From contig NZ_FORA01000002.1 in the NCBI RefSeq assembly GCF_900113875.1, positions 248,001-312,000 on the forward strand: DNA of 64,000 nucleotides, in the 5' to 3' direction. The notes under the pieces were generated by a model. The model was not told the DNA's origin and did no database searches. It saw only the letters and a program-made list of their open reading frames with translations. This DNA comes from Jannaschia pohangensis. Its GTDB lineage: Bacteria > Pseudomonadota > Alphaproteobacteria > Rhodobacterales > Rhodobacteraceae. This document shows positions 1 through 64,000 of the stretch, piece by piece (the first letter of the stretch is position 1; every line of letters begins with the position of its first letter). Position numbers and translations under genes: made by a program.

Positions 1-1688
1 TACCGCCCGCAGATGTCGTCGCGTTCTTTGCCGAAGACGCGCCGCAAACGTCGAAGGGCGCGCTGCTGCTGGCCATCGCCTATCGCGCCCTGGGCCGCGA
101 GACCGAGGCCGAGATCACCGCCATCGACGCTTGGTTGACGATGCCGATGCCCGCGTCGAGCGAGGCGGGGTTCCTCGAGGTCTTCGGCCCGATCCTGCCC
201 CCGTTCGACGGCGCGCGGCTGGATGCGATGATCTGGTCCGGCGATATCCAGTCGGCGGAGCGGGTGCTGGACCGGCTGGAAGGGCCCGAGGCCGACCTGG
301 GCCGCGCGCGCATCGCCCTGCGGGAAGATCGCGACGGGGTCGATGCCCTGATCGAGGCGGTGCCGGCCGATCTGCGCGACCATCCGGGGCTGGCCTATGA
401 GCGGTTTCGCTGGCGGCTGAACAAGGGGCGGACGGCGGATGCACTGACGATCCTGTTCGACTATGACGAGAGTGCGGACACGCTGGCCAACCCCGAAGCC
501 TGGGGACAGCACCGCGAGCGGCTGGCACGCGGCCTGATGCAGGATGGCAATGTCGCCGCCGGATACCGCGTGGCGGCGAACCACCACCTGATCGGGGGCA
601 ACGAGGACACGGCAGGTCTGGAGTGGCTGGCGGGGTATATGGCGCTGCGCTTCATGAACGACCCCGGGCAGGCCGCCGAGCATTTCCTGGCCTTCGACGC
701 CAATGTCGCTTCGCCCATCTCGAAGGGGCGGGCGGGGTACTGGCTGGGTCGGGCCTGGGAAGCGGCAGGCGAGACCGCCAAGGCCGCCGAGGCCTATGCC
801 ATGGGCGCGCGCTATCAGACCAGCTTCTATGGCCAGCTTGCCGCCGAACGCGCCGGCCTGCCGCCCGATCCGTTGATGGCGGGCACCGAAGCCTTCCCGC
901 CCCTGGCCGAGGCGTCGTTCCGCGACAGCACCGCGCTGGCCGCCGCCCGCCTTCTGGCCGGGATGGGCGAGCGGAGCCTGGCCGAACGCTTCCTCACCCA
1001 CATGGCCGAGGAATTGCCCCGGACCGATATCGGCACGTTGATCGACGTGGCGCTCGACGATCTGGACGACCCGCATATCGCCCTGCTGATCGCCAAGCGC
1101 GCCGCGCAATACGGGCACGAACTGCACCGGGGCTATTTCCCCGTGACCGACCTTGCTCGCCTCGACAGCCCGGTGGCCCCCGAGCTGGCGCTGGCCATCG
1201 CCCGCCGCGAAAGCGAATTCGACCCCGTCGTGGTCTCGGGGGCCGGGGCCGCCGGGTTGATGCAGCTGATGCCCGGCACCGCGCGCGAGATGTCGGAGCT
1301 GATCGGGTTGGATTACCGCCAGTCGGCGCTGACGACCGATCCGCTTTACAATGCGCGCCTCGGCACTGCCTATCTGGGCGAGCTGGAACTGGAATTCGGC
1401 TATTCGCCCATCCTCGTCCCCGCCGCCTACAATGCGGGCCCGTCGCGCGCGCGCCGCTGGTCCTCGGAACTGGGCGATCCGCGCAGTGCTTCGGTCGATG
1501 TGATCGACTGGATCGAGGACGTCCCCTTCGCCGAGACCCGCAACTACATCATGCGCGTGTCCGAAAGCCTGCTGCCCTATCACGCCCGCTTGAACGGCGT
1601 CCCAGACCGCGTCCCCCTGACCCGCTGGCTGCGAGAAGGCTACGGGGAGCTTGCACCGCCGACCGTCGGGGCGACGCGGGGGAATTGA
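1..1688 (+). CDS. Lytic transglycosylase, SLT domain (5' end outside window)
   Basis: Periplasmic murein hydrolase that cleaves between MurNAc and GlcNAc to leave 1,6-anhydro ends. The reading frame is open from base 3 with no stop before 1686, so the gene enters from the left edge; the in-frame ATG at 135 lies inside conserved helical sequence and is not a convincing start. The long N-terminal part is alpha-helical and repeat-rich like the superhelical U domain of Slt70 proteins. The C-terminal SLT domain (about 1190-1560) shows the catalytic Glu in RRESEF, followed by GAAGLMQLMPGTA and the AYNAGPSR motif. The family is clear; the exact subfamily is not. Confidence 0.9.
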   Translation, partial: PPADVVAFFAEDAPQTSKGALLLAIAYRALGRETEAEITAIDAWLTMPMPASSEAGFLEVFGPILPPFDGARLDAMIWSGDIQSAERVLDRLEGPEADLGRARIALREDRDGVDALIEAVPADLRDHPGLAYERFRWRLNKGRTADALTILFDYDESADTLANPEAWGQHRERLARGLMQDGNVAAGYRVAANHHLIGGNEDTAGLEWLAGYMALRFMNDPGQAAEHFLAFDANVASPISKGRAGYWLGRAWEAAGETAKAAEAYAMGARYQTSFYGQLAAERAGLPPDPLMAGTEAFPPLAEASFRDSTALAAARLLAGMGERSLAERFLTHMAEELPRTDIGTLIDVALDDLDDPHIALLIAKRAAQYGHELHRGYFPVTDLARLDSPVAPELALAIARRESEFDPVVVSGAGAAGLMQLMPGTAREMSELIGLDYRQSALTTDPLYNARLGTAYLGELELEFGYSPILVPAAYNAGPSRARRWSSELGDPRSASVDVIDWIEDVPFAETRNYIMRVSESLLPYHARLNGVPDRVPLTRWLREGYGELAPPTVGATRGN

Positions 1689-1993
1689 GAACTACGGGGC
1701 AATATCAACGATTGGCTTTTTCCAGTCTTCGAGAAGTTCGCCACCCGCAAGATGTACATTTCAATGGCATTCCTTGCCGTGGTGCCATGATCAAGAACCG
1801 TTGCGTATAAGAATATGCATCAAGGAACGTCTCTCCGCCTGATATCAATCTCACAACTTTTAATCATACCGGAATGAAGCTGCAAATTACGCCGAATTCG
1901 TTTATCTGCTTATTAGATGCCACTCTCTCGAAAAACACCCCGGACCGGAATCAAGCCGAAGGCGCCGGTCTGATCGGCAACCCGCCCCGACCC
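1689..1993. other. Intergenic stretch, no gene recognised
   Basis: About 300 bases between the convergent transglycosylase and EamA genes, clearly richer in A/T than its surroundings. No ORF here has coding character or a good ribosome binding site. On the minus strand a short GACCGG/CCGGTC hairpin (1943-1948 with 1965-1970) is followed 7 bases later by a run of five T (1931-1935), which could be a weak terminator for the EamA gene. Confidence 0.4.
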
Positions 1994-2851
1994 TCAGGCC
2001 TTCCGGGCGCGCCAGAGGGTGAAGAGGCCCGCGGCGCAGACGATGGCACCGCCCAGGAGGACGTGTGTTTCGAGCGCTTCGCCGAACACGGTCACGCCGA
2101 TGAGCGAGGCGAAGACCAGTTGCAGGTAGGCGAAGGGTTGCACGGTGCTGGCCTCGGCGACCTCGTAGCAGCGGATCAGCAGCCAGTGGCCAAGCGCGCC
2201 CGACACGCAGAGCGCGGCCATCCAGCCCCAGTCGGGCGGGCTCATGGGTTCCCAGAACCAGATGCCCACGGCGGTCATGGCGATGGCGCCCATGGTGCCG
2301 GTCCAGAAGAAGCTGGTCGCCGCCGTGTCCTTGCGGGCGACGTAGCGGGTGAGCAATCCGTAGAGCGCGAACATCAGTGCCGCCGTCAGCGGCAGAAGGG
2401 CCGCCGGGGCGAAGACCGACACGCCGGGTTGCAGGATCACCAGCACCCCGACGAAGCCCACGGCGATGGCGAGCCAGCGCCGCCAGCCCACCTTTTCGCC
2501 CAGGACAGGACCGGACAGCGCTGCGACCAGAAGGGGATAGGCGGCGAAGATGGCGTGGCTTTCGACCAGCCCCAGAAGAACAAAGCCCCCGACCATGACG
2601 CAGATTTCGGTGGCCAGCAGCAGGCCCCGGAACGCCTGAACCAGCGGTTGCGAGGTGGCCGCAGCCGCCCGGAGTCCCCCCGCCTTGCGCGACGCGATGG
2701 TCATCACGAAGGCCGCGAAAAACCAGTAGCGGATCATCACCACCATCAGGACGTTGTATTCCCCCGCCAGGTGCCGCGAGAAGCCGTCCTGAATGGCGAA
2801 GACCAGGGTCGTCGCGACCATCAGCCAGATGCCCAGACGATCGCCAGTCAT
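1994..2851 (-). CDS. EamA-family (DMT superfamily) transporter
   Basis: Inner-membrane protein of about 285 residues with the ten hydrophobic segments and duplicated EamA layout of drug/metabolite exporters. The substrate cannot be read from sequence; relatives are often called RhaT/RarD-like permeases. The start ATG overlaps the stop of mnmD in an ATGA arrangement (2848-2851), so the two are translationally coupled. Longer upstream readings in this frame run through mnmD and are its shadow. The family call is secure, substrate unknown. Confidence 0.85.
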   Translation of the reverse strand: MTGDRLGIWLMVATTLVFAIQDGFSRHLAGEYNVLMVVMIRYWFFAAFVMTIASRKAGGLRAAAATSQPLVQAFRGLLLATEICVMVGGFVLLGLVESHAIFAAYPLLVAALSGPVLGEKVGWRRWLAIAVGFVGVLVILQPGVSVFAPAALLPLTAALMFALYGLLTRYVARKDTAATSFFWTGTMGAIAMTAVGIWFWEPMSPPDWGWMAALCVSGALGHWLLIRCYEVAEASTVQPFAYLQLVFASLIGVTVFGEALETHVLLGGAIVCAAGLFTLWRARKA

Positions 2852-3501
2852 GTCAGCCGCCCCCGTGTCATGTGTCGTTTGCGGCCATGGCCTGGCACGC
2901 GCTCGACCGTGAAGCCCGCGTCTTGCAGGGCGCGGCGGACGTGGCCCGCTGCCGTATATGTGGCGAAGGTGCCGCCCGGGGCGGTGTGCTGCGCGACCTC
3001 GGCCATCAGGGCGGCGTCCCAGAGTTCGGGGTTCCTGGCGGGCGAGAAGCCGTCGAGGAACCAGGCGTCGGCGCTGCCGTCCCAGGTCGGCAAGGTCGCA
3101 CGGGCATCGCCCGGGACGATGGTCAGGTCCATGCCCGGCAGGTCGATCCGCATGGCCGGCCAGTGATCCAGCAAGGCCTCGGACGGCAGGTCGGGAAAGG
3201 CAGAGAGCGCGCGGGCCATGTCGTCGCGCCCCAATGGATAGGCCTCGAACGAGGTGAAGCGGAGGCGGCCCGGACCGGCCCAGGCCTGCGCCGTGACCAG
3301 CGCGTTGAGCCCGGTGCCAAAGCCCAGTTCGGCGATATGAAACCCGTCCCGCAGGCGCCCGGGCAGGTCGTTGCCGTCCAGAAACACGTGCCGCGTTTCC
3401 GCCACGCCATCGTCGAGCGAGAAATACGGATCGTCGAACCGCGTCGCGATCGGTGTCCCGTCGCGCCACTCCAGATCGGATGAGAGGTTTTCGTCGTCCA
3501 T
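2848..3501 (-). CDS. mnmD: tRNA 5-methylaminomethyl-2-thiouridine(34) methyltransferase MnmD
   Basis: SAM-dependent methyltransferase for the last step of mnm5(s2)U34 formation in the anticodon wobble position. The 217-residue protein has the SAM-binding motif ELGFGTGLNAL at about residues 57-67 and the family signature DGFSPARNPELW near residue 160. This corresponds to the N-terminal half of the fused MnmC of Escherichia coli. The start chosen is the ATG at 3501 (MDDENLSS); the longer reading upstream is non-conserved. It is divergent from an FAD enzyme resembling the other half of MnmC, with only 46 bp between the start codons, and coupled to the EamA gene. Confidence 0.88.
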   Translation of the reverse strand: MDDENLSSDLEWRDGTPIATRFDDPYFSLDDGVAETRHVFLDGNDLPGRLRDGFHIAELGFGTGLNALVTAQAWAGPGRLRFTSFEAYPLGRDDMARALSAFPDLPSEALLDHWPAMRIDLPGMDLTIVPGDARATLPTWDGSADAWFLDGFSPARNPELWDAALMAEVAQHTAPGGTFATYTAAGHVRRALQDAGFTVERVPGHGRKRHMTRGRLT

Positions 3502-3547
3502 ACCGTGCCCTATGCCCTCAGTCGGACAGGACAGGAAGAGGCAGGCC

Positions 3548-4588
3548 TTGGCAATCGACGTCACCGTATTCGGCGCGGGCATTTTCGGCCTGTCCTGTGC
3601 CTGGGCCCTGGCGCGGCGCGGCGCGCGGGTGCAGGTCATCGACCCGGCGGGTGTCGGCGCGGGGGCGTCCGGCGGCATCGTCGGCGCGCTGGCCCCCCAT
3701 GTGCCCGAACAATGGAACGACAAGAAGGCCTTCCAGCTCGACAGTCTTCTGATGGCCGAGGCGTGGTGGGCGGACGTGGTGCAGGCGGGCGGCGGCGCGC
3801 CCGGCTATGCGCGCACGGGTCGGTTGCAGCCGATCCCCGACGCCGAGGCGCTGACCCGGGCCGAAGCGCGCGGGGTCGGAGCCGCCGAATTGTGGCGGGG
3901 TCAGGCGGTCTGGGACGTGGTCGCGGCACCCGACGATTGGTCCCCTGGCACGGCGCAGGTCATTCGCGACACACTCAGCGCGCGGATCCACCCGCGCCGC
4001 GCCTGCGATGCATTGGCCGCCGCGATCTGCGCCACCGGCGGGCGGATCGAGACATCGGGAGAGGCGCGGGGCCTGACGCTGCACGCCACCGGATGGACCG
4101 GGCTTGCCGCGATGACCGACACGCAGGGCCGCGCGGCGGGTGGCGGGGTCAAGGGTCAGGCGGTCCTTCTGGATCTGGACCGTCGCGATCTGCCACAGCT
4201 CTATGCCGACGGGTTGCACATCGTGCCCCATGCGGATGGGACCACGGCCATCGGCTCCACCTCCGAGCGGGACTTCGACAGAACCGGAACCGACGCGCAA
4301 TTGGACACGGTTCTGGCGCGCGCCGTTGCGGCGGTGCCCGCATTGGCGGCGGCGCGGGTTCTGACCAGATGGGCGGGGGTGCGGCCCCGGGCCCGGTCGC
4401 GGGCGCCGCTTCTGGGACCATGGCCCGGACGGCCCGGGCATTTCATCGCCAATGGCGGTTTCAAGATCGGCTTCGGCATGGCCCCCAAGGTGGCCGAGGT
4501 CATGGCCGACCTTATGCTGACCGGACAGGGCGACATTCCCGAAGCCTTCGGCACCGCGGGGCTTGCGCCCGGCCCCGGTCGGGATTAA
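3548..4588 (+). CDS. FAD-dependent oxidoreductase, MnmC2-like (DAO fold)
   Basis: About 346 residues with an N-terminal dinucleotide fold (GAGIFGLSCAWAL from residue 8) and a DAO-type C terminus (RWAGVRPRARSR, NGGFKIGFGMAP). Because it sits head-to-head with mnmD, it probably performs the MnmC2 step: oxidative removal of the carboxymethyl group from cmnm5U34. A generic amino-acid oxidase is the alternative. The TTG at 3548 is chosen as start because AGGAAGAGG lies 8-9 bases upstream and the protein then begins directly at the FAD fold; an in-frame ATG at 3512 is possible. Confidence 0.75.
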   Translation: MAIDVTVFGAGIFGLSCAWALARRGARVQVIDPAGVGAGASGGIVGALAPHVPEQWNDKKAFQLDSLLMAEAWWADVVQAGGGAPGYARTGRLQPIPDAEALTRAEARGVGAAELWRGQAVWDVVAAPDDWSPGTAQVIRDTLSARIHPRRACDALAAAICATGGRIETSGEARGLTLHATGWTGLAAMTDTQGRAAGGGVKGQAVLLDLDRRDLPQLYADGLHIVPHADGTTAIGSTSERDFDRTGTDAQLDTVLARAVAAVPALAAARVLTRWAGVRPRARSRAPLLGPWPGRPGHFIANGGFKIGFGMAPKVAEVMADLMLTGQGDIPEAFGTAGLAPGPGRD

Positions 4589-4628
4589 TCGGCCCCCCTG
4601 CCCCGCCGGGGCCATGTCTCCGACCACC

Positions 4629-4648
4629 ATGTAAAAACGGACTTACAT
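4629..4648 (+). promoter_or_regulatory. Hairpin touching the yhhQ start codon
   Basis: Perfect 6-bp inverted repeat ATGTAA/TTACAT (4629-4634 and 4643-4648) with loop AAACGGAC, ending one base before the ATG at 4650. No ordinary Shine-Dalgarno sequence is visible, so the hairpin occupies the ribosome loading site. Genes for preQ1/queuosine uptake are often under preQ1 riboswitch control, but I cannot match this to a known preQ1 class. Confidence 0.4.
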
Positions 4649-4649
4649 C

Positions 4650-5246
4650 ATGATCTTCGCAATTCTCGCCATGGGGCTGATCGTCGTCGCCTCCAACATC
4701 GGGGTCCAGTTCCTGATCGCCGACGGATGGCTCACCTGGGGGGCGTTCAGCTATCCGCTGGCCTTCCTCGTCACGGACGTCACCAACCGCCTTTACGGGC
4801 CGCAAAAGGCGCGGGTCGTCGTGCTCGCGGGCTTTGCCGTCGGGCTTGTCTGCTCGCTGATCGGGACACAGATCATGGGCGAGTTCGGGCCGCTTGTGAC
4901 GCTGCGCATCGCGATGGCGTCGGGGCTGGCGTTCCTTGTGGCGCAGATGATCGACCTTGCCGTCTTCTCGCGCCTGCGGGAGCGGCAGTGGTTCGTCGCA
5001 CCGCTGACCTCCTCGGTGATCGGGTCGGTGGTGGATACGGCGCTGTTCTTCACCATCGCCTTCGCCGGTTTCCTCGCGTTTCCCGTGGCTTGGGGCGACG
5101 TATCCTGGGCGCAGGAGGCGACGGCTGTGGGGCCGCTCTGGGTCGGGCTGGCTTTGGCGGACTGGTCCGTCAAGATCGCGGTCGCGCTTTTGGCGCTGGT
5201 GCCTTTTTGGGCCATTACGCGAAAGTTTGCACAACGGGTTGCTTAA
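4650..5246 (+). CDS. yhhQ: Queuosine precursor transporter (VUT/YhhQ family)
   Basis: Inner-membrane protein of 198 residues with about six hydrophobic segments and YhhQ-family sequence features (FSYPLAFLVTDVTNRLYG near the N terminus, conserved Asp and Asn in the second helix). The family imports preQ0/preQ1 for queuosine synthesis at tRNA position 34. It follows the MnmC2-like gene by 61 bases, so two wobble-modification functions are adjacent. The short leader contains a hairpin next to the start codon. Confidence 0.85.
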   Translation: MIFAILAMGLIVVASNIGVQFLIADGWLTWGAFSYPLAFLVTDVTNRLYGPQKARVVVLAGFAVGLVCSLIGTQIMGEFGPLVTLRIAMASGLAFLVAQMIDLAVFSRLRERQWFVAPLTSSVIGSVVDTALFFTIAFAGFLAFPVAWGDVSWAQEATAVGPLWVGLALADWSVKIAVALLALVPFWAITRKFAQRVA

Positions 5247-5316
5247 AGGGGGTTGACGCATACCAGATGTGTGCCACTTTCGGGTCATCGGCAACCCATT
5301 GAAAGGAGGTGATCCA

Positions 5317-5373
5317 GTGTCAAGAAAGATGGTGGAGAAGTGCGTCGGGACAATCCTGGAGACGCGTGGCTGA
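5317..5373 (+). CDS. 18-residue small ORF behind an extreme Shine-Dalgarno
   Basis: GTG start, 18 codons, TGA stop; the peptide begins SRKMVEKCV after the initiator. AGGAGG ends 7 bases before the GTG, ideal spacing, inside a 15-base match to the anti-Shine-Dalgarno end of 16S rRNA. The peptide has one cysteine, is basic and resembles nothing I know. It may be a real micropeptide, a leader peptide that controls folding of the surrounding RNA, or a chance frame inside a non-coding RNA. Confidence 0.4.
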   Translation: MSRKMVEKCVGTILETRG

Positions 5374-5441
5374 GGCAGCCCTTACCACGTGATATCAACA
5401 GGTTGAGGGCTCTCTAACCGACCCCACCTCCTGAACTTTCG

Positions 5442-5477
5442 GAAGGCCGCCCCGTGTCGAAGGGCGGCCTTCTTTCC
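5442..5477 (+). terminator. Intrinsic terminator of the small-RNA unit
   Basis: An 11-bp GC-rich stem (5442-5452 with 5462-5472, core AAGGCCGCCC/GGGCGGCCTT), 9-base loop, then a T-rich tail. It isolates the upstream transcript from arfB. Confidence 0.85.
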
Positions 5478-5525
5478 GTTCGGCCCACGGGTCCTGCGGC
5501 GACCCCGGAGCGGCGCTGAATTTCA

Positions 5526-5552
5526 GGGGTGATGCACGGGTGATCCACGTCG
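5526..5552. repeat. 11-bp tandem repeat, GATCCACGGGT family (about 2 units)
   Basis: Reads GGGT, GATGCACGGGT (5531-5541), GATCCACG (5542-5549). The same 11-bp unit occurs after gnd (24730-24773) and, in the opposite orientation, after dnaX (48666-48690). All three sites are intergenic. Confidence 0.6.
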
Positions 5553-5568
5553 GATATACGTCCGACGT
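5547..5568. promoter_or_regulatory. 8-bp inverted repeat upstream of arfB
   Basis: Perfect dyad ACGTCGGA/TCCGACGT (5547-5554 and 5561-5568) around a TATACG spacer, ending 33 bases before the arfB start. It could be an operator or an RNA hairpin. It overlaps the last unit of the 11-bp repeat. Confidence 0.4.
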
Positions 5569-5601
5569 AAGTCCGCCCACGCCCACGCCCCCGGAGCCGC
5601 C

Positions 5602-6024
5602 ATGCCGCTGCGCATCACAGACAAGATCGAGATCGCCGACTGGGAAATCACCGAAAGCTTCGTGCGCGCGTCGGGCCCGGGCGGGCAGAACGTCAACAAG
5701 GTGTCGTCGGCGGTGGAACTGCGGTTCGAAGCGGAGCGCTCCCCGTCCCTGCCCGGCCCGGTCAAGACGCGGCTGCGGCGGCTGGCGGGGCGGCGGTGGA
5801 CGAAGGACGGGGCGGTGGTGCTGCAGGTGTCCGAAGAACGCAGCCAGGCCCGCAACCGCGAAATCGCCCGCGACCGCCTGACCGACCTGATCCGCGCCGC
5901 CACCGTGACCCCCAAACCCCGCGTCAAAACCCGCGTCTCCGCCAACCAGAAGCGCAAGCGCGTGGAGGCGAAGAAGAAGCGGGGGGAGGTCAAGGCGTTG
6001 AGGGGTGGGGTGGAGGATGTTTAG
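5602..6024 (+). CDS. arfB: Alternative ribosome-rescue peptidyl-tRNA hydrolase ArfB
   Basis: Releases peptides from ribosomes stalled on truncated mRNA by hydrolysing peptidyl-tRNA in the P site. The 140-residue length fits the YaeJ/ArfB family and not the much longer release factors. The catalytic GGQ motif is at residues 27-29 (SGPGGQNVNKV). The C-terminal tail is rich in Lys and Arg, as needed to sense the empty mRNA channel. The ATG follows a GGAG-containing leader. It is a single gene, followed by a GC hairpin and the AT-rich insert. Confidence 0.92.
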   Translation: MPLRITDKIEIADWEITESFVRASGPGGQNVNKVSSAVELRFEAERSPSLPGPVKTRLRRLAGRRWTKDGAVVLQVSEERSQARNREIARDRLTDLIRAATVTPKPRVKTRVSANQKRKRVEAKKKRGEVKALRGGVEDV

Positions 6025-6055
6025 GGCCGGTAGTGTGGTTGGCGCGCGGGCGTAG

Positions 6056-6073
6056 GGCGGGGTTCACCCCGCC
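6056..6073. repeat. GC hairpin GGCGGGG-TTCA-CCCCGCC
   Basis: Perfect 7-bp stem with a TTCA loop 32 bases after arfB. There is no T-run, so it is not a typical intrinsic terminator. It lies at the left edge of the AT-richer insert and may mark the junction. Confidence 0.5.
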
Positions 6074-6133
6074 GTTCGGAGGGTGGGTCGTGGTTGGATA
6101 GATAGTGGGTTGGAGGCCCACGCTACTCTTACT

Positions 6134-7294
6134 TCAAACCTCTTCTACGCTTTCGTCATCATCATCTTCCCACAGTCCGATCTCTAGAATGCGGATTTCT
6201 GGGTTTCCGAGCTGCCATCGCTGACCTGTTCGCTCAAGGTCGCCGGTGACAGCAACGGGCTTCTTGTCTCGATGAGCGGAAATTGCAGTATGATACTGCT
6301 CCTGCGAAAGCTGTGCGACTACCGATTGGCTTTTCCCTTCGAAATCCGCTTTAAAAGTAACAATCCCATCCTTACTGCCTGTGTCTCTTGACAAACGCTT
6401 GACGGACGCAATCAGTGTTTGATTGGGTTTAGGTCGCTTTTCCTTAAACTTTCTAGCTGCTTCCCTTAGAATCGCCGAATCGTTCTCAGTGAACGAATAG
6501 CAAGAGAACTTCTCAGGTGTTGGTCTAGTTGTCGCCCAATTTATCGACAAATCTATTTCGTCCGTTTTGTCGATAATGTTGGCAATAGCCTCACAGAGGT
6601 TCGCGCTTACCCCCACGCCGACAGAGCTTTCAAAGAACTCCATAGCGTTTCCAGAAACTGCCTCACCGATACCAACCTGAATTGCTCTCAATCCAGTTGC
6701 GAGTCGCCGCGTTACTTGTCGCTCAAATGGATCATCGCGCATTTCAGGCCAATCCTCGGACAAATTCATTTGCAGAGAGGGAGGAACTGGAGCAAGTATC
6801 GGGGCTATGAAGCTACCCACTTCCGTTTGCCCCAAGCGCACTCTTTCGAGATACTCGTTCGCATCCTTGTTCGCTCCCGCCCTATAAACTGCTTGCGGAT
6901 TGACTGTGGAGCACGCTGCAGCTAACAAGACTTCCCTCGCTTGACTGATCAAATTCAGCCCTCTTTGCAGCGATATTGTCCCATCATCGTCATGCCCCCT
7001 AGCACGAAACCTAATCACGTCATGTTCCGCGTCAATCAGAGACTTAAAAATTGAAATTAAAGGCTGATCCGTATTTCTTGAGAAGATATCCATTATTCTT
7101 TGGACTACTGAAGTGTAGTCTAAAAATTTATCCGTGCGCGGGATAATGATTTCGGGACCAGCACTGCGCACATAGACATCTGCGATATCTCTATATGCTT
7201 CGGTTTTCTCCCAACCGTAATTCCGCGCCATAGCAGCCAGTGCCGACGGCGACACCGCAGCCAATGCGTCACGATCAATCGAAGACGTACTCAC
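6134..7294 (-). CDS. Unknown protein paired with the DUF4365 gene
   Basis: 386 residues, family not recognised. The sequence looks soluble: a mixed N-terminal part, a helical middle and an acidic C-terminal tail (WEDDDDESVEEV). No transmembrane segment or nucleotide-binding motif is visible. A C-terminal region of about 80 residues (IVTFKADFEGKSQSVVA onward) looks like a small beta domain. The start is a GTG overlapping the TGA of the upstream gene in a GTGA junction (7291-7294), so it is translationally coupled to the DUF4365 protein. Base composition is much lower in G+C than its neighbours, suggesting transfer. It is probably the partner or effector of a two-gene system; function not assigned. 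Confidence 0.7.
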   Translation of the reverse strand: MSTSSIDRDALAAVSPSALAAMARNYGWEKTEAYRDIADVYVRSAGPEIIIPRTDKFLDYTSVVQRIMDIFSRNTDQPLISIFKSLIDAEHDVIRFRARGHDDDGTISLQRGLNLISQAREVLLAAACSTVNPQAVYRAGANKDANEYLERVRLGQTEVGSFIAPILAPVPPSLQMNLSEDWPEMRDDPFERQVTRRLATGLRAIQVGIGEAVSGNAMEFFESSVGVGVSANLCEAIANIIDKTDEIDLSINWATTRPTPEKFSCYSFTENDSAILREAARKFKEKRPKPNQTLIASVKRLSRDTGSKDGIVTFKADFEGKSQSVVAQLSQEQYHTAISAHRDKKPVAVTGDLERTGQRWQLGNPEIRILEIGLWEDDDDESVEEV

Positions 7295-7782
7295 AAGACT
7301 TGCCTTTTTCGTATCCTGTTCATAATCAACGGGAGAGATATTTCATTGAACCGCTGCGAGGACGGAATCGATATAGTGGTAGAAGTCGTATTCGATGTCT
7401 GCGGAAAACCATTCAATGACATCCAGTACGCCTTTTGCTTAATCAAAAGGCTCTCGTCACCACAGACAATCCACTCCTCGGAACACCTTTCTAATCCGCA
7501 CAGAACTAGTATTCTGGGGACTATAGTATTTCCAATCAAGAGATCATAATTTCTCTGTTTTAATGGATATTTAATCACTCCATCGTCGTCAGCTGGCAAG
7601 TTTACAGTTCCTTTCAGCTGAATATCGAGAGTTGGAAGCATATCCCCTCCGTCACGGAGCTGAATATCAACCCCATCAACGTCGAAGTCTTGCTCGGAAG
7701 CAACGTATCCCAGCCGTGCAGCCAGCGCCTTTACATAAGCTTTCGTCACAGCTTCTTCGCGAAGTGTAGGTGTCAAGAGCAT
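7291..7782 (-). CDS. DUF4365-like, PD-(D/E)XK nuclease-fold protein
   Basis: 163 residues. The N-terminal half resembles DUF4365: a helix, then DVDGVDIQLRDG, then LDIQLKGT, the D...(D/E)-X-K type layout of restriction-endonuclease-fold proteins. DUF4365 is related to the DUF4297/Cap4 nuclease domains of antiviral systems. The ATG at 7782 is preferred over an in-frame TTG at 7791; no good Shine-Dalgarno is seen for either. It is the first gene of an AT-richer two-gene insert between arfB and pncB. Nuclease activity is inferred from the motif alone. Confidence 0.65.
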   Translation of the reverse strand: MLLTPTLREEAVTKAYVKALAARLGYVASEQDFDVDGVDIQLRDGGDMLPTLDIQLKGTVNLPADDDGVIKYPLKQRNYDLLIGNTIVPRILVLCGLERCSEEWIVCGDESLLIKQKAYWMSLNGFPQTSNTTSTTISIPSSQRFNEISLPLIMNRIRKRQVL

Positions 7783-7834
7783 GAGTAGCAATCTGCGTTA
7801 CTTTGAGGCAAAAATATGGCGGCATTCCGCGTAG

Positions 7835-9127
7835 TCAAACCACAACCTCCATAGCCTTCTGCCGCCCCACCCCAAACACCCGCTTGTAGCGCTCGATCTC
7901 GGCGGCAGGCCCCATGGCCTTCTTGGGGTTGTCCGACAGTTTGACCGTGGCGCGGCCGTCCGCCTCGACCGCCTTGCAGACCAGAGAGAACGGGGCCAGG
8001 GCGTCATCCGCGACCAGACCGCGGAAATCATTGGTCAGCAACGTCCCCCACCCAAACGACACCCGGACGCGGCCCGAGAACTGGGCGTGGAGGGCGCAGA
8101 TCTTGTCGACGTCCAGCCCGTCCGAGAAGATGATCAGCTTGTCGCGCGGGTCCTCCCCCCGTGACTGCCACCAGCGGATCGCGGTTTCGGCCCCCGTCGC
8201 GGGGTCGCCCGAATCGATGCGGATGCCCGTCCAGCCCGCCAGCCAGTCGGGCGCGTTGTCGAGAAACCCCTGGGTCCCGTAGGTGTCGGGCAGGATGATG
8301 CGCAGGTTGCCCGAATGCTCCTCGTGCCAGTCGGCCAGCACGTCATAGGGGGCGCGGGCCAGAGCCGCGTCATCGGGGGCGAGGGCGGCATAGACCATGG
8401 GGAGTTCGTGGGCGTTGGTGCCGATGGCCTCCACATCCCGGTTCTTGGCGATGAGGCAATTGGAGGTGCCGGTGAAGTTGTCGCCCAGCCCCTCCTGCAT
8501 CGCCTGGACGCACCAGTCCTGCCACAGGAAGCCGTGGCGGCGGCGGGTGCCGAAGTCGGCGAGGCGCAGGTTTTCGAGCGGGCGCAGGCGTTCCACCTTT
8601 TCCCAGACGCGGGTCATGGCGCGGGCGTAGAGGACCTGCAGCTCGAACCGGCCCATGGTGGCGAGGACAGCGCGGGAGCGCAGTTCCATCAGGATCGCGA
8701 GGGCGGGGATTTCCCAGAGCATCACCTCGGGCCAGGTGCCCGCGAAGGTCAGTTCGTACTGGTCGCCCACCCGTTGCAGGTCGTAGGGCGGCAGGCGGAG
8801 CTGTTCGAACCACTCCATGAAGGCGGGCGTGAACATCTGGCGTTTGCCGTAGAAGGTGTTGCCCCTGAGCCAGGTGGATTCGCCCCGGGTGAGCGAAAGC
8901 GTGCGCACGTGGTCGAGTTGTTCGCGCAGTTCGGATTCGTCGATGAGGTGCGCGAGGGGGATATGGGTGGAGCGGTTGATAAGCGAGAAGGTCACCTGCG
9001 TGGTGGGGTGGTTGCGGAACACCGACTGGCACATGAGCAGTTTGTAGAAGTCGGTGTCGATCAGGGACCGGACGATCGGGTCGATCTTCCATTTGTGGTT
9101 CCAGACGCGGGTGGCGATGTCGTGCAT
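7835..9127 (-). CDS. pncB: Nicotinate phosphoribosyltransferase
   Basis: Makes nicotinate mononucleotide from nicotinate and PRPP in the Preiss-Handler route to NAD, with ATP hydrolysis. At 430 residues it has the usual length, with the family start (SLIDTDFYKLLMCQ) and conserved catalytic-region sequences such as GTSNCLIAKN and RIDSGDPATG. The phosphoribosyl-binding region near the C terminus (SFGWGTLLTND) is also present. It is a single gene; pncA, whose product supplies nicotinate, lies 4.6 kb downstream on the same strand. Confidence 0.93.
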   Translation of the reverse strand: MHDIATRVWNHKWKIDPIVRSLIDTDFYKLLMCQSVFRNHPTTQVTFSLINRSTHIPLAHLIDESELREQLDHVRTLSLTRGESTWLRGNTFYGKRQMFTPAFMEWFEQLRLPPYDLQRVGDQYELTFAGTWPEVMLWEIPALAILMELRSRAVLATMGRFELQVLYARAMTRVWEKVERLRPLENLRLADFGTRRRHGFLWQDWCVQAMQEGLGDNFTGTSNCLIAKNRDVEAIGTNAHELPMVYAALAPDDAALARAPYDVLADWHEEHSGNLRIILPDTYGTQGFLDNAPDWLAGWTGIRIDSGDPATGAETAIRWWQSRGEDPRDKLIIFSDGLDVDKICALHAQFSGRVRVSFGWGTLLTNDFRGLVADDALAPFSLVCKAVEADGRATVKLSDNPKKAMGPAAEIERYKRVFGVGRQKAMEVVV

Positions 9128-9277
9128 GGGTCGGTCCTCCGGGGGGTACTAGAGCAAACGGCGGCGCGGCGCGGAAGGGGTGATTGCCCCGGGGGGCCGG
9201 GAATTGCCCCGTTGTGGTCATTGTCGGGCCATGGAGCGGCGGAAGGGTGACGGGCAGGAAACAGCAAGAGGCCCGAG

Positions 9278-10000
9278 ATGCCGCAGCCAAGTTATCATGT
9301 GGACGTGCATTACCTGATGCCGCGCGAGATGTTCGAGGACGAGGAGCGGGCCGCAGCACTGCGCGCCGCCGGGATCGAGGCCGAGAGCGTGGCGAACACC
9401 GTGCTGCTGTTTCGCGATCCGGCGGCGGTAGAGGCGTTGCGGCAGGCCCCGACCTGGCTGCGCGAGGCGATGGAGGCGGCGGGGTTCGGATTTGTCGAAT
9501 CCGGCGGGACGGCCCCGATCGAGCGGTTCGACCTGCTGGAAGACCGCCACAGGATGCGCAAGTTCAAGACCCTGCTGGAGACGTTGAAGGCCCATGAGAA
9601 CGGATGGGACCGGTTCCGGGGCGGGTTCGACACGCGTCTGCTCTGGGCGCATGAATCGCGGATGCAGGCGCTGGCGGCGGCCAAGCAGGGCGATACGAGG
9701 TGGCAGGAGGTCATGAACGTCTGCCTCGACGCCGCGGCGCAGCTGGAGCACAAGGCCGGTGAGCCGTCACCCGACTGGCCCACGGAGACCCATGTTCGCG
9801 CGGCGCAGGCCGCAGATGACGCGGTACGTACCGGGGATGCAAAGCGGCGCAAGGCGGCGACGCGTTCGAGCCGGACATCGGGCGGAGGTCTGCGCTGGCT
9901 GCGCAAGGCGGCCCTTGTCGTGATCATCCTGGGCTTGCCCTTCTATGGCCCGTTCCTGACGAACCCGGGGATGATGGTCAGCTTGATGTCCGGCAACTGA
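9278..10000 (+). CDS. Hypothetical protein with C-terminal membrane anchor
   Basis: 240 residues, not recognised. The N-terminal 160 residues look globular and charged (HVDVHYLMPREMF, with many Arg and Glu). They are followed by a basic, Ala/Ser-rich linker and one hydrophobic segment near residues 210-230 (ALVVIILGLPFYGPFL). This is the layout of a tail-anchored cytoplasmic domain. The ATG follows AAGAGG. It is divergent from pncB and convergent with the YkgJ gene. Confidence 0.7.
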   Translation: MPQPSYHVDVHYLMPREMFEDEERAAALRAAGIEAESVANTVLLFRDPAAVEALRQAPTWLREAMEAAGFGFVESGGTAPIERFDLLEDRHRMRKFKTLLETLKAHENGWDRFRGGFDTRLLWAHESRMQALAAAKQGDTRWQEVMNVCLDAAAQLEHKAGEPSPDWPTETHVRAAQAADDAVRTGDAKRRKAATRSSRTSGGGLRWLRKAALVVIILGLPFYGPFLTNPGMMVSLMSGN

Positions 10001-10070
10001 CCGGCGGCGGGCGGCGGAACCGTCACATCGAACGACACATGCCGCTCCGCATCGGATCGACGGCTGACCG

Positions 10071-10832
10071 CTATCGCGCCGACCCCAGACCGCGCGACAG
10101 GCGGCGGCGTTCGGCATCGAGAGAGGTCGGCGCATGGCGGCTGGCCCGCAAGGCGGCATCGATATCCTGTCCGTCGAGGGCGGCGGCGGCCAGGGTGGCC
10201 AGCCCGTGGGTCGGCGCGAGGGTGATGCCCTTGAGGGCGGCGCGGGCGAGGGATTGGGCGGTGATGTGGATGATCTGCGCCGGGAGGGTGCCGGTGCCGG
10301 GCCTGGCGTCGCCCTCGGCAATGGCCTCGCAGGCGGTGACGTCACGGCTCACGTAGGTGCGGCAGATCATCGGGCGCGCATCATAGGCGCGGCAGAGGCG
10401 GGTTTCGGGGTCAAGCGACGGACAGCCCTGCGGGTGCCAGTCGCGGCCATCCGGTTGGCCCCGGAGCGGAGTGAGGGCGGCATGGAGGGCGCGGGCCTCG
10501 GACGCGGTGATGGTGCCGCCGTCGTCCCCCGGAAGGATGCAGCAGAAGGCGCAGCCCGCCGCGCAGTCCAGCCCCTCGGGCGCGGCGCTGCGGTCGATGA
10601 GGGCCTGGGCTATGGTGCGTGCGGCCTCTCCGTCGGACAGGGCGCGGACAGTGGCGGCGAAGGTGCCCCGTTGCGCGCCCAGCCAGGCTAGGAGCAGGCT
10701 TCGCGCCTGTTCGGTGACCTGGGGTGCAGCCCCCGGAAGACGTGCCGTCGCAATCGCCTCGCGCAGGGCGGGCAGGTCGGTGGCCGGGCCCTTGCGGGCG
10801 GCGCGGCGGGCGGTGCGGGGGGATCGGGCCAT
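10071..10832 (-). CDS. YkgJ-family cysteine-cluster protein
   Basis: 253 residues with the eight-cysteine pattern of the YkgJ (putative zinc/iron-chelating) domain: CAAGCAFCC near the middle, then CPSLDPETRLC and ARPMICRTYVS. Members bind a metal or iron-sulfur cluster; their reaction is unknown. The N terminus is helical and basic. It is a single gene, convergent with the hypothetical at 9278. Confidence 0.8.
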   Translation of the reverse strand: MARSPRTARRAARKGPATDLPALREAIATARLPGAAPQVTEQARSLLLAWLGAQRGTFAATVRALSDGEAARTIAQALIDRSAAPEGLDCAAGCAFCCILPGDDGGTITASEARALHAALTPLRGQPDGRDWHPQGCPSLDPETRLCRAYDARPMICRTYVSRDVTACEAIAEGDARPGTGTLPAQIIHITAQSLARAALKGITLAPTHGLATLAAAALDGQDIDAALRASRHAPTSLDAERRRLSRGLGSAR

Positions 10833-10911
10833 GGGGCCTCCGGGCGCGGGTCAGGTCAGATGCGCTTAGACCAAAGCCATGGGGGCGGCGAAAGGGGGTT
10901 CGGCGCCGCAG

Positions 10912-11760
10912 TCAGCGCGATGGTCGCAGGGGCATCACGAGTTCGCGTTGACCGATCTGGGGGATCGCGCCCAAAGCATGCAGGAAAGCCGCGAAACCCG
11001 CATCGTCGGCCTGAACGTTGAACACCCGGAGGGGTGTCGCGCCAAAGGTGGCCTGAGCGGCGGAGATCAGGGAGCGGCCCAAGCCCCGTCGGCGACGGTC
11101 CGCACGGACCGCGATCTGGGCAACGGTGCCGGTGGCGGTGATGGCCGCAAGATAGCCCGTCGGCCCGCTGGCATCGCGCAGGAGCAGGCAGGTCAGACGG
11201 TCCGGGATTGCGGCGAGGGAGCGGTCGCTGTTCTGCCACGTCGGACCCCAGGACCGCAGGCGCGGAGCGGCGTCGACGATGGCGTCCCAAGGGACGGTGA
11301 CGATGTCGGCAGAGGCCCGCTGCGTCGCCGTGGGGGCCGGGATGGTCGCGCAATCGAGCCACCGGGCCACCGTCATGCCAAGCCCGAAATAGAGGCCCGC
11401 CGCGATGTCGTTGCCGTCCATCACCTCGGTCTGGAAGGAACGGACGCCGCGCCTGCGCAACTCGGCAAGGCAGGCCTCGGCCAATTGCCGGGCCAGGCCC
11501 CGCGACCGAAAGACGGGGCGCGTTCCGCTGGCGATGAGATAGGCGCGGTCGTCGCGATGCGAGACAAGCCAGATCGCGGCGATCGACCCCTCGACGACGG
11601 CCACGAAGGACGCCGCGCGGTCCAGCCCGCGTTGCCGCATCATGGTGGCGAACGCATCCTCGGTCAGCTGCATCGGCACGGCGTAGTCGGAAAAGGCGTC
11701 GTTCATCGCTGCGCAAAGGTCCGCATCCGCGATGTCCTGGGCGGTTCGGATGTCGATCAT
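10912..11760 (-). CDS. GNAT acetyltransferase with two tandem domains
   Basis: 282 residues. The first GNAT domain spans about 1-140 and contains the acetyl-CoA loop region RPVFRSRGLARQLAE. The second spans about 190-282 with RADRRRRGLGRSLI, the R/Q-x-x-G-x-G/A pyrophosphate loop. The ATG at 11760 (MIDIRTAQD) gives the natural N terminus; the longer frame upstream crosses the BCCT terminator. The substrate is unknown. It lies downstream of the BCCT gene but is separated from it by an intrinsic terminator. Confidence 0.8.
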   Translation of the reverse strand: MIDIRTAQDIADADLCAAMNDAFSDYAVPMQLTEDAFATMMRQRGLDRAASFVAVVEGSIAAIWLVSHRDDRAYLIASGTRPVFRSRGLARQLAEACLAELRRRGVRSFQTEVMDGNDIAAGLYFGLGMTVARWLDCATIPAPTATQRASADIVTVPWDAIVDAAPRLRSWGPTWQNSDRSLAAIPDRLTCLLLRDASGPTGYLAAITATGTVAQIAVRADRRRRGLGRSLISAAQATFGATPLRVFNVQADDAGFAAFLHALGAIPQIGQRELVMPLRPSR

Positions 11761-11779
11761 CGGCTTCTCCGGTTCAAAC

Positions 11780-11805
11780 GGAAAAGGGCGCCCCGAAAGG
11801 CGCCC
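11780..11805 (-). terminator. Intrinsic terminator after the BCCT gene
   Basis: Stem GGGCGCC/GGCGCCC (11786-11792 and 11799-11805) with a 6-base loop; on the minus strand it is followed by TTTTCCGTTT. It lies between the BCCT stop and the GNAT start. Confidence 0.8.
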
Positions 11806-11827
11806 CCCTCGATCTAGTGCAGTCGGG

Positions 11828-13537
11828 TCACTCAGCCGGGATGCCCGCGCCCAGGACCGGAGCGCTCGCGCCCTCGATCTTGTCGTGGGTGGTGGCGACG
11901 CCCGCGCGCTGGCGGCGGCCATCGTTCCAGATCGCCTTGAGCAGCGAGATGCACATCAGCACCATGACCGCCGAGAAGGGCAACGCGCCGATGACCATGG
12001 CCGTTTGGATCGCCGAGGTTCCGCCCGACACGAGCAATCCCGCCACGACGACGCCCAGAGCCACACCCCAGAACAGGATGTGCGGACGCGCCTTGGGCCC
12101 TTCGTCGCCGGCCGCGTTGATCGTGTTCACGATCAGAACGGCCGAGTCCGCCGACGTCACGAGGAACGTCATCAGCAGGACCACGATCAGGAGCGACATG
12201 CCCCAGGACAGGATTTCCGAGATCGGCTGCAACATCAGCGTCGTCATCGCGAAGATCTTGTCCCCGTCGGGCGCCCCGAAGATCGACCCGTTGGCCGTGC
12301 CGTTCAGTTCGAGGTCGATGGCGGTGCCACCGGCCCAGGCGAACCAGACAAAGCACATCAGCGCGGGCACGATCATCGCCCCCAGAACGAATTCCCGGAT
12401 CGTGCGACCCCGGGAGATGCGCGCCAGGAACAGGCCCACGAAGGGGGCGAAGGCAATCCACCAGGCCCAGTAGAAGACCGTCCAGCTGCCCTGCCATCCG
12501 GCGAGTTGTGCCGCGACGGACCCCTCGACCCCGTCATTGCCCCAGACCGTGACCAGCATGGCGGGTGTTGCGACAAGGTAGTCGAACAGGCCGACCGTCA
12601 TCGCCTGGAAGCCGAAGAACGTGGCCCCGAAGAGGATGAAGAAGGTCAGAAGGATGATCGAAAGACCCATGTTGATGTTGGAGAGCCACTTGATGCCCTT
12701 GCCCACGCCCGAGAGCGCCGACAGGGTCGAAGCCCCCATGATCACCAGCAGGGCGGTGATGATGCCGAAGGTGGTCACCGCGCCCTCGGCGTCGGTCAGA
12801 CCGCCGATCCCGATGCGGGTCAGGCCCGCCGCGAACTGCGCCACGCCGAAACCCAGGGTCTGGGCGACGCCCAGAATGGTGGCGATGACGGCGACGATGT
12901 CGATGATGTGACCCAGCACACCCGACAGGTGCCGACCGAACAAGGGCGTCAGGGCCGACCGGATCGTCAACGGCAGGCCGCGACGATAGGTGAAGAACGC
13001 AAGGCACAGGCCCGCGACCGCGTAGCAGGCCCAGGCCGCAAGACCCCAATGCAGATAGGACCATTTGTAGGCGTTCATGACGTTGTCGGCGCCGCTTGCC
13101 GTGGCCAGCCCCTTGATGACATCAGGGTTGTTCTGGAAGTGATAGACGGGTTCCGCCACGGACCAGGTCAGCATGCCGACCCCGATGCCCGCGCCGAACA
13201 TCATGGAGAACCACGAGAAGTTGCCGAACTCGGGCTTTTCGCCCTCGAGACCCAGGTTCATCCGACCCCCCGTCGGCCAGATCGCGAGACCCAGGCAGAC
13301 CGCGACGAAGAACGCCACGACCCAGACGTACCAGGCGGCGAAGTTCTGCAGGATGAAGCTGTTCATTCCGTTGAGGACCGCTCCGGACTGGATGGGCCAG
13401 AAAATGGCCCAGACGCACAGCGAGCTGATGATGATCTTGCCCGGAACCGCGACGCTGGTCGCGAAGCCGTTGTAGAAGCCGCCCTCGCTTGTCTTGATGG
13501 ACAGCTGAGTCAACGGTGGGTCGATATCTTTGGACAT
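11828..13537 (-). CDS. BCCT-family betaine/choline/carnitine transporter
   Basis: Sodium- or proton-coupled uptake of quaternary ammonium compounds such as glycine betaine, choline or DMSP for osmoprotection or as nutrient. 569 residues with 12 hydrophobic segments. The BCCT signature WTVFYWAWWIAF and the aromatic substrate-site motif WSVAEPVYHF are present. The ATG at 13537 is chosen because GAGGAGG stands 7 bases upstream; a longer reading from 13552 lacks one. Upstream lies a 24-bp near-perfect palindrome that may be the operator, and downstream an intrinsic terminator. The exact substrate cannot be decided. Confidence 0.9.
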   Translation of the reverse strand: MSKDIDPPLTQLSIKTSEGGFYNGFATSVAVPGKIIISSLCVWAIFWPIQSGAVLNGMNSFILQNFAAWYVWVVAFFVAVCLGLAIWPTGGRMNLGLEGEKPEFGNFSWFSMMFGAGIGVGMLTWSVAEPVYHFQNNPDVIKGLATASGADNVMNAYKWSYLHWGLAAWACYAVAGLCLAFFTYRRGLPLTIRSALTPLFGRHLSGVLGHIIDIVAVIATILGVAQTLGFGVAQFAAGLTRIGIGGLTDAEGAVTTFGIITALLVIMGASTLSALSGVGKGIKWLSNINMGLSIILLTFFILFGATFFGFQAMTVGLFDYLVATPAMLVTVWGNDGVEGSVAAQLAGWQGSWTVFYWAWWIAFAPFVGLFLARISRGRTIREFVLGAMIVPALMCFVWFAWAGGTAIDLELNGTANGSIFGAPDGDKIFAMTTLMLQPISEILSWGMSLLIVVLLMTFLVTSADSAVLIVNTINAAGDEGPKARPHILFWGVALGVVVAGLLVSGGTSAIQTAMVIGALPFSAVMVLMCISLLKAIWNDGRRQRAGVATTHDKIEGASAPVLGAGIPAE

Positions 13538-13618
13538 TTGGTGCCTCCTCACTCAATTCCCGGCGTCAGCCTGCGCGCAATTCGCTTCAACACGAAACAA
13601 AAAAAGCAGTTTTCCGGG

Positions 13619-13642
13619 AATAGGGCCGAATTCGACCCTATT
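13619..13642. promoter_or_regulatory. 24-bp palindrome upstream of the BCCT gene
   Basis: AATAGGG and CCCTATT (13619-13625, 13636-13642) flank the perfect core CGAATTCG (13627-13634); only the C/A pair at 13626/13635 breaks the symmetry. It starts 82 bases before the BCCT start in an A/T-rich stretch, a good place for a repressor or activator of osmolyte uptake. Confidence 0.5.
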
Positions 13643-13738
13643 TATGCCGAAATCGGCTTGGACGACTGATCCGTCGCGCGCCGGGAACGGGACTCTGGAG
13701 GGGTTCGGCGCGCCTGCCTGACATGGGCGAGGGCGGGA

Positions 13739-14335
13739 TCAAGCCAGAATCACACCCGCTTCGGTCATGCCCCGGCGCGCCTGTGCCAGGCTGTCGTTCA
13801 GGTCGATGGCCCGGCAAAGCTCGGTCAGGACGGTGACGGAAAAGCCCGCGTCGGCGGCGTCGACGGCGGAATAGTTGACGCAGAAATCCTCGGCCAGGCC
13901 GACGAAGGTCAGATCGGTCACGTCGAGGGTGCGCAGAAGACCGGCCAGACCCGTGGGCGTCTTGCGATCGTTCTCGAAGAACGCGGAATAGCTGTCGACG
14001 GCGGGGTTCATGCCCTTGCGGATCACGGCGCGGGCGCGGTCCGTGTCCAGTTCGGGATGGAAGTCGGCGTCGGGCGTGCCCTGAATGCAGTGATCGGGCC
14101 AGAGAACCTGCGGACCATAGGGCATCTCGACCATCTCATACGGGGACTTGTCCGGATGGGACGAGGCGAAGGACGAATGGCCCGCCGGGTGCCAGTCCTG
14201 CGTCAGGATCACATGGTCAAACGTCGGCATCAGCGCGTTGATCCCGCCCACGATCTGATCGCCGCCGGGCACGGCCAGGTTGCCGCCGGGGCAAAAGCCG
14301 TTCTGCACATCGATGACAATCAGGGCGCGGGTCAT
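13739..14335 (-). CDS. pncA: Nicotinamidase
   Basis: Deamidates nicotinamide to nicotinate, the substrate of PncB. 198 residues of the isochorismatase-like fold. The catalytic triad is visible: Asp in IVIDVQNGF near the N terminus, Lys in VIRKGMN and Cys in EDFCVNYSA. The metal-binding D-x-H motif is in TQDWHPAGH. The start ATG at 14335 removes a non-conserved upstream extension. It is divergent from trhO. Confidence 0.92.
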   Translation of the reverse strand: MTRALIVIDVQNGFCPGGNLAVPGGDQIVGGINALMPTFDHVILTQDWHPAGHSSFASSHPDKSPYEMVEMPYGPQVLWPDHCIQGTPDADFHPELDTDRARAVIRKGMNPAVDSYSAFFENDRKTPTGLAGLLRTLDVTDLTFVGLAEDFCVNYSAVDAADAGFSVTVLTELCRAIDLNDSLAQARRGMTEAGVILA

Positions 14336-14408
14336 GTCGGTCTCCGGTCTGGGATGGCGCGAGGGTAGCGCTTGAGGCGCGGGGCGCAACGGCTTATCCC
14401 GCGCGACC

Positions 14409-15311
14409 ATGTACCGGATCGCAGCGCTCTACCGTTTCACGCCCTTTGCCGACCCCGCCGCCCTGCGGGGGCCGCTGCTGGAGGTTTGCGAGGCGAACCG
14501 GGTGACGGGCACGCTTCTGCTGGCGCGCGAGGGGATCAACGGGACCATCGCCGCCCGGCCCGAGGGGCTGGAGGTGGCGCTGGCCCATATCCGCGCCCTG
14601 CCCGGTTGCCCAGACCTCGCCCCGAAATTCGCGAATGCGACCGAGGCGCCCTTCGGCCGGATGAAAGTGCGGCTCAAACGGGAAATCGTGACCATGGGCC
14701 AGCCGGAGGTCGATCCGTTGGCGGGGGTCGGGCACTACGTGACGCCGCAGGACTGGAACGCTGTGGTGCGCGACCCCGGAACCGTCGTGATCGACACGCG
14801 CAATGCCTATGAGGTCGCCATCGGCACCTTTCAGGGTGCGGTCGATCCGGGAACCGAGGCCTTCGGCGAATTCCCTGCCTGGTGGCAGGCCAATCGCGAG
14901 CGTCTGCGCGGCAAGCGGATCGCCATGTTCTGCACCGGCGGCATCCGCTGCGAGAAATCGACGGCCTACCTGCGTGGCGAGGGGGTGGAGGATGTGGTCC
15001 ATCTGAAGGGCGGCATCCTGAATTACCTGGAACAGGTCCCCGAGGAAGACAGCCTCTGGCAGGGCGGATGTTTTGTCTTCGACGACCGCGTGAGCGTGGG
15101 CCACGGTCTTGCGGAAACCGGGCACGTCCTGTGTCACGCCTGTCGTCGCCCCCTGTCGCCGCAGGATTGCGACCGCCCCGAATATGAAGCGGGCGTTCAG
15201 TGCCACCAATGTGTGGAGCAGTTCGACCACGCCGATCGCGCCCGGTTCCGCGAGCGCGTGAAACAGATCGCCCTGGCCAGATCACGCGGCGCGCGTCACC
15301 TGGGCAGCTAG
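14409..15311 (+). CDS. trhO: tRNA uridine(34) hydroxylase TrhO (YceA, rhodanese-like)
   Basis: Oxygen-dependent hydroxylation of U34 to 5-hydroxyuridine, the first step toward cmo5U/mo5U. 300 residues. The N-terminal UPF0176 domain has the LLLAREGINGTIA motif. The rhodanese domain carries the active cysteine in FCTGGIRCEKS. The C-terminal region has further cysteines (CHACRRPLS, CHQCVEQ). ATG start at 14409, 73 bases from the divergent pncA start. Confidence 0.92.
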   Translation: MYRIAALYRFTPFADPAALRGPLLEVCEANRVTGTLLLAREGINGTIAARPEGLEVALAHIRALPGCPDLAPKFANATEAPFGRMKVRLKREIVTMGQPEVDPLAGVGHYVTPQDWNAVVRDPGTVVIDTRNAYEVAIGTFQGAVDPGTEAFGEFPAWWQANRERLRGKRIAMFCTGGIRCEKSTAYLRGEGVEDVVHLKGGILNYLEQVPEEDSLWQGGCFVFDDRVSVGHGLAETGHVLCHACRRPLSPQDCDRPEYEAGVQCHQCVEQFDHADRARFRERVKQIALARSRGARHLGS

Positions 15312-15323
15312 GGCAGGACCGGA

Positions 15324-15434
15324 CTACAGGTCGAGTTCTTCGCTTCGATCCAGCTGCGTCCAGCGACGTGTGAGAAGCCGGACAAGCACGACGGCCCCGA
15401 AGACCGCGACGGCAAGCATAAAGAAGTCGGTCAT
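15324..15434 (-). CDS. 36-residue membrane peptide (not predicted by length)
   Basis: Small ORF: ATG at 15434 with GGGAGGA 6 bases upstream, 36 codons, TAG at 15324. The peptide begins MTDFFMLAVAVFGAVVLV, one hydrophobic helix, followed by a basic stretch (RLLTRRW) and an acidic tail (RSEELDL). This single-span layout with a good ribosome site is typical of small regulatory or accessory membrane proteins. It is convergent with trhO. No family recognised. Confidence 0.5.
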   Translation of the reverse strand: MTDFFMLAVAVFGAVVLVRLLTRRWTQLDRSEELDL

Positions 15435-15514
15435 CCGTTCCTCCCACAAACGAAAGCCATGGATCGAGATTACCATGGGTTGTCGAGTTCACCAACACTG
15501 TGTTCAGTCAGGCC

Positions 15515-16807
15515 ATGGGATCGGCGATTGTCATCGGAACGGGCGTAATCGGGGCGGCAACGGCGCTGGCCCTGGCGCGGGCTGGCTGGATCGTCACATC
15601 GGTCGACCGCAACGCGATGGCGGGGCATGGCTCCACCTCGGCTTCGTCCGGCGTGATCCGCATGCATTATTCCACCCGCGAGGGCACGGCCCTGTCCTGG
15701 GAAGGACAGCACCACTGGGCGGATTGGGCCGGATACCTGGGCCTGCCCGATGGCACGGCTTTGGCGCCGTTCCGCAAGGTCGGCTGCCTCGTGATGAAAC
15801 ACGCGAGCAACGGCGACCTTCGCCGCAACATGGAGCATAGCGAGGCCCTGGGCATCCCCTTCGAGGTCTGGGAGCCGGAGACGATTCGCAAGCGGCTGGC
15901 GCAACCCGACCTGCGCTGCTTCTGGCCGCCCCGCCGCCCGGACCACGGCGCCTTCGGCATGCCGACGGGCGGCAACATCGCGGGCGGCGTCTTCTGGCCG
16001 GATGCGGGCTACGTCAGCGACCCGGCGCTGGCCGCGCAGAACCTGCTGGCCGCTGCCGCCGCGCGCGGGGCGCAGATCGTGCGGGGCGAGGTGACGGGCA
16101 TCCTGCGCGACACCCGCGTCCGGGGCCTGCATCTGGCCGACGGGCGCGAATTGCGGGCGGATGTGGTGGTCAACGTCGGGGGGCCCGCGTCGTCGCGCCT
16201 GAACCGCATGGCGGGCGTCGCCGCCGGCATGGCCGTGACGACCCGCCCGCAGCGGATGGAGACGGCCTATCTGCCCGGTCCGCCCGACTTCGACATGGCG
16301 CGCGACGGGATCGTGGTGTCGGATGCGGACATCGGCTGCTATGCCAAGCCGGACGTCGGCGGCGGCGTGTCGGTCGGCACCGAGGGCCCGGCCTGCGACA
16401 CGCCCGACTGGATCGAAGGTGATACGACCGAACGGGACACCGTCGGCGAACAGGCAGAGGTTCAGGCGATGCGCTATGCCCAGAGGATTCCCACGGTGCC
16501 CCTGCCCCGCCGGATGGCCGGGGCGGTCGGCATCTATGACGTGACCGAAGACTGGCTGCCGATCTATGACCGCAGCGACCTGCCGGGGTTCTACATGGCC
16601 TGCGGCACCAGCGGGAACCAGTTCAAGAACGCCCCCGTGGCGGGCCGGATCATGGCCGCCCTGATCGCGCATTGCGAAGGCGGCGGCGATCACGACCGCA
16701 CGCCGCTGGCGTTCACGCTGCCCTATACCGGCAACACCATCGACCTTGGCCATTTCTCGCGGTTGCGGCAGGCGAACCCGGCCAGCAGCTTTTCGGTGCT
16801 CGGATGA
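15515..16807 (+). CDS. FAD-dependent oxidoreductase (DAO family)
   Basis: 430 residues. N-terminal FAD fold IVIGTGVIGAATALAL, then a HGSTSASSGVIRMHY region typical of sarcosine/dimethylglycine dehydrogenase-like flavoenzymes, and a C-terminal GTSGNQFKNAPVAG that closes the FAD site. It likely oxidises a secondary or tertiary amine or amino acid; the substrate is unknown. ATG at 15515 is used; an in-frame GTG at 15500 is possible. The stop overlaps the start of the next gene (ATGA), the first of three such couplings. Confidence 0.82.
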   Translation: MGSAIVIGTGVIGAATALALARAGWIVTSVDRNAMAGHGSTSASSGVIRMHYSTREGTALSWEGQHHWADWAGYLGLPDGTALAPFRKVGCLVMKHASNGDLRRNMEHSEALGIPFEVWEPETIRKRLAQPDLRCFWPPRRPDHGAFGMPTGGNIAGGVFWPDAGYVSDPALAAQNLLAAAAARGAQIVRGEVTGILRDTRVRGLHLADGRELRADVVVNVGGPASSRLNRMAGVAAGMAVTTRPQRMETAYLPGPPDFDMARDGIVVSDADIGCYAKPDVGGGVSVGTEGPACDTPDWIEGDTTERDTVGEQAEVQAMRYAQRIPTVPLPRRMAGAVGIYDVTEDWLPIYDRSDLPGFYMACGTSGNQFKNAPVAGRIMAALIAHCEGGGDHDRTPLAFTLPYTGNTIDLGHFSRLRQANPASSFSVLG

Positions 16808-17505
16808 TGCCGCTCGTCCTATTGCCCGGGATGATGTGCGATGCGCGCCTGTTCGCGCCCCAGATCGCGGCCCTGTGGGATCGTGCCGTGCAGGTCAGTC
16901 CGATCACCGGGGCCGACACCACCGCCGCGCTGGCCCAGGCGGTGCTGGCGGCGGCCCCGCCCCTTTTTGCGCTGGCGGGCCTCAGCATGGGGGGCATCGT
17001 CGCGATGGAGATGCGGGCCATCGCGCCCGACCGGATCGCGGGCCTGTGCCTGATGGACACCAACCCCAAGGCCGAACATCCCAAGGTCGCCGAAGCCCGC
17101 GAAGCGCAGATGGCCCGCATCCGCAGGGGCGAGTTGCGCGCCGTCATGCGCGACGAGATGAAGCCGAACTATCTGGCCGACGGGCCGGGGCGGGAGGGCA
17201 TTCTAGAGACCGTGATGCACATGGCGGAAACGCTCGGACCCGACGTCTTCCTGCGCCAGTCGCGCGCGCTGATGACCCGTGCCGACCGGCAGGAGACCTT
17301 GCGCGGCGTGACCGCACCCGCGTTGGTGCTCTGCGGGCGCGAGGATCGGCTCTGCCCCGTCCATCGCCACGAATCGATGGCGGAGCTGATCCCGGGGGCC
17401 GAGCTGCGCATCCTGAACAACGCGGGCCACCTGCCGACGCTGGAGCAGCCGGGCGCCACCACCCTCGCGCTGCGCCAATGGCTTGCCCGGGTGGACGACG
17501 CATGA
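16804..17505 (+). CDS. Alpha/beta hydrolase
   Basis: 233-residue alpha/beta hydrolase starting MMPLVLLPGMMCD. The nucleophile elbow is GLSMGG, the acid is probably Asp in CGREDRLCP and the histidine is in NAGHLPTLE, so the catalytic triad is complete. The substrate is unknown, probably a small ester or lactone. Its start overlaps the stop of the FAD enzyme and its stop overlaps the start of the DMT gene, suggesting a role in the same small pathway. Confidence 0.83.
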   Translation: MMPLVLLPGMMCDARLFAPQIAALWDRAVQVSPITGADTTAALAQAVLAAAPPLFALAGLSMGGIVAMEMRAIAPDRIAGLCLMDTNPKAEHPKVAEAREAQMARIRRGELRAVMRDEMKPNYLADGPGREGILETVMHMAETLGPDVFLRQSRALMTRADRQETLRGVTAPALVLCGREDRLCPVHRHESMAELIPGAELRILNNAGHLPTLEQPGATTLALRQWLARVDDA

Positions 17506-17948
17506 CCCATCAGGCGCTCATCATGCTGGCGGCCGGGATCGGCATTCCCATCCTCGCGGCATTGAACGCAAGGCTCGGGGCCAATATCGGCGCGCCCGCT
17601 GCGGCAGCCGTGGTGTTGTTCACCGTGGCCCTTGTGACGGCGGGGGCGGCCTTGGCGGTGACGGGTCCGGCGGCCTTGACCCGCGTTGCGGGTCAGCCCT
17701 GGCATTTGTTCCTGGCCGGTGTCCTGATCGCCTTCTACGTCCTGTCCGTCACGTTCATCGCGCCCAGTTTCGGGGTTGGCAACGCGGTGTTCTTCGTCCT
17801 TATGGGACAGATGATTTCCGCCGCCCTGATCGACCAGTTCGGGCTTTTCGGGGCGCGCGTGGTGCCCCTGTCCCCGATGCGCGCGCTTGGTCTCGTGGCC
17901 ATGGTGGGTGGCCTGGCCCTGACGCAGTTGGCCGGGCGGAGTTCGTGA
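17502..17948 (+). CDS. DMT-family transporter, small YdcZ/DUF606 type
   Basis: 148 residues with five hydrophobic segments, the half-size DMT fold of DUF606 (YdcZ), which works as a dimer. It starts MTHQALIMLAAGIGIPILAALNA. The ATG overlaps the hydrolase stop by 4 bp and its stop overlaps the GTG of the GNAT gene. It is probably an exporter or importer for the compound handled by this cluster. Confidence 0.78.
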   Translation: MTHQALIMLAAGIGIPILAALNARLGANIGAPAAAAVVLFTVALVTAGAALAVTGPAALTRVAGQPWHLFLAGVLIAFYVLSVTFIAPSFGVGNAVFFVLMGQMISAALIDQFGLFGARVVPLSPMRALGLVAMVGGLALTQLAGRSS

Positions 17949-18436
17949 CGGCGCAGGTGTTGCAGAGCGACCGGCTGACCCTGCGGCCATTGTCGGCCAA
18001 GGACGGGGCCTTCGTCGCCGCATTGATTTCCGACCCCCGGGTGCGTCGCTATCTGGGCGGGCCGGTGCCCGTGGCAGAGCAGCCCGCAACCGTCGAGCGC
18101 TATCTGGCAGAGGCGTGGATTTGGTGCGTCCAGCCGCGCGGGTCCACCGGGGCCGTCGGCCTGATGTCCCTGTCGCCCCACCATGACGGCGCGGACACGG
18201 AGCTGTCGTTTCAGATGATGCCCGGGGTCTGGGGTCGGGGGCTGGCGTCCGAAGGGGCGGCGCGTCTGTGCCGGCACGGGCTGACCGACCTCGCCCTGCC
18301 CCGGGTGCTTGCCGAGACGCAGGCCGCCAACGCCCCCGCGCGGCGCCTGTTGAACCGGATCGGAATGCCCGAAGTGCGGCGCACGCAGCGCTTCGGGGCC
18401 GTGCAGGTCATCCACGCGACGCCCACCCACCCTTGA
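17945..18436 (+). CDS. GNAT acetyltransferase (RimJ/RimL-like)
   Basis: 163 residues. Typical opening for this subgroup (LQSDRLTLRPLSAKDGAFVAAL), the WGRGLASEGAARLC acetyl-CoA loop and the AETQAANAPARRLLNRIGM segment. The GTG start at 17945 overlaps the TGA of the transporter gene (GTGA). It is the last member of the coupled four-gene cluster. Confidence 0.8.
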   Translation: MTAQVLQSDRLTLRPLSAKDGAFVAALISDPRVRRYLGGPVPVAEQPATVERYLAEAWIWCVQPRGSTGAVGLMSLSPHHDGADTELSFQMMPGVWGRGLASEGAARLCRHGLTDLALPRVLAETQAANAPARRLLNRIGMPEVRRTQRFGAVQVIHATPTHP

Positions 18437-18467
18437 CGCCGGGCGACCACGTGGCATCACCGGGGGC

Positions 18468-19817
18468 ATGAGCGACACCTCCCCTTCCCCCGGCTTCATC
18501 GGCCGCCTGACCGGCGCGCTGGACGGTTTCATCCAGCGCTGGCTGCCCGAACCGCTGGTCATCGTGATCCTGCTGACCTTCTTCGTCTTCGCCCTCGGCA
18601 TCGCGGTCGAGGGGGCGGCCCCCGCAGACATGCTGACCTATTTCGGGGACGGGTTCTGGGACCTGCTGACCTTCGCGATGCAGATGGCGCTGGTGCTGGT
18701 CACGGGCTTCGTCTTTGCCACCACGCCGCTGTTCGCTCGGCTTCTGGGCTGGATCGCGCGGCGGGCGCGGACAGCGGGTCAGGCCATCGTGCTGGTGACG
18801 CTGGTCTCGCTGGCGGCCAGTTTCGTGAACTGGGGCTTTGGCCTGGTGATCGGCGCGCTCTTCGCCAAGCGGTTGGCGCGCGAGGTGCCCGAAGTCGATT
18901 ACCGCGTCCTGATCGCGGCAGGCTATAGCGGGTTTCTGATCTGGCACGCGGGGCTGTCGGGGTCGATCCCGCTGACGGCGGCGACGCCCGGCAACTTCCT
19001 CGAGGACGAGATCGGACTGATCCCCGCGTCCGAGACGATTTTTGCCCCCTTCAACCTGATCCTGCTGGCCGTGATCGCCTGCGGCCTGCCTTTCCTCAAC
19101 CGGATGATGCTGAACCACGGCGGCAGGGTCGTGCGCGCGGGCGACCTGCATCTGGAGGACGAAGATGCGGAGGAGCCCGAGGTCGCGCCCCGGACACCCG
19201 CCGCCCGTCTGGAGCACACGCCTTGGATCGGGCGGGGGATCGGCGGCTTCGGGCTGGCCATCCTGGCGTTGCAGGTCGTCCGGGGCGAGTTCTCCCTGAC
19301 GCTTAACACCGTCAACTTCGCCTTCCTCTTTGCGGCGTTCCTGCTGCACGGCTCGGCCCATGCGTTCCTGAGGGGGCTGGATCAGGCCGTCAAAGGCGTG
19401 GGCGGCATCCTGATCCAATTTCCGTTCTATGCGGGCGTCATGGGGATGATGGTCGGATCGGGGCTGGCCGCATCGCTGACGGACGTCTTCGTGGGGGCCG
19501 CCAATTCCACGATCCTGCCCCTGCTCGCGTTCCTGTCGGCGGGCGTCGTCAACGTGCTGGTCCCGTCGGGCGGTGGCCAGTGGGCGGTGCAGGGCCCGAT
19601 CATCATGCCCGCCGCCGAAGCGCTCGGGGCCGACAAGGCCCGCGTCCTGATGGCGATTGCCTGGGGCGACGCCTGGACCAACATGATCCAGCCATTCTGG
19701 GCCCTGCCCGCGCTGGCCGTCGCGGGACTGAGCGCGCGGGACATCATGGGGTTTTGCGTGCTGGTCCTGCTGGTCTCGGGCGTGGTACTGGGTGTCGGCC
19801 TGACCTTCCTGCCCTGA
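18468..19817 (+). CDS. Short-chain fatty acid transporter (AtoE family)
   Basis: 449 residues with about 12 hydrophobic segments and AtoE-like sequence (RWLPEPLVIVILLTFFVFALGIA; NVLVPSGGGQWAVQGPI; WGDAWTNMIQPFWALP). The family carries short-chain fatty acids such as acetoacetate or butyrate into the cell. It begins 31 bases after the GNAT gene and may belong to the same transcript. Confidence 0.88.
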   Translation: MSDTSPSPGFIGRLTGALDGFIQRWLPEPLVIVILLTFFVFALGIAVEGAAPADMLTYFGDGFWDLLTFAMQMALVLVTGFVFATTPLFARLLGWIARRARTAGQAIVLVTLVSLAASFVNWGFGLVIGALFAKRLAREVPEVDYRVLIAAGYSGFLIWHAGLSGSIPLTAATPGNFLEDEIGLIPASETIFAPFNLILLAVIACGLPFLNRMMLNHGGRVVRAGDLHLEDEDAEEPEVAPRTPAARLEHTPWIGRGIGGFGLAILALQVVRGEFSLTLNTVNFAFLFAAFLLHGSAHAFLRGLDQAVKGVGGILIQFPFYAGVMGMMVGSGLAASLTDVFVGAANSTILPLLAFLSAGVVNVLVPSGGGQWAVQGPIIMPAAEALGADKARVLMAIAWGDAWTNMIQPFWALPALAVAGLSARDIMGFCVLVLLVSGVVLGVGLTFLP

Positions 19818-19989
19818 CCCCCGGCGTCCAACGACCCCGTTTCAAGAACGCAGTGCTGACCTTCTGGGGCCGACGGACCCAACTGTGGCATCTTTGCGGC
19901 AGCAATGTGGCATGGCGGCACCATCGCGGTCGATCGCGCGCAACGGGGCCGCGGTCCCCGTTGATCGGTTGCCCCGTCCCTCCAACCTT

Positions 19990-20002
19990 TGACCTGAGGT
20001 CA
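19990..20002. promoter_or_regulatory. 13-bp perfect palindrome before the secreted protein gene
   Basis: TGACCT-G-AGGTCA, 48 bases upstream of the ATG at 20050, in the 230-base gap after the AtoE gene. Position and symmetry suit an operator for a dimeric regulator. Nothing else is recognised in this gap. Confidence 0.35.
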
Positions 20003-20049
20003 GGCGTTTTCCGCCGAACCTGAGTGCTTGTTCAAGATTGGAGATCGAC

Positions 20050-20862
20050 ATGAAACGTCTTCTGACCCAGCTTCTGAACGGGGTTGCCGTGACCTCGATC
20101 GCGACGGCGGCCCTTGCTTCGGGCCCCTTGTCCATCGATCCCGAAACCCTTGGTCTGCCTACATCCCACAGCATTCCGGTCGACAGTGGACGCGGGTCAT
20201 CGGCGACCATCCTCGTCTCCCTTGCCGGGCTGAATGCCGAAATCGTCGACGGGCGCATCGCAGCCGAGATCACGCTGGCGCTGCCGAACCTCGACGCCGC
20301 CCTCGACCGGCTTCTGGATACCGACGACTTCCGCATCAAGGAGATCTTCAAATACCGCCACGGCGACATGATCCATGGCCGGGCGGATGCCAACGACCCG
20401 CACATCCTGCGAACACGGTTCGGCCTGCGCATCAAGAACCGCATCTCCAGGGACTCGCACACCCACCATGGCGATATCGCCGTCACGGTTGAGACCGATG
20501 CCACGACCGTGGGTATCGATTTGCGTCTCGGCGCCAAGGACGGATTTCCCAACTGGATCGAAAAGGCGATCCAACGCGAACTGAACCGCTTTGCCACCCG
20601 CCACGCCCTTGCGCCGGAACTGGTGGCAGCGGGTGTCCGCATCGAAGACGTGCGGTTCTCCGGTGCTGCGGAGGACGGCACCCTGGGTCTGCGCGTGTCG
20701 GTCAGTGCGCCGCTCGCCTTCCTGCCCAAACTGGTCGCGGGCGACCTGCCTGCGGCGGATGCGCTTCTGGTCCCGGTGGCCAAGGCGCCAGCCCCGGCAC
20801 GGCGGTCCCAGGGCTGCGACCATGTCATCGGCGGGGGGTGGACCTGCCGTATGGAACCCTGA
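20050..20862 (+). CDS. Hypothetical secreted protein
   Basis: 270 residues, family not recognised. The N terminus (MKRLLTQLLNGVAVTSIATAALASG) is a plausible Sec signal peptide with cleavage near residue 24. The mature part has no transmembrane segment. Two cysteines close to the C terminus (GCDHVIGGGWTC) could form a disulfide in the periplasm. The ATG is preceded by GGAG with a 6-base gap. It is convergent with the GlcD-like gene with almost no space between them. Confidence 0.7.
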   Translation: MKRLLTQLLNGVAVTSIATAALASGPLSIDPETLGLPTSHSIPVDSGRGSSATILVSLAGLNAEIVDGRIAAEITLALPNLDAALDRLLDTDDFRIKEIFKYRHGDMIHGRADANDPHILRTRFGLRIKNRISRDSHTHHGDIAVTVETDATTVGIDLRLGAKDGFPNWIEKAIQRELNRFATRHALAPELVAAGVRIEDVRFSGAAEDGTLGLRVSVSAPLAFLPKLVAGDLPAADALLVPVAKAPAPARRSQGCDHVIGGGWTCRMEP

Positions 20863-20863
20863 G

Positions 20864-22276
20864 TCAGGTCGGCGGGGTTCCGGCCCCGCCGGTCCGCTCG
20901 GGGATCACCTTGCCCGGGTTCATGCGGTTGTCGGGGTCCAGTGCGGTCTTGATCGCCCGCATCACGTCGAGCGCGACCGGGTCCTTGCGGCGCGTCATCG
21001 TGGTCAGCTTGCTCAGCCCGATGCCGTGTTCGGCACTGATCGACCCGCCCAAGGAAACGGTCACGCCCTCGATCATTTCGCGGATCGCATCAAGCTGGCC
21101 ATCGTCGGTGGGATAGACCGTAAGATGCACATTGCCATCGCCCAGATGCGCCACGATCAGGGTGTCGGCCCCCGGGTCCAACGTCGCAAGCCCCGCATGC
21201 ATGTCGTCGATGAACTGCGCAACAGCGTCGAGCGGCAGGGCCACGTCGTTGTCGACGATCGGCAGGCGGGTGAAGGTGATCTCGGCCGCCGCCTCCCGCA
21301 TGTCCCAGATCAGGCGGCGCTGTGCCTCGTTCTGGGCCACCATCGCGTCGAGCACATCACCCGATTCGACGCCTGCCTCCAGGACCGCCTCCATGACGTC
21401 GCCAAGCGGACGGCTGAGGCCGCCCAGGTCGATCATCACGCAGTGGTCGTGGACAGCGAAGGGTTGCCGCAAGTCGGGGCGATGCGTGGCCAAGGCAGTC
21501 ATGTAGCTGCGGGGCATATACTCGAAAGCCTCGACCGCGCCGTCCGTCGCCGATTGCAACGCCCGCAACAGGCGCAGCGACGCGGGCAGGTCCCGCACCG
21601 CCACCAGCGCCGCCGCATGGTGCCGGGGTTTGGGCACAAGCCGCAGGACCGCCGCCGTGATGATGCCGAGCGTCCCCTCGCCCCCGATGAACAGGTCGCG
21701 CAGGTCGTAGCCGGAGTTGTCCTTGCGCAGCTCGCTCATCAGATCGAGGATGCGCCCGTCGGCCAGCACCACCTCGATCCCGAGGACGAGGCCGCGCGTC
21801 GGGCCATAGCGCACCACGTTGGACCCTCCCGCATTCGTCGACAGGAAGCCGCCCACCCGGGCCGAGCCCCGCGCCCCGAAGGTCAGCGGGAAGAACATGT
21901 CCTGCGCCTCTACCGCCGCGTGGATATCGGACAGGATCGCGCCGCCCTCGACCACGGCCAAACCCGCGGCGGGGCGGATGTCGCGGATCGTCGTCATCCG
22001 TTCGAGCGAGATCATCAGCGCGCCGGTGTTGGACGTGCCCCCGACGAGGCCGGTGTTGCCACCCACGGGCACGATGGAGAGGTCGAAGGCGGCGGCCAGT
22101 TTGACGACCTGCGACACCTCGGCGGTGTTGGCGGGGCGCACCACGGCCAGCGGGTCGGCGCGCCACTTGCCGGTCCAGTCGCGGGCGAATTTCTCGACGT
22201 CGCCCCCGGTCAGGACATGGGCATCGCCAAGCAGGGTCCGCAACGCGGCCAACGGATCGTCAGGGGTGTCTTTCAC
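20864..22276 (-). CDS. FAD-linked D-2-hydroxyacid dehydrogenase (GlcD/D-2HGDH-like)
   Basis: 470 residues. N-terminal PCMH-type FAD-binding domain with the PVGGNTGLVGGT motif and FLSTNAGGSNVVRYG; C-terminal FAD-oxidase domain ending SAEHGIGLSKL. Members oxidise D-lactate, glycolate or D-2-hydroxyglutarate. The single-subunit architecture without GlcE/GlcF nearby favours a D-2-hydroxyglutarate or D-lactate dehydrogenase. The GTG at 22276 is chosen because GGAGGAG lies 7 bases upstream. Confidence 0.87.
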   Translation of the reverse strand: MKDTPDDPLAALRTLLGDAHVLTGGDVEKFARDWTGKWRADPLAVVRPANTAEVSQVVKLAAAFDLSIVPVGGNTGLVGGTSNTGALMISLERMTTIRDIRPAAGLAVVEGGAILSDIHAAVEAQDMFFPLTFGARGSARVGGFLSTNAGGSNVVRYGPTRGLVLGIEVVLADGRILDLMSELRKDNSGYDLRDLFIGGEGTLGIITAAVLRLVPKPRHHAAALVAVRDLPASLRLLRALQSATDGAVEAFEYMPRSYMTALATHRPDLRQPFAVHDHCVMIDLGGLSRPLGDVMEAVLEAGVESGDVLDAMVAQNEAQRRLIWDMREAAAEITFTRLPIVDNDVALPLDAVAQFIDDMHAGLATLDPGADTLIVAHLGDGNVHLTVYPTDDGQLDAIREMIEGVTVSLGGSISAEHGIGLSKLTTMTRRKDPVALDVMRAIKTALDPDNRMNPGKVIPERTGGAGTPPT

Positions 22277-22379
22277 GGCGTTCTCCTCCGCCCGGAACCG
22301 TGCCACGGGGCCGTATGAAAGAAAAGCCATGCAGGCCGGCTTGACGGACCGCCGCTGCCGCCGTATCTGGCCCGCCAGT

Positions 22380-22456
22380 GGCGGTGTAGCTCAGTTGGTT
22401 AGAGCAGCGGAATCATAATCCGCGTGTCCGGGGTTCGAGTCCCTGCACCGCCACCA
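22380..22456 (+). tRNA. tRNA-Met (anticodon CAT), elongator type
   Basis: 77 bases including an encoded CCA. Acceptor stem GGCGGTG/CACCGCC closes the cloverleaf; the D arm has AGCTCAGTTGGTTAGAGC and the T arm GGTTCGAGTCC. The anticodon loop ATCATAA gives CAT. The anticodon arm and other details fit elongator Met rather than initiator (first base pair is intact) or Ile2. Confidence 0.93.
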
Positions 22457-22679
22457 GTTTCCGACATTCTTTGCAATTCGATCCGGCATTTGGCAGACTG
22501 CTGTCATTGAAGCTGGCTTTTGGCCGTTTTGCCGGTCCGGATCCTTACTCCGGGGCAGCAAGGTCATGGGCTGACACGCGCGGGAACGTGCGTTAACTAT
22601 TGTTAAGGACGCGCGCCTACCCTTCCCCTGCGCCGACCGCTGCCATTTCTGCGGCGTCGGCATGATATCAAGGCTGACC

Positions 22680-23222
22680 ATGAATTTGCGAGACCTCCTG
22701 CGGACCGGCACACGCCGCGCTCAGGACTCGGCCGAAGCCGCTTACCGCCGGTTCGATCTGAAGCAGCCAGAGAGCCTGGCTGGGTTCCTGACGGCGCAGC
22801 GTCTGACGTTCGAAGCCATGTGGCCCGTTGCCACGGATCCGGGGACGGCCGCGGCCCTGAGCACCGCCATCGCCCAGATCCGGACCGATATGACTGCGCT
22901 CGGGCACCAGATGCACGGCAAGGTCCCGCCGCTGCCTTCGGCGGACGAGGAACTGGCCCAGGGCTATGTCTGGCACAGCACCCGGCTCGGCGTGCGACTT
23001 CTGGCGCGCGACTGGCAGGACGCCACGGATGCGAACGTGCGGTCTGCCGGCCGATACCTGAGCGCGCCCCGCGACAGCGAAGGATGGCGCGCGCTTTGTG
23101 CCCGCCTCGAGGAAATCGAAGGTTACGGCGCCCTGCCCGACAGGGTTCTGACGGCGGCGAACGCCTGGTTCGTTCTCTATGAGACTGTCGCCCACGATCA
23201 GGCCCGCCGCTTGAAATCCTGA
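22680..23222 (+). CDS. Heme-oxygenase-like protein lacking the proximal histidine
   Basis: 180 residues, helical. The start (LRDLLRTGTRRAQDSAEAAYRRFDL) aligns by eye with bacterial biliverdin-producing heme oxygenases such as BphO, where the position occupied here by Gln15 is the heme-ligating His. The rest keeps the family spacing and length. Without that ligand, normal heme cleavage is doubtful; it may bind heme or biliverdin, or have another role. ATG at 22680 preceded by AAGG; an in-frame ATG at 22662 is possible. It lies between tRNA-Met and gnd, about 1.5 kb from hemC. No phytochrome gene is adjacent. Confidence 0.6.
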   Translation: MNLRDLLRTGTRRAQDSAEAAYRRFDLKQPESLAGFLTAQRLTFEAMWPVATDPGTAAALSTAIAQIRTDMTALGHQMHGKVPPLPSADEELAQGYVWHSTRLGVRLLARDWQDATDANVRSAGRYLSAPRDSEGWRALCARLEEIEGYGALPDRVLTAANAWFVLYETVAHDQARRLKS

Positions 23223-23314
23223 CACTTCAGGCCCGCTCGTGGTCTGGCCTTTCCAACCGCCCGGTTGCACTCTAGGGACGTGTTAACGGTAACATCGCAC
23301 GGCGTGGAGAGATC

Positions 23315-24724
23315 ATGGGAACGCAGGACGAGACAGGGGCGCGGATCGGTCTGATCGGCCTTGGCACGATGGGCGCGGCCCTTGCATCGAATATCGCCGA
23401 CAAGGGCTTCGACATCGCGGTCTTTAACCGCACCACCGAAGTGACTCGCGACTTTGCCTCCAACGCAGGCCCGCTGGCCGACCGCATCACCCCGACCGAG
23501 AGCCTCGAGGCCTTGGTGAACGCGCTGGCCAAGCCGCGCGCCATCATCCTGATGGTGCCCGCCGGTGACGCGGTCGACGCCCAGATCGACGCGCTGCGGC
23601 CCCTGCTGGATGCCGACGACCTGATCATCGACTGCGGCAACGCGCTGTTCCACGACACCGACCGGCGGGCGTCGTCGGGCAAGTGGCCGTTCCTCGGCGT
23701 CGGCGTGTCAGGCGGCGAGGAGGGGGCGCGCCACGGGCCGTCGATCATGGGCGGCGGCGACCCCGACCATTGGGCGCGGGTCGAGGATATCATGACCGCC
23801 ATCTCTGCCAAACACGACGCCGACCCCTGCGCCGCACTGATGGGTCCGGGCGGGGCGGGGCATTTCGTCAAGATGGTCCACAACGGCATCGAATACGCCG
23901 ATATGCAAATGATCGCCGAGGTTTACGGCATTCTGCGCGACGGGCATGGCATGGGCTATGACGCCATCGCGGATGTGTTCGACGCCTGGAACAAGGGTCA
24001 GCTCGAAAGCTATCTGGTCGAAATCTCCGGCATCGTGGCACGGGCGCGGGATGTGGAAACGGGTGAGCCGCTGCTGTCGGTGATCGTGGATGCGGCCGGT
24101 CAGAAGGGCACCGGACGCTGGACCGCCATCGAAAGCCAGCACCGTCTGGCCCCGGTTCCCGCCATCGAAGCCGCTGTTGTTGCACGGAATTTGTCGTCGC
24201 GGCGGGATGAGCGGGCGCGGGGGGAGGCGATTTTCGGATCGGCACCGCAGGCCTTCGACGGGCTGGACCATGGCACGCTGGAGCAGGGCCTGATCGCGGG
24301 CAAGATCCTGTGCTATGCGCAGGGCTTCGAGATGCTGTCGGCGGCGACGCGCGATTTCGGATGGGACCTGCCGATGTCCCGCATCGCCCAGATCTGGCGA
24401 CAGGGTTGCATCATCCGGTCCTCGATGCTGGACGACATGGCCCGTGTCCTCGACGCGTCACCGGGCACCAACCTGATGTATACAGACCATTTTTCGGCCA
24501 TCCTGAAGCAGACCCACGGGGCCTTGCGGCAGGTGGTGGCACAGGCGTCGCTCAATGGGCATCCGGTGCCGGCGCTGGCCTCGGGGCTGGCCTATTTCGA
24601 CGCGATGCGGACCGGGCGTGGCACGGCGGACATGATCCAGGGGCAGCGCGATCACTTCGGCCTGCACGGGTTCGAGCACACCAACGGCAAGACCGGTCAG
24701 CACGGTCCCTGGGCCAAGAACTGA
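23315..24724 (+). CDS. gnd: 6-phosphogluconate dehydrogenase (decarboxylating)
   Basis: NADP-dependent oxidation of 6-phosphogluconate to ribulose 5-phosphate and CO2 in the oxidative pentose phosphate pathway. 469 residues, the normal long form. NADP fold GLIGLGTMGAALA at the N terminus, substrate site GGEEGARHGPSIMGGG, catalytic-region sequence KMVHNGIEYADMQ and KGTGRWTA. The ATG follows GGAGAG. It is a single gene, followed by an 11-bp tandem repeat. Confidence 0.95.
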   Translation: MGTQDETGARIGLIGLGTMGAALASNIADKGFDIAVFNRTTEVTRDFASNAGPLADRITPTESLEALVNALAKPRAIILMVPAGDAVDAQIDALRPLLDADDLIIDCGNALFHDTDRRASSGKWPFLGVGVSGGEEGARHGPSIMGGGDPDHWARVEDIMTAISAKHDADPCAALMGPGGAGHFVKMVHNGIEYADMQMIAEVYGILRDGHGMGYDAIADVFDAWNKGQLESYLVEISGIVARARDVETGEPLLSVIVDAAGQKGTGRWTAIESQHRLAPVPAIEAAVVARNLSSRRDERARGEAIFGSAPQAFDGLDHGTLEQGLIAGKILCYAQGFEMLSAATRDFGWDLPMSRIAQIWRQGCIIRSSMLDDMARVLDASPGTNLMYTDHFSAILKQTHGALRQVVAQASLNGHPVPALASGLAYFDAMRTGRGTADMIQGQRDHFGLHGFEHTNGKTGQHGPWAKN

Positions 24725-24729
24725 CGTAT

Positions 24730-24773
24730 GATCCACGGGTGATCCGTGGGTGATCTGCGGGTGACGTGTGGGT
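24730..24773. repeat. Four 11-bp tandem repeats, GATCCACGGGT family
   Basis: Units GATCCACGGGT, GATCCGTGGGT, GATCTGCGGGT and GACGTGTGGGT follow without gaps, starting 6 bases after the gnd stop and ending before hemC. The GGGT end is invariant. Related copies are at 5526-5552 and 48666-48690. Confidence 0.75.
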
Positions 24774-24786
24774 GGACGGCGCAGGA

Positions 24787-25731
24787 TTAGCTGCGCCAGT
24801 CGAAAAATCCGTCGGGCGCGCGGTCGAGCAGGTCCTGGGCCATGCGGTCCCCGAGGGCCGCGCCATCGGTCGCGGGGCAGTCGCCCGACACGGTCAGCAC
24901 ATCTGACCCGTCGGGTCTCAGGATCTCGCCCCGGAAGCGCAGCCTGTCACCGTCGAGGTCGGCGAGGCCGGCGATCGGCGTCTCGCAGGAGCCGTCGAGG
25001 GTCTTCAGAAACTGCCGCTCGCAGGCAAGGCGCAGGCCGGTGTCGTGGTGATGGATCGCGGCCAGCATGGCGGCGATGCGGTCGTCGTCGGCGCGCCGCT
25101 CGATCCCGATGGCGCCCTGCGCCACGGCGGGCAGCATGTCGCCGGTGTCGATGGCGGTGCGCGGCACGTCGTCCATGCCAAGGCGGTTGAGGCCGGCCAT
25201 GGCGAGGAAGGTCGCCCGGGCGACCCCGTCGCGCAGCTTGCCCATGCGGGTCTGCACGTTGCCGCGGAACTCCACCAGCTCCAGATCGGGACGGCGCAGC
25301 GCCAGTTGCGCGCGGCGGCGCAGCGAAGATGACCCGACAACGGCCCCCTGCGGCAGGTCGGCCAGCGTGCCGCCGTCGAGCGTGACGAAGGCGTCGCGTG
25401 GATCTTCGCGCGGCAGATAGCAGTCGATCAGCAGGCCGTCCGGTTGCAGGGTCGGCATGTCCTTCATCGAGTGGACAGCGATGTCGATGTCGCCCGCCAG
25501 CAGCGCCTCCTCGATTTCGCGGGTGAACAGGCCCTTGCCGCCGATTTCCTTGAGCGGGCGGTCCAGAATGCGGTCGCCGGTCGTCTTGATGACGTTGATT
25601 TCGAAAGCATCGCCGGGCAGGTCGAACGCCGTCGCAAGACGGTCGCGCGTCTCGTGCGCCTGGGCCAGCGCCAGGGGCGAGCCACGGGTGCCGATCTTGA
25701 GGGGATGTGCGGAAGTGAAGTCTTGGGCCAT
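24787..25731 (-). CDS. hemC: Porphobilinogen deaminase (hydroxymethylbilane synthase)
   Basis: Polymerises four porphobilinogens to hydroxymethylbilane in tetrapyrrole synthesis. 314 residues. N-terminal KIGTRGSPLALAQA; conserved GKGLFTREIEEALL and VHSMKDMPT. The dipyrromethane cofactor cysteine is in GSCETPIAGLA. Divergent from hemE across a 114-base region with a PpsR-type palindrome. Confidence 0.95.
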   Translation of the reverse strand: MAQDFTSAHPLKIGTRGSPLALAQAHETRDRLATAFDLPGDAFEINVIKTTGDRILDRPLKEIGGKGLFTREIEEALLAGDIDIAVHSMKDMPTLQPDGLLIDCYLPREDPRDAFVTLDGGTLADLPQGAVVGSSSLRRRAQLALRRPDLELVEFRGNVQTRMGKLRDGVARATFLAMAGLNRLGMDDVPRTAIDTGDMLPAVAQGAIGIERRADDDRIAAMLAAIHHHDTGLRLACERQFLKTLDGSCETPIAGLADLDGDRLRFRGEILRPDGSDVLTVSGDCPATDGAALGDRMAQDLLDRAPDGFFDWRS

Positions 25732-25760
25732 GGCTCAGCAGTCTCTGACGGGATGCAATA

Positions 25761-25778
25761 TGTCAAGCAAGGTTGACA
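25761..25778. promoter_or_regulatory. TGT-N12-ACA palindrome (PpsR/CrtJ-like) between hemC and hemE
   Basis: TGTCAA-GCAAGG-TTGACA, exactly the TGT-N12-ACA pattern bound by the photosynthesis repressor PpsR/CrtJ. The two halves also read as outward TTGACA -35 hexamers for hemC and hemE; another TTGACA follows at 25791-25796. In Rhodobacter capsulatus, CrtJ is known to regulate several hem genes. Site identity is inferred from the pattern and its place. Confidence 0.55.
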
Positions 25779-25845
25779 CTCGCGCGATGTTTGACACTTT
25801 GAGCCCAAGGCGGCACCCGCTGTCCAGACCCGGCCGGAGACACGA

Positions 25846-26877
25846 ATGACCAAGACCCTGTTGAGAACGCTTGCCGGAGAGATCCTTCCGACCCAGCCGA
25901 TCTGGATGATGCGCCAGGCGGGGCGGTATCTGCCCGAATACCGCGCCACACGGGCCGAGGCGGGCGATTTCCTGTCGCTGTGCTACAACCCGGACCTTGC
26001 GACCGAAGTGACGCTGCAACCGATCCGGCGCTATGGGTTCGATGCGGCCATCCTGTTTGCCGACATCCTGCTGATTCCCCAGGCCTTGGGTGCGGACCTG
26101 TGGTTCGTCACCGGCGAGGGCCCGCGCCTGTCGACGGTGACCGGCCCCGCCGACCTTGCGAAACTGCGCGGCGCGGCGGACGTGCACGAGACGCTGGCCC
26201 CGATCTATCAGACGGTGCGCAACTTGGCCGGGGCGCTGCCGGCCGAGACGACGCTGATCGGCTTTGCGGGCGCGCCCTGGACCGTGGCAACCTATATGAT
26301 CGCCGGTCGCGGCACGCCCGATCAGGGGCCGGCCCACGCGCTGAAGGACACCGACCGCGCGACGTTCGAGGCGCTGCTGGACCTGCTGACCGAGGCGACC
26401 ATCGAATACCTGTCGGCGCAGATCGAGGCGGGGGCCGAGGTCGTCAAGCTGTTCGACAGTTGGGCCGGATCGCTGCGCGGGGATGATTTCGCGCGTTATG
26501 CCGTGGCCCCGGCCAAGCGGATCATCGGCGCCCTCAAGGTCCGTCATCCGGGCGTGCCGATCATCGCCTTCCCGCGCGAAGGCGGAGACGGATACATCGG
26601 CTTTCACGCGGCGACCGGGGCGGATTGCGTGGCGGTGGACGATTCCGTCACGGCGGAATGGGCCGCGGAACACGTACAGGTGTCGGGTTGCACCCAAGGC
26701 AACCTCGCCTCGCGGCACATGGTCACCGGCGGCGACGCGTTGGTGTCGGAGGTGCGGCGCATCCGCGATGCCTTTGCCAAGGGGCCGCATATCTTCAACC
26801 TGGGCCACGGGATCACGCCCGAGGCGAACCCCGACAACGTGTCCCTGATGATTGACACCCTGCGCGAAAACGCCTGA
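25846..26877 (+). CDS. hemE: Uroporphyrinogen decarboxylase
   Basis: Converts uroporphyrinogen III to coproporphyrinogen III, the step before HemF. 343 residues with the signature [16 protein letters not shown] near the N terminus and the second signature [13 protein letters not shown]. The C-terminal [13 protein letters not shown] is typical. ATG at 25846 after a GGAGA sequence. Divergent from hemC. Confidence 0.95.
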
Positions 26878-26904
26878 GGGTTCGCCCGGAGCGAAGGGGG
26901 CGGC

Positions 26905-28074
26905 ATGGAACGGTTCGATTTCGTGGTGATCGGCGGCGGCATGATGGGCGCGCCCTGTGCCCGCCATCTGGCCGAGGCGGGGCATCGGGTCGCCTTGGTC
27001 GCGGCGCCGGAGCCGGCGGTCAAAGCCGAGTGGCAGGGCCCCTTCGGCAGTCATTTCGACGCCGCCCGCATCACCCGGCAGGTGGCAGCAGACCCCGATT
27101 GGGCGTTGCTGTCGCAGCGATCGATCGCGCGCTATGGCGATCTGGAGGCGCGGTCGGGCCAGACCATCTTCCGCGAGGTCGGGGCCCTGATGGCCGGGCC
27201 GACCGACGGGCCGCTGGCGGGTTTTACCGAAGGATTCCTTGCGGTCGCCCAATCGGTTGAGGGTGCCGAGATCCTGTCGGCGGGGGATATCTGGGAGGCG
27301 CTCGGCCTCGCCCTGCCCGATGAGAGCGAGGTCTGCCTCGAGCGCAGGGGCGGCGGCTGGATCGACCCGCGCGCCATGCGACACGCACAGGTCATGCTGG
27401 CCGCCCATGCAGGCGCGCGGATCGTGCCGCAGGCCGCGGTGGCGCGCAACGGCGATGTGGTGGCGCTGGCCGACGGGGAACGGATCGGGGGCGACGAGAT
27501 CGTGGTCGCCACCGGCCCGCACGCCGGGTCGGACGGGCTGCTGCCGCTGGTGCCCTCGATGAAGGTCTGGGCGCGGACCATCGCGCTGGCCCGGATCAGC
27601 GAGACGATGGCCAGACGGCTTGCCGGGATGCCGAGCGTGATCTGGGTGCCCGAGGGGTGGGACCACGACCTCTATTTGCTGCCGCCGGTGCGGTATCCGG
27701 ACGGGCATCTCTATCTCAAGATCGGCGGGCAGCTGGACAGCCCCCGCATACACAGCGCCGCCGACATGCGCGACTGGTTTCACGGGACGGGAGACGCGGC
27801 GGTCGGGGCGCGGTTGATGACGCAGATGCGGGAGTTGATGCCGGACCTGAAGGTGCAGGCGACCCATACCGAACCCTGCGCCGTGGTCTGGACGGACACG
27901 GGTTTTCCCTATGTGGCGCGGGTGGCCGAGGGGCTGACCGTTCTGACGGGCGGCAACGGCGCGGCGGCCAAATGCGGCGACGAGTTGGGCCGGTTGGGCG
28001 CGATGGTCGCCCGGGGGCAGGACATCAGCGGCGAGGGCTACGCCACCGATTTCCGCGCCGTCTGGGTGCCCTAG
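26905..28074 (+). CDS. FAD-dependent oxidoreductase, monomeric sarcosine-oxidase-like
   Basis: 389 residues. FAD fold FVVIGGGMMGAPCARHLA at residues 5-22. A Cys in HTEPCAVVWTDTGFPYV sits where monomeric sarcosine oxidase and N-methyltryptophan oxidase bind FAD covalently. The C-terminal GGNGAAAKCGDELG completes the FAD site. It probably oxidises an N-methyl amino acid. It starts 27 bases after hemE and may share its transcript, though no link to heme synthesis is evident. Confidence 0.8.
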   Translation: MERFDFVVIGGGMMGAPCARHLAEAGHRVALVAAPEPAVKAEWQGPFGSHFDAARITRQVAADPDWALLSQRSIARYGDLEARSGQTIFREVGALMAGPTDGPLAGFTEGFLAVAQSVEGAEILSAGDIWEALGLALPDESEVCLERRGGGWIDPRAMRHAQVMLAAHAGARIVPQAAVARNGDVVALADGERIGGDEIVVATGPHAGSDGLLPLVPSMKVWARTIALARISETMARRLAGMPSVIWVPEGWDHDLYLLPPVRYPDGHLYLKIGGQLDSPRIHSAADMRDWFHGTGDAAVGARLMTQMRELMPDLKVQATHTEPCAVVWTDTGFPYVARVAEGLTVLTGGNGAAAKCGDELGRLGAMVARGQDISGEGYATDFRAVWVP

Positions 28075-28075
28075 G

Positions 28076-28969
28076 TCAGTACCACTTCGCCTCGGGCGGC
28101 AGGGACATGAGCACCGCATTGGCGTCGTGCCCGGTTTCCAGCCCGAACTTGGTGCCCCGATCATAGACCAGGTTGTATTCCGCATAGAGACCCCGGTGGA
28201 TCAGCTGCGCGTCCTTGTCGGCGTCGGTCCAGGGGTCGGCGCGGCGCTTTTCGACCAGTGGCACGAAGCCCGGCAGGAACTGACGGCCGACGTCCTGGGT
28301 GAAGGCGAAATCCGCCTCCCAATCGCCGGTGTTCAGATCGTCGTAGAAGATGCCGCCGACGCCCCGGGCGCGGCCCCGGTGCGGGATGAAGAAGTATTCG
28401 TCGGCCCAGGCCTTGAGCCGGTCATAGCGCCCCGCCTCGTGCGCATCGCAGGCGGCCTGCATGCAGGCGTGGAAATGAGCGGTATCCTCGGCGTATTCGA
28501 GACAGGGGTTCAGGTCGCTGCCGCCGCCGAACCACCACGCGTGGGGCGTCCAGAACATGCGGGTGTTCATGTGGACAGCCGGCACATGGGGGTTACGCAT
28601 ATGGGCGACCAGACTGATGCCCGAAGCCCAGAAGCGCGGGTCGTCCTCCATCCCCGGAACGCCGCGCGCGGCCATGGCCTTTTGCGCGCGGGGGGCAAGC
28701 GTGCCATGCACCTCGGACCAATTGACGCCGACCTTCTCGAAGACGCGACCGCCGCGCATGACCGACATGATGCCGCCGCCCGCGTCAGACCCGTCGTCGG
28801 CGGTGCGCGAAGTCGGCGATACGTCGAACCGTCCGGGGGCGAGGTCGGCAAAGGGGCCGGGCGCGCCCGCATCTTCCAGCGCCTCGAAGGCAGTGGTGAT
28901 CTGATCGCGCAGGCTGCGAAACCAGGTGGCGGCGCGCATCTTGCGTCCTTCGGCTGAATCGTCGGTCAT
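28076..28969 (-). CDS. hemF: Oxygen-dependent coproporphyrinogen III oxidase
   Basis: Aerobic conversion of coproporphyrinogen III to protoporphyrinogen IX. 297 residues. Conserved GGGIMSVMRGGRVFEKVGVN, the catalytic-region HMNTRMF and FGGGSDLNPCLE, and GRARGVGGIFYDDL. ATG at 28969 is chosen (MTDDSAEG) since AGGAAAG is upstream; a start at 28996 would add an unconserved leader. Stop is one base past the stop of the convergent FAD gene. Confidence 0.95.
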   Translation of the reverse strand: MTDDSAEGRKMRAATWFRSLRDQITTAFEALEDAGAPGPFADLAPGRFDVSPTSRTADDGSDAGGGIMSVMRGGRVFEKVGVNWSEVHGTLAPRAQKAMAARGVPGMEDDPRFWASGISLVAHMRNPHVPAVHMNTRMFWTPHAWWFGGGSDLNPCLEYAEDTAHFHACMQAACDAHEAGRYDRLKAWADEYFFIPHRGRARGVGGIFYDDLNTGDWEADFAFTQDVGRQFLPGFVPLVEKRRADPWTDADKDAQLIHRGLYAEYNLVYDRGTKFGLETGHDANAVLMSLPPEAKWY

Positions 28970-29223
28970 GGGTCTTTCTTTCCTGCAGTCGGTCAACTTG
29001 GCAAGACGTCACTTACGGACGCCCCATTTGTGCCACATTTGATGCCTTGTCTTGTAGGCAAAGCCGGCCGCAAGCACCAGATGTCGCGGAATTGTCGCCG
29101 AATCTGGGTATTTTCGGGGCAGGCCATCTGACGGTGGATTTGAGGCCGCCGATTGGCTAGGCTGATCCCAATCAACAAGGCAGGACCGGCGCAAGATCGG
29201 TTCGCCACAGGCAGAGCAGACGC

Positions 29224-30498
29224 GTGAACATGAACAGAATTCGGAAGGCCCTCGCGGGTCTGATCCCCCTTGTCTTGACCGCAGCTTTTCTGACGGTCGT
29301 CTTCGCCCAACCCGGTCGCGCCGCACCCTATGCGGAATTCGTGATGGATGCGCGAACCGGAGAGGTCCTGCGGTCCCGCAATGCGGACACCCGGCTGCAT
29401 CCGGCCTCGCTCACCAAGATGATGACGCTCTATATCGCCTTCGAGGCGGTCGCCCGAGGCGAGATCACCCTGGATACAGAGATCCGCATTTCGCGCCTTG
29501 CCGCGAGCGAGCCGCCGTCCAAACTGGGCCTGCGCGCCGGTCAGCGGATCGCGCTGCGCTATCTGATCCGCGCCGCCGCCGTGAAATCCGCAAACGACGC
29601 CGCGACCGCCATCGGCGAGGCGATTTCCGGCTCGGAGGAGGCCTTTGCCCTGCGCATGACGCGGACGGCCCAGGCGCTTGGCATGAACAGCACGACCTTC
29701 CGCAATGCCCACGGCCTGACCCAGTCGGGCCACATGAGCACGGCGCGCGACATGAGCAATCTGGGTCGGCGGCTATTCTATGACTATCCCGAGTATTACA
29801 ACCTGTTCTCGCGCCGGGCGACCGATGCGGGCGTGACCCAGGTCCGCAACACCAACCGCCGCCTTCTGGACTCCTATGAGGGCGCGGACGGGATCAAGAC
29901 CGGCTATACCAGCGCCGCCGGCTTCAACCTCGTGTCGTCGGCCGAACGCAACGGCGTGCGGATCATCGCCACCGTCTTTGGCGGCCGGTCCACCGCGACC
30001 CGCAACGCCCGGATCGCGGAGCTGCTGGACCTCGGCTTTTCGATGGCCCCGTCGCGCACAACCGAGACACCGCCGCCGCCGCCCGTCTATGCCGCGGTTT
30101 CGCGCCCCGGGCTCACGGCGCCCATTCGGTCCATGCGCCCGGTCATGCGCGGCACGCCGTCGGCCAACGCCGTCTATGCTTCGGCTTCGGCCCCGGGAAC
30201 GCCCGTCACGCGCGGCGACGACGCGGACGAGCGGATCATCGTGACCCGCAGCTCGCCCAGTGGCCAACCCTATGGCATCACGCTGGCCCGTCAGGGGTCG
30301 CGTGCCGAGGCCGACAAACTGCTGCTGCGCACCGCGCTTCAGGAACTCGACACGCTGGATCAGGCCTTGCGTCAGGTGAACCGCGTGCGCGGCGGGTTCC
30401 GCCCGGGCTTTGTCGGGCTGAGCCAGCGCGATGCCGAACGCGCCTGCCTGCGCCTGCGCGCCCGCGACGTGGAATGCGATGTAATCATCAGCGGATGA
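29224..30498 (+). CDS. D-alanyl-D-alanine carboxypeptidase with C-terminal SPOR domain
   Basis: Penicillin-binding protein of the PBP5/6 class that trims peptidoglycan stem pentapeptides. 424 residues. Hydrophobic signal peptide ends near residue 33. The active-site motifs are SLTK (Ser62-Lys65), SAN (in VKSANDAAT) and KTG (in IKTGYTSAAG). After a Pro-rich linker the last 75 residues resemble a SPOR domain, which binds denuded glycan at the septum. GTG at 29224 is given as start; ATG at 29230 is equally possible. Convergent with yejF. Confidence 0.9.
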   Translation: MNMNRIRKALAGLIPLVLTAAFLTVVFAQPGRAAPYAEFVMDARTGEVLRSRNADTRLHPASLTKMMTLYIAFEAVARGEITLDTEIRISRLAASEPPSKLGLRAGQRIALRYLIRAAAVKSANDAATAIGEAISGSEEAFALRMTRTAQALGMNSTTFRNAHGLTQSGHMSTARDMSNLGRRLFYDYPEYYNLFSRRATDAGVTQVRNTNRRLLDSYEGADGIKTGYTSAAGFNLVSSAERNGVRIIATVFGGRSTATRNARIAELLDLGFSMAPSRTTETPPPPPVYAAVSRPGLTAPIRSMRPVMRGTPSANAVYASASAPGTPVTRGDDADERIIVTRSSPSGQPYGITLARQGSRAEADKLLLRTALQELDTLDQALRQVNRVRGGFRPGFVGLSQRDAERACLRLRARDVECDVIISG

Positions 30499-30522
30499 TC
30501 GGCATGGCGGGCGGCCCGTGTG

Positions 30523-32136
30523 TCAGCCCGCCGCCGACCCCACGACTGTCATGTCGAAGGCCGCCGCCATCAGGGCGCGGGTGTAGGGATGCGCAGGCGC
30601 GTCGAAGACCTGGCTGACCTCGCCCGCCTCGACCACATCGCCGCGCTTCATCACCATCACCTTGTGGCTGAGCGCGCGGACGACCTTCAGGTCATGGCTG
30701 ATGAACAGGTAGGCCAACCCGTATCGCCGTTGCAGGTCGCGCAGCAATTCCACGATCTGCACCTGAACCGTCTGGTCGAGTGCGGACGTCGGCTCGTCCA
30801 GGACGACCAGCTTGGGGCGCAGGATCATGGCGCGCGCGATGGCGATCCGCTGACGTTGTCCACCCGAGAATTCATGCGGGTAGCGGTCCATCGACGCGGG
30901 GTCGATGCCCGTCTCGGTCAGGATCTCGGCCACCTGTTCGCGGTGCGGACGGCTGTCGCCGGTGTCATGCAGGCGCAGCCCCTCGGCCACGATTTCGGCC
31001 ACGGTCATGCGGGGGGACAGGCTGCCGTAGGGGTCCTGGAACACGATCTGCATGTCCTGACGCAGGGGGCGCAGGGCCTTGGATTTCAGACCGTCGATGC
31101 GGTTGCCCTGCAGTGTGATCGGCCCTTCCGACGAAATCAGGCGCATGATGGCCAGCGCGAGCGTCGTCTTGCCCGAGCCGCTTTCCCCGACGATGCCAAC
31201 CGTTTCCCCCGCGCGCACCGACAGGGTCGCGTCGTTGACGGCCTTGATGTAGCCCGTGGTGCGCTTGAGCAGGCCCTTCTGGATCGGGAACCAGATCTTG
31301 AGGTTCTCGGTCGACGCGATTTCGGGCGCCCCGGCGGGCACCGGATCGGGGGCGCCGGTGGATTCGGCGGCCAGCAGTTTCTGGGTATAGGGGTGTTTGG
31401 GGCTGTCGAAGATTTCGGCGACGGGGCCGGTCTCGACGATCAACCCATGCTCCATCACGCAGACCCGGTCGGCAAAGCGCCGGACGATGCCGAGGTCGTG
31501 GGTGATGAACAGCATCGACAGGCCTTCGCGGCGTTGCAGGTCGGCCAGCAGTTCGAGGATCTGCGCCTGGATTGTCACGTCGAGCGCGGTCGTCGGTTCA
31601 TCCGCGATCAGCAATTCGGGGCCGTTGGCGAGTGCCATGGCGATCATCACGCGCTGGCGTTGGCCACCTGACAATTGGTGCGGATAGGAGGCGAGGCGGC
31701 TTTCGGCATCGGCGATCCCGACCTTGTCGAGCAGGTCCAGAACCCGGTCGCGGGCGGCCTGTCCGGTCAGGCCCTGATGCAGGGTCAGGCTTTCGGTCAG
31801 CTGCTTGTCGATGGTGTGCAGCGGGTTGAGGGAGGTCATCGGCTCCTGAAAGATGAAGCTGACGTCGTTGCCGCGCACCCGGCGCAATTCCTTTTCCGAT
31901 GCACCGACCATCTGCGCGCCGTCATAGGTGATCGACCCTTCGATGGTCGCGCTGTCGGGCAGAAGGGATACCGTCGAGAGTGCCGTGACCGATTTGCCCG
32001 ACCCGGATTCGCCCACAAGCGCGACCGTCTCGCCCTTGTTGACGTCAAAGCTGATGCCCTTGACGGCGGGTATGACCTGACCGTCCTGACGGAAGGAGAT
32101 CCGCAGATCCCTGACGGACAAAAGGGATGTGCTCAT
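30523..32136 (-). CDS. yejF: Peptide ABC transporter, fused dual ATPase YejF
   Basis: 537 residues with two complete ABC ATPase domains. The first has Walker A GESGSGKS and signature LSGGQRQRV, the second GESGSGKT and FSGGQRQRI. Each domain ends with the oligopeptide/dipeptide C-terminal motif ([16 protein letters not shown]). It energises uptake by YejB/YejE. Last gene of yejABEF; its ATG overlaps the stop of yejE (32133-32136). Confidence 0.93.
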
Positions 32137-33242
32137 GCGAAGGTCTTCCGGGGGTCGAAGGCGTCGCGGACACCCTCGAAGATGAAGACCAGCAGGGACA
32201 GCATGATCGCGAAGGTGAAGAAGGACGTGAAGGCCAGCCAGGGGGCCTGAAGGTTCTGCTTGGCCTGCAACGTCATCTCTCCGAGCGACGGGGCCGAGGA
32301 CGGCAAACCGAAGCCCAGGAAGTCGAGCGCCGCCAGCGTGCCGATGGTGCCCGTCACGATGAACGGCAGGAAGGTCAGCGTGGCGACCATGGCATTGGGC
32401 AGCACGTGGCGGAACATAATGACGCTGTTGGATACGCCAAGCGCGCGGGCCGCCCGGACGTATTCGAAGTTGCGCGCCCGCAGGAATTCGGCCCGCACCA
32501 CCGAAATGAGGGAGGTCCAGCCAAAGAGGACCATCAGCCCCACCAGAACCCAGAAGCCGAGCGGGATGATCGCCGAGACGATGATGATGATATAGAGCGA
32601 CGGGGTGGAGCCCCAGATCTCGATCAGGCGTTGCAGCAGCAGGTCCGTCCAGCCGCCGAAGAAGCCCTGCACCGCGCCCGCGGCGATGCCGATGATGCTG
32701 GTCGCGACCGTCACGATCAGGGCGAAAGCCACCGACAGGCGGAAGCCATAGATCACGCGGGCCAGAACGTCGCGCGCGGTGTCGTCGGTGCCCAGAAGGT
32801 GATCGCCGTCAGGGGCTGAGGGGGCGGCACCCTCGATGTCGTTGACGGTGTTGTAGCTGTAGGGGATGAGCGGCCAGACGGTCCACCCTTCGACCACCGG
32901 TTCGCCCGCGAACAGGCCCGTCGCCTCGATCTCGACGATGACGCCTTCGGGGTCGTCGAAGCAATCTTCCAGCCCGCCGGAGCGGATCAGGCATTGCACT
33001 TCGGCATCGCGGTACACGGCCTCGGACTGAAAATCGCCGCCGAAGGCCGTCTCTGGGTAGAAACGGAAGATCGGCATGTGCAGCTCGCCCCGGTAGCTGA
33101 CCAGGATCGGGCGGTCGTTCGCCACGAATTCCGCAAACAGCGAAATGCCGAACAAGACGGCGAAGACCCACAGCGACCAATAGGCCCGGCCATTCTTTCG
33201 GAAATTCCGCAGGCGGCGACGGTTGAGGGGCGACAGCTTCAT
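32133..33242 (-). CDS. yejE: Peptide ABC transporter permease YejE
   Basis: 369 residues, binding-protein-dependent permease with six predicted helices. A long periplasmic insertion after the first helix (residues about 40-140) is typical of YejE. The EAA-type loop is [22 protein letters not shown]. Overlaps yejB and yejF by 4 bp on either side. Confidence 0.93.
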
Positions 33243-34321
33243 GTTTCGCGGCTCTCGAAATCGATGCGAGGATCGACCCAGATATAGGTCAGGTCGGTGA
33301 TCAGCCCGACGAGAAGGCCCAGAAGGGAGAACGCGAAGAGCGTGCCGAACATCACCGGATAGTCGCGCGTCACCGCCGCCTCGAACCCCAGACGGCCCAG
33401 ACCGTCGAGCGAGAAGATCGTCTCGATGATGACCGATCCGCCGAAGAACACGCTGACGAACAGCGCCGGAAAGCCCGAGATCACGATCAGCATGGCATTG
33501 CGGAACACGTGGCCATAGAACACCTGCCGGTCGGGCAGACCCTTGGCCCGCGCGGTTACCACGTATTGCTTGCGGATTTCATCCAGGAACGAGTTTTTCG
33601 TGAGCAGGGTGAGACCGGCAAAAGCCGAGATGGTCGAAGCCAGAACCGGCAGGGCGATGTGCCACAGATAGTCGAGCGCCTGCTCGATTGGCCCGAGGCT
33701 GTCGAATTCGGGCGAGGTGAGGCCGCGCAGAGGGAATATCTTGAAATAGGACCCGCCCGCAAACAGCACGAGCAGCATGATCGCAAAGAGAAACCCCGGG
33801 ATCGCATAGGCCACGATCACCACGCCGGACGTCCAGGTGTCGAAGGTCGACCCGTCGCGCACCGCCTTGCGGATGCCGAGGGGGATGGAGATCAGATAGG
33901 CCAGCAGGGTCGACCAGAGGCCGAGCGTGATCGATACGGGCATTTTTTCCAGCACCAGATCGACCACGGAAATCGAGCGGAAATAGCTCTCTCCGAAGTC
34001 GAAGCGCATATAGTCCCACATCATGTTCAGGAACCGTTCGAGCGGCGGCTTGTCAAAGCCGAACTGGCGCTCCAGCTCCTTGATGAACTCTTCGGGCAGA
34101 CCCCGCGCGCCGGCATAGCTCGACTCGCTCGCGACCTGTCCCACGGTTTCGTTTGCGGCGCCCGAGAACCCCGAAAAGGCATCGCCGCCGCCCTCCAGCT
34201 CGGCCAGGATCTGCTGGACGGGGCCGCCCGGCACGAACTGTATCAGCGCGAAGTTGATGATCATGATCCCCAGAAGGGTGGGGATGATCAGCAGAAGTCT
34301 GCGGACGATATAGGCCAGCAT
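33239..34321 (-). CDS. yejB: Peptide ABC transporter permease YejB
   Basis: 360 residues. It begins with the DppB-type helix ([21 protein letters not shown]). A long periplasmic stretch follows, then the permease core with loop [21 protein letters not shown]. Partner of YejE in a heterodimeric channel for oligopeptides; in enterobacteria the same system admits microcin C. 35 bases after yejA. Confidence 0.93.
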
Positions 34322-34356
34322 TCAGCGGCGACCCCGGATGCAGATCCGTTTGCGCA

Positions 34357-36210
34357 TCAAAGGACCCCCGCGGCCCGTAGACGCGCCGCCCCTTCGGCGT
34401 TGTGCCACCAGAAGTCGAGCACGCCGAGGCCGAGGGCGGGCAATTCTTCGGGGTGACCGTATTCGTCCCAATAGGCGACCCAATGCTCCTTGTTGCCCCA
34501 CTGCGGGATCCAGAAGCCATAGGCCCGCAGCACGCGGTCGAGGGCCCGGGTGCGGAAGCGCAGGTCGTCGAGGTTGTCCGCCGCGATCACCTCGGTGATG
34601 ATCCGGTCGATGGCCGGATCGGCCAGCGCCATCAGGTTGCGGCTGCTGTCCACGGCGGTCGAGCTGTCGAACCACTGACGCAGGCCGAGTCCCGGCTCGA
34701 AATCCTGGCCCGGGGCGTGGTTGGTCAGGTCCCAATCGCCGTTGCGGCGGCGTTCGATGTATTGGGCGCGGTCATTGCGCTCCAGCCGCGCATCGATGCC
34801 GAGCGAACGCAGGTTCTCGATATAGGGATTGATGATCCGGTCCAGCGTCGGGTTGAACTGGATGATCACCAGTTCCATCGTCTCGCCCGCCGCGTTGCGC
34901 AGCATTCCGTCGGTGCCGGGAGTCCATCCCGCTTCTTCCAGAAGGCCGAGGGCCGTGCGACGCGTGCGCCGGTCGGGGGTATTGCCGGACGCATCGTTGA
35001 CGGGCGGCAACACGGCCTCGTCGGTCAGGATCGAGGCGTCTAGCAGGCCTTCGTCGACAAGCGGTTGCAGCACGGCCAATTCCTCGGGGCCGGGTACGCC
35101 TTCGGCGGCCAGGTCGGACCCGCCCCAGAAGGACACGGGCCGCTCGTAGAGGCCGTAGAACAGCGTCTCGTTCGACCATTCGAAGTTGAACATCATGCGG
35201 ACGGCGTCGCGAACGCGCGGGTCCTGCCACTTTTCCTCGCGCAGGTTGAATACGAACCCTTGCGCCGTGGTGATGTTGCCGTCGGGCGGCGTCTCGCGGA
35301 CGACATAGCCCTGGGCGACGGCGGGGAAGTCATAGGACGTCGCCCATTCCTTGGAGGAGCTTTCCTGACGGAACGTGTATTCGCCCGCCTTGAAGCCTTC
35401 CATGGCCGCGGCACTGTCCGAAAAATATTCCACCCGGACCCGGTCGAAGTTGAACCGGCCCTGGTTGATCGGCAGGTCCGCGCCCCACCAGTCGGGGTTT
35501 TTCTCGTAGACGACCGAGCGCCCGATATCGACGCTGCCCAGGACATAGGGCCCGGTGCCCATGAAGGGCGTATCGGTGCTTTCATCGAGACGCGCGCCTG
35601 TCTCTTCGAACCAGGCCTTGGAAAACGGGTTCCAGAGACCGACAAGGCCCATCCGGTCGCGCACCGGGGCGCTCTCCTCGAACTCAAAGCGGATCTGGTG
35701 CGGGCCCGTCACCTCGATGGAGGTGAAGAACCCGTCGATGATGGTCCGGAACTCGGCGATGCCCTGCTCCAGGAACAGGTCGATGGTGAACTTCACATCC
35801 TCGGCCGTCATCGGCGTGCCGTCAGAGAAGGTCACATCCTCGCGCAGGTTGACGATCACCCAGTCCAGGCCTTCGCCGTATTCGATGGTCGTGCACAGGT
35901 TGCAATAGAGGCCATAGGGATCGTCGAGCGCCGCGATCATCAGGTTTTCATAGAGGATGTCATCACCCGAGCGGTCGGGGTTCCCCTTACGGGTGTAGGC
36001 GTTGAAGCTGTCAAAGGTCCCGATTGCGGAAAAGCTGATTTCGCCGCCCTTGGGCGCATCCAGGTTCACATAGGAAAATGGCTCGCCCGGTCCGTATTTC
36101 AGTTCGCCGAAATTGCTGTAGCCATGGCTGACGGTTCCCCCGCCGTCTTGTGCTACTGCGGCGGTCGAAGCGGCCGCGAGGGCCGAGATGAGCGCGATCC
36201 GACGAAACAT
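34357..36210 (-). CDS. yejA: Periplasmic peptide-binding protein YejA
   Basis: 617-residue extracellular solute-binding protein of family 5. Signal peptide MFRRIALISALAAASTAAVAQ. Conserved segments include GYSNFGELKYG at the mature N terminus, YENLMIAALDDP and GTGPYVLGSVDIG. First gene of the yejABEF operon, which imports oligopeptides. A shared bidirectional terminator separates its promoter side from cycM. Confidence 0.93.
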   Translation of the reverse strand: MFRRIALISALAAASTAAVAQDGGGTVSHGYSNFGELKYGPGEPFSYVNLDAPKGGEISFSAIGTFDSFNAYTRKGNPDRSGDDILYENLMIAALDDPYGLYCNLCTTIEYGEGLDWVIVNLREDVTFSDGTPMTAEDVKFTIDLFLEQGIAEFRTIIDGFFTSIEVTGPHQIRFEFEESAPVRDRMGLVGLWNPFSKAWFEETGARLDESTDTPFMGTGPYVLGSVDIGRSVVYEKNPDWWGADLPINQGRFNFDRVRVEYFSDSAAAMEGFKAGEYTFRQESSSKEWATSYDFPAVAQGYVVRETPPDGNITTAQGFVFNLREEKWQDPRVRDAVRMMFNFEWSNETLFYGLYERPVSFWGGSDLAAEGVPGPEELAVLQPLVDEGLLDASILTDEAVLPPVNDASGNTPDRRTRRTALGLLEEAGWTPGTDGMLRNAAGETMELVIIQFNPTLDRIINPYIENLRSLGIDARLERNDRAQYIERRRNGDWDLTNHAPGQDFEPGLGLRQWFDSSTAVDSSRNLMALADPAIDRIITEVIAADNLDDLRFRTRALDRVLRAYGFWIPQWGNKEHWVAYWDEYGHPEELPALGLGVLDFWWHNAEGAARLRAAGVL

Positions 36211-36347
36211 GACGTAGCCTCCCTAAAGGTCTTTGACGCAGGTAACGAGCCACGGGCCGGACATTCAAGGCCTGTCGCCACACTTGCTGGTGATCTAGGG
36301 CCCGGAGTCGTCTGGAAAAGTGCGGGTTCTCGCCGCCCCGACAGCAG

Positions 36348-36372
36348 AAAGCCCGCCGATCGGGCGGGCTTT
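36348..36372. terminator. Intrinsic terminator, bidirectional, after cycM
   Basis: Stem AAAGCCCGCC/GGCGGGCTTT (36348-36357 and 36363-36372) with a 5-base loop. The A/T ends give a T-run on either strand. It lies just after the cycM stop on the minus strand. Confidence 0.8.
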
Positions 36373-36392
36373 CGTGTCTGTGGTCGTCGGGG

Positions 36393-36920
36393 TCAGCCGC
36401 CGATGGTGGCCAGATAGGCGATCAGGTTCGCCCGATCCTCGACATCGGCCATGCCGCGATAGGCCATCTTGGTGCCTGGCGCATATTCCTTGGGGTTCTC
36501 GAGGAAGGCGCTCAGGTTCTCGGGCGTCCAGGCTCCGGTCGTGGCCAGCAACCCGTCGGAATAGGAATAGCCCACGGCCTGATGCTTTTCGCGACCGACG
36601 ACACCATAGAGATATGGGCCGGTACCGTTCGCGCCGTCTTCCAGCTTGTGGCAGGAGGCACACTGGCGCCAGAGGCTCTCGCCCTCTTCGGCGGAGGCGT
36701 TCACATAGACTTCCTCGAACGGCACCTCGGGCTCGGCGTCGACCACTTCGACCGCACCACCCGCTTCGGGCACTTCGATGGCATAGCCCTGTGCGTGATC
36801 CTCACCATGGGAAGCGCTTCCGACGTGATAGAGGCCTTCGCCCGCCCAACCGCCAAGCAGGAACACCAGTAGCGCGCCGCACACAGCGCCGCCGGCCTTG
36901 GTGATCGTCATCGTGTCCAT
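36393..36920 (-). CDS. cycM: Membrane-anchored cytochrome c (CycM / c552 type)
   Basis: 175 residues. An N-terminal uncleaved helix (about 11-29) anchors it, followed by an acidic Pro/Val/Glu linker and a class I cytochrome domain. Heme-binding CASCH is Cys87-His91 and the likely axial Met is in GTKMAYRG. In Paracoccus and Rhodobacter such proteins carry electrons from the bc1 complex to aa3-type oxidase. Start ATG at 36920 follows AAGGGGACC. Divergent from pheA. Confidence 0.9.
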   Translation of the reverse strand: MDTMTITKAGGAVCGALLVFLLGGWAGEGLYHVGSASHGEDHAQGYAIEVPEAGGAVEVVDAEPEVPFEEVYVNASAEEGESLWRQCASCHKLEDGANGTGPYLYGVVGREKHQAVGYSYSDGLLATTGAWTPENLSAFLENPKEYAPGTKMAYRGMADVEDRANLIAYLATIGG

Positions 36921-37043
36921 ATCGGGTCCCCTTCGTCATTCGGGTCTTGTCATCTGTCGCGGTCATGTATGTGGTTTCATGGGTCGCGCGCAAGGGATAG
37001 AGCCTGCGACCGAACGCACCATCGATGCTCAGGGGACAACAAA

Positions 37044-37889
37044 ATGCCGACAATTGCATTCCAGGGGGAGCTTGGCGCCTATTCCCACCAGGCCTGCCAC
37101 GAGGCACGCCCCGATCACGACCCCCTGCCCTGCCCCACATTCGAAGATGCAATCGATGCCGTGCGCGGTGGCCGTGCGAACCTCGCCATGCTGCCCGTCG
37201 AGAATTCGACCTATGGGCGGGTGGCCGACATCCATTCCCTGCTGCCGCATTCCGGTCTTCATATCATCGAGGAAGCCTTCGTGCGGGTGCATATCAACCT
37301 GCTGGCGGTGCCGGGCACCGACCTTGGGCAGGTGAAGATCGCGCAGTCGCACACCGTCCTTCTGGGTCAATGCCGCGCCTTCCTGGGCCAGCATGGCATC
37401 CGGCCCCGCGTCGGCGCCGACACCGCCGGCTCCGCCCAACAGGTGGCGGCGGCGGGCGACCCAAGCGTCGCCGCCCTGGCCAGCGAGATGGCGGCCAAAA
37501 TCTATGGCCTCGAAGTGCTGGCCCGCCATATCGAGGATCACGACCGTAACACCACGCGGTTCCTCATCATGTCGCCCGAACCTCTGCGCCCCGCTCCGGG
37601 CACCGGGCCGGTCAAGACGACCTTCGTTTTCCGCGTGCGCAACATTCCGGCGGCGCTCTACAAGGCCATGGGTGGTTTCGCGACGAACGGCGTGAACATG
37701 ACGAAACTCGAAAGCTACATGGTCGACGGGCAATTCACCGCGACCCAGTTCTATGCCGATATCGAAGGGCATCCCGAAGACCCGCCCGTCGCCCGCGCGC
37801 TCGAAGAGCTGGCCTATTTCACCTCGTCGCTCGACATCCTGGGGGTTTACCCCGCCGATCCCGATCACTTCGACGGCGGCGCGGCCTAG
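37044..37889 (+). CDS. pheA: Prephenate dehydratase
   Basis: Makes phenylpyruvate for phenylalanine synthesis. 281 residues, monofunctional (no chorismate mutase domain). The catalytic domain begins IAFQGELGAYSHQA; the Thr-containing site NTTRFL is present. The C-terminal ACT domain (KTTFVFRVRNIPAALYKA and NMTKLESYMV) gives feedback control by phenylalanine. ATG at 37044 preceded by AGGGGA. Its stop overlaps the stop of the convergent SRPBCC gene. Confidence 0.93.
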   Translation: MPTIAFQGELGAYSHQACHEARPDHDPLPCPTFEDAIDAVRGGRANLAMLPVENSTYGRVADIHSLLPHSGLHIIEEAFVRVHINLLAVPGTDLGQVKIAQSHTVLLGQCRAFLGQHGIRPRVGADTAGSAQQVAAAGDPSVAALASEMAAKIYGLEVLARHIEDHDRNTTRFLIMSPEPLRPAPGTGPVKTTFVFRVRNIPAALYKAMGGFATNGVNMTKLESYMVDGQFTATQFYADIEGHPEDPPVARALEELAYFTSSLDILGVYPADPDHFDGGAA

Positions 37890-38341
37890 CCCGCCGCCTT
37901 CTCGACCCGCGCGGCGAAATTGGCGACCCGGGCCTTGTAGCGCTTGGCCATGGCCTGCCGCGCCAGCTTGGCCGATTGCAGCATCAGCCGCGCCGTCAGG
38001 GTCTTGGCCTTGGCCTCGGTCGTGACGGTCAGTCTGGTGCGCGCGGGGGCCAGCGACTCCAGCACGACGTCGATGGTCACATCCATGCCGTCCGTCGCCG
38101 CCGCAGCCATCAAGCGATTGGGGGCGTCCAGCGCCTCTGCGGTCACCGTCACTTCGCGCGTCTTGCCCATGACTTCGGCCCGGCCCGTCCACTTCGACCC
38201 CTGCGCCGCGGGCCCCGGTGGGGTGCGGACAAGGCCGGTCACCCGGTCGCGGGCCCGTGCCTCGAAGCCCTCCAGGTCGGACACGCGCGCCCAGACCACG
38301 TCGATGGGCGCAGCGATATCTTCGGTGGCGACAAATTTCAT
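37886..38341 (-). CDS. SRPBCC-family protein
   Basis: 151 residues, START-like/polyketide-cyclase fold: it opens MKFVATEDIAAPIDVVWARVSD and continues with alternating beta strands and a long Ala/Lys-rich C-terminal helix. The family binds hydrophobic ligands; no specific role can be read. It starts 51 bases after the nudC stop and may be cotranscribed with it. Confidence 0.8.
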   Translation of the reverse strand: MKFVATEDIAAPIDVVWARVSDLEGFEARARDRVTGLVRTPPGPAAQGSKWTGRAEVMGKTREVTVTAEALDAPNRLMAAAATDGMDVTIDVVLESLAPARTRLTVTTEAKAKTLTARLMLQSAKLARQAMAKRYKARVANFAARVEKAAG

Positions 38342-38392
38342 GTGTCCGGACCCTCGTTAACTTGTCCTTACGTACCGCAGGTGCGCCCGGCG

Positions 38393-39334
38393 TCAATCCA
38401 GCCGGTCGGCCAGCCAGTTCTCCAACAGGAAATGGGCAATGGCCCCCTTGCGCGCGGGCAGAAGGCGCGGGTGATCGCCCGCCATCACTTCCATCATCTC
38501 TTCGCGGCTGACCCAGATGGCCTCGGCGATCTCTTCCGGGTCGATCTGGATGTCGGTGGTCACCGCCTCGCCATGGGCACCCAGCATCAGGCTGGCGGGG
38601 AAGGGCCAGGGTTGGCTCGACAGATAGCGAACGGGGCCGACCCGCACGCCCGTCTCTTCCCAGACTTCGCGGCGCACCGCAGCCTCAATCGTCTCGCCCG
38701 GCTCCATGAAGCCGGCCAGACAGCTGAAGAACCCCTCGGGCCAGGCGGGCGAGCGGCCCAGAAGGACGCTGTTGCCATGGGTGATCAGCATGATGACGAC
38801 CGGGTCGGTGCGCGGGAAATGCATCCGCCCGCAATCGGCACAGCCGCGCATCCACCCGGCCTTGCCCGCCTCGGTCGGCGCCCCGCAATTGGCGCAGAAG
38901 CCGTGCGTCCGGTGCCATTCCAGAACGCCCTTGGCGGTCGCCGCGATCTCCGCATCGAGCGGGGTGAGCCGCGTCATCAATCCGCGCAATTCCGCAAAGG
39001 CGGTGCCCTCGGGCAGGTCGGGATGGGTCTGCTCGCTCGGGTCGAGAAAGGCGCCCAGTCCCTCTTCGGTCCCCGACACTTCCAGCGCCGAGACGTCGCG
39101 CGCCAGGATGACCCCGTCGCCCTGCCGCCCGATCAGGACCGGAATGCCCATTCCCGCAAAGAGGGCGGAGTCGACATAGGCCAGCCCGTCGCGCGCCGCA
39201 TTGACCAGCGGTTTGCCCCGCCAGAGCGGCAGCGTCACCGACGACAGCGCGGCAAGCTGGTCGGGATGGCGGCGCAGGTCTTCGGCACGGTCCAGCCCGC
39301 CACCACCGAATGTCACCGTCTCAGCAATCTTCAT
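38393..39334 (-). CDS. nudC: NAD(+)/NADH diphosphatase (and RNA deNADding enzyme)
   Basis: 313 residues. A C4 zinc ribbon (CANCGAPT and CADCGRMHF) precedes the Nudix box GFMEPGETIEAAVRREVWEETGV, read here in pieces. The SQPWPFP motif is diagnostic of the NADH pyrophosphatase subfamily. It splits NAD(H) to NMN(H) and AMP and removes NAD caps from RNA. Confidence 0.93.
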   Translation of the reverse strand: MKIAETVTFGGGGLDRAEDLRRHPDQLAALSSVTLPLWRGKPLVNAARDGLAYVDSALFAGMGIPVLIGRQGDGVILARDVSALEVSGTEEGLGAFLDPSEQTHPDLPEGTAFAELRGLMTRLTPLDAEIAATAKGVLEWHRTHGFCANCGAPTEAGKAGWMRGCADCGRMHFPRTDPVVIMLITHGNSVLLGRSPAWPEGFFSCLAGFMEPGETIEAAVRREVWEETGVRVGPVRYLSSQPWPFPASLMLGAHGEAVTTDIQIDPEEIAEAIWVSREEMMEVMAGDHPRLLPARKGAIAHFLLENWLADRLD

Positions 39335-39555
39335 CCAAGGTCCCTTTCCGGCGCATTACCCGGGCCGCAATCGCTTGCTAACGTATTGAGCGGGCAGTGT
39401 CCCGTGACAATGATCGCCTAAAAATTCATCGCACCGCCCATCTTTTGAACAGGGCAGCACGATCTGTTGCTTCGACATGTCCGGGCAGGCGTCCGCCTCT
39501 GGCTCTCGACAGGGAATCAAACACGATGCGGAGTTACGAAACCGGGGAGTTCAAA

Positions 39556-40560
39556 ATGTTTCACAAACTGGGTGGCCTTGCGGCCGCCATGCTGATCGCC
39601 GCGCCGGCATGGGCGCAGACCGAGATGCCCTTCGCCCTCGACTGGAAGTTCGAGGGGCCCGCCGCCGCCTATTTCGCCGCCATCGACAACGGTCATTTCG
39701 AGGCCGAGGGCCTGTCGGTCGAAGTCACCGCCGGCCAAGGTTCGCTCGACGCCATTCCGAAGGTCGCGACGGGCGCTTTTCCGGTGGGATTCGCCGACAT
39801 CAATTCGCTGATGCGGTTCCTCGACCAGAACCCGGGCGCGCCTGTAACTGCCGTCATGATGATCTATGACAAGCCGCCCTTCGCCATCGTTGGCCGCAAG
39901 TCGCAGGGCATCAACGGCGTGGCGGACCTCGAAGGATCGATCCTGGGCGCGCCGCCCCCCGACGGGGCCTGGGCGCAGTTCCCGATCTTCGCTGCCGCCA
40001 ACGGCATCGACATCTCCAAGATCACGGTCGAGCCGGTCGGCTTTCCCACGCGCGAGCCGATGCTGGCCGAGGGTCAGGTCGACTCCGTCACGGGTTTCAG
40101 CTTCTCGTCCTACCTGAATCTCGTCCGCCTGGGCGTGCCCGAGGAGGACCTCACCACCCTCCTGATGGCGGATTACGGCGTTGAGCTTTACGGCAATGCG
40201 ATCATCGTGAACACCGACTTCGCGACCGAGAACCCCGAGGCGGTGACTGGCTTCCTGCGCGCCGTGGCCAAGGGTTGGAAGGACGTGATCGCCGACCCCG
40301 CCGCCGGAGCCGCTGCCGTCATTGCGCGCAATCCGGCTGGTGATCTGGAGCTGGAGCAGCGCCGCCTGCAACTCTCCATCGACGCCAATGTCATGACCGA
40401 CTTCGCCGTCGAGAATGGCATCGGCGGCATCGACGCGGACCGGATGGCCCGCGCGATCGAGCAGACGAAGCTGGTCTACGACTTCCAGACAGAGCCGGAT
40501 GCGGCGCTTTATTTCACCGACGCCTATCTGCCCGATGCGGCGGACCGGATGCTGAAGTGA
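39556..40560 (+). CDS. ABC transporter substrate-binding protein (NMT1/TauT-SsuA type)
   Basis: 334 residues. Signal peptide MFHKLGGLAAAMLIAAPAWA. The mature protein opens with LDWKFEGPAAAYFAAIDNG, close to thiamine-pyrimidine (NMT1/THI5-like), sulfonate and nitrate binding proteins. The ligand is uncertain. ATG at 39556 is chosen because it begins the signal peptide; a longer reading from 39526 adds charged residues. First gene of a three-gene importer. Confidence 0.82.
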   Translation: MFHKLGGLAAAMLIAAPAWAQTEMPFALDWKFEGPAAAYFAAIDNGHFEAEGLSVEVTAGQGSLDAIPKVATGAFPVGFADINSLMRFLDQNPGAPVTAVMMIYDKPPFAIVGRKSQGINGVADLEGSILGAPPPDGAWAQFPIFAAANGIDISKITVEPVGFPTREPMLAEGQVDSVTGFSFSSYLNLVRLGVPEEDLTTLLMADYGVELYGNAIIVNTDFATENPEAVTGFLRAVAKGWKDVIADPAAGAAAVIARNPAGDLELEQRRLQLSIDANVMTDFAVENGIGGIDADRMARAIEQTKLVYDFQTEPDAALYFTDAYLPDAADRMLK

Positions 40561-40611
40561 TGCGCGCGGGGCGCGGCCTTCGGGCCGCCCCCCATTTTCC
40601 GAAAGACACGC

Positions 40612-41394
40612 ATGTCCCTGCCCATCTCGCTTGAACACGTCACCCATGCCTATCGCACGGCCTCCGGTCCGCTTCCGGTTCTCGACGATCTGAGCATCGA
40701 CATGCCCGAGGGGTCGTTCACCGCCGTCGTCGGCCCGTCGGGTTGCGGCAAGTCCACGCTGACGCGGCTGGTGGCGGGGTTGATGAAACCCGATCAGGGC
40801 ATCGTCCGTCTGGGCGGCCAGCCCGTCACCGGCCCCCGCAGCACCGTGGGCATGGCGTTCCAAAACCCTGTCCTGCTGGAATGGCGGACGATCCTGCAGA
40901 ACGTGATGCTGCCCCTCGAAATCGTCGCCTCGGGCATGTCCAAGACGCAGCAGCAGGACCGCGCCCGCGACCTTCTGGCCGTCGTCGGGCTGGAAGGGTT
41001 CGAGGACAAGAAGCCGTCCGAGCTGTCGGGCGGGATGCGCCAGCGCGCGTCCCTCTGCCGGTCCATTGTCCACCGCCCCGAGGTGTTGATCCTCGACGAA
41101 CCCTTCGGCGCCCTCGATGCCTTCACCCGCGAAGACCTGTGGCAGACCATGCATGACCTGCGCCGCGAGGAAAGCTTCACCTGCGTTCTCATCACCCACG
41201 ATCTGCGGGAATCGGTCTTCCTGTCGGACCGCACCGTGGTGTTCAGCGCCCGTCCCGCCCGCGCCCAGAAGGTGGTCGAAATCGACCTGGGCGACCAACG
41301 CGGCCTCGACGACCTCTATGCGCCGCGCGCCGTGGAGTTGCTGGCCGAGCTGCGCCGCGAAATCCAGATCGCCCAGGGGAGGGACGTCGCATGA
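40612..41394 (+). CDS. ABC transporter ATP-binding protein (TauB/SsuB type)
   Basis: 260 residues. Walker A VGPSGCGKST, signature LSGGMRQRASL, Walker B VLILDEPFGALDAF and the switch His in ITHDLRE. Like nitrate/sulfonate/taurine importers it carries ALDAFTRE. The stop overlaps the start of the permease gene by 4 bp. Confidence 0.92.
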   Translation: MSLPISLEHVTHAYRTASGPLPVLDDLSIDMPEGSFTAVVGPSGCGKSTLTRLVAGLMKPDQGIVRLGGQPVTGPRSTVGMAFQNPVLLEWRTILQNVMLPLEIVASGMSKTQQQDRARDLLAVVGLEGFEDKKPSELSGGMRQRASLCRSIVHRPEVLILDEPFGALDAFTREDLWQTMHDLRREESFTCVLITHDLRESVFLSDRTVVFSARPARAQKVVEIDLGDQRGLDDLYAPRAVELLAELRREIQIAQGRDVA

Positions 41395-42155
41395 GATCCT
41401 TGCGCCAGGTCGGCGTCCCGCTGGCCGCCATGATCGCCTTCCTTTTGGCCTGGGAACTGCTGGTCTGGGCCAACGGCTGGCCCAACTTCGTCATGGCCTC
41501 CCCGTCCGACCTGCCCCCGGCCTTCGCCCGCTATTGGGAGCTGTTCCTGACCGGAAGCTGGCAGACGCTCTGGCGCACGATGGTGGGCCTGGCCCTTGCC
41601 GTGGTCTTCGGCATCCTCCTGGGGATGATCATGGGCTTCTCGCGCCTGGCGCGCGAGGCGCTCTATCCCCTGCTCGTGGGGTTCAACGCCGTGCCGAAGG
41701 CAACCGTGGTGCCGATCATCGCGCTTCTCTTTATCGGGCAGCACGATCTGAACACGGTGCTGATGGCCTTCATGATCTCGTTCTTCCCGATCGCCGTCTC
41801 GATCTCCATCGGCCTATCGACGCTGGAGCCGGAATATCGCGACATCCTGCGCAGCCTCGGGGCATCGAACACGACGATCTTCTGGAAGATCGCCCTGCCC
41901 AAGACGCTGCCCGAATTCTTCGGCGCGCTGAAGGTGTCGGTCACGCTGGCCTTCATCGGCACCAACCTGATGGAGATCATCTCGCCCCATGGCCGCGGCC
42001 TTGGCGCGCTCTTCGATTCGGGGCGCACGAATGCCGACTATCCGCTGATGTTCGCGGTGCTCATCGCGCTCGCCCTGCTCGGGATCGCGCTGTTCTACGT
42101 CGTGGTCTTTCTGGAACGCATCTTTGCGGGATGGGCCGAACGATCGCCCGGGTGA
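41391..42155 (+). CDS. ABC transporter permease (TauC/SsuC type)
   Basis: 254 residues with six hydrophobic segments. The coupling loop RSLGASNTTIFWKIALPKTLPEF is the EAA motif. It completes the importer begun at 39556. A strong hairpin follows the stop. Confidence 0.92.
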   Translation: MRSLRQVGVPLAAMIAFLLAWELLVWANGWPNFVMASPSDLPPAFARYWELFLTGSWQTLWRTMVGLALAVVFGILLGMIMGFSRLAREALYPLLVGFNAVPKATVVPIIALLFIGQHDLNTVLMAFMISFFPIAVSISIGLSTLEPEYRDILRSLGASNTTIFWKIALPKTLPEFFGALKVSVTLAFIGTNLMEIISPHGRGLGALFDSGRTNADYPLMFAVLIALALLGIALFYVVVFLERIFAGWAERSPG

Positions 42156-42166
42156 TGCCAAATTCA

Positions 42167-42194
42167 GGCCCCCTTCGCCGAGGATAAGGGGGCC
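42167..42194 (+). terminator. Strong hairpin after the ABC importer
   Basis: Perfect 9-bp stem GGCCCCCTT/AAGGGGGCC (42167-42175 and 42186-42194) with a 10-base loop. No T-run follows, so it may stabilise the 3' end or slow polymerase rather than terminate cleanly. Confidence 0.5.
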
Positions 42195-42214
42195 AGCAGA
42201 CCCCGGAGCCCGCC

Positions 42215-43075
42215 ATGAACGCCGTCAGACTTGCCTCGATCGTCCTGTTTCTCGGGCTTCTGGTGTATTTCGTCCCGCCGATCCTTGCCGCGCGCGGGAT
42301 CAACGTGCCCGACCCGTTCCGCATGGGTCCCGACCTTGACGGGTTGCCACAGGTGGCGCGGCTGGCCGAACCGGAACGTCCGACGGCCCGGCGATTCACC
42401 CAAAGCGCGACCACAGACCTCACGTCCTTTACCGTCGACACCGACTACAGGCCCGACCCGACCCAAGGCGAGCGTTACCGCACCGAAAACGGTACCGCCT
42501 GGTGGGGGGCCGCACCCTCGGGCCCCGGCCCCCACCCGGTTGTCTTCCTGATGCACGGGGCCGGACGCGACGGGCACAGCATGATCGACATGTGGTACGA
42601 GACGGCGATGGAGCATGGCATCGTCCTTGTCGCGCCCGACTTCGACTCCGTGCCGGGCTGGAACACCAGCTTCCCCGACCCCCGTTCCGCAAGTGATGTG
42701 CTGGACCATGCGGCGACGATGCACGACATCGATCCCGACCGGATCTATCTGTTCGGCCATTCGCGCGGCGCCATCGGGGCGCAGGTCTGGGCGAACCGTT
42801 TCGAAGGCCCGTGGCGCGCCGTTGCCGTTCACGCGGGCACCCTGACCGCCCGAAACGTCGGCCCGGTCGAGAATGGCCTGCCGATCCGGCACTACCTGGG
42901 GTCGAGCGACCGCATCTTCCCCTTCGGCGAAGCCATCGAGGGCGGTGCGGCCATGGCCGCCGCCGGCCACCCATTCGAGTTGGTCCGCCTCGAGGGGCAC
43001 AATCACTGGTTCTATGAGCGGGGCGAGGATATCGCGGCCCACGCCTGGCAATGGCTGGCCCGTCAGGGCGGATGA
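42215..43075 (+). CDS. Alpha/beta hydrolase, exported or membrane-anchored
   Basis: 286 residues. An N-terminal hydrophobic helix (about 5-27) anchors or exports it. The hydrolase domain has oxyanion motif FLMHGAGRDG, nucleophile GHSRGAIGA and histidine in EGHNHWFYERG. The shape is that of polyhydroxybutyrate-depolymerase/feruloyl-esterase-like (LpqC) proteins. Substrate unknown. Confidence 0.8.
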   Translation: MNAVRLASIVLFLGLLVYFVPPILAARGINVPDPFRMGPDLDGLPQVARLAEPERPTARRFTQSATTDLTSFTVDTDYRPDPTQGERYRTENGTAWWGAAPSGPGPHPVVFLMHGAGRDGHSMIDMWYETAMEHGIVLVAPDFDSVPGWNTSFPDPRSASDVLDHAATMHDIDPDRIYLFGHSRGAIGAQVWANRFEGPWRAVAVHAGTLTARNVGPVENGLPIRHYLGSSDRIFPFGEAIEGGAAMAAAGHPFELVRLEGHNHWFYERGEDIAAHAWQWLARQGG

Positions 43076-43109
43076 CCTTGCATCCCGTCCCGTCCCGTCC
43101 TATCTGAGC

Positions 43110-43208
43110 CTTGAGAGGTTGGCGCGGGCAGGTGCTTCGCCAACCTGGTCAGGACCGGAAGGTAGCAGCCACAACGATTACCACTTGGGTCGTCGTCCAG
43201 CCTCTCAC
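43110..43208 (+). ncRNA. ffs: Signal recognition particle RNA (small bacterial type)
   Basis: The universally conserved apical core is present: GGTCAGGACCGGAAGGTAGC, which binds Ffh. GAGAGG (43113-43118) pairs with CCTCTC (43201-43206) to close the rod, and GGTTGGCG/CGCCAACC forms a local 5' hairpin. Ends are approximate by a few bases. Ffh-bound, it directs membrane proteins to FtsY and SecYEG. Confidence 0.93.
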
Positions 43209-43215
43209 CCAGCCG

Positions 43216-43236
43216 GACTTTGGCAACGCCAAAGTC
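43216..43236 (+). terminator. Perfect hairpin just after the SRP RNA
   Basis: GACTTTGGC-AAC-GCCAAAGTC, 9-bp stem, about 8 bases beyond the RNA. It probably defines the 3' end of the precursor; no T-run follows. Confidence 0.5.
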
Positions 43237-43320
43237 TCGGCCCATCCCCCCAGACACCGCCCCAAGCGACAGGGGACCTTGCCCCGCGAAGTCTCGCGAA
43301 AGCGACCGTGTGCCGGGCGA

Positions 43321-43449
43321 CTAATCTGACGAACACCGCTGCTCGGGCGATCCGGTTCCGCCGACCCCGCCATCCGGGGGTCTGCATCCATCGGACGTGG
43401 GCGCACATGCGGCCAGTGCGAGCAGAAACACCAAAGCCAGAAATCTCAT
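43321..43449 (-). CDS. 42-residue lipoprotein downstream of DUF6502
   Basis: Small gene: ATG at 43449 overlaps the TGA of the DUF6502 gene (ATGA, 43446-43449), with GGAGG just upstream; TAG at 43321. The peptide MRFLALVFLLALAAC carries a signal peptide and lipobox (LAAC, lipidated Cys15). The mature part is short, with Pro and Gly and a GVGGTG stretch. Partners of DUF6502 genes are often DUF5666 proteins whose mature N termini look similar, so this may be a reduced relative. Localisation to the envelope is expected; function unknown. Confidence 0.65.
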   Translation of the reverse strand: MRFLALVFLLALAACAPTSDGCRPPDGGVGGTGSPEQRCSSD

Positions 43450-44174
43450 TCCGTGTCCTCCCAATAGGCATAGCCGCCGAAGCGCGCGCGCAGCGGGCCG
43501 CCGCCTTCCATCGCCGAGGCGGCCTGCGCGATCTCGCGCAGCACCTCCATCTGTCGCCGCTCAAAAAGGGCGCGCAGGTCCTCTACCTGGTCGGCGTGAA
43601 AGCCGGTGTAATGCGCGGCCCGGTCAAAAAATTCGGCCCCCGACAGCACGTTGCTGACCGCCGCCGTGCCGTGGTCGTGGAGGTTCGCCGCGAGGTATTC
43701 CAGTTGCTCGGGCGATCCGCCGCCGGGCACATAGGCGCGTCGGACCAAGCGGACATCGTCGCCCTCGGCCGCCACCGACCCTGCCGCCACCAGCAGGTCC
43801 AGCAGGGTGCGGGGGTGGATATCCTGCGACGTGGCGCGGGCCAGGGCCTCGAACGACGGCGCGGGACCGATGCGCGGCAGGGTCGCCGCACCCTCTGGCC
43901 AGTCGGTCAACAGGCGCGCGGGGGCCGAGGGCAGACGTTCGGCCGGGCGCGCATCGCGCAGTCGCACCACATCGCGCCGCTGCAACCCGGTGACCAGCGC
44001 CAGTCGACTGTCGGTCTGCCGCGCCCCCTCCTGCTGTTCGGCCACGGCCAGGAACGCGCGCTTGAGCGGGTCCGACAGGTCGCGCACGCCCAGACCCCGG
44101 CCAATGGCAAGGCGGGCGACGGGCATCAGAAGCCGGGTGAGAAGGTCATCGAGGATCACATGTGCAGAAAGCAC
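43446..44174 (-). CDS. DUF6502-family protein, probable HTH regulator
   Basis: 242 residues of the DUF6502 family. Residues about 25-75 form a winged-helix-like region (SDPLKRAFLAVAEQQ, then DSRLALVTGLQRRDVVRLR). The C-terminal half is helical and charged. The family is thought to be regulatory but is not characterised. The GTG at 44174 lies inside a 17-bp palindrome, and a second copy of the palindrome covers the divergent promoter, which suggests autoregulation and control of the lipoprotein at 44240. GTG at 44159 is an alternative start. Neither has a clear Shine-Dalgarno. Confidence 0.75.
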   Translation of the reverse strand: MLSAHVILDDLLTRLLMPVARLAIGRGLGVRDLSDPLKRAFLAVAEQQEGARQTDSRLALVTGLQRRDVVRLRDARPAERLPSAPARLLTDWPEGAATLPRIGPAPSFEALARATSQDIHPRTLLDLLVAAGSVAAEGDDVRLVRRAYVPGGGSPEQLEYLAANLHDHGTAAVSNVLSGAEFFDRAAHYTGFHADQVEDLRALFERRQMEVLREIAQAASAMEGGGPLRARFGGYAYWEDTE

Positions 44175-44176
44175 AT
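44160..44176. promoter_or_regulatory. Operator copy 1, ATGTG-N7-CACAT, over the DUF6502 start
   Basis: ATGTG (44160-44164) and CACAT (44172-44176); symmetry extends one base inward to ATGTGC/GCACAT. It covers the first codons of the DUF6502 gene. Identical half-sites recur 48 bp to the right. Confidence 0.6.
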
Positions 44177-44182
44177 TTCGAG

Positions 44183-44211
44183 TTGACAGGTCCAGCCCTC
44201 TCGTGAAATGT
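44183..44211 (+). promoter_or_regulatory. Candidate promoter of the lipoprotein at 44240
   Basis: TTGACA at 44183-44188, a 17-base spacer, then AAATGT at 44206-44211 as a weak -10, which overlaps operator copy 2. Transcription would start about 20 bases before the GGAGAG ribosome site. Confidence 0.45.
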
Positions 44212-44224
44212 GCTTTTTACACAT
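44208..44224. promoter_or_regulatory. Operator copy 2, ATGTG-N7-CACAT, over the lipoprotein promoter
   Basis: ATGTG (44208-44212) and CACAT (44220-44224) with the same 7-base spacer as copy 1. Together the two copies also create a perfect 12-bp inverted repeat, AAAGCACATTTC at 44168-44179 with GAAATGTGCTTT at 44205-44216. Confidence 0.6.
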
Positions 44225-44239
44225 TTATTGGAGAGACCC

Positions 44240-44950
44240 ATGATTCCCCGCCCCCTCCTCGCCCTTCTGGCCGCCGCCATGCTGGCCGCCTGCGCGCCCA
44301 CGGTTCAGACGACCTCCGGCGCGTCCTATCTGGCGCGCGGCCCGATTGCCGACCCGGCGATCCGCGCGGCCGCCGACATCGAACCCGACCTGCGCTTTCC
44401 GGCCCGCATCGGCCTGGCCCGCGTGGTGAACGGCAGGCTGAGCCTCGCGCCCCCGGAGGAAGCGCAGCAGATCGCCGCCCTGGCCGAGCGCTACAGCCCC
44501 CTCGGCGAATGGGTCGCGCTGTCTCCGCTGGTTGACGGGATGACCAATGGCGACGGGCGCGATGTTCCTGTGATCGACCGTTTGCGGCGCACGGCGGCGC
44601 GCCAGCACCTCGACTACATCCTGGTGTATGAACTGGGCGCGCGGTCCTCGACCCCCGGCATCACGCCCTTCGCGCTGGCCGATGTGACGCTGGTCGGGGG
44701 GCTTTTGCTGCCGACGCGGACGACGCAGGCCACCGGAACAGGGGCCGCCGCCTTCATCGACGTGCGCAACGGCTATCCCTACGGCACCGTGTCCACGACC
44801 GAGGATCTGTCGGGTCTGGCCCGGACGTTCGGGGCCGACAGCGCCAGCGCCCGCCTACGCGACCGCGCCACCAACCGCGTCGCCCGTGCCCTCCTTCCCG
44901 AGGTGGAAGAGATGCTGAACCTGCTGGCGGTCCGCGCCAACCGGCGCTGA
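44240..44950 (+). CDS. Lipoprotein of unknown function
   Basis: 236 residues. Signal peptide MIPRPLLALLAAAMLAAC with the lipobox cysteine at 18. The mature domain alternates strands and helices (DYILVYELGARS, FALADVTLVGGLLLPTRTT, AFIDVRNGYPYGTVS) and ends in a helix, reminiscent of GNA1162/CsgG-like periplasmic folds but not firmly assigned. ATG at 44240 with GGAGAG 4 bases upstream. Divergent from DUF6502 with shared operators. Confidence 0.75.
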   Translation: MIPRPLLALLAAAMLAACAPTVQTTSGASYLARGPIADPAIRAAADIEPDLRFPARIGLARVVNGRLSLAPPEEAQQIAALAERYSPLGEWVALSPLVDGMTNGDGRDVPVIDRLRRTAARQHLDYILVYELGARSSTPGITPFALADVTLVGGLLLPTRTTQATGTGAAAFIDVRNGYPYGTVSTTEDLSGLARTFGADSASARLRDRATNRVARALLPEVEEMLNLLAVRANRR

Positions 44951-44962
44951 CCATCCGCCAGA

Positions 44963-45793
44963 TCAGGCGTCGCCGATCACGTCGGGCCAGCAGGGGCGAC
45001 CCCGCTCGCCCAGAACATCGAGATGCCCCAGCCGGGCCAATCCGTAGTCGGCCGGGCGCAGCACCCGCTGTTCCCGCCTGGCCCGGGGATAGGCCCGCAT
45101 CAGCCGCCAGACCGACGCCGGCGGGCAGAGCGCGTCATCCGCGACGGCGACCATCCGCAGGTCGCAGGTCAGATCGGCGGGATCAGGGGCGGGCAGGTCG
45201 CGGTCGGCGGCGTGAAACCCCAATTCGGTGCACCAGCGACGCCACTGCACATAGACGCCCGCAGGCAGGTCATGCCCGATCCCGATGGACCGCAGAGGCA
45301 GCCGCCCCATCATGCGCGACAGCGTGCCCAGACCGCGCAACCAGAAGAGCCGGGCAAAGGCCTGATAGGGCCAGGGATGGTCCGTGACATGCACCGCGCC
45401 CGACGCGACGGCGATGACCCGGTCGATCCGCGCCAGACCCGCCTGGAACGGCAGCATCATCCCGCCGAGCGAGTGCCCCACCACCCAGAGCGGCGTCCGG
45501 GGATAGCGCCCCGCCAGCCAGTCGCGCGTCGCCTGCTGGTCGCGCACGCCCCAGTCGGTCATCGTCGCCCGGCTGCCCCGGGCCGCCCCCGACTCGCCGA
45601 AATCGCGGTAATCGTAGGTCAGGCAGGTCACACCCCGCTCGGAGGCAAGCCAACCCGCGAACGCGTCGTAAAAGCGCGCAGGCACTCCGGTCGCCCCATG
45701 CAGGACGGCGACGGCGCGCGGCGGCCCGTCGGTCCGGAACAGTCGGCCCGCCAATGTCGCGTCGCCTGCGGAAATCCTGACGGGTTCGAACAT
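44963..45793 (-). CDS. Alpha/beta hydrolase (serine aminopeptidase S33-like)
   Basis: 276 residues. Oxyanion segment VAVLHGATGVPARFYD, nucleophile GHSLGGMM, late histidine in ARLGHLDVLG. Similar to the YbfF/aminopeptidase S33-like hydrolases with unknown substrates. Divergent from the TetR gene across a region packed with palindromes, so it is probably the repressed target. Confidence 0.82.
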   Translation of the reverse strand: MFEPVRISAGDATLAGRLFRTDGPPRAVAVLHGATGVPARFYDAFAGWLASERGVTCLTYDYRDFGESGAARGSRATMTDWGVRDQQATRDWLAGRYPRTPLWVVGHSLGGMMLPFQAGLARIDRVIAVASGAVHVTDHPWPYQAFARLFWLRGLGTLSRMMGRLPLRSIGIGHDLPAGVYVQWRRWCTELGFHAADRDLPAPDPADLTCDLRMVAVADDALCPPASVWRLMRAYPRARREQRVLRPADYGLARLGHLDVLGERGRPCWPDVIGDA

Positions 45794-45814
45794 GGCGGCC
45801 CTCTCCTTGCAAAT

Positions 45815-45868
45815 TAGACCGATTAGTCTAGACTGTTCCGTCTAGTCGCATCTCTGGACCGTTCGGTC
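45815..45868. promoter_or_regulatory. Cluster of three palindromes, likely TetR operators
   Basis: TAGAC-N6-GTCTA (45815-45830), overlapping CTAGAC-N6-GTCTAG (45828-45845), then GACCG-TT-CGGTC (45857-45868). All lie in the 97-base gap between the divergent hydrolase and tetR starts, the usual place for TetR-family sites. Confidence 0.55.
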
Positions 45869-45890
45869 AAGTCGTGAAAGACCATGCCCA

Positions 45891-46463
45891 ATGACCGACC
45901 CGTCCCCCTCGACCCGAGACCGCCTGTTGCAGGCCGGTCTCAGCCTGTTTCAGGAGCAGGGCTTTCACGGCACATCCGTCGCCGAAATCCTGACCCGCGC
46001 CAAGGCCCCGAAGGGGTCGCTCTACCATCATTTTCCCGACGGCAAATCCGATCTGGCCCGGGTTGCCTGCCGGATGACCTCCGATCTGATGCTCAACATC
46101 ATCGCCCGCGCCTATGATCCCGCCGTCGATTTCGCCGAGGGCACCGCACGCATGGCCGAGAAGTTTGCCCGCCTGTTCGAACGCGACGCCCATTGGCGCG
46201 CCTGCCCCGTGCAGACCCTGCTGATCGATGGTCCCCTGGACCGGGCCGATGGAGCCGCGATGCTCCAGACCTGGATCGACGCAACCACCGTGCAGGCGGA
46301 ACGTTTGGGCCAGCAGGAGTCGGACCGCGCCGCGCGCACCGTCTGGTCGGTTCTGATCGGATCCTGGACATTGGCGCGCGCCCAGGACGACCCGGCGCCC
46401 CTGCGCGAGATGACCACCCTCCTGAACATGCCCGCCCCGACACCGAAGGAACCCCCCCGATGA
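45891..46463 (+). CDS. TetR/AcrR-family transcriptional regulator
   Basis: 190 residues. N-terminal HTH (HGTSVAEILTRAKAPKGSLYHHF, about residues 25-47), then a helical ligand-binding domain of the YcdC/LmrA-YxaF type. Likely represses itself and the divergent alpha/beta hydrolase in the absence of a small-molecule inducer. Stop overlaps the start of the DUF202 gene (ATGA). Confidence 0.88.
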   Translation: MTDPSPSTRDRLLQAGLSLFQEQGFHGTSVAEILTRAKAPKGSLYHHFPDGKSDLARVACRMTSDLMLNIIARAYDPAVDFAEGTARMAEKFARLFERDAHWRACPVQTLLIDGPLDRADGAAMLQTWIDATTVQAERLGQQESDRAARTVWSVLIGSWTLARAQDDPAPLREMTTLLNMPAPTPKEPPR

Positions 46464-46834
46464 GCGACGACCGGCAGACCAAGACGGAATGGGCCGAGGA
46501 TCGCACCGACTGGGCCGAAGATCGCACCGTTCTGGCCAATGAGCGGACCTTCGCAGGCTGGATGCGCACCGGAATGGCGGCCATCGCCATCGCCGTGGGC
46601 CTGCGCGCCGTCTTTGGTGCCGCTGAGCCCACATGGGTGCCCAAGGCCGTGGCCACGGTCTTCATCGCCGCCGCGCTGATGATCTTCTGGTCCGCCCGCC
46701 GCAACGCCTCGCTGGCACAGGACAGGTTGGCGGCCAATTCGGTCGAGGTGCAATCCAAGACCAACTTCACAATCCTCGCCACGGTCTTTTCGGCGGGCGC
46801 GATCACGGTCGGCATCGTCCTCTGGACGCTTTGA
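46460..46834 (+). CDS. DUF202 (YidH-type) membrane protein
   Basis: 124 residues. Charged N terminus, then the DUF202 signature LANERTFAGWMRTGMAAIAIA and two to three hydrophobic segments. Function unknown in the family. Coupled to tetR by a 4-bp overlap, so it belongs to the same regulon. Confidence 0.82.
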   Translation: MSDDRQTKTEWAEDRTDWAEDRTVLANERTFAGWMRTGMAAIAIAVGLRAVFGAAEPTWVPKAVATVFIAAALMIFWSARRNASLAQDRLAANSVEVQSKTNFTILATVFSAGAITVGIVLWTL

Positions 46835-46898
46835 CACCGCGGGCCTAGCCACCGCCGCGCGATCCCCCTAGATTGCCCGCTCGACGAAAGGGTGCCCC

Positions 46899-48599
46899 AT
46901 GACGACCGAATATCAGGTTCTCGCGCGCAAATACCGCCCCGCGACCTTTGCCGACCTGATCGGTCAGGATGCGATGGTCCGCACCCTGCGCAACGCCTTC
47001 GCCGCCGACCGCATCGCGCAGGCTTTCATCCTCACCGGCATCCGGGGAACGGGCAAGACGACGACGGCGCGCATCGTGGCCAAGGGGCTGAATTGCATCG
47101 GCCCCGATGGGACCGGCGGGCCGACGACCGACCCCTGCGGTCAATGCGAACCCTGCGTCGCGATTGCCGAGGGGCGTCACGTCGACGTCCTCGAGATGGA
47201 CGCCGCCTCCAACACCGGCGTCGGCGACGTGCGTGAGATCATCGACTCGGTGCACTACCGGGCCGCCTCCGCCCGTTACAAGATCTACATCATCGACGAG
47301 GTTCACATGCTCTCGACCAGTGCATTCAATGCGCTGCTCAAGACGCTGGAAGAACCGCCTGCCCACGTGAAATTCATCTTCGCCACCACCGAGATTCGCA
47401 AGGTGCCGGTCACCGTCCTGTCGCGGTGCCAGCGGTTCGACCTGCGGCGGATCGAGCCCGAGGTGATGATCGCCCACCTGCGCGGCGTGGCCACGAAGGA
47501 AGACGCGCAGATCGCCGACGATGCGCTGGCCCTGATTGCCCGCGCCGCCGAAGGATCGGTGCGCGATGCGATGTCGCTGCTGGATCAGGCGATCAGCCAT
47601 GGGGCCGGGGAAACCACCGCCGATCAGGTCCGCGCGATGCTCGGTCTGGCCGACCGGGGCCGCGTCATGGACCTTTTTGACATGATCATGCGTGGTCAGG
47701 CGGCCGAGGCGTTGATGGAACTGGGGGCGCAGTATTCGGATGGGGCCGACCCCATGGCCGTGCTGCGCGATCTGGCCGAATTGACCCATTGGGTCAGCGT
47801 GATCCAGATCACCCCCGGTGCCGCCGAAGACCCGACGGTCAGCCCCGATGAAAAAGCCCGGGGTCAGGCTTTCGCCACCGGCCTGCCCATGCGGGCCCTG
47901 ACGCGGATGTGGCAGATGCTGCTCAAGGCGCTGGAAGAGGTCGGGAACGCCCCGAACGCCATGATGGCCGCCGAAATGGCGGTGATCCGGCTGACCCATG
48001 TGGCCGACCTGCCCTCGCCCGACGAATTGGTGCGCAAGCTGCGCGATACGCCGATGCCGACGACCACCGCCGTGGCCCCGCGCGCGGCACCGCCCTCGGG
48101 CGGCGGGCCGGTCGCCCGGGGCAGCGCGCAACCCGCGACGGCTCCCGATGCCGACCCCGCGCTGGACCGGTTCCAGACCTTCCCGCAAGTCGTCGACCTG
48201 ATCCGCGCGAACCGGGATGTGAAATTGCTGGTGGAAGTCGAGACGGGCATCCGCCTCATCTCCTACCGGCCGGGGCGGATCGAGTTCGAGCCCGCACCCG
48301 CAGCCGCGCCCGATCTGGCCGCGCGGCTGGCCGGTCGGCTTCAGGGGTGGACCGGCGTGCGCTGGACCGTCTCCATCGCATCGGACGGCGGTGCGCCGAC
48401 CATCGCCGAGGCGCGCGACGCCGCCACCCGACAGGCCGAGACCGAGGCCCTGGCCCATCCGATGACCCAGGCGATCCTGGCCGCCTTCCCGGGGGCGGAA
48501 TTGATCGAGGTGCGCACCCGCGCCGAAATCGCGCAGGAGGCCGCAGTCGAGGCCCTGGCCGAGGTCGACGAGGAATGGGACCCCTTCGACGAAGATTGA
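46899..48599 (+). CDS. dnaX: DNA polymerase III subunits gamma/tau
   Basis: Clamp-loader ATPase. 566 residues. Walker A GIRGTGKTTTARI, zinc-binding cysteines in CGQCEPCVAIAEG, Walker B IYIIDEVHML and the SRC motif LSRCQRFD. The C-terminal third (from about 390) is the variable tau region, ending in an acidic tail. No E. coli-like frameshift signal is seen, so one product is likely. The dnaX-ybaB-recR order is typical, here with a dps gene inserted. Confidence 0.95.
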   Translation: MTTEYQVLARKYRPATFADLIGQDAMVRTLRNAFAADRIAQAFILTGIRGTGKTTTARIVAKGLNCIGPDGTGGPTTDPCGQCEPCVAIAEGRHVDVLEMDAASNTGVGDVREIIDSVHYRAASARYKIYIIDEVHMLSTSAFNALLKTLEEPPAHVKFIFATTEIRKVPVTVLSRCQRFDLRRIEPEVMIAHLRGVATKEDAQIADDALALIARAAEGSVRDAMSLLDQAISHGAGETTADQVRAMLGLADRGRVMDLFDMIMRGQAAEALMELGAQYSDGADPMAVLRDLAELTHWVSVIQITPGAAEDPTVSPDEKARGQAFATGLPMRALTRMWQMLLKALEEVGNAPNAMMAAEMAVIRLTHVADLPSPDELVRKLRDTPMPTTTAVAPRAAPPSGGGPVARGSAQPATAPDADPALDRFQTFPQVVDLIRANRDVKLLVEVETGIRLISYRPGRIEFEPAPAAAPDLAARLAGRLQGWTGVRWTVSIASDGGAPTIAEARDAATRQAETEALAHPMTQAILAAFPGAELIEVRTRAEIAQEAAVEALAEVDEEWDPFDED

Positions 48600-48665
48600 C
48601 GGACCCCGCGCCTTTGCACACAAGGTGCGCAATTCCCCGGCGATGGTGCGATTCGATACGTCAGA

Positions 48666-48690
48666 CGCAGATCACCCGTGGATCACCCGT
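48666..48690. repeat. 11-bp tandem repeat, GATCCACGGGT family, reversed (about 2 units)
   Basis: Minus-strand reading: GGGTGATCCACGGGTGATC, then TGCG. The complete unit ACCCGTGGATC is 48674-48684. It lies in the gap between dnaX and dps. Confidence 0.6.
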
Positions 48691-48804
48691 TCCGAATACA
48701 TGAAATCCGATGCCGAACTCCGGGCTTTCCCGCGCCGCGATGAAACCCGATCCGCCCCTCGCGGGTTATCTGGTGGAACACGCAACAACCAAGCGGAGAA
48801 AACT

Positions 48805-49284
48805 ATGCCCGACAGCTTTGTCACCGGTCTCGAATCCCAGACGCAGGAACAGATGGTCAACCTGCTCAACGCACGTCTCGCCGATGGCATCGACCTGCGG
48901 CTGGCCGTGAAGCAGGCGCATTGGAACCTGCGCGGGCGCGGCTACATCGGTGTGCATGAACTCCTGGACGAGGTTTCGGCCCGTCTGGGCGAAAGCACCG
49001 ACATGATGGCCGAACGTGTGGCGATCATGGGCGGGTTCGCCCGAGGCACGACGCAAGTCGTGGCCGCCGAGACGAAGCTTGACGCCTACCCGGTGGAACT
49101 GACCGATATCGAGGCACACATCGACGCATTGGTCAGCCGTTTCAAGGACTTCGGCAAATCCCTTCGCGAGGCGATGGCCGAGGCGGACGAGGCGGGCGAC
49201 GAAGATACGGCCGACCTGCTGACTGAAGTGAGCCGCATGGTCGAGAAGGATACCTGGTTCATCGGCGCAAACGCCGCCGCCTGA
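48805..49284 (+). CDS. dps: Dps/ferritin-like DNA-protection protein
   Basis: 159 residues, four-helix bundle. Ferroxidase residues of the Dps family are in KQAHWNLRG and HELLDEVSARLGESTDMMAERV. Dps dodecamers oxidise Fe(II) with H2O2 and store it, protecting DNA. It lacks a long basic N-terminal tail. ATG at 48805 after GGAG. It is flanked by a strong terminator and by a gap with an 11-bp repeat, so it is an independent unit between dnaX and ybaB. Confidence 0.9.
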   Translation: MPDSFVTGLESQTQEQMVNLLNARLADGIDLRLAVKQAHWNLRGRGYIGVHELLDEVSARLGESTDMMAERVAIMGGFARGTTQVVAAETKLDAYPVELTDIEAHIDALVSRFKDFGKSLREAMAEADEAGDEDTADLLTEVSRMVEKDTWFIGANAAA

Positions 49285-49304
49285 CCTCAAGGCCCATCGA
49301 CAAG

Positions 49305-49334
49305 ACGGGGTCGCCATCGGGGCGGCCCCGTTTT
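49305..49334 (+). terminator. Intrinsic terminator after dps
   Basis: Stem ACGGGGTCGCC/GGCGGCCCCGT (49305-49315 and 49321-49331; one G-T pair) with a 5-base loop, followed by TTTT. Confidence 0.85.
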
Positions 49335-49481
49335 ACGTTCTGGGCAGACTGCACGCCGACAACCTGGCCGCTGACATCCCGAAAAATCGATCCTCCCATT
49401 CCCCTCCGACATGCTGACGGTTGCAGCGGGCCATGGGGACCGCTACCTCCGGAGGTGACACTCACGCGGAAGGGATACCCG

Positions 49482-49826
49482 ATGTTCAAAGGATTGGGCG
49501 GTCTCGGCGATATGGCCGGGATGATGAAGAAAGCGCAGGAGATGCAGTCCAAGATGGGCGAGATGCAGGAAAACCTGTCCTCGATCACCGTCACGGGCGA
49601 ATCCGGCGCGGGTCTGGTCAAGGCCACCGCGACCGCCAAGGGCGAGCTGATCGGCCTCGATATCGACCCGTCGATCTTTCAGCCCGACGAGAAGGAAATG
49701 GTCGAGGATCTGATCCTCGCCGCGATCAAGGACGCGCAGTCGCGCGCCAACGAGCGGTCGCAGGAAGAAATGTCCAAGCTGACCGAGGGTCTCGGCCTGC
49801 CGCCCGGGATGAAGCTGCCGTTCTGA
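49482..49826 (+). CDS. YbaB/EbfC-family nucleoid-associated protein
   Basis: 114 residues; DNA-binding tweezer-like dimer. Features: Met/Lys-rich helix ([19 protein letters not shown]) and the strand [22 protein letters not shown] at 49482 follows AAGGGA. Directly upstream of recR with one base between stop and start. Confidence 0.92.
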
Positions 49827-49827
49827 C

Positions 49828-50427
49828 ATGGCCGACGCGACCCGCGACATCGAGGCGCTGATCGACCTGATGGCGCGGCTGCCGGGGCTTGGGCCCCGCT
49901 CTGCGCGCCGGGCGGTCCTGCACCTTCTCAAGAAGCGCGACACGCAGCTATTGCCGCTTGCGCGCCTTCTGGGTGAGGTCGGCCATTCCGTGCGGGATTG
50001 TCTGAACTGCGGGAACCTGTCGACGTCCGACATCTGCGCCATCTGCGAAAGCCCCAAGCGCGCGACCGGCCAGATCTGCGTGGTCGAGGATGTCGCCGAT
50101 CTCTGGGCAATGGAACGGGCCCAGGTGTTTCCAGGGCGCTATCACGTTCTGGGCGGCACCCTGTCCCCGCTCGACGATGTCGGACCCGACGACCTGACCA
50201 TTCCGAAGCTGCGCGACCGGATCGCCGCCGAGGAAATCTCCGAGGTTATCCTGGCCCTGAACGCCACGGTCGAGGGCCAGACCACGGCACACTACGTCGC
50301 GCGCGAACTTGAGCCGCTCGGCATCGTCGTCAGCGGTCTGGCGCAGGGTGTTCCCGTGGGCGGCGAACTGGATTACCTTGACGAGGGCACCCTGAGGGCG
50401 GCTCTGTCGTCACGTAAGTCGATCTGA
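49828..50427 (+). CDS. recR: Recombination mediator RecR
   Basis: 199 residues. HhH motif ([14 protein letters not shown] near the N terminus), zinc-finger cysteines ([16 protein letters not shown]), Toprim domain ([25 protein letters not shown]). Acts with RecO/RecF in daughter-strand gap repair. Cotranscribed with ybaB. Confidence 0.95.
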
Positions 50428-50517
50428 CGGTGCATTCACTCTGGCGTCCCGCGCCCAACATTGGAATTGAGCGTCCATGCATGACATTCCAAGATCGGGT
50501 CGAAAAGGCGTATCGCC

Positions 50518-51837
50518 ATGGGCATCATGTTTCTGACGATCGGTCTGATGGCCTTGGCCGCAGCCGTCTCAGCCATTGCCACGTTGCGCCTGATGCGGTC
50601 GCGCACCGCGGATGACGCGCAGCCAACGGGGTTGCGCCCCCGGCAGCCGCAATCCCTCGACGGGGAAGGCGGCGCCCTTGCGCTCTTCGATCTGGATGAT
50701 CTGACGGGCATCAATGTCGCACAGGGGTTCGACACCGGTGACCGCCTGCTCAACGCCGTGGGCGACACCCTGCGGCGCGGCCTTCCGCCCGGCGCGGGGC
50801 TGGAGCGTCTCGAGGGGGGACGCTTCGTGGTCTGGCTGCCGGATGCGGACCTCGCCCGGGCAACGGACATGGTCGAACGCATGCGCGTTCTTGCGGCTCA
50901 GACGCTCGTCGAGACGCGCCAAGGTCAGGTCGCCTGCGAAGTCACCGCCGCCGTCGTCGCGGGGCTTCCCGACGAGTGCCGAAGCCGCGCGATCCTGCGC
51001 GCCGATGCCGTCCTTGCCCAGGCCAAGGCCCGGGGCGGCGCCCGAACCGAAGCCGTTCTGGCCCTGCCCATCATGGCACTTGCCCCGTCGCGCGGTGACG
51101 TCGAAGCCGCCATCACCCGTCGCGAGCTGGAATACCACGTCCAGCCCATCGTCGATCTGACCAGCGGCGCGCCGGTCGGGGTCGAGGCGTTGCTGCGCTG
51201 GAACCGGCCCGATGGCTCCATCGTCGGCCCGGCCGGGTTCATCGACACCCTGAACCGCATCCCCGAGGCGGGGTCCGACCTTCTGGCCGATCTGGCCGTG
51301 GAAACGGCGCGCCCGTTTGTCATCGGGGAAAGCCCGATCTTCATCACGTTCAACATCACCGGGGCGGTGCTCGATGGCAAAGGCAGTCCGGGCTGCAGCT
51401 GGCTGACCCATGTCCTTCAGAATGTGCCGACGGAGCATCTGGTTCTGGAGCTGATCGAGACCGCCGTCATCGTCAGCACCGAGCGCGCGCAGGACCTCAC
51501 CGCGCGCACCCGCGCCATGGGCGTGAGGATCGCGCTCGATGACTTCGGGACCGGCCTGTCGAACATCGAGAGGCTGTGCGACCTGCCGGTCGACATCATC
51601 AAGATAGACCGCGCGTTCATCCAGGCGATGTGCGACAATGACCGCGTGGAGGTCATCCTGAAGGCCATGGTTTCGATGGCGGAAAGCCTCGGCATCGATC
51701 TGGTGGCGGAAGGGATCGAGACCGAGGAGCAGGCCAATCGCCTGCGCGACATCGGGGTCCGCTATGGCCAGGGGTTCCTCTACGGTCACCCGGCCACGGC
51801 GCAAGAATGGGCGGACAGAATGGGCCGCGCCGCTTAG
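50518..51837 (+). CDS. EAL-domain c-di-GMP phosphodiesterase with degenerate GGDEF
   Basis: 439 residues. N-terminal hydrophobic helix (4-25), then a GGDEF-like domain in which the active site reads EGGRF, so cyclase activity is lost. The EAL domain (about 195-435) keeps the catalytic set: EALLRW, FNITG, ELIET, LDDFGTG, KIDRAF, VAEGIET and GQGFLYG. It should degrade c-di-GMP, with the GGDEF as a possible GTP sensor. Stop overlaps that of the convergent RNase gene. Confidence 0.88.
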   Translation: MGIMFLTIGLMALAAAVSAIATLRLMRSRTADDAQPTGLRPRQPQSLDGEGGALALFDLDDLTGINVAQGFDTGDRLLNAVGDTLRRGLPPGAGLERLEGGRFVVWLPDADLARATDMVERMRVLAAQTLVETRQGQVACEVTAAVVAGLPDECRSRAILRADAVLAQAKARGGARTEAVLALPIMALAPSRGDVEAAITRRELEYHVQPIVDLTSGAPVGVEALLRWNRPDGSIVGPAGFIDTLNRIPEAGSDLLADLAVETARPFVIGESPIFITFNITGAVLDGKGSPGCSWLTHVLQNVPTEHLVLELIETAVIVSTERAQDLTARTRAMGVRIALDDFGTGLSNIERLCDLPVDIIKIDRAFIQAMCDNDRVEVILKAMVSMAESLGIDLVAEGIETEEQANRLRDIGVRYGQGFLYGHPATAQEWADRMGRAA

Positions 51838-52478
51838 CGCATGGGCGACAGCAGGGCGCTGCCAAGGCTGCAATCGCGGACCACGTCGTCGCCGCAGCGG
51901 CGCGGCGCCAGATCGCGGGTCAGGCAGATCCGCACCTCCTGCACCCGGCCCGCCTTGCAGGTGATGGTGACGCCATCGGCCTCCAGCTGCGGATTGGCCT
52001 CAAGAAATGCCTCTTCGATCACGCGGGCGGGCAGCGTCACCTCGCGCCCAAGATCGCGGATTGCGGACGGACGATTGACGGCCCCGTAAGCCGCGCGAGC
52101 CGCCGCAAAATAGGCGGCAGCCGACAGCCCGGAGCAGGTTCCATGCTTCCGCCATTCATGGAAGGCCAGCCCCGAAGAGCCCATGATATCGACCATCGCG
52201 GCGGTCTGCCCCCGGGTGGCGGGCCGTTCGGACGTCCGGCAATCACTTGGCCAGCCGCGCTCGTTCTGCGGCCAGAGCCCGTGAAGCGTGAAGCCGTAGC
52301 CCTGCCCCGGATCGCATTGCGGCGAGCCGCGCCGGTCCCCCTCGAGCGCGCACCAGGTCGGCGTCCAGCTGAGTGCCAGGACGTAGTAGTCGAAATCCCC
52401 GGCCCGTTCCCCCTCGGCGCGGGCGATGGATGCGAAAGCGGTCAGCAGGCACAAAAGGCCCGTTGCAAGGCGGATCAT
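51834..52478 (-). CDS. Secreted ribonuclease, T2 family
   Basis: 214 residues. Signal peptide MIRLATGLLCLLTAFASIARA. Both T2 active-site blocks are intact: HGLWPQ (CAS I) and HEWRKHGTC (CAS II), each with a catalytic His. Several cysteines fit the disulfides of the family. Likely a periplasmic or secreted RNA scavenging enzyme. ATG follows GGGAAAG. Confidence 0.9.
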   Translation of the reverse strand: MIRLATGLLCLLTAFASIARAEGERAGDFDYYVLALSWTPTWCALEGDRRGSPQCDPGQGYGFTLHGLWPQNERGWPSDCRTSERPATRGQTAAMVDIMGSSGLAFHEWRKHGTCSGLSAAAYFAAARAAYGAVNRPSAIRDLGREVTLPARVIEEAFLEANPQLEADGVTITCKAGRVQEVRICLTRDLAPRRCGDDVVRDCSLGSALLSPMR

Positions 52479-52607
52479 CTAAGGTCTTTCCCATTGGCGC
52501 GACACTCCCTATATAGCGCGTCAAGTTCCCCGAAAGCGAGAACAAGCGGCCCGGCCGCAGCCCCTGATCCGGGCGACGCAACAGATATGTCCTGAAGGAA
52601 GCATCCG

Positions 52608-53366
52608 ATGAACAAACCCATCATGGCAAAGGCCACAGCCGTCTGGCTGGTCGACAACACGACCATCAGTTTCAAGCAGATCGGCGACTTCTGCTCGCTG
52701 CACGAGTTGGAAGTTCAGGGAATCGCCGATGGCGACGTGGCCGTGGGCGTGAAGGGGTTCGACCCGGTTGCCAACAACCAGCTGACAACCGAAGAGATCG
52801 AGAAGGCCGAGAAGAATCCGCTGCACAAGCTGACGCTGAAATTCAACGCCGCCGCCGTGGGCGAGGAAAAGCGCCGTGGTCCCCGCTACACCCCGCTGTC
52901 CAAGCGTCAGGACCGGCCCGCGTCGATCTTCTGGCTGGTGAAATTCCACCCCGAGCTTTCGGACGCGCAGATTTCCAAGCTGATCGGCACGACCAAGCCG
53001 ACGATCCAGGCCATCCGCGAGCGGACGCATTGGAACATCCAGAACATCCAGCCCATCGACCCCGTCGCCCTGGGCCTGTGCAAGCAGACCGAACTGGACG
53101 CCGCCGTCCAGAAGGCCGCCGCCAAGCAGGCCGCGTCGGGCGTGGTGATGACCGACGATGAGCGGCGCAAGCTGGTATCGACCGAGCAATCGCTTGGGAT
53201 GGACGCGGACGAGACCCGGATGCCCTCCAGCATGTCCGGCCTCGAGACGTTCAGCCTGTCGGGCAATGATCAGGACGACGACGATCCGCGCGGCGGGCCG
53301 ACGCCGGACGCGGATGCCTTCTTCAACCTGCCTGACAGCGACGACGACGATGACGACGACCGTTGA
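52608..53366 (+). CDS. trcR: Cell-cycle transcriptional regulator TrcR (DUF1013)
   Basis: 252 residues. The DUF1013 core runs from ATAVWLVDNTTISFKQIGDFC to about residue 150; helices around LSDAQISKLIGTTKPTIQAIR read as an HTH. The C terminus is strikingly acidic, a run of Asp interrupted by a few other residues. TrcR is conserved in alphaproteobacteria and linked to CcrM/cell-cycle control. A terminator follows. Confidence 0.9.
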   Translation: MNKPIMAKATAVWLVDNTTISFKQIGDFCSLHELEVQGIADGDVAVGVKGFDPVANNQLTTEEIEKAEKNPLHKLTLKFNAAAVGEEKRRGPRYTPLSKRQDRPASIFWLVKFHPELSDAQISKLIGTTKPTIQAIRERTHWNIQNIQPIDPVALGLCKQTELDAAVQKAAAKQAASGVVMTDDERRKLVSTEQSLGMDADETRMPSSMSGLETFSLSGNDQDDDDPRGGPTPDADAFFNLPDSDDDDDDDR

Positions 53367-53378
53367 GGTCTTCTGCCA

Positions 53379-53405
53379 AGGGTCGCCCGACGGGCGGCCC
53401 TTTTT
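53379..53405 (+). terminator. Intrinsic terminator after trcR
   Basis: Stem AGGGTCGCCC/GGGCGGCCCT (53379-53388 and 53392-53401, one G-T pair) with a 3-base loop, followed by five T. Confidence 0.85.
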
Positions 53406-53423
53406 CGTTGACCGCGCCCCGTG

Positions 53424-54116
53424 ATGGCCCCGCTGTTCTTTCACGGTCTGCCTGGCGGCCCCGAAGATCGCCGCCTGTTGGACCGGAAGTGGCGACCGGA
53501 TGAAATGATGATCGGGGATACGCTGTGCCCCGATGCGCCGGGCACGACACCGCGGCATCTGGTGGGCTTTTCCTTGGGGGCGTTCGCAGCCCTGGGCATG
53601 GCCGCGCGCCATCCCGACCGGGTCGCACGGCTCACGCTTATCTCGCCCGCGGGGCCGCTGCAGTCGGGGGATTTTCTGCCACAGATGGCGGGGGCCCCGG
53701 TTTTCCGTCTGGCCCGCCGCTCTGCCACGGGTCTGCGCGTGTTGACCGCGCTACAGGGCGGCATCACGCGCATCGCGCCCGACCGGCTCCTCCGGCAGCT
53801 CTTTTCGACAAGCCATCCGGCAGAGCGCGCGATCCTGGACGATGCGGCGGCTCGGGATGTCCTGCGCGCGGGGTTGCGCCATTGCCACATCGACCGACCC
53901 CGGGCCTATTGCGACAGCATCGCGGCCTATGTCACCGACTGGCGGGACGATCTGGGCGCGGTCCGTTGCCCGGTCACGATCTGGCAGGGGGATGCCGACA
54001 GGTGGACACCGCCCGACATGGCGCGCTCACTCGCCAATGCGCTCTGCGGACCGGTGGACCTGCGGATCGTGACGGGCGCCGGTCACTACGGGATGCTTCG
54101 CCGCGCCCTGCCCTGA
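53424..54116 (+). CDS. Alpha/beta hydrolase
   Basis: 230 residues. Oxyanion FFHGLPGGPEDR, nucleophile GFSLGAFAALG, acid in WQGDADRWTPP, His in TGAGHYGML: complete triad. Substrate unknown. ATG 53424; a GTG sits one codon before it. Its leader overlaps the end of the trcR terminator region. Confidence 0.8.
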   Translation: MAPLFFHGLPGGPEDRRLLDRKWRPDEMMIGDTLCPDAPGTTPRHLVGFSLGAFAALGMAARHPDRVARLTLISPAGPLQSGDFLPQMAGAPVFRLARRSATGLRVLTALQGGITRIAPDRLLRQLFSTSHPAERAILDDAAARDVLRAGLRHCHIDRPRAYCDSIAAYVTDWRDDLGAVRCPVTIWQGDADRWTPPDMARSLANALCGPVDLRIVTGAGHYGMLRRALP

Positions 54117-54123
54117 TCGGGGT

Positions 54124-54447
54124 TCAGGCGTTCATCTTCTCGATATAGGCGCGCAGTTCCCCGGCCTCGTGGCGGGCCTCGCGCAGGCCTTCCATCGCGG
54201 CTTTCGCTTCGGCATCGCTCTGGGTCAGCTTGGTCTGCAACTCCTGCTCGCGGTATTGCAGGTAGGTGATCGCCTCGTCGCGCTGTTCTTCGGCGTCATG
54301 GAGCGCCTTGGCCATCTCTTCCAGCTCGGCCACATCGGACACGGTGACCCGGCTGAACCGATGCACCAGCCAGGCGGCGAACCAGCCGAGCGCGAAGGCG
54401 ATGAAAAGGATCACTGCAATGGCGACAACGAATTCTGTGCGGTTCAT
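54124..54447 (-). CDS. Single-span membrane protein with coiled coil
   Basis: 107 residues. One N-terminal membrane helix (about 7-28), then a long charged heptad-like helix (DVAELEEMAKALHDAEEQRDE and onward) that should form a coiled coil in the cytoplasm or periplasm. The ATG overlaps the stop of the OmpA-family gene by 4 bp, so the two are made together. No family recognised. Confidence 0.75.
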   Translation of the reverse strand: MNRTEFVVAIAVILFIAFALGWFAAWLVHRFSRVTVSDVAELEEMAKALHDAEEQRDEAITYLQYREQELQTKLTQSDAEAKAAMEGLREARHEAGELRAYIEKMNA

Positions 54448-56408
54448 TCCCCGGCTCCCTCTGCCGTCTCGCCTTCGGCCTGGGCGGGGACTTCGCCCTC
54501 GTCCTCTGCCTGGGCGGTCGTATCGTCGACCGGCTGATCCGGCGCAACATCGATCTCATCCTCCGGGTCGGCATCGCGCCGCCCGAGCAGGGTGAAGGTG
54601 ATCCGCCGATTGGTCTCGCGGCCCTCTTCGGTGCCGTTGTCGGCGATCGGTTGCGACTCGCCGTAGCCCTTGGCGACAAGCTGGCTTGGCCGGACGCCGC
54701 GCGCGATCAGGGCGGCGCGGACGGCATCGGCGCGCTGCACCGACAGGGTCAGGTTGCCGCCTTCGCTCCCCTGGCTGTCGGTGTGGCCACCAACCTCGAA
54801 CACGGCGCGTTCGCAATCGTCGAGCTTGTCCTTCAGGCGTCCGATCTGACCGTCGCCCGAAGCTTCGATCACGGCGGCCCCCGGGGCGAAGGTCAGCTTC
54901 TGCTCGGTCAGGATGTCGTTCAGATCGTCTTCGCATTCTTCCGGCGTCGGGATATTCAGGAGCGGGTCGAGTTCCGGCTCATAGCGCACCTCGATCCGGA
55001 AATTCGCCTCGGCCCCGAGCTTGTCGGACAGAAGGCCCGAAATCTCGGCCTCGGCGCGCGCGTTTCCGGTCACGCCCCGGATCACGACCAGATCGGGCTG
55101 GACGATGACGACCCCCTGTTCCAGCCGCGAGAGCGCGTCGAGACCCGACAGGACCCGCGCGGGCCAACCCTGTGGCAGGCTCTCGTCCTGGCGGGTGGCG
55201 ACATAGGTCTTGTCGAAGCCGAACAAGGCGCGCCCGTAGCTGACGACAGCGGCCTGCTGCGCATCGTCATACAATCGACCACGCAGCTGCACCTGGCCCT
55301 CGGGCGACAGGGTGGCGACGAACTCAGGGGTGCCCGTGGCCGCCTCGCCGGTGCCGTCGACCTGGGTCGGTTCGGGCAGGACGGCAGACAGAACGAAGAG
55401 GTCCGGCAGGGCCGTGCCAAGCTCGGCCACGACGGTATCGAAGAGGTCCGCATCCGTCCCCTCGCGCGCGACGAGCGAGACATCGGCGTCCGACAGGGTC
55501 AGCGCACCGCCACCCAGACGCCCAAGCGCCTCAATCCCCAGGGACGCGGCCTCGCCCCAACTGGCGGACGGCACGCCCAGCCCGATGACGCAGCCCGCGC
55601 GCCCGGTGAAGCCGGTGCTTTGCGCCGCGCGCAGGATGCGGGCTTCGGCGGGCAGGCTGTCGACGGCACAGGCCTCGAAGCGGGGCCGACCTTCGGGCGG
55701 GATGACATAGCGGAGGGTGAAAGGCGTGATGACCGGGCGCGGCGCCGAGATGTTGAGCACCAGATCGACAATCTCGGGCTTGCGACGGGTCAGGCTCTGC
55801 TCCAGCCGCAGACGTTCGGTATCGCTGTCGGCGACGGCGGTCACGGTGACGCTCCCCGGCATGACCGATATCTTGGCGCGGGGCAGGTCCTTGAGCACCG
55901 ACAGACCAAAGCGCAGCGTTTCTTCCCAGTCCGGGCTGACCGGGTAGTCGGCGGTTTCCACCATGTTGGTGATCTGCAGTGGTGTGGTCCCGCCCGCCTC
56001 GTCGAGCAGGGTCTGGAGCGCTTCCTGCCCGCCGTTGGTCGGGACAAGGCCGATCACCGACACGCCGTCTTCGTTGCGCAGGATCTCGAGCGAGAAGCGC
56101 GGCGGCGTCACCGCGCGGCTTGGCGCGACTTCCATCGCGTCGATCACCCGGCTCGGGTCGACGACATATCCAGCCCGCGTGATCGCCCGAAAGCGCGCAG
56201 GCTCGTCCGGGGCGGTGCCGGTCAGGATCAATTGCAGGCCATCGGTCTCGACCCCGGCCCATCCCATGTCGTTGGAGGCGAGCATGGCCGAGACGGCGGT
56301 CCTGGAGCGGTCCTCGACGAATTCCGCACCGAACCATGCGCCTGCGGTCGCACCGGCAGCAGCCACCCCAAAGGCGGCAATCGTGGCAATGGTGCTTCTG
56401 CGGCTCAT
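54444..56408 (-). CDS. OmpA-family protein with large periplasmic region
   Basis: 654 residues. N-terminal helix (about 5-27) acts as signal or anchor. The middle 480 residues contain repeated BON/OsmY-like beta-alpha units. The OmpA peptidoglycan-binding domain is near 515-625 (HTDSQGSEGGNLTLSVQRA; ETNRRITF). A Glu/Asp/Ala-rich tail follows. It would tether the envelope to murein. ATG at 56408 (MSRRSTIATI). Coupled to the coiled-coil protein downstream. Confidence 0.85.
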   Translation of the reverse strand: MSRRSTIATIAAFGVAAAGATAGAWFGAEFVEDRSRTAVSAMLASNDMGWAGVETDGLQLILTGTAPDEPARFRAITRAGYVVDPSRVIDAMEVAPSRAVTPPRFSLEILRNEDGVSVIGLVPTNGGQEALQTLLDEAGGTTPLQITNMVETADYPVSPDWEETLRFGLSVLKDLPRAKISVMPGSVTVTAVADSDTERLRLEQSLTRRKPEIVDLVLNISAPRPVITPFTLRYVIPPEGRPRFEACAVDSLPAEARILRAAQSTGFTGRAGCVIGLGVPSASWGEAASLGIEALGRLGGGALTLSDADVSLVAREGTDADLFDTVVAELGTALPDLFVLSAVLPEPTQVDGTGEAATGTPEFVATLSPEGQVQLRGRLYDDAQQAAVVSYGRALFGFDKTYVATRQDESLPQGWPARVLSGLDALSRLEQGVVIVQPDLVVIRGVTGNARAEAEISGLLSDKLGAEANFRIEVRYEPELDPLLNIPTPEECEDDLNDILTEQKLTFAPGAAVIEASGDGQIGRLKDKLDDCERAVFEVGGHTDSQGSEGGNLTLSVQRADAVRAALIARGVRPSQLVAKGYGESQPIADNGTEEGRETNRRITFTLLGRRDADPEDEIDVAPDQPVDDTTAQAEDEGEVPAQAEGETAEGAGE

Positions 56409-56462
56409 CGTTCGGTCTCTCGTCCCCCGGGTCTGCTTAGCGGCCACATCCGGGGGGGGCAA

Positions 56463-57404
56463 TCACAGGAGCGCGGCAACGGCGAAAAATGGCAAGGGGA
56501 TCAGGCCGGTCGTCCGGTTCGATCGAAAGAGGCGCAGGCAGAGTCCCGCATCCGCGATGTCGAGGCGCGCCATCTGCCAGCACATATGCCAGCCCATAAG
56601 CCACATGCCGACCAGCGCCACCAACGCCCCCGACGCCGAAAGCGGCAGGGCCGCGGCCACTGCCAGCAGGATCACCGTCGCTGCCGTGAAGCCGCGCAGC
56701 CAGGGCATCGGACGCTCTCCGAAGCGGCGCGCCGTCGATTTCACCCCGATCAAGGCGTCGTCCTCCACGTCCTGATAGGCATAGATCGTATCGTAAAAGA
56801 GCGTCCAGGCGATGCCGCCCAGATAAAGAAAGACCGCAGGCCAGCCGAGCGATCCGGTCTGCGCCGTCCAGGCCAGCAGCGCGCCCCAGTTGAACGCCAG
56901 ACCCAGAAACACCTGCGGCCACCAGGTGAACCGCTTGGCGAAGGGATAGACCGCGACCGGCAGCAGGGCGAGGACCCCGAGGCCCACGGCGGCCCAGTTG
57001 AAGGTGAAGAGGATCAGAGCCGAAAGCCCGACCTGCACCCCCATCCAGATCATCGCACCCCGGATCGTCACCTGACCAGACGGGATCGGGCGCGACCGGG
57101 TGCGCGCCACCCGTCCGTCGATGTCGCGGTCGGTGATGTCGTTCCAGGTGCAGCCCGCGCCGCGCATCAGGAACGCACCGATGGCACAGCCCAGACCGAT
57201 CCACAGATCGAAGGGCCGGAACCCTTCGGCCGCAATCGCCAGCATCAGCCCCCACCAGCACGGCAATAGCAGCAGCCAGGTCCCGATGGGGCGGTCCGCG
57301 CGGGAAAGCCGCAGGTAGGGCCGTGCCGCCGCCGGGGCCAGCGTATCGACCCAGTTGCCCTTGACGGCGTCGGCCACCTGTCCTTGATCGGAGGTATCGG
57401 TCAT
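56463..57404 (-). CDS. ubiA: 4-hydroxybenzoate polyprenyltransferase
   Basis: Prenylates 4-hydroxybenzoate in ubiquinone synthesis. 313 residues with about eight helices. The two Asp-rich metal/diphosphate motifs are NDITDRDID (near 80) and DTIYAYQDVEDD (near 205). Start ATG at 57404; upstream frame is the shadow of rsmE. Divergent from rsmE with only 18 bases between start codons. Confidence 0.93.
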   Translation of the reverse strand: MTDTSDQGQVADAVKGNWVDTLAPAAARPYLRLSRADRPIGTWLLLLPCWWGLMLAIAAEGFRPFDLWIGLGCAIGAFLMRGAGCTWNDITDRDIDGRVARTRSRPIPSGQVTIRGAMIWMGVQVGLSALILFTFNWAAVGLGVLALLPVAVYPFAKRFTWWPQVFLGLAFNWGALLAWTAQTGSLGWPAVFLYLGGIAWTLFYDTIYAYQDVEDDALIGVKSTARRFGERPMPWLRGFTAATVILLAVAAALPLSASGALVALVGMWLMGWHMCWQMARLDIADAGLCLRLFRSNRTTGLIPLPFFAVAALL

Positions 57405-57422
57405 CTCGGAAAGGGCCTTCTC

Positions 57423-58160
57423 ATGGACAGCAAGGTCAGGCTGCACATAGCCGGCCCTCTCGGGGCGGGACAAGACGTCGAGCTGACGCGGGATCAGGCG
57501 CATTATCTGTCGGGCGTCATGCGCCTGTCGCCGGGCGATACGCTGACGGTCTTCGACGGGGTTTCGGGGGCCTGGCGGGCGACGATCGACGCGGCGTCCA
57601 AGCGGGGTGGCACCCTCACCTGTCAGGAGCAGACGGCGGCGCAGCGCAACCCGCCCGACATCTGGCTGATCTTCGCGCCCATCAAGAAGGTCCGCACAGA
57701 CTTCATCGTCGAGAAGGCGACCGAACTGGGCGCGGCCCGCATCCTGCCGGTGCAGACCCGCTTCACCAATTCCGAACGCATCCGCCGCGACCGGCTTCAG
57801 GCCCATGCGGTCGAGGCAGCCGAGCAATGCGGCGGCACCTTCGTCCCCGAGGTGACGGATATCGCGCCGCTGGATCGCCTGCTGGCGGACTGGCCCGCGG
57901 ACCGCGCGCTGATCTTCTGCGACGAGACGTTGTCGGACGATCCCGACTGGGCCGAAGGCGGCACCGGCACGGCCCTGCCCCCCGCACCTGCGGCCATCCT
58001 GATCGGTCCCGAAGGCGGCTTTTCATCCGAGGAACGCGCCCGGTTGCGCGCCCTGCCCTTCGCCCATCCCATCGGCCTCGGCCCCCGCATCCTGCGCGCG
58101 GACACGGCGGCGGTCGCGGCGCTGACGCTCTGGCAGCAGGCGCGCGGAGATTGGACGTGA
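57423..58160 (+). CDS. rsmE: 16S rRNA (uracil(1498)-N3)-methyltransferase
   Basis: 245 residues. PUA-like N-terminal region (LSGVMRLSPGDTLTVFDG) and a SPOUT knot: KKVRTDFIVEKATELGA, IGPEGGFSSEE and LGPRILRADTA. Methylates U1498 in the decoding centre of 16S rRNA with SAM. ATG at 57423, AAAGGG upstream. Confidence 0.93.
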   Translation: MDSKVRLHIAGPLGAGQDVELTRDQAHYLSGVMRLSPGDTLTVFDGVSGAWRATIDAASKRGGTLTCQEQTAAQRNPPDIWLIFAPIKKVRTDFIVEKATELGAARILPVQTRFTNSERIRRDRLQAHAVEAAEQCGGTFVPEVTDIAPLDRLLADWPADRALIFCDETLSDDPDWAEGGTGTALPPAPAAILIGPEGGFSSEERARLRALPFAHPIGLGPRILRADTAAVAALTLWQQARGDWT

Positions 58161-58625
58161 CGTCGCCCTTGCCCGCCCGGCTCTTCGCGATCCTGCCGCG
58201 CAAAGGGCACCGGGGCGTCGTGTTCCGGCGGGCCACAACCGCGTGACGGCGATGCTGCAATGGGATCTGAAAAACGACAGCTTCAAAGCCGGTCAATGGC
58301 TGCGCGGTCGCGTCCATGAACGTCACTGCGACCTGTCGCCGGACGGCCGGCACCTGATCGCCGCGCTTCTGAAATACGGCGGGCCTGATCGATGGGGGGC
58401 TACACGGTCATTTGCCGGCCACCTTGTTTCACCGCGCTGAAACTTCATGGCGCCGGGCACGGCGACCTGCCTGATCGACACCAACCCGATGACACCCCGC
58501 CGGATCGAGGCCCCCTGTGCCGGGGTCCGGAAACGATCCGGATGACCGAACCCCTGCCGCCGGGCTTTCGCCGGATCGGGGAATTTGGCATCGTTCCCCT
58601 GAAACCACAGGCAACCGCGCGATGA
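58157..58625 (+). pseudogene. Frameshifted remnant of a conserved hypothetical gene
   Basis: Three successive frames carry parts of one protein. The first, from GTG 58157, ends in RGVVFRRATTA at 58246. The second continues RVTAMLQWDLKNDSFKAGQW to about 58395 and the third GGYTVICRPPCFTALKLHG onward. The first shift is near 58228-58236; the second falls in a G run at about 58393-58398. I recall similar unbroken proteins as unnamed conserved hypotheticals in related bacteria. The last frame ends overlapping the ATG of the next gene at 58622, so the gene may once have been coupled to it. Sequencing error cannot be ruled out. Confidence 0.6.
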
Positions 58626-59131
58626 TCCGACCCGAAGCCAAGGCCCGCCTGCTGCGCTGGCGCGAAGCCCTGATAGGGGCTTCCTGTGCCGTGGCGGGGC
58701 TCTGGCTCTGGCTGGCGACGGCGGGTCTGCCCGCGCTGTTCGGAGCGGTGGCCATGGCGATCGGTGCGGTGCTGATCCTGTCGGGGATGCGCCGCGCGCG
58801 GTTTCGCAGCACCCATCAGGACCCCGGCATCGTCCGCATCGTCGAGGGCCGGATCAGCTACATGGGCCCGGTCACCGGCGGCAGCGTGGCGCTCGACGAT
58901 CTGGTGGCGGTCACCCTTCTGCGCGACGACACGGGGGCCGCCTGGTGCCTGACCCCAGAAGCCGAGCGCGACCTTGTCATCCCCGAAGGCGCCATCGGGG
59001 CCGAGGGCTTGCTCGATGCCCTGGCGCCGCTGCCCGGTCTCGATTCCGGCGCCATGGTCCGAGCCGTGCAATCGCGCACAGGCGCCTCTATCACGGTTTG
59101 GCGACGAGAGCAGTTCCGCGCCTTGACTTGA
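58622..59131 (+). CDS. Hypothetical membrane protein
   Basis: 169 residues. Two hydrophobic segments near residues 14-60 (ALIGASCAVAGLWLWLATAG; LFGAVAMAIGAVLIL), then a soluble domain with many hydrophobic/charged alternations (IVRIVEGRISYMGPVTGGSVAL). No family recognised. ATG overlaps the end of the degraded gene. Confidence 0.75.
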   Translation: MIRPEAKARLLRWREALIGASCAVAGLWLWLATAGLPALFGAVAMAIGAVLILSGMRRARFRSTHQDPGIVRIVEGRISYMGPVTGGSVALDDLVAVTLLRDDTGAAWCLTPEAERDLVIPEGAIGAEGLLDALAPLPGLDSGAMVRAVQSRTGASITVWRREQFRALT

Positions 59132-59182
59132 CCGTGCGACCGCATCAGTCCTGATCACCCGAACGCCCGACAGGAGGCCCCC

Positions 59183-60553
59183 ATGTCCATCCCGCAGTCC
59201 GGCGGCGGCCCGATTACCGACCCCGCGCAACTGACCGAATATCTCGCCTCCGGCTGCAAGCCGCAGGAGGATTGGCGCATCGGAACCGAGCACGAGAAAT
59301 TCGGCTTCTGCGAAGACAGCCACATGCCGCTCCCCTACGAGGGCACGCGCTCTATCGAGGCGGTGCTGACGGGCCTGCGCGACAGTTTCGGTTGGTCACC
59401 CGTGACTGAGGGCGGCAAGCTGATCGGGCTTGAAAAGAACGGCGCCAACGTCAGCCTGGAACCCGGCGGCCAACTGGAGCTTTCAGGCGCACCGCTCGAA
59501 ACCATCCACCAGACCTGCGACGAGGTGAACGACCACCTGCGCGAAGTGCGGGCCGTGGCCGATGGCATCGGGGTCAAGTTCATCGGTCTGGGGGCCGCGC
59601 CGGTCTGGACCCACGAACAGATGCCGCTGATGCCCAAGGGGCGCTACAAGCTGATGGACAGCTACATGGGCAAGGTCGGCACCATGGGCCGGGTGATGAT
59701 GCGCCGGACCTGCACCGTGCAGGTCAACATCGATTTCGGGTCCGAGGCGGACATGGTGCAGAAGCTGCGCGTGGCCATGGCGCTGCAATCGGTGGCAACC
59801 GCGCTTTTCGCGTCGTCCCCGTTCTTCGAGGGCAAGCCCAATGGCCACAAATCCTGGCGCAGCCGGGTCTGGCGCGATCTGGATGCCTCGCGGACCGGCA
59901 TACCGGCCTTCGTCTTCGACGAGGGGTTCGGGTTCCAGCAATGGGTGGACTACGCGCTCGATGTGCCGATGTACTTCGTCTACCGCGACGGCCGCTACGT
60001 CGACGCCCTAGGCCAGTCGTTCCGCGACTTCATGAAGGGCCAGCTTCCGGCCCTGCCCGGTGAGACGCCGACCCTGTCGGATTGGGCCGATCACCTGACC
60101 ACGCTGTTCCCCGAAGCGCGGATCAAGAAATACATGGAGATGCGCGGGGCCGACGGCGGCCCGTGGCGCAGGCTCTGTGCGCTGCCCGCCTTCTGGGTCG
60201 GTTTGATGTACGACCAGACCGCGCTGGATGCGGCCTGGGATCTGGCCAAGGGTTGGGATCAGGAAACCCGCCTGGCCCTGCGCATCGCCGCCTCAGAGCA
60301 GGGGCTTCAGGCCGAAGTCCGGGGCATCAGGATGCACGACCTCGCCCGCGAGGTTCTGGCGATTTCGGAGGCCGGTCTGAAGGCCCGCGCGCGGCCCGGT
60401 GCGGGCGGTCTTGTCCCCGACGAGACGCATTTCCTCAACGCGCTCAAGGAATCGGTCGAAACAGGCAAGACCCTGGCGGACGAACTGCTCGATGCCTATC
60501 ACGGCCCCTGGAACGGCGACTTGGACCGCATCTATTCCGAATACGCCTACTGA
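59183..60553 (+). CDS. gshA: Glutamate-cysteine ligase (plant/alphaproteobacterial type)
   Basis: First step of glutathione synthesis: ATP-dependent ligation of Glu and Cys. 456 residues. Family features: WRIGTEHEKFGF at the N terminus, SLEPGGQLELSGAP, RRTCTVQVNIDF and KPNGHKSWRSRVW. This class is distinct from the enteric GshA. ATG at 59183 follows AGGAGG. Confidence 0.93.
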   Translation: MSIPQSGGGPITDPAQLTEYLASGCKPQEDWRIGTEHEKFGFCEDSHMPLPYEGTRSIEAVLTGLRDSFGWSPVTEGGKLIGLEKNGANVSLEPGGQLELSGAPLETIHQTCDEVNDHLREVRAVADGIGVKFIGLGAAPVWTHEQMPLMPKGRYKLMDSYMGKVGTMGRVMMRRTCTVQVNIDFGSEADMVQKLRVAMALQSVATALFASSPFFEGKPNGHKSWRSRVWRDLDASRTGIPAFVFDEGFGFQQWVDYALDVPMYFVYRDGRYVDALGQSFRDFMKGQLPALPGETPTLSDWADHLTTLFPEARIKKYMEMRGADGGPWRRLCALPAFWVGLMYDQTALDAAWDLAKGWDQETRLALRIAASEQGLQAEVRGIRMHDLAREVLAISEAGLKARARPGAGGLVPDETHFLNALKESVETGKTLADELLDAYHGPWNGDLDRIYSEYAY

Positions 60554-60618
60554 CAGCGGCCTTGCATGACCGGGGCCAAGGGCGTTTCCTGCGCGAGACA
60601 GCCAAAGGACCCCGGCCC

Positions 60619-60897
60619 ATGCGCGACTTCTTCATCAAGGCCCTTGAAGGAATCATCACGCTGACCATCGTTGTGGTGGCAGTGGCGATCCTGGTGGTGA
60701 CGATCGGCGCGATGTTCGGCGGTGTGCCGGTGGGTGATTTCTGGATCGAGGGACCGACCCACGCCGCCATCGTGGCGATCGGCGGCACCCTCGGCTTGCT
60801 GGTGGTCGGGGGCACGCTCTATCTGGGCCTCGGGAAATACAACAACACGGCCCGCACGGCGGACGCACTGGAGCTGCTGATCACGCTGCGGCGCTGA
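60619..60897 (+). CDS. Small membrane protein
   Basis: 92 residues. Two hydrophobic segments (about 11-35 and 50-70) with a short loop containing DFWIEGPTH; the tail is polar (YNNTARTADALELLITLRR). No family recognised. ATG at 60619, 65 bases after gshA. Confidence 0.65.
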   Translation: MRDFFIKALEGIITLTIVVVAVAILVVTIGAMFGGVPVGDFWIEGPTHAAIVAIGGTLGLLVVGGTLYLGLGKYNNTARTADALELLITLRR

Positions 60898-60995
60898 GCC
60901 GCGAGGGGGTCCACCGACGGGACTTCGCCGCCAATTATTCAGGGCAACCGAATGGCGGCTTTGACGCTTCCGCCATCGAGGTCGGAGAATGGATA

Positions 60996-61080
60996 TGGTG
61001 GGGAGTCCAAGATTCGAACATGGGTGGGTTGCCCCAACGGATTTACAGTCCGCCGCATTTGACCGCTCTGCCAACTCCCC
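60996..61080 (-). tRNA. tRNA-Tyr (anticodon GTA)
   Basis: 85 bases including encoded CCA, with the long variable arm of class II tRNAs. Acceptor stem GGGGAGT/ACTCCCC (5' end at 61080, 3' at 61000-61006). The anticodon loop CTGTAAA gives GTA. T arm GTTCGAATC. Confidence 0.93.
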
Positions 61081-61412
61081 TGAGTTGTTGTTTTGGCAGT
61101 GATCTTCGCCACCGATGCGCATGATCTCGACATGCTGCAGCACTGGAAAAGCTACCGAGGTAGAAAATGGGCACAGGGGTGTATGTGGAATTAGAAACTA
61201 TGAACCAGCGCCCATCATTCGGACGCTTCCGCGTCCATCAGCTATAAGACGTGGATTGTTGGTTCATCAGTTTCATGTCAGCCGCTCAGCACGGCCAAAT
61301 TGGCAGATCAACCCGAGAACTGGACATGAACGGCCCTGCGGAGGTTCCGCATAATGCGCTTGAGGCAGGCCTCCCGTGTCCCCGATGTGAAAGCGCTAAA
61401 AACAACGGTTGC
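61081..61412. other. Intergenic stretch, no gene recognised
   Basis: About 330 bases upstream of the tRNA-Tyr gene and downstream of the operon from pyrC. Plus-strand ORFs here show no coding character. Composition is slightly more A/T-rich than neighbours. No repeat or hairpin of note found by eye. Confidence 0.4.
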
Positions 61413-61703
61413 CTATTCCTCCACCACCCGAACGTCTCGAACAAACAACGCCACCTTCTCCGCAGGCATTTCGCAGGGTTTCAGGCGCGGGCCGCTCTCC
61501 AGACGGTAGAGGTTCAGGCTGATGTAGTCCGACCCGTCCAGTGCCCGCCCCACCAACTTTTCGGACGCACCGCCCGCGAACAGGCTGCGGGTGACGAGCC
61601 AGTCACGACCGTGGGCGCGGCCCCGAAACGTCCCGAGCGGCAGCGCCAAAAGCGCCTCTGCGACGGCGGTTGCACGGGTTTGCGGATCTGTTGCGTTCGT
61701 CAA
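61413..61703 (-). CDS. Conserved hypothetical protein
   Basis: 96 residues, probably soluble (SDYISLNLYRLESGPRLKPCEM and KVALFVRDVRVV). No family name known. TTG start at 61703 with GGGAG in the end of the DUF805 gene, 6 bases downstream of its stop, so it is the last gene of the pyrC operon. Confidence 0.65.
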   Translation of the reverse strand: MTNATDPQTRATAVAEALLALPLGTFRGRAHGRDWLVTRSLFAGGASEKLVGRALDGSDYISLNLYRLESGPRLKPCEMPAEKVALFVRDVRVVEE

Positions 61704-61709
61704 GATGCG

Positions 61710-62162
61710 TCACTCCCGCCGGCCGGGCCGAACCCTTGGGATGGACGTGGGCCGCAGGGGCGTCTTTGAAACCCGTGGCGGTGCGGACCCCGGTCCACCC
61801 CTGCGGTCGGTCGGATCCGGGCCAAAGCGGTTCGGCCCTTCCGTCCCCGGCAGGACCGTCATGACCAACAGGGCCAGTCCGCCGAAGGGCAGAATGGCGA
61901 TCAGGATCCACCAACCCCGCAAATCGATGTCATGCAGACGGCGGATCATCACGGCCAGATGCGGCGGGAGAAGCCCCAGAAAGGCGATGAAGACCAACAG
62001 GCGGACCGCCCCGGGGGCAGGGGCAGCGAAAGACAGCAAAACGAAGACGAGGACAAAGGCGACGATGCCGAAATAGAACCACCAGTATTCCGACCGCGAT
62101 GCCCGCCCGGTGACGTCGAAATACTTCTGCAAACAGGTCGTGATGGCTTCGGCAAACGTCAT
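61710..62162 (-). CDS. DUF805 membrane protein
   Basis: 150 residues. DUF805 features: [13 protein letters not shown] at the N terminus and [12 protein letters not shown]; three to four hydrophobic segments. A Gly/Pro/Arg-rich tail of about 40 residues is atypical. Overlaps plsY by 4 bp (ATGA). Confidence 0.87.
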
Positions 62163-62761
62163 TTCTTCCCGATCTTCGGTTCATCCCCCGTGCGGATGCG
62201 GGCGATGTTCGCCCTATGACGATAGAATATCAGCGCGGCCAGACCAACGCAGAGCGCCACCGCGTTCGGCGCAAGCCAAAGCGCCCATGCCGGCGCGCTG
62301 ACCGCCGCCAGAAGGGCCGCGAGCGACGACATGCGGAAGGCGGCGGCCATGGCGAGCCACGTCAGGCAGGCCGCGGCGCCGAGGGGAAACGACAGCGCCA
62401 GAAGGGTGCCAAGGAACGTCGCCACCCCCTTGCCACCGTGGAACCGCAGGAACACCGGGAAGCAATGGCCAAGGAAGGCCATCAGCCCCGCCAGCTGCGC
62501 CGCGTCTTCGCCGACCAGCGCCCGCGCCAGCAGCACCGCGACCCCGCCCTTGCCCGCATCCCCCAGAAGGGTCAGCAGCGCGGCAGGCTTGTTGCCGGTG
62601 CGCAGAACATTGGTCGCCCCGATGTTACCCGACCCGATCTTGCGCAGATCGCCCAGACCGAACAGCCGCGCCATCACGATCCCGAAGGGCACCGATCCCA
62701 GAAGATAGGCCAGAACGGCCACCAGAAGCAGCATGACGGGCGGATTGACGATCTCAGGCAT
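62159..62761 (-). CDS. plsY: Glycerol-3-phosphate acyltransferase PlsY
   Basis: Transfers acyl from acyl-phosphate to glycerol 3-phosphate, the first step of phospholipid synthesis. 200 residues, five or more helices. The three catalytic loops are represented by [22 protein letters not shown] and HRANIARI. Start ATG at 62761 overlaps the end of the upstream gene by 8 bp. Confidence 0.93.
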
Positions 62762-63653
62762 CCGGCCCTCCCACGGGCGCAAAGCCGCCCTCGCCGTCGG
62801 GTTGGAACTGCGGCCGGAAATCGCCCGCGGGCGTCCAGCTCCAGATCAGGTCCGACTGGCGGTGCGCCAGGTCGTCGGTGAACATGGCGGCAAGATTGCG
62901 AACCGCCAGCGGGTCGTTGGCGTCGATGGCGAAGATCTGATCCCGGGTCGGATAGGAGAGCAGCGCGGTGGCCCAGCCGGTCTGTCGCAGGATCGTGTCC
63001 ACCTCGCCCATCGGGACAAGGCTGCCGGTCAACCACGGATCGCCCGGCACGGTGATCAAGTGCAGGCCGTGGCCGATATCCTCGACCGAGGCGTCGACGT
63101 TCAGGCGGGCCCAGTTGTCCTGGCAGAGCGCGATCAGCGCGGCATCGTCCAGACCCAGGCCCGTCACCTCGGCGGCGGACACCATGCGGACAGAGTCGGG
63201 CCGGTTTTCCGCGACCATGATGACGAGGTCGCCATGCTGCGGCAGGAACCAGGGCGAAGGAAGGTCAGGGGTCGCTCCGCGACCGTCCTGCCAGAGTTTC
63301 TGCGCAACTTCCCAACCGGGCTGCCCGGTGGCGTAGCCACCGTGTCGCAGCAGGATCAGAAGGTCGTCGAGGTCGATCACGTCCGACGCTGGCTCGGTCA
63401 CGGAGCGGACATAGCGGTTGACCAGGTCGTCGCGCTCGGACGCGCCTGTCCGCGACAAGTACAGCCAGAGGTTGTGGGCGTCGATGCGGGTCTCCTGCCC
63501 CGACGCGCCCTCAACCGTCACATCAAAGGTCAGCGGCCCCGTCCGCGTGATCGCGCGAACCTGCGGCAGGGCCAGCGCCGCGCGCATCAGCGCCTTTTCG
63601 AGCGCGTCCTGATCCAGATCGCCCGAGGCGCCCTTCTTGAACCATCCGAACAT
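62754..63653 (-). CDS. DUF1444-like protein
   Basis: 299 residues, soluble. It begins [22 protein letters not shown] and continues with strands and helices resembling DUF1444 (YtpQ) proteins; the assignment is tentative. Its ATG shares one base with the pyrC stop (TGATG), so translation is coupled to it. Confidence 0.6.
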
Positions 63654-64000
63654 CAGACTGCATCCTCCCGATCGAAAACCCGCACACCTCCGACCCAGGT
63701 GCCGATCACCCGGCCTTCCATTCGCGCGCCGTCGAACGGGGTGTTCTTGGATTTGGACGCCAGTTTGAATCGATTCAGCACGAAGGGCGCATCCGGGTCA
63801 AACAGCACGAGGTCGGCAGGCGCGCCCTCGGCCAATGTCCCCGCCGCAAGGCCCAGACGCCGCGCCGGATTCGTCGAAAGCGCCCGCCAGAGCGTCGGCA
63901 GGTCGATATGGCCCGCGTGGACCAGACGCATCGCGGCGGGCAGCAGGGTTTCCAGACCGACCGCCCCCGGGGCCGCCTCCTCGAAAGGCAGGCGCTTGGA
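63653..64000 (-). CDS. pyrC: Dihydroorotase (3' part only)
   Basis: The frame runs off the right edge. The visible 115 residues are the C-terminal end of the amidohydrolase: LETLLPAAMRLVHAGHIDL, NPARRLGLAAGTLAEGAPADLVLFDP and the late KNTPFDGARMEGRVIGTWVGG, characteristic of PyrC/allantoinase. Third step of pyrimidine synthesis. Promoter and N terminus lie outside the window. Confidence 0.9.
   Translation of the reverse strand, partial: SKRLPFEEAAPGAVGLETLLPAAMRLVHAGHIDLPTLWRALSTNPARRLGLAAGTLAEGAPADLVLFDPDAPFVLNRFKLASKSKNTPFDGARMEGRVIGTWVGGVRVFDREDAV

Follow-up and report, generated by a model that had tools for sequence, protein, structure and literature searches.

A conserved Rhodobacterales relative of CC2171 RNA with a predicted lock on its extended Shine-Dalgarno sequence

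What might an RNA do that carries an extended Shine-Dalgarno (SD) sequence, an arm complementary to it and an 18-codon open reading frame (ORF)? The question is raised by positions 5253-5477 of the window, the 64,000-nucleotide stretch of Jannaschia pohangensis DNA analysed here. This interval lies between yhhQ (4650-5246, + strand) and arfB (5602-6024, + strand), names that come from a reading of the proteins and from an earlier note on this DNA. The letters described in that note (TTGACG, a 15-mer matching the 16S rRNA tail, GTG, 18 codons, the anti-SD arm and the terminator stem) were all found in place, and the features are as follows.

5253-5258, + strand: -35-like box TTGACG, read from the letters; a conserved TTG[ACG]C box
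5301-5317, + strand: extended SD GAAAGGAGGTGATCCAG, reverse complement of the 16S rRNA 3' tail
5313-5336, + strand: start-codon hairpin of the consensus fold, TCCA (5313-5316) with TGGA (5333-5336)
5317-5373, + strand: 18-codon ORF GTG...TGA (VSRKMVEKCVGTILETRG); frame, length and stop conserved, peptide free
5345-5348, + strand: TCGG, pairing with CCGA (5418-5421) within the locked domain of the consensus fold
5372-5383, + strand: post-stop hairpin GAGG-CAGC-CCTT with covarying pairs, beginning inside the stop codon
5401-5403, + strand: GGT, tentatively an anti-anti-SD against 5426-5428 in an alternative hairpin, from pairing counts
5418-5421, + strand: CCGA, partner of TCGG (5345-5348) in the consensus fold
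5425-5432, + strand: anti-SD arm CACCTCCT, pairing with AGGAGGTG (5304-5311) as the predicted lock
5441-5473, + strand: Rho-independent terminator hairpin followed by a short T run, from scan, fold and consensus fold

The ORF comprises GTG (5317-5319), 18 sense codons and TGA (5371-5373), and the terminator stem (about 5441-5452/5462-5473) lies directly 3' of the anti-SD arm. The earlier note had seen here an independent unit with a promoter box, a structured body and a strong terminator, and its observation was confirmed. The interval folds better than its dinucleotide shuffles (z -2.57), but a simple scan of the unit matched no sigma-70 promoter and gave one terminator-like site, not above the 1.5 that shuffles yield. 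A TTG[ACG]C box was present 47-50 nt 5' of the SD in 54/67 Rhodobacterales-type loci (defined below); the -10 element, at about 5276-5281, is weak, and transcription would start at about 5288. Elsewhere in the window, a small SRP RNA (43112-43210, +) and two tRNAs (22380-22453, +, and 60999-61080, -) are ordinary.

The extended SD is fully complementary to the 17 nt that precede the terminal T in alphaproteobacterial 16S rRNA, and its last G (5317) is also the first base of the start codon. It contains the 15-mer GAAAGGAGGTGATCC (5301-5315), for which pairing with the last 15 bases of 16S rRNA had been claimed; that claim was borne out and the match extends to 17 nt. The tail used for comparison, ...GGCTGGATCACCTCCTTTCT, had matches of 100% identity in replicons of Cereibacter sphaeroides, Rhodobacter, Paracoccus, Gemmobacter, Alloyangia and other Rhodobacterales, in which the rRNA genes are unannotated; it comes from these relatives rather than from the host's own assembly. 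In the 3.73-Mb genome the 15-mer is present just once, with a chance expectation of about 0.007. Among the 30 loci recovered from 33 BLASTN matches to the whole unit, the extended SD was exact in 22 and had one or two changes in the remaining 8, and GAAAGGAGGTG was unchanged in 29, a conservation that is partly built in because the query included the SD. A fixed-SD pattern search gave at least 119 matches and, the pattern being fixed, is mute on SD conservation.

The unit is conserved well beyond the host. BLASTN with 241 bases matched 33/60 genomes including its own, among them all 20 of the genus. A pattern made of AAAGGAGGTG, itself fixed, a spaced RTG start and GGAG was found in 109/149 family genomes, sampled at one per genus, always as a single copy, and its reversed control gave 0 matches; two of the 40 genomes without the pattern (G022 and G026) hold diverged copies. 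The earlier note had proposed a covariance-model search in relatives, and such a model (R1), built from 56 relatives, scored at least 32 bits in 20/20 genus members, most of which are in the model, and in 14/16 other family members. The two exceptions had only a 23.6-bit match (G032) or none (G033), and spurious matches, mostly terminators, reached 24.0 bits in the test on loci and 30.1 bits in the genome search. At the level of the phylum, the 19-mer with GTG or ATG was found in 40/398 genomes, distributed by hand count as 13/27 in the family, 27/108 in other Alphaproteobacteria and 0/263 in other classes.

In total, 179 loci were examined (L001-L180 without L150), comprising 67 of Rhodobacterales type, defined by a peptide motif blind to the stop and bearing a group name that is in part presumptive, and 112 others. 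Removing six near-duplicates left 61 Rhodobacterales-type loci, and 56 of these form the structural alignment A1; L024, L027, L036, L041 and L087 were omitted as no terminator, or only a late one, was detected in them. The corresponding alignment of CC2171-type loci (A2) holds 64 of 68 non-redundant sequences from 83 loci, after exclusion of 7 with no terminator detected and 8 near-duplicates and removal by hand of L044, L050, L130 and L143. The 19-mer also precedes other very short ORFs on contigs L077, L134, L141, L038, L088 and L096, labelled Nitrosomonadales, Burkholderiales, Betaproteobacteria, Phycisphaerales (two) and Deltaproteobacteria, labels that may be binning errors. A 14-codon version (VS..KRCHLAGIAR) is found in Bradyrhizobium and its kin (L052, L058, L063, L064, L074, L083, L084, L098, L111 and L112); its nucleotides hardly vary and its ORF includes CACCTCGCTGGGATCG. 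The one locus tested, L052, gave no match to the Rfam family RF01867.

RNAalifold analysis of A1 returned, unprompted, the SD helix GGAGGT/ACCTCC, the helices TCCA/TGGA and TCGG/CCGA, the stop-codon hairpin, a weak helix and the terminator. The pairing of 5425-5432 with the SD, first proposed from the window alone, was therefore recovered across 56 relatives. In the consensus fold, 96.6% of cells were paired compared with 39.8-58.2% for slid partners, and 157 cells were changed on both sides compared with 54.2 in shuffles, all of these counts being inflated by the relatedness of the sequences. The SD/anti-SD helix was paired in 98.8% of cells (six of its pairs counted, 56 relatives). Its changes were, with few exceptions, confined to the anti-SD side and nearly always yielded G-U pairs, with no both-sided change in the 56 relatives; covariation of the lock cannot be shown because the SD side hardly varies. 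One-sided changes would follow from a second constraint that the 16S tail places on the SD side; they are not covariation, and these G-U compatible changes may be mere transitions.

Computed folds of single sequences closed the SD in 60/61 Rhodobacterales-type loci. When every second locus was compared with versions in which the body between SD and terminator was shuffled (31/61), the mean unpaired probability of GGAGGTG was 0.047 against 0.306, and the stretch from the start codon to +17 was no more closed than in shuffles (0.385 against 0.384). A search for SD partners gave a mean z of -1.56, with p<0.05 in only 28% of the 61 loci. Other helices were supported by both-sided changes: at three of the four pairs of the post-stop hairpin they occurred in 12, 21 and 2 sequences, and its loop reads CARN in relatives. 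The pairing of GGT 5401-5403 with 5426-5428 was present in 73.8% of cells with 13 double changes compared with 6.9 in shuffles, and in the wider segment the own partner paired better than cross-species partners (1/2000), so that an anti-anti-SD switch is tentatively kept with moderate support. Two further pairings suggested in the earlier note did not fare as well. Its inner helix 5377-5382/5406-5411 was paired in 40.8% of cells, within the 31-50% of slid versions, and its GGTT/AACC alternative fold was paired in 65.0% with no covariation; conserved instead are the start-codon hairpin TCCA/TGGA, the TCGG/CCGA helix and the stop-codon hairpin. The locking arm of the divergent family member L222 (G034) contains GGATCACCTC, a part-copy of the 16S tail, so that this RNA holds both the complement of the tail and a copy of it.

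In 67/67 Rhodobacterales-type loci the frame set by the start codon is exactly 18 codons long. The ends of the other two frames are scattered between 1 and 41 codons or lie beyond 50 (7 cases), the commonest being after 3 codons in 17/67 and after 1 codon in 29/67. The start is GTG in 65 loci and ATG in 2 (ATG also begins 9 of 30 CC2171 matches picked by model score), and the stop is TAG in 30, TGA in 23 and TAA in 14; TGG was never found at the stop, where 10.3 cases would be expected if both positions varied independently. These data on frame, stop and length point to selection on the ORF frame. The peptide behaved differently: pN/pS was 0.89 within the genus, 0.94 over the 67 loci and 1.05 in 24 CC2171-type ORFs of 25 codons, values from short and partly saturated sequences that give no sign of purifying selection in any of the three sets, and shifted frames were similar (0.81-1.05). 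A functional peptide is therefore disfavoured. The earlier note had named a lack of conservation of the paired arms or the peptide in relatives as evidence against its reading; conservation was seen for the arms and not for the peptide.

Five more divergent family members were read. Three of them (L220, L221 and L222) still have an ORF of 18 codons, although the peptides are unlike, and also a hairpin located at the stop and an arm closing the SD; L220 and L221 are not matched in the whole-unit BLASTN. The other two, L223 (26 codons) and L189 (24 codons), do not have the SD shut in the fold, and because of them the 18-codon lock counts as typical, not universal, within the family. In loci that have the lock, selection on translation seems to concern the positions of start and stop and not the product. 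The retention of start, frame and 18-codon length without a retained peptide looks new.

The earlier note had recognised no described family, a statement that we revise: CC2171 (RF01867), reportedly first described by Landt et al. in 2008, has this SD block together with a short ORF and this terminator in Rhizobiales, Methylobacterium and Brevundimonas relatives. The window scored 36.0 bits against this model (E 4.2e-6 in 471 nt), below the gathering score of 75, and over the whole genome it was the single match (E 8.2e-6). The match runs through the SD block and terminator only, leaving the region of the codon 3-5 arm unaligned. RF01867 passed gathering in 7/15 tested sources, all sharing the SD block (loci of Rhizobium, Methylobacterium (two), Bosea, Microvirga, Pseudolabrys and Brevundimonas). 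Of 385 alphaproteobacterial genomes, 85 match it at E 1e-3 or better and 13 pass the cut-off; in Rfam 15 it misses the Rhodobacterales-type branch, with 33-39 bits in the five family genomes listed against a cut-off of 75.

Both RNAs share the GAAAGGAGGTGATCCAG-GTG-TC block (the CC2171 5'-end feature, GAAAGGAGGTGATCCAG followed by GTG or ATG and TC, is present in the window), a short ORF, a GGAAGGGCCGCCC-type terminator directly after the arm, mostly one match per genome, and, adjoining the terminator, an arm whose partner lies in the region where translation starts. They differ in ORF length, fixed at 18 codons in the window type and 20-26 in CC2171, and only the window type has the post-stop CARN hairpin and the yhhQ-arfB neighbourhood. 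The helix between codons 3-5 and the pre-terminator arm that characterises CC2171 is absent from the window, where the arm pairs with the SD. In CC2171 proper this helix (CATTGTC/GACAATG) was paired in 93.5% of cells with 15 double changes compared with 2.7 in shuffles (64 sequences). Its SD was shut in 24/68 folds, with an unpaired probability of 0.327 compared with 0.272 in shuffles (34/68 loci, every second one), which gives no support to SD closure across CC2171 as a whole; the stretch from the start codon to +17 was if anything more open (0.439 against 0.351). The SD-partner search in the 68 CC2171-type loci gave a mean z of -1.54, with p<0.05 in 41%. The lock of the Rhodobacterales, a conserved arm that closes the SD, with a different arm partner in CC2171 proper, looks new. 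As a suggestive observation on the CC2171 type, the best SD partner lay inside the ORF at +46 to +59 in 57/68 loci; this stretch, for instance CCTGGATC.TCGCCTC in L153, L157 and L104, is a degenerate in-frame copy of the 16S tail.

Intermediates join the two groups. Loci L062, L138, L179 and L180 from other families have a CARN hairpin at +62 to +71 from the SD, as in the Rhodobacterales type, and by eye L223 of the same family has it too; all five differ in having 24-26 codons, the hairpin inside the ORF and, by eye, a CC2171-type arm (for example CATGAAT/ATTCATG in L180). R1 gave L138 53.3, L179 41.7, L062 41.5 and L223 32.6 bits; L180, with 16.5 bits, is within noise, and CC2171-type loci ranged from 8.8 to 37.1 bits, mostly near noise. 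Whatever its score, the best R1 match fell at the place of the RF01867 match in 6/7 other-family genomes with a match (G038, G039, G042, G046, G047 and G049, not G053). Because of the sub-threshold score, the reciprocal R1 matches and the intermediates, we consider the window unit a divergent relative of CC2171 and not a member. RF01867 is listed among the Rfam 15 families whose structure gained one covarying pair, according to the accessible part of that report (PMC11701678). A literature search, with most subscription papers outside its reach, returned no function for CC2171 and no description of the Rhodobacterales unit.

We propose, tentatively and at somewhat less than even chances, that the unit is a conserved CC2171-relative RNA with a predicted SD lock that the 30S subunit opens, likely exposing the ORF and the 3' arm. 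The arm would shut the extended SD, and the 30S subunit would open this lock through its long pairing with the 16S tail; the 18-codon ORF would then likely be translated and the 3' arm likely freed. The signal would be the ribosome and not the peptide, and the ORF, whose stop lies in the base of a hairpin, would set where the ribosome sits and leaves. The output would likely be the RNA itself, acting through the freed arm CACCUCCU beside the terminator, for which SDs in other mRNAs are possible partners. An initiating ribosome would also displace the corresponding arm of CC2171 proper from codons 3-5. The earlier note's idea of a regulator that exposes or hides an extra-strong ribosome site draws support from the arms and the predicted closure, separately from its statement on described families.

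The computed price of the lock agrees with such a role. Opening the SD costs on average 10.3 kcal/mol (sd 3.0) in Rhodobacterales-type loci, and pairing with the 16S tail gains 9.2 kcal/mol for AGGAGG, 18.9 for GAAAGGAGGUG and 28.0 for the full 15-mer, energies that are nearest-neighbour values for naked RNA and leave out ribosome geometry. An ordinary SD would thus hardly pay for opening and a long SD does in the model; because the cost exceeds the AGGAGG gain and lies below that of the full 16S match, the length of the SD likely serves to offset the lock. At the moment of initiation, pairing over the full length as far as the start codon may be impossible. Against the lock stand L223 and L189, which have none and which slightly lowered our confidence, and CC2171 proper, whose SD is shut no more than in shuffles; a ribosome may also bind before the lock can form. 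We regard as doubtful the bolder version in which the RNA measures free ribosomes. Here only a 30S subunit could open the lock, because its cost exceeds what a normal SD repays and stays under what the full tail repays; the freed arm would act in trans on the ribosome sites of other mRNAs, and the ORF would be a ribosome timer with no meaningful peptide. As part of the same reading, the lock would have shifted in Rhodobacterales from the codons to the SD.

Related strategies offer partial parallels. The extended SD of Staphylococcus aureus also pairs beyond the core towards a GUG start, with two more base pairs as against the 15-17 possible in the window, and the accessible part of its report describes no self-lock (PMC13009471). 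The alphaR8/mmgR RNA and the CrfA-SisA sponge show, as here, SD-like and anti-SD-like strands in alphaproteobacterial RNAs; they differ in that the accessible accounts describe no ORF, CrfA is another RNA than the window unit, and the window scored 15.9 bits against alphaR8/mmgR (RF00519), below its gathering score of 41. They suggest that an exposed SD might tie up 30S subunits as a decoy or soak up anti-SD small RNAs of the alphaR8/SisA type, the lock setting the dose. The very strong predicted 16S pairing would fit, and the accessible part of the report on Caulobacter has CrfA sponging the anti-SD-like SisA-D RNAs (PMC12559287). A mere decoy, however, needs no kept frame, stop or length, the SisA core as printed (UUUCCUCCCU) matches the SD only in part, and the SD is predicted shut in all but one of the Rhodobacterales-type folds, which makes this explanation unlikely. 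An ordinary trans-acting small RNA, whose ORF merely protects or times the transcript, would leave the length of the SD and the specific lock unexplained and is quite improbable, even though CC2171 is filed as an sRNA and its Mesorhizobium huakuii copy, MH_s33, stands in a predicted-sRNA list in which, riboswitches apart and as far as the accessible part goes, RNA-seq products were seen for 34/35 entries, all except MH_s6 (PMC5596092).

The remaining explanations place the output in a protein. The unit could be the mRNA of a small protein, the lock tuning its dose in a thermometer-like or autoregulated manner; the start, frame and stop are kept as this demands, and in Caulobacter, ribosome profiling showed translation of two RNAs that had earlier been predicted as non-coding, without names in the accessible part of that report (PMC4117421). 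The pN/pS values in the genus, the 67 loci and the 25-codon CC2171 group speak against a selected product, as do the unlike peptides of equal length in L220-L222, and we rate this as improbable. Genomic context brings in arfB, the ribosome-rescue gene. Downstream on the same strand in 55/67 Rhodobacterales-type loci, within 342 nt in 51, and with yhhQ upstream in 66/67, it could be controlled by a leader in which read-through depends on ribosome supply. A terminator lies in between, however, and an antiterminator was rejected: in the one candidate pairing, of the post-stop segment with the terminator arm, own partners were no better than cross pairs (1777/2000). Neither arfB nor yhhQ was found beside any of the other loci (0/112), and the leader switch for a downstream gene raised in the earlier note is correspondingly doubtful. 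An effect in cis on arfB may nevertheless occur in the Rhodobacterales-type loci, because the order yhhQ-unit-arfB is kept there; as an explanation of the unit, the arfB leader is very improbable.

If the reading of a lock opened by the 30S subunit is right, this would be a dedicated bacterial RNA with the 30S subunit as its ligand and an affinity set by the length of pairing with the 16S tail, and ribosome supply would be a directly readable regulatory signal. It would also give the CC2171 family a function. The ORF appears to be kept for its length and position and not for its peptide, and small-protein annotation would misread such an ORF.
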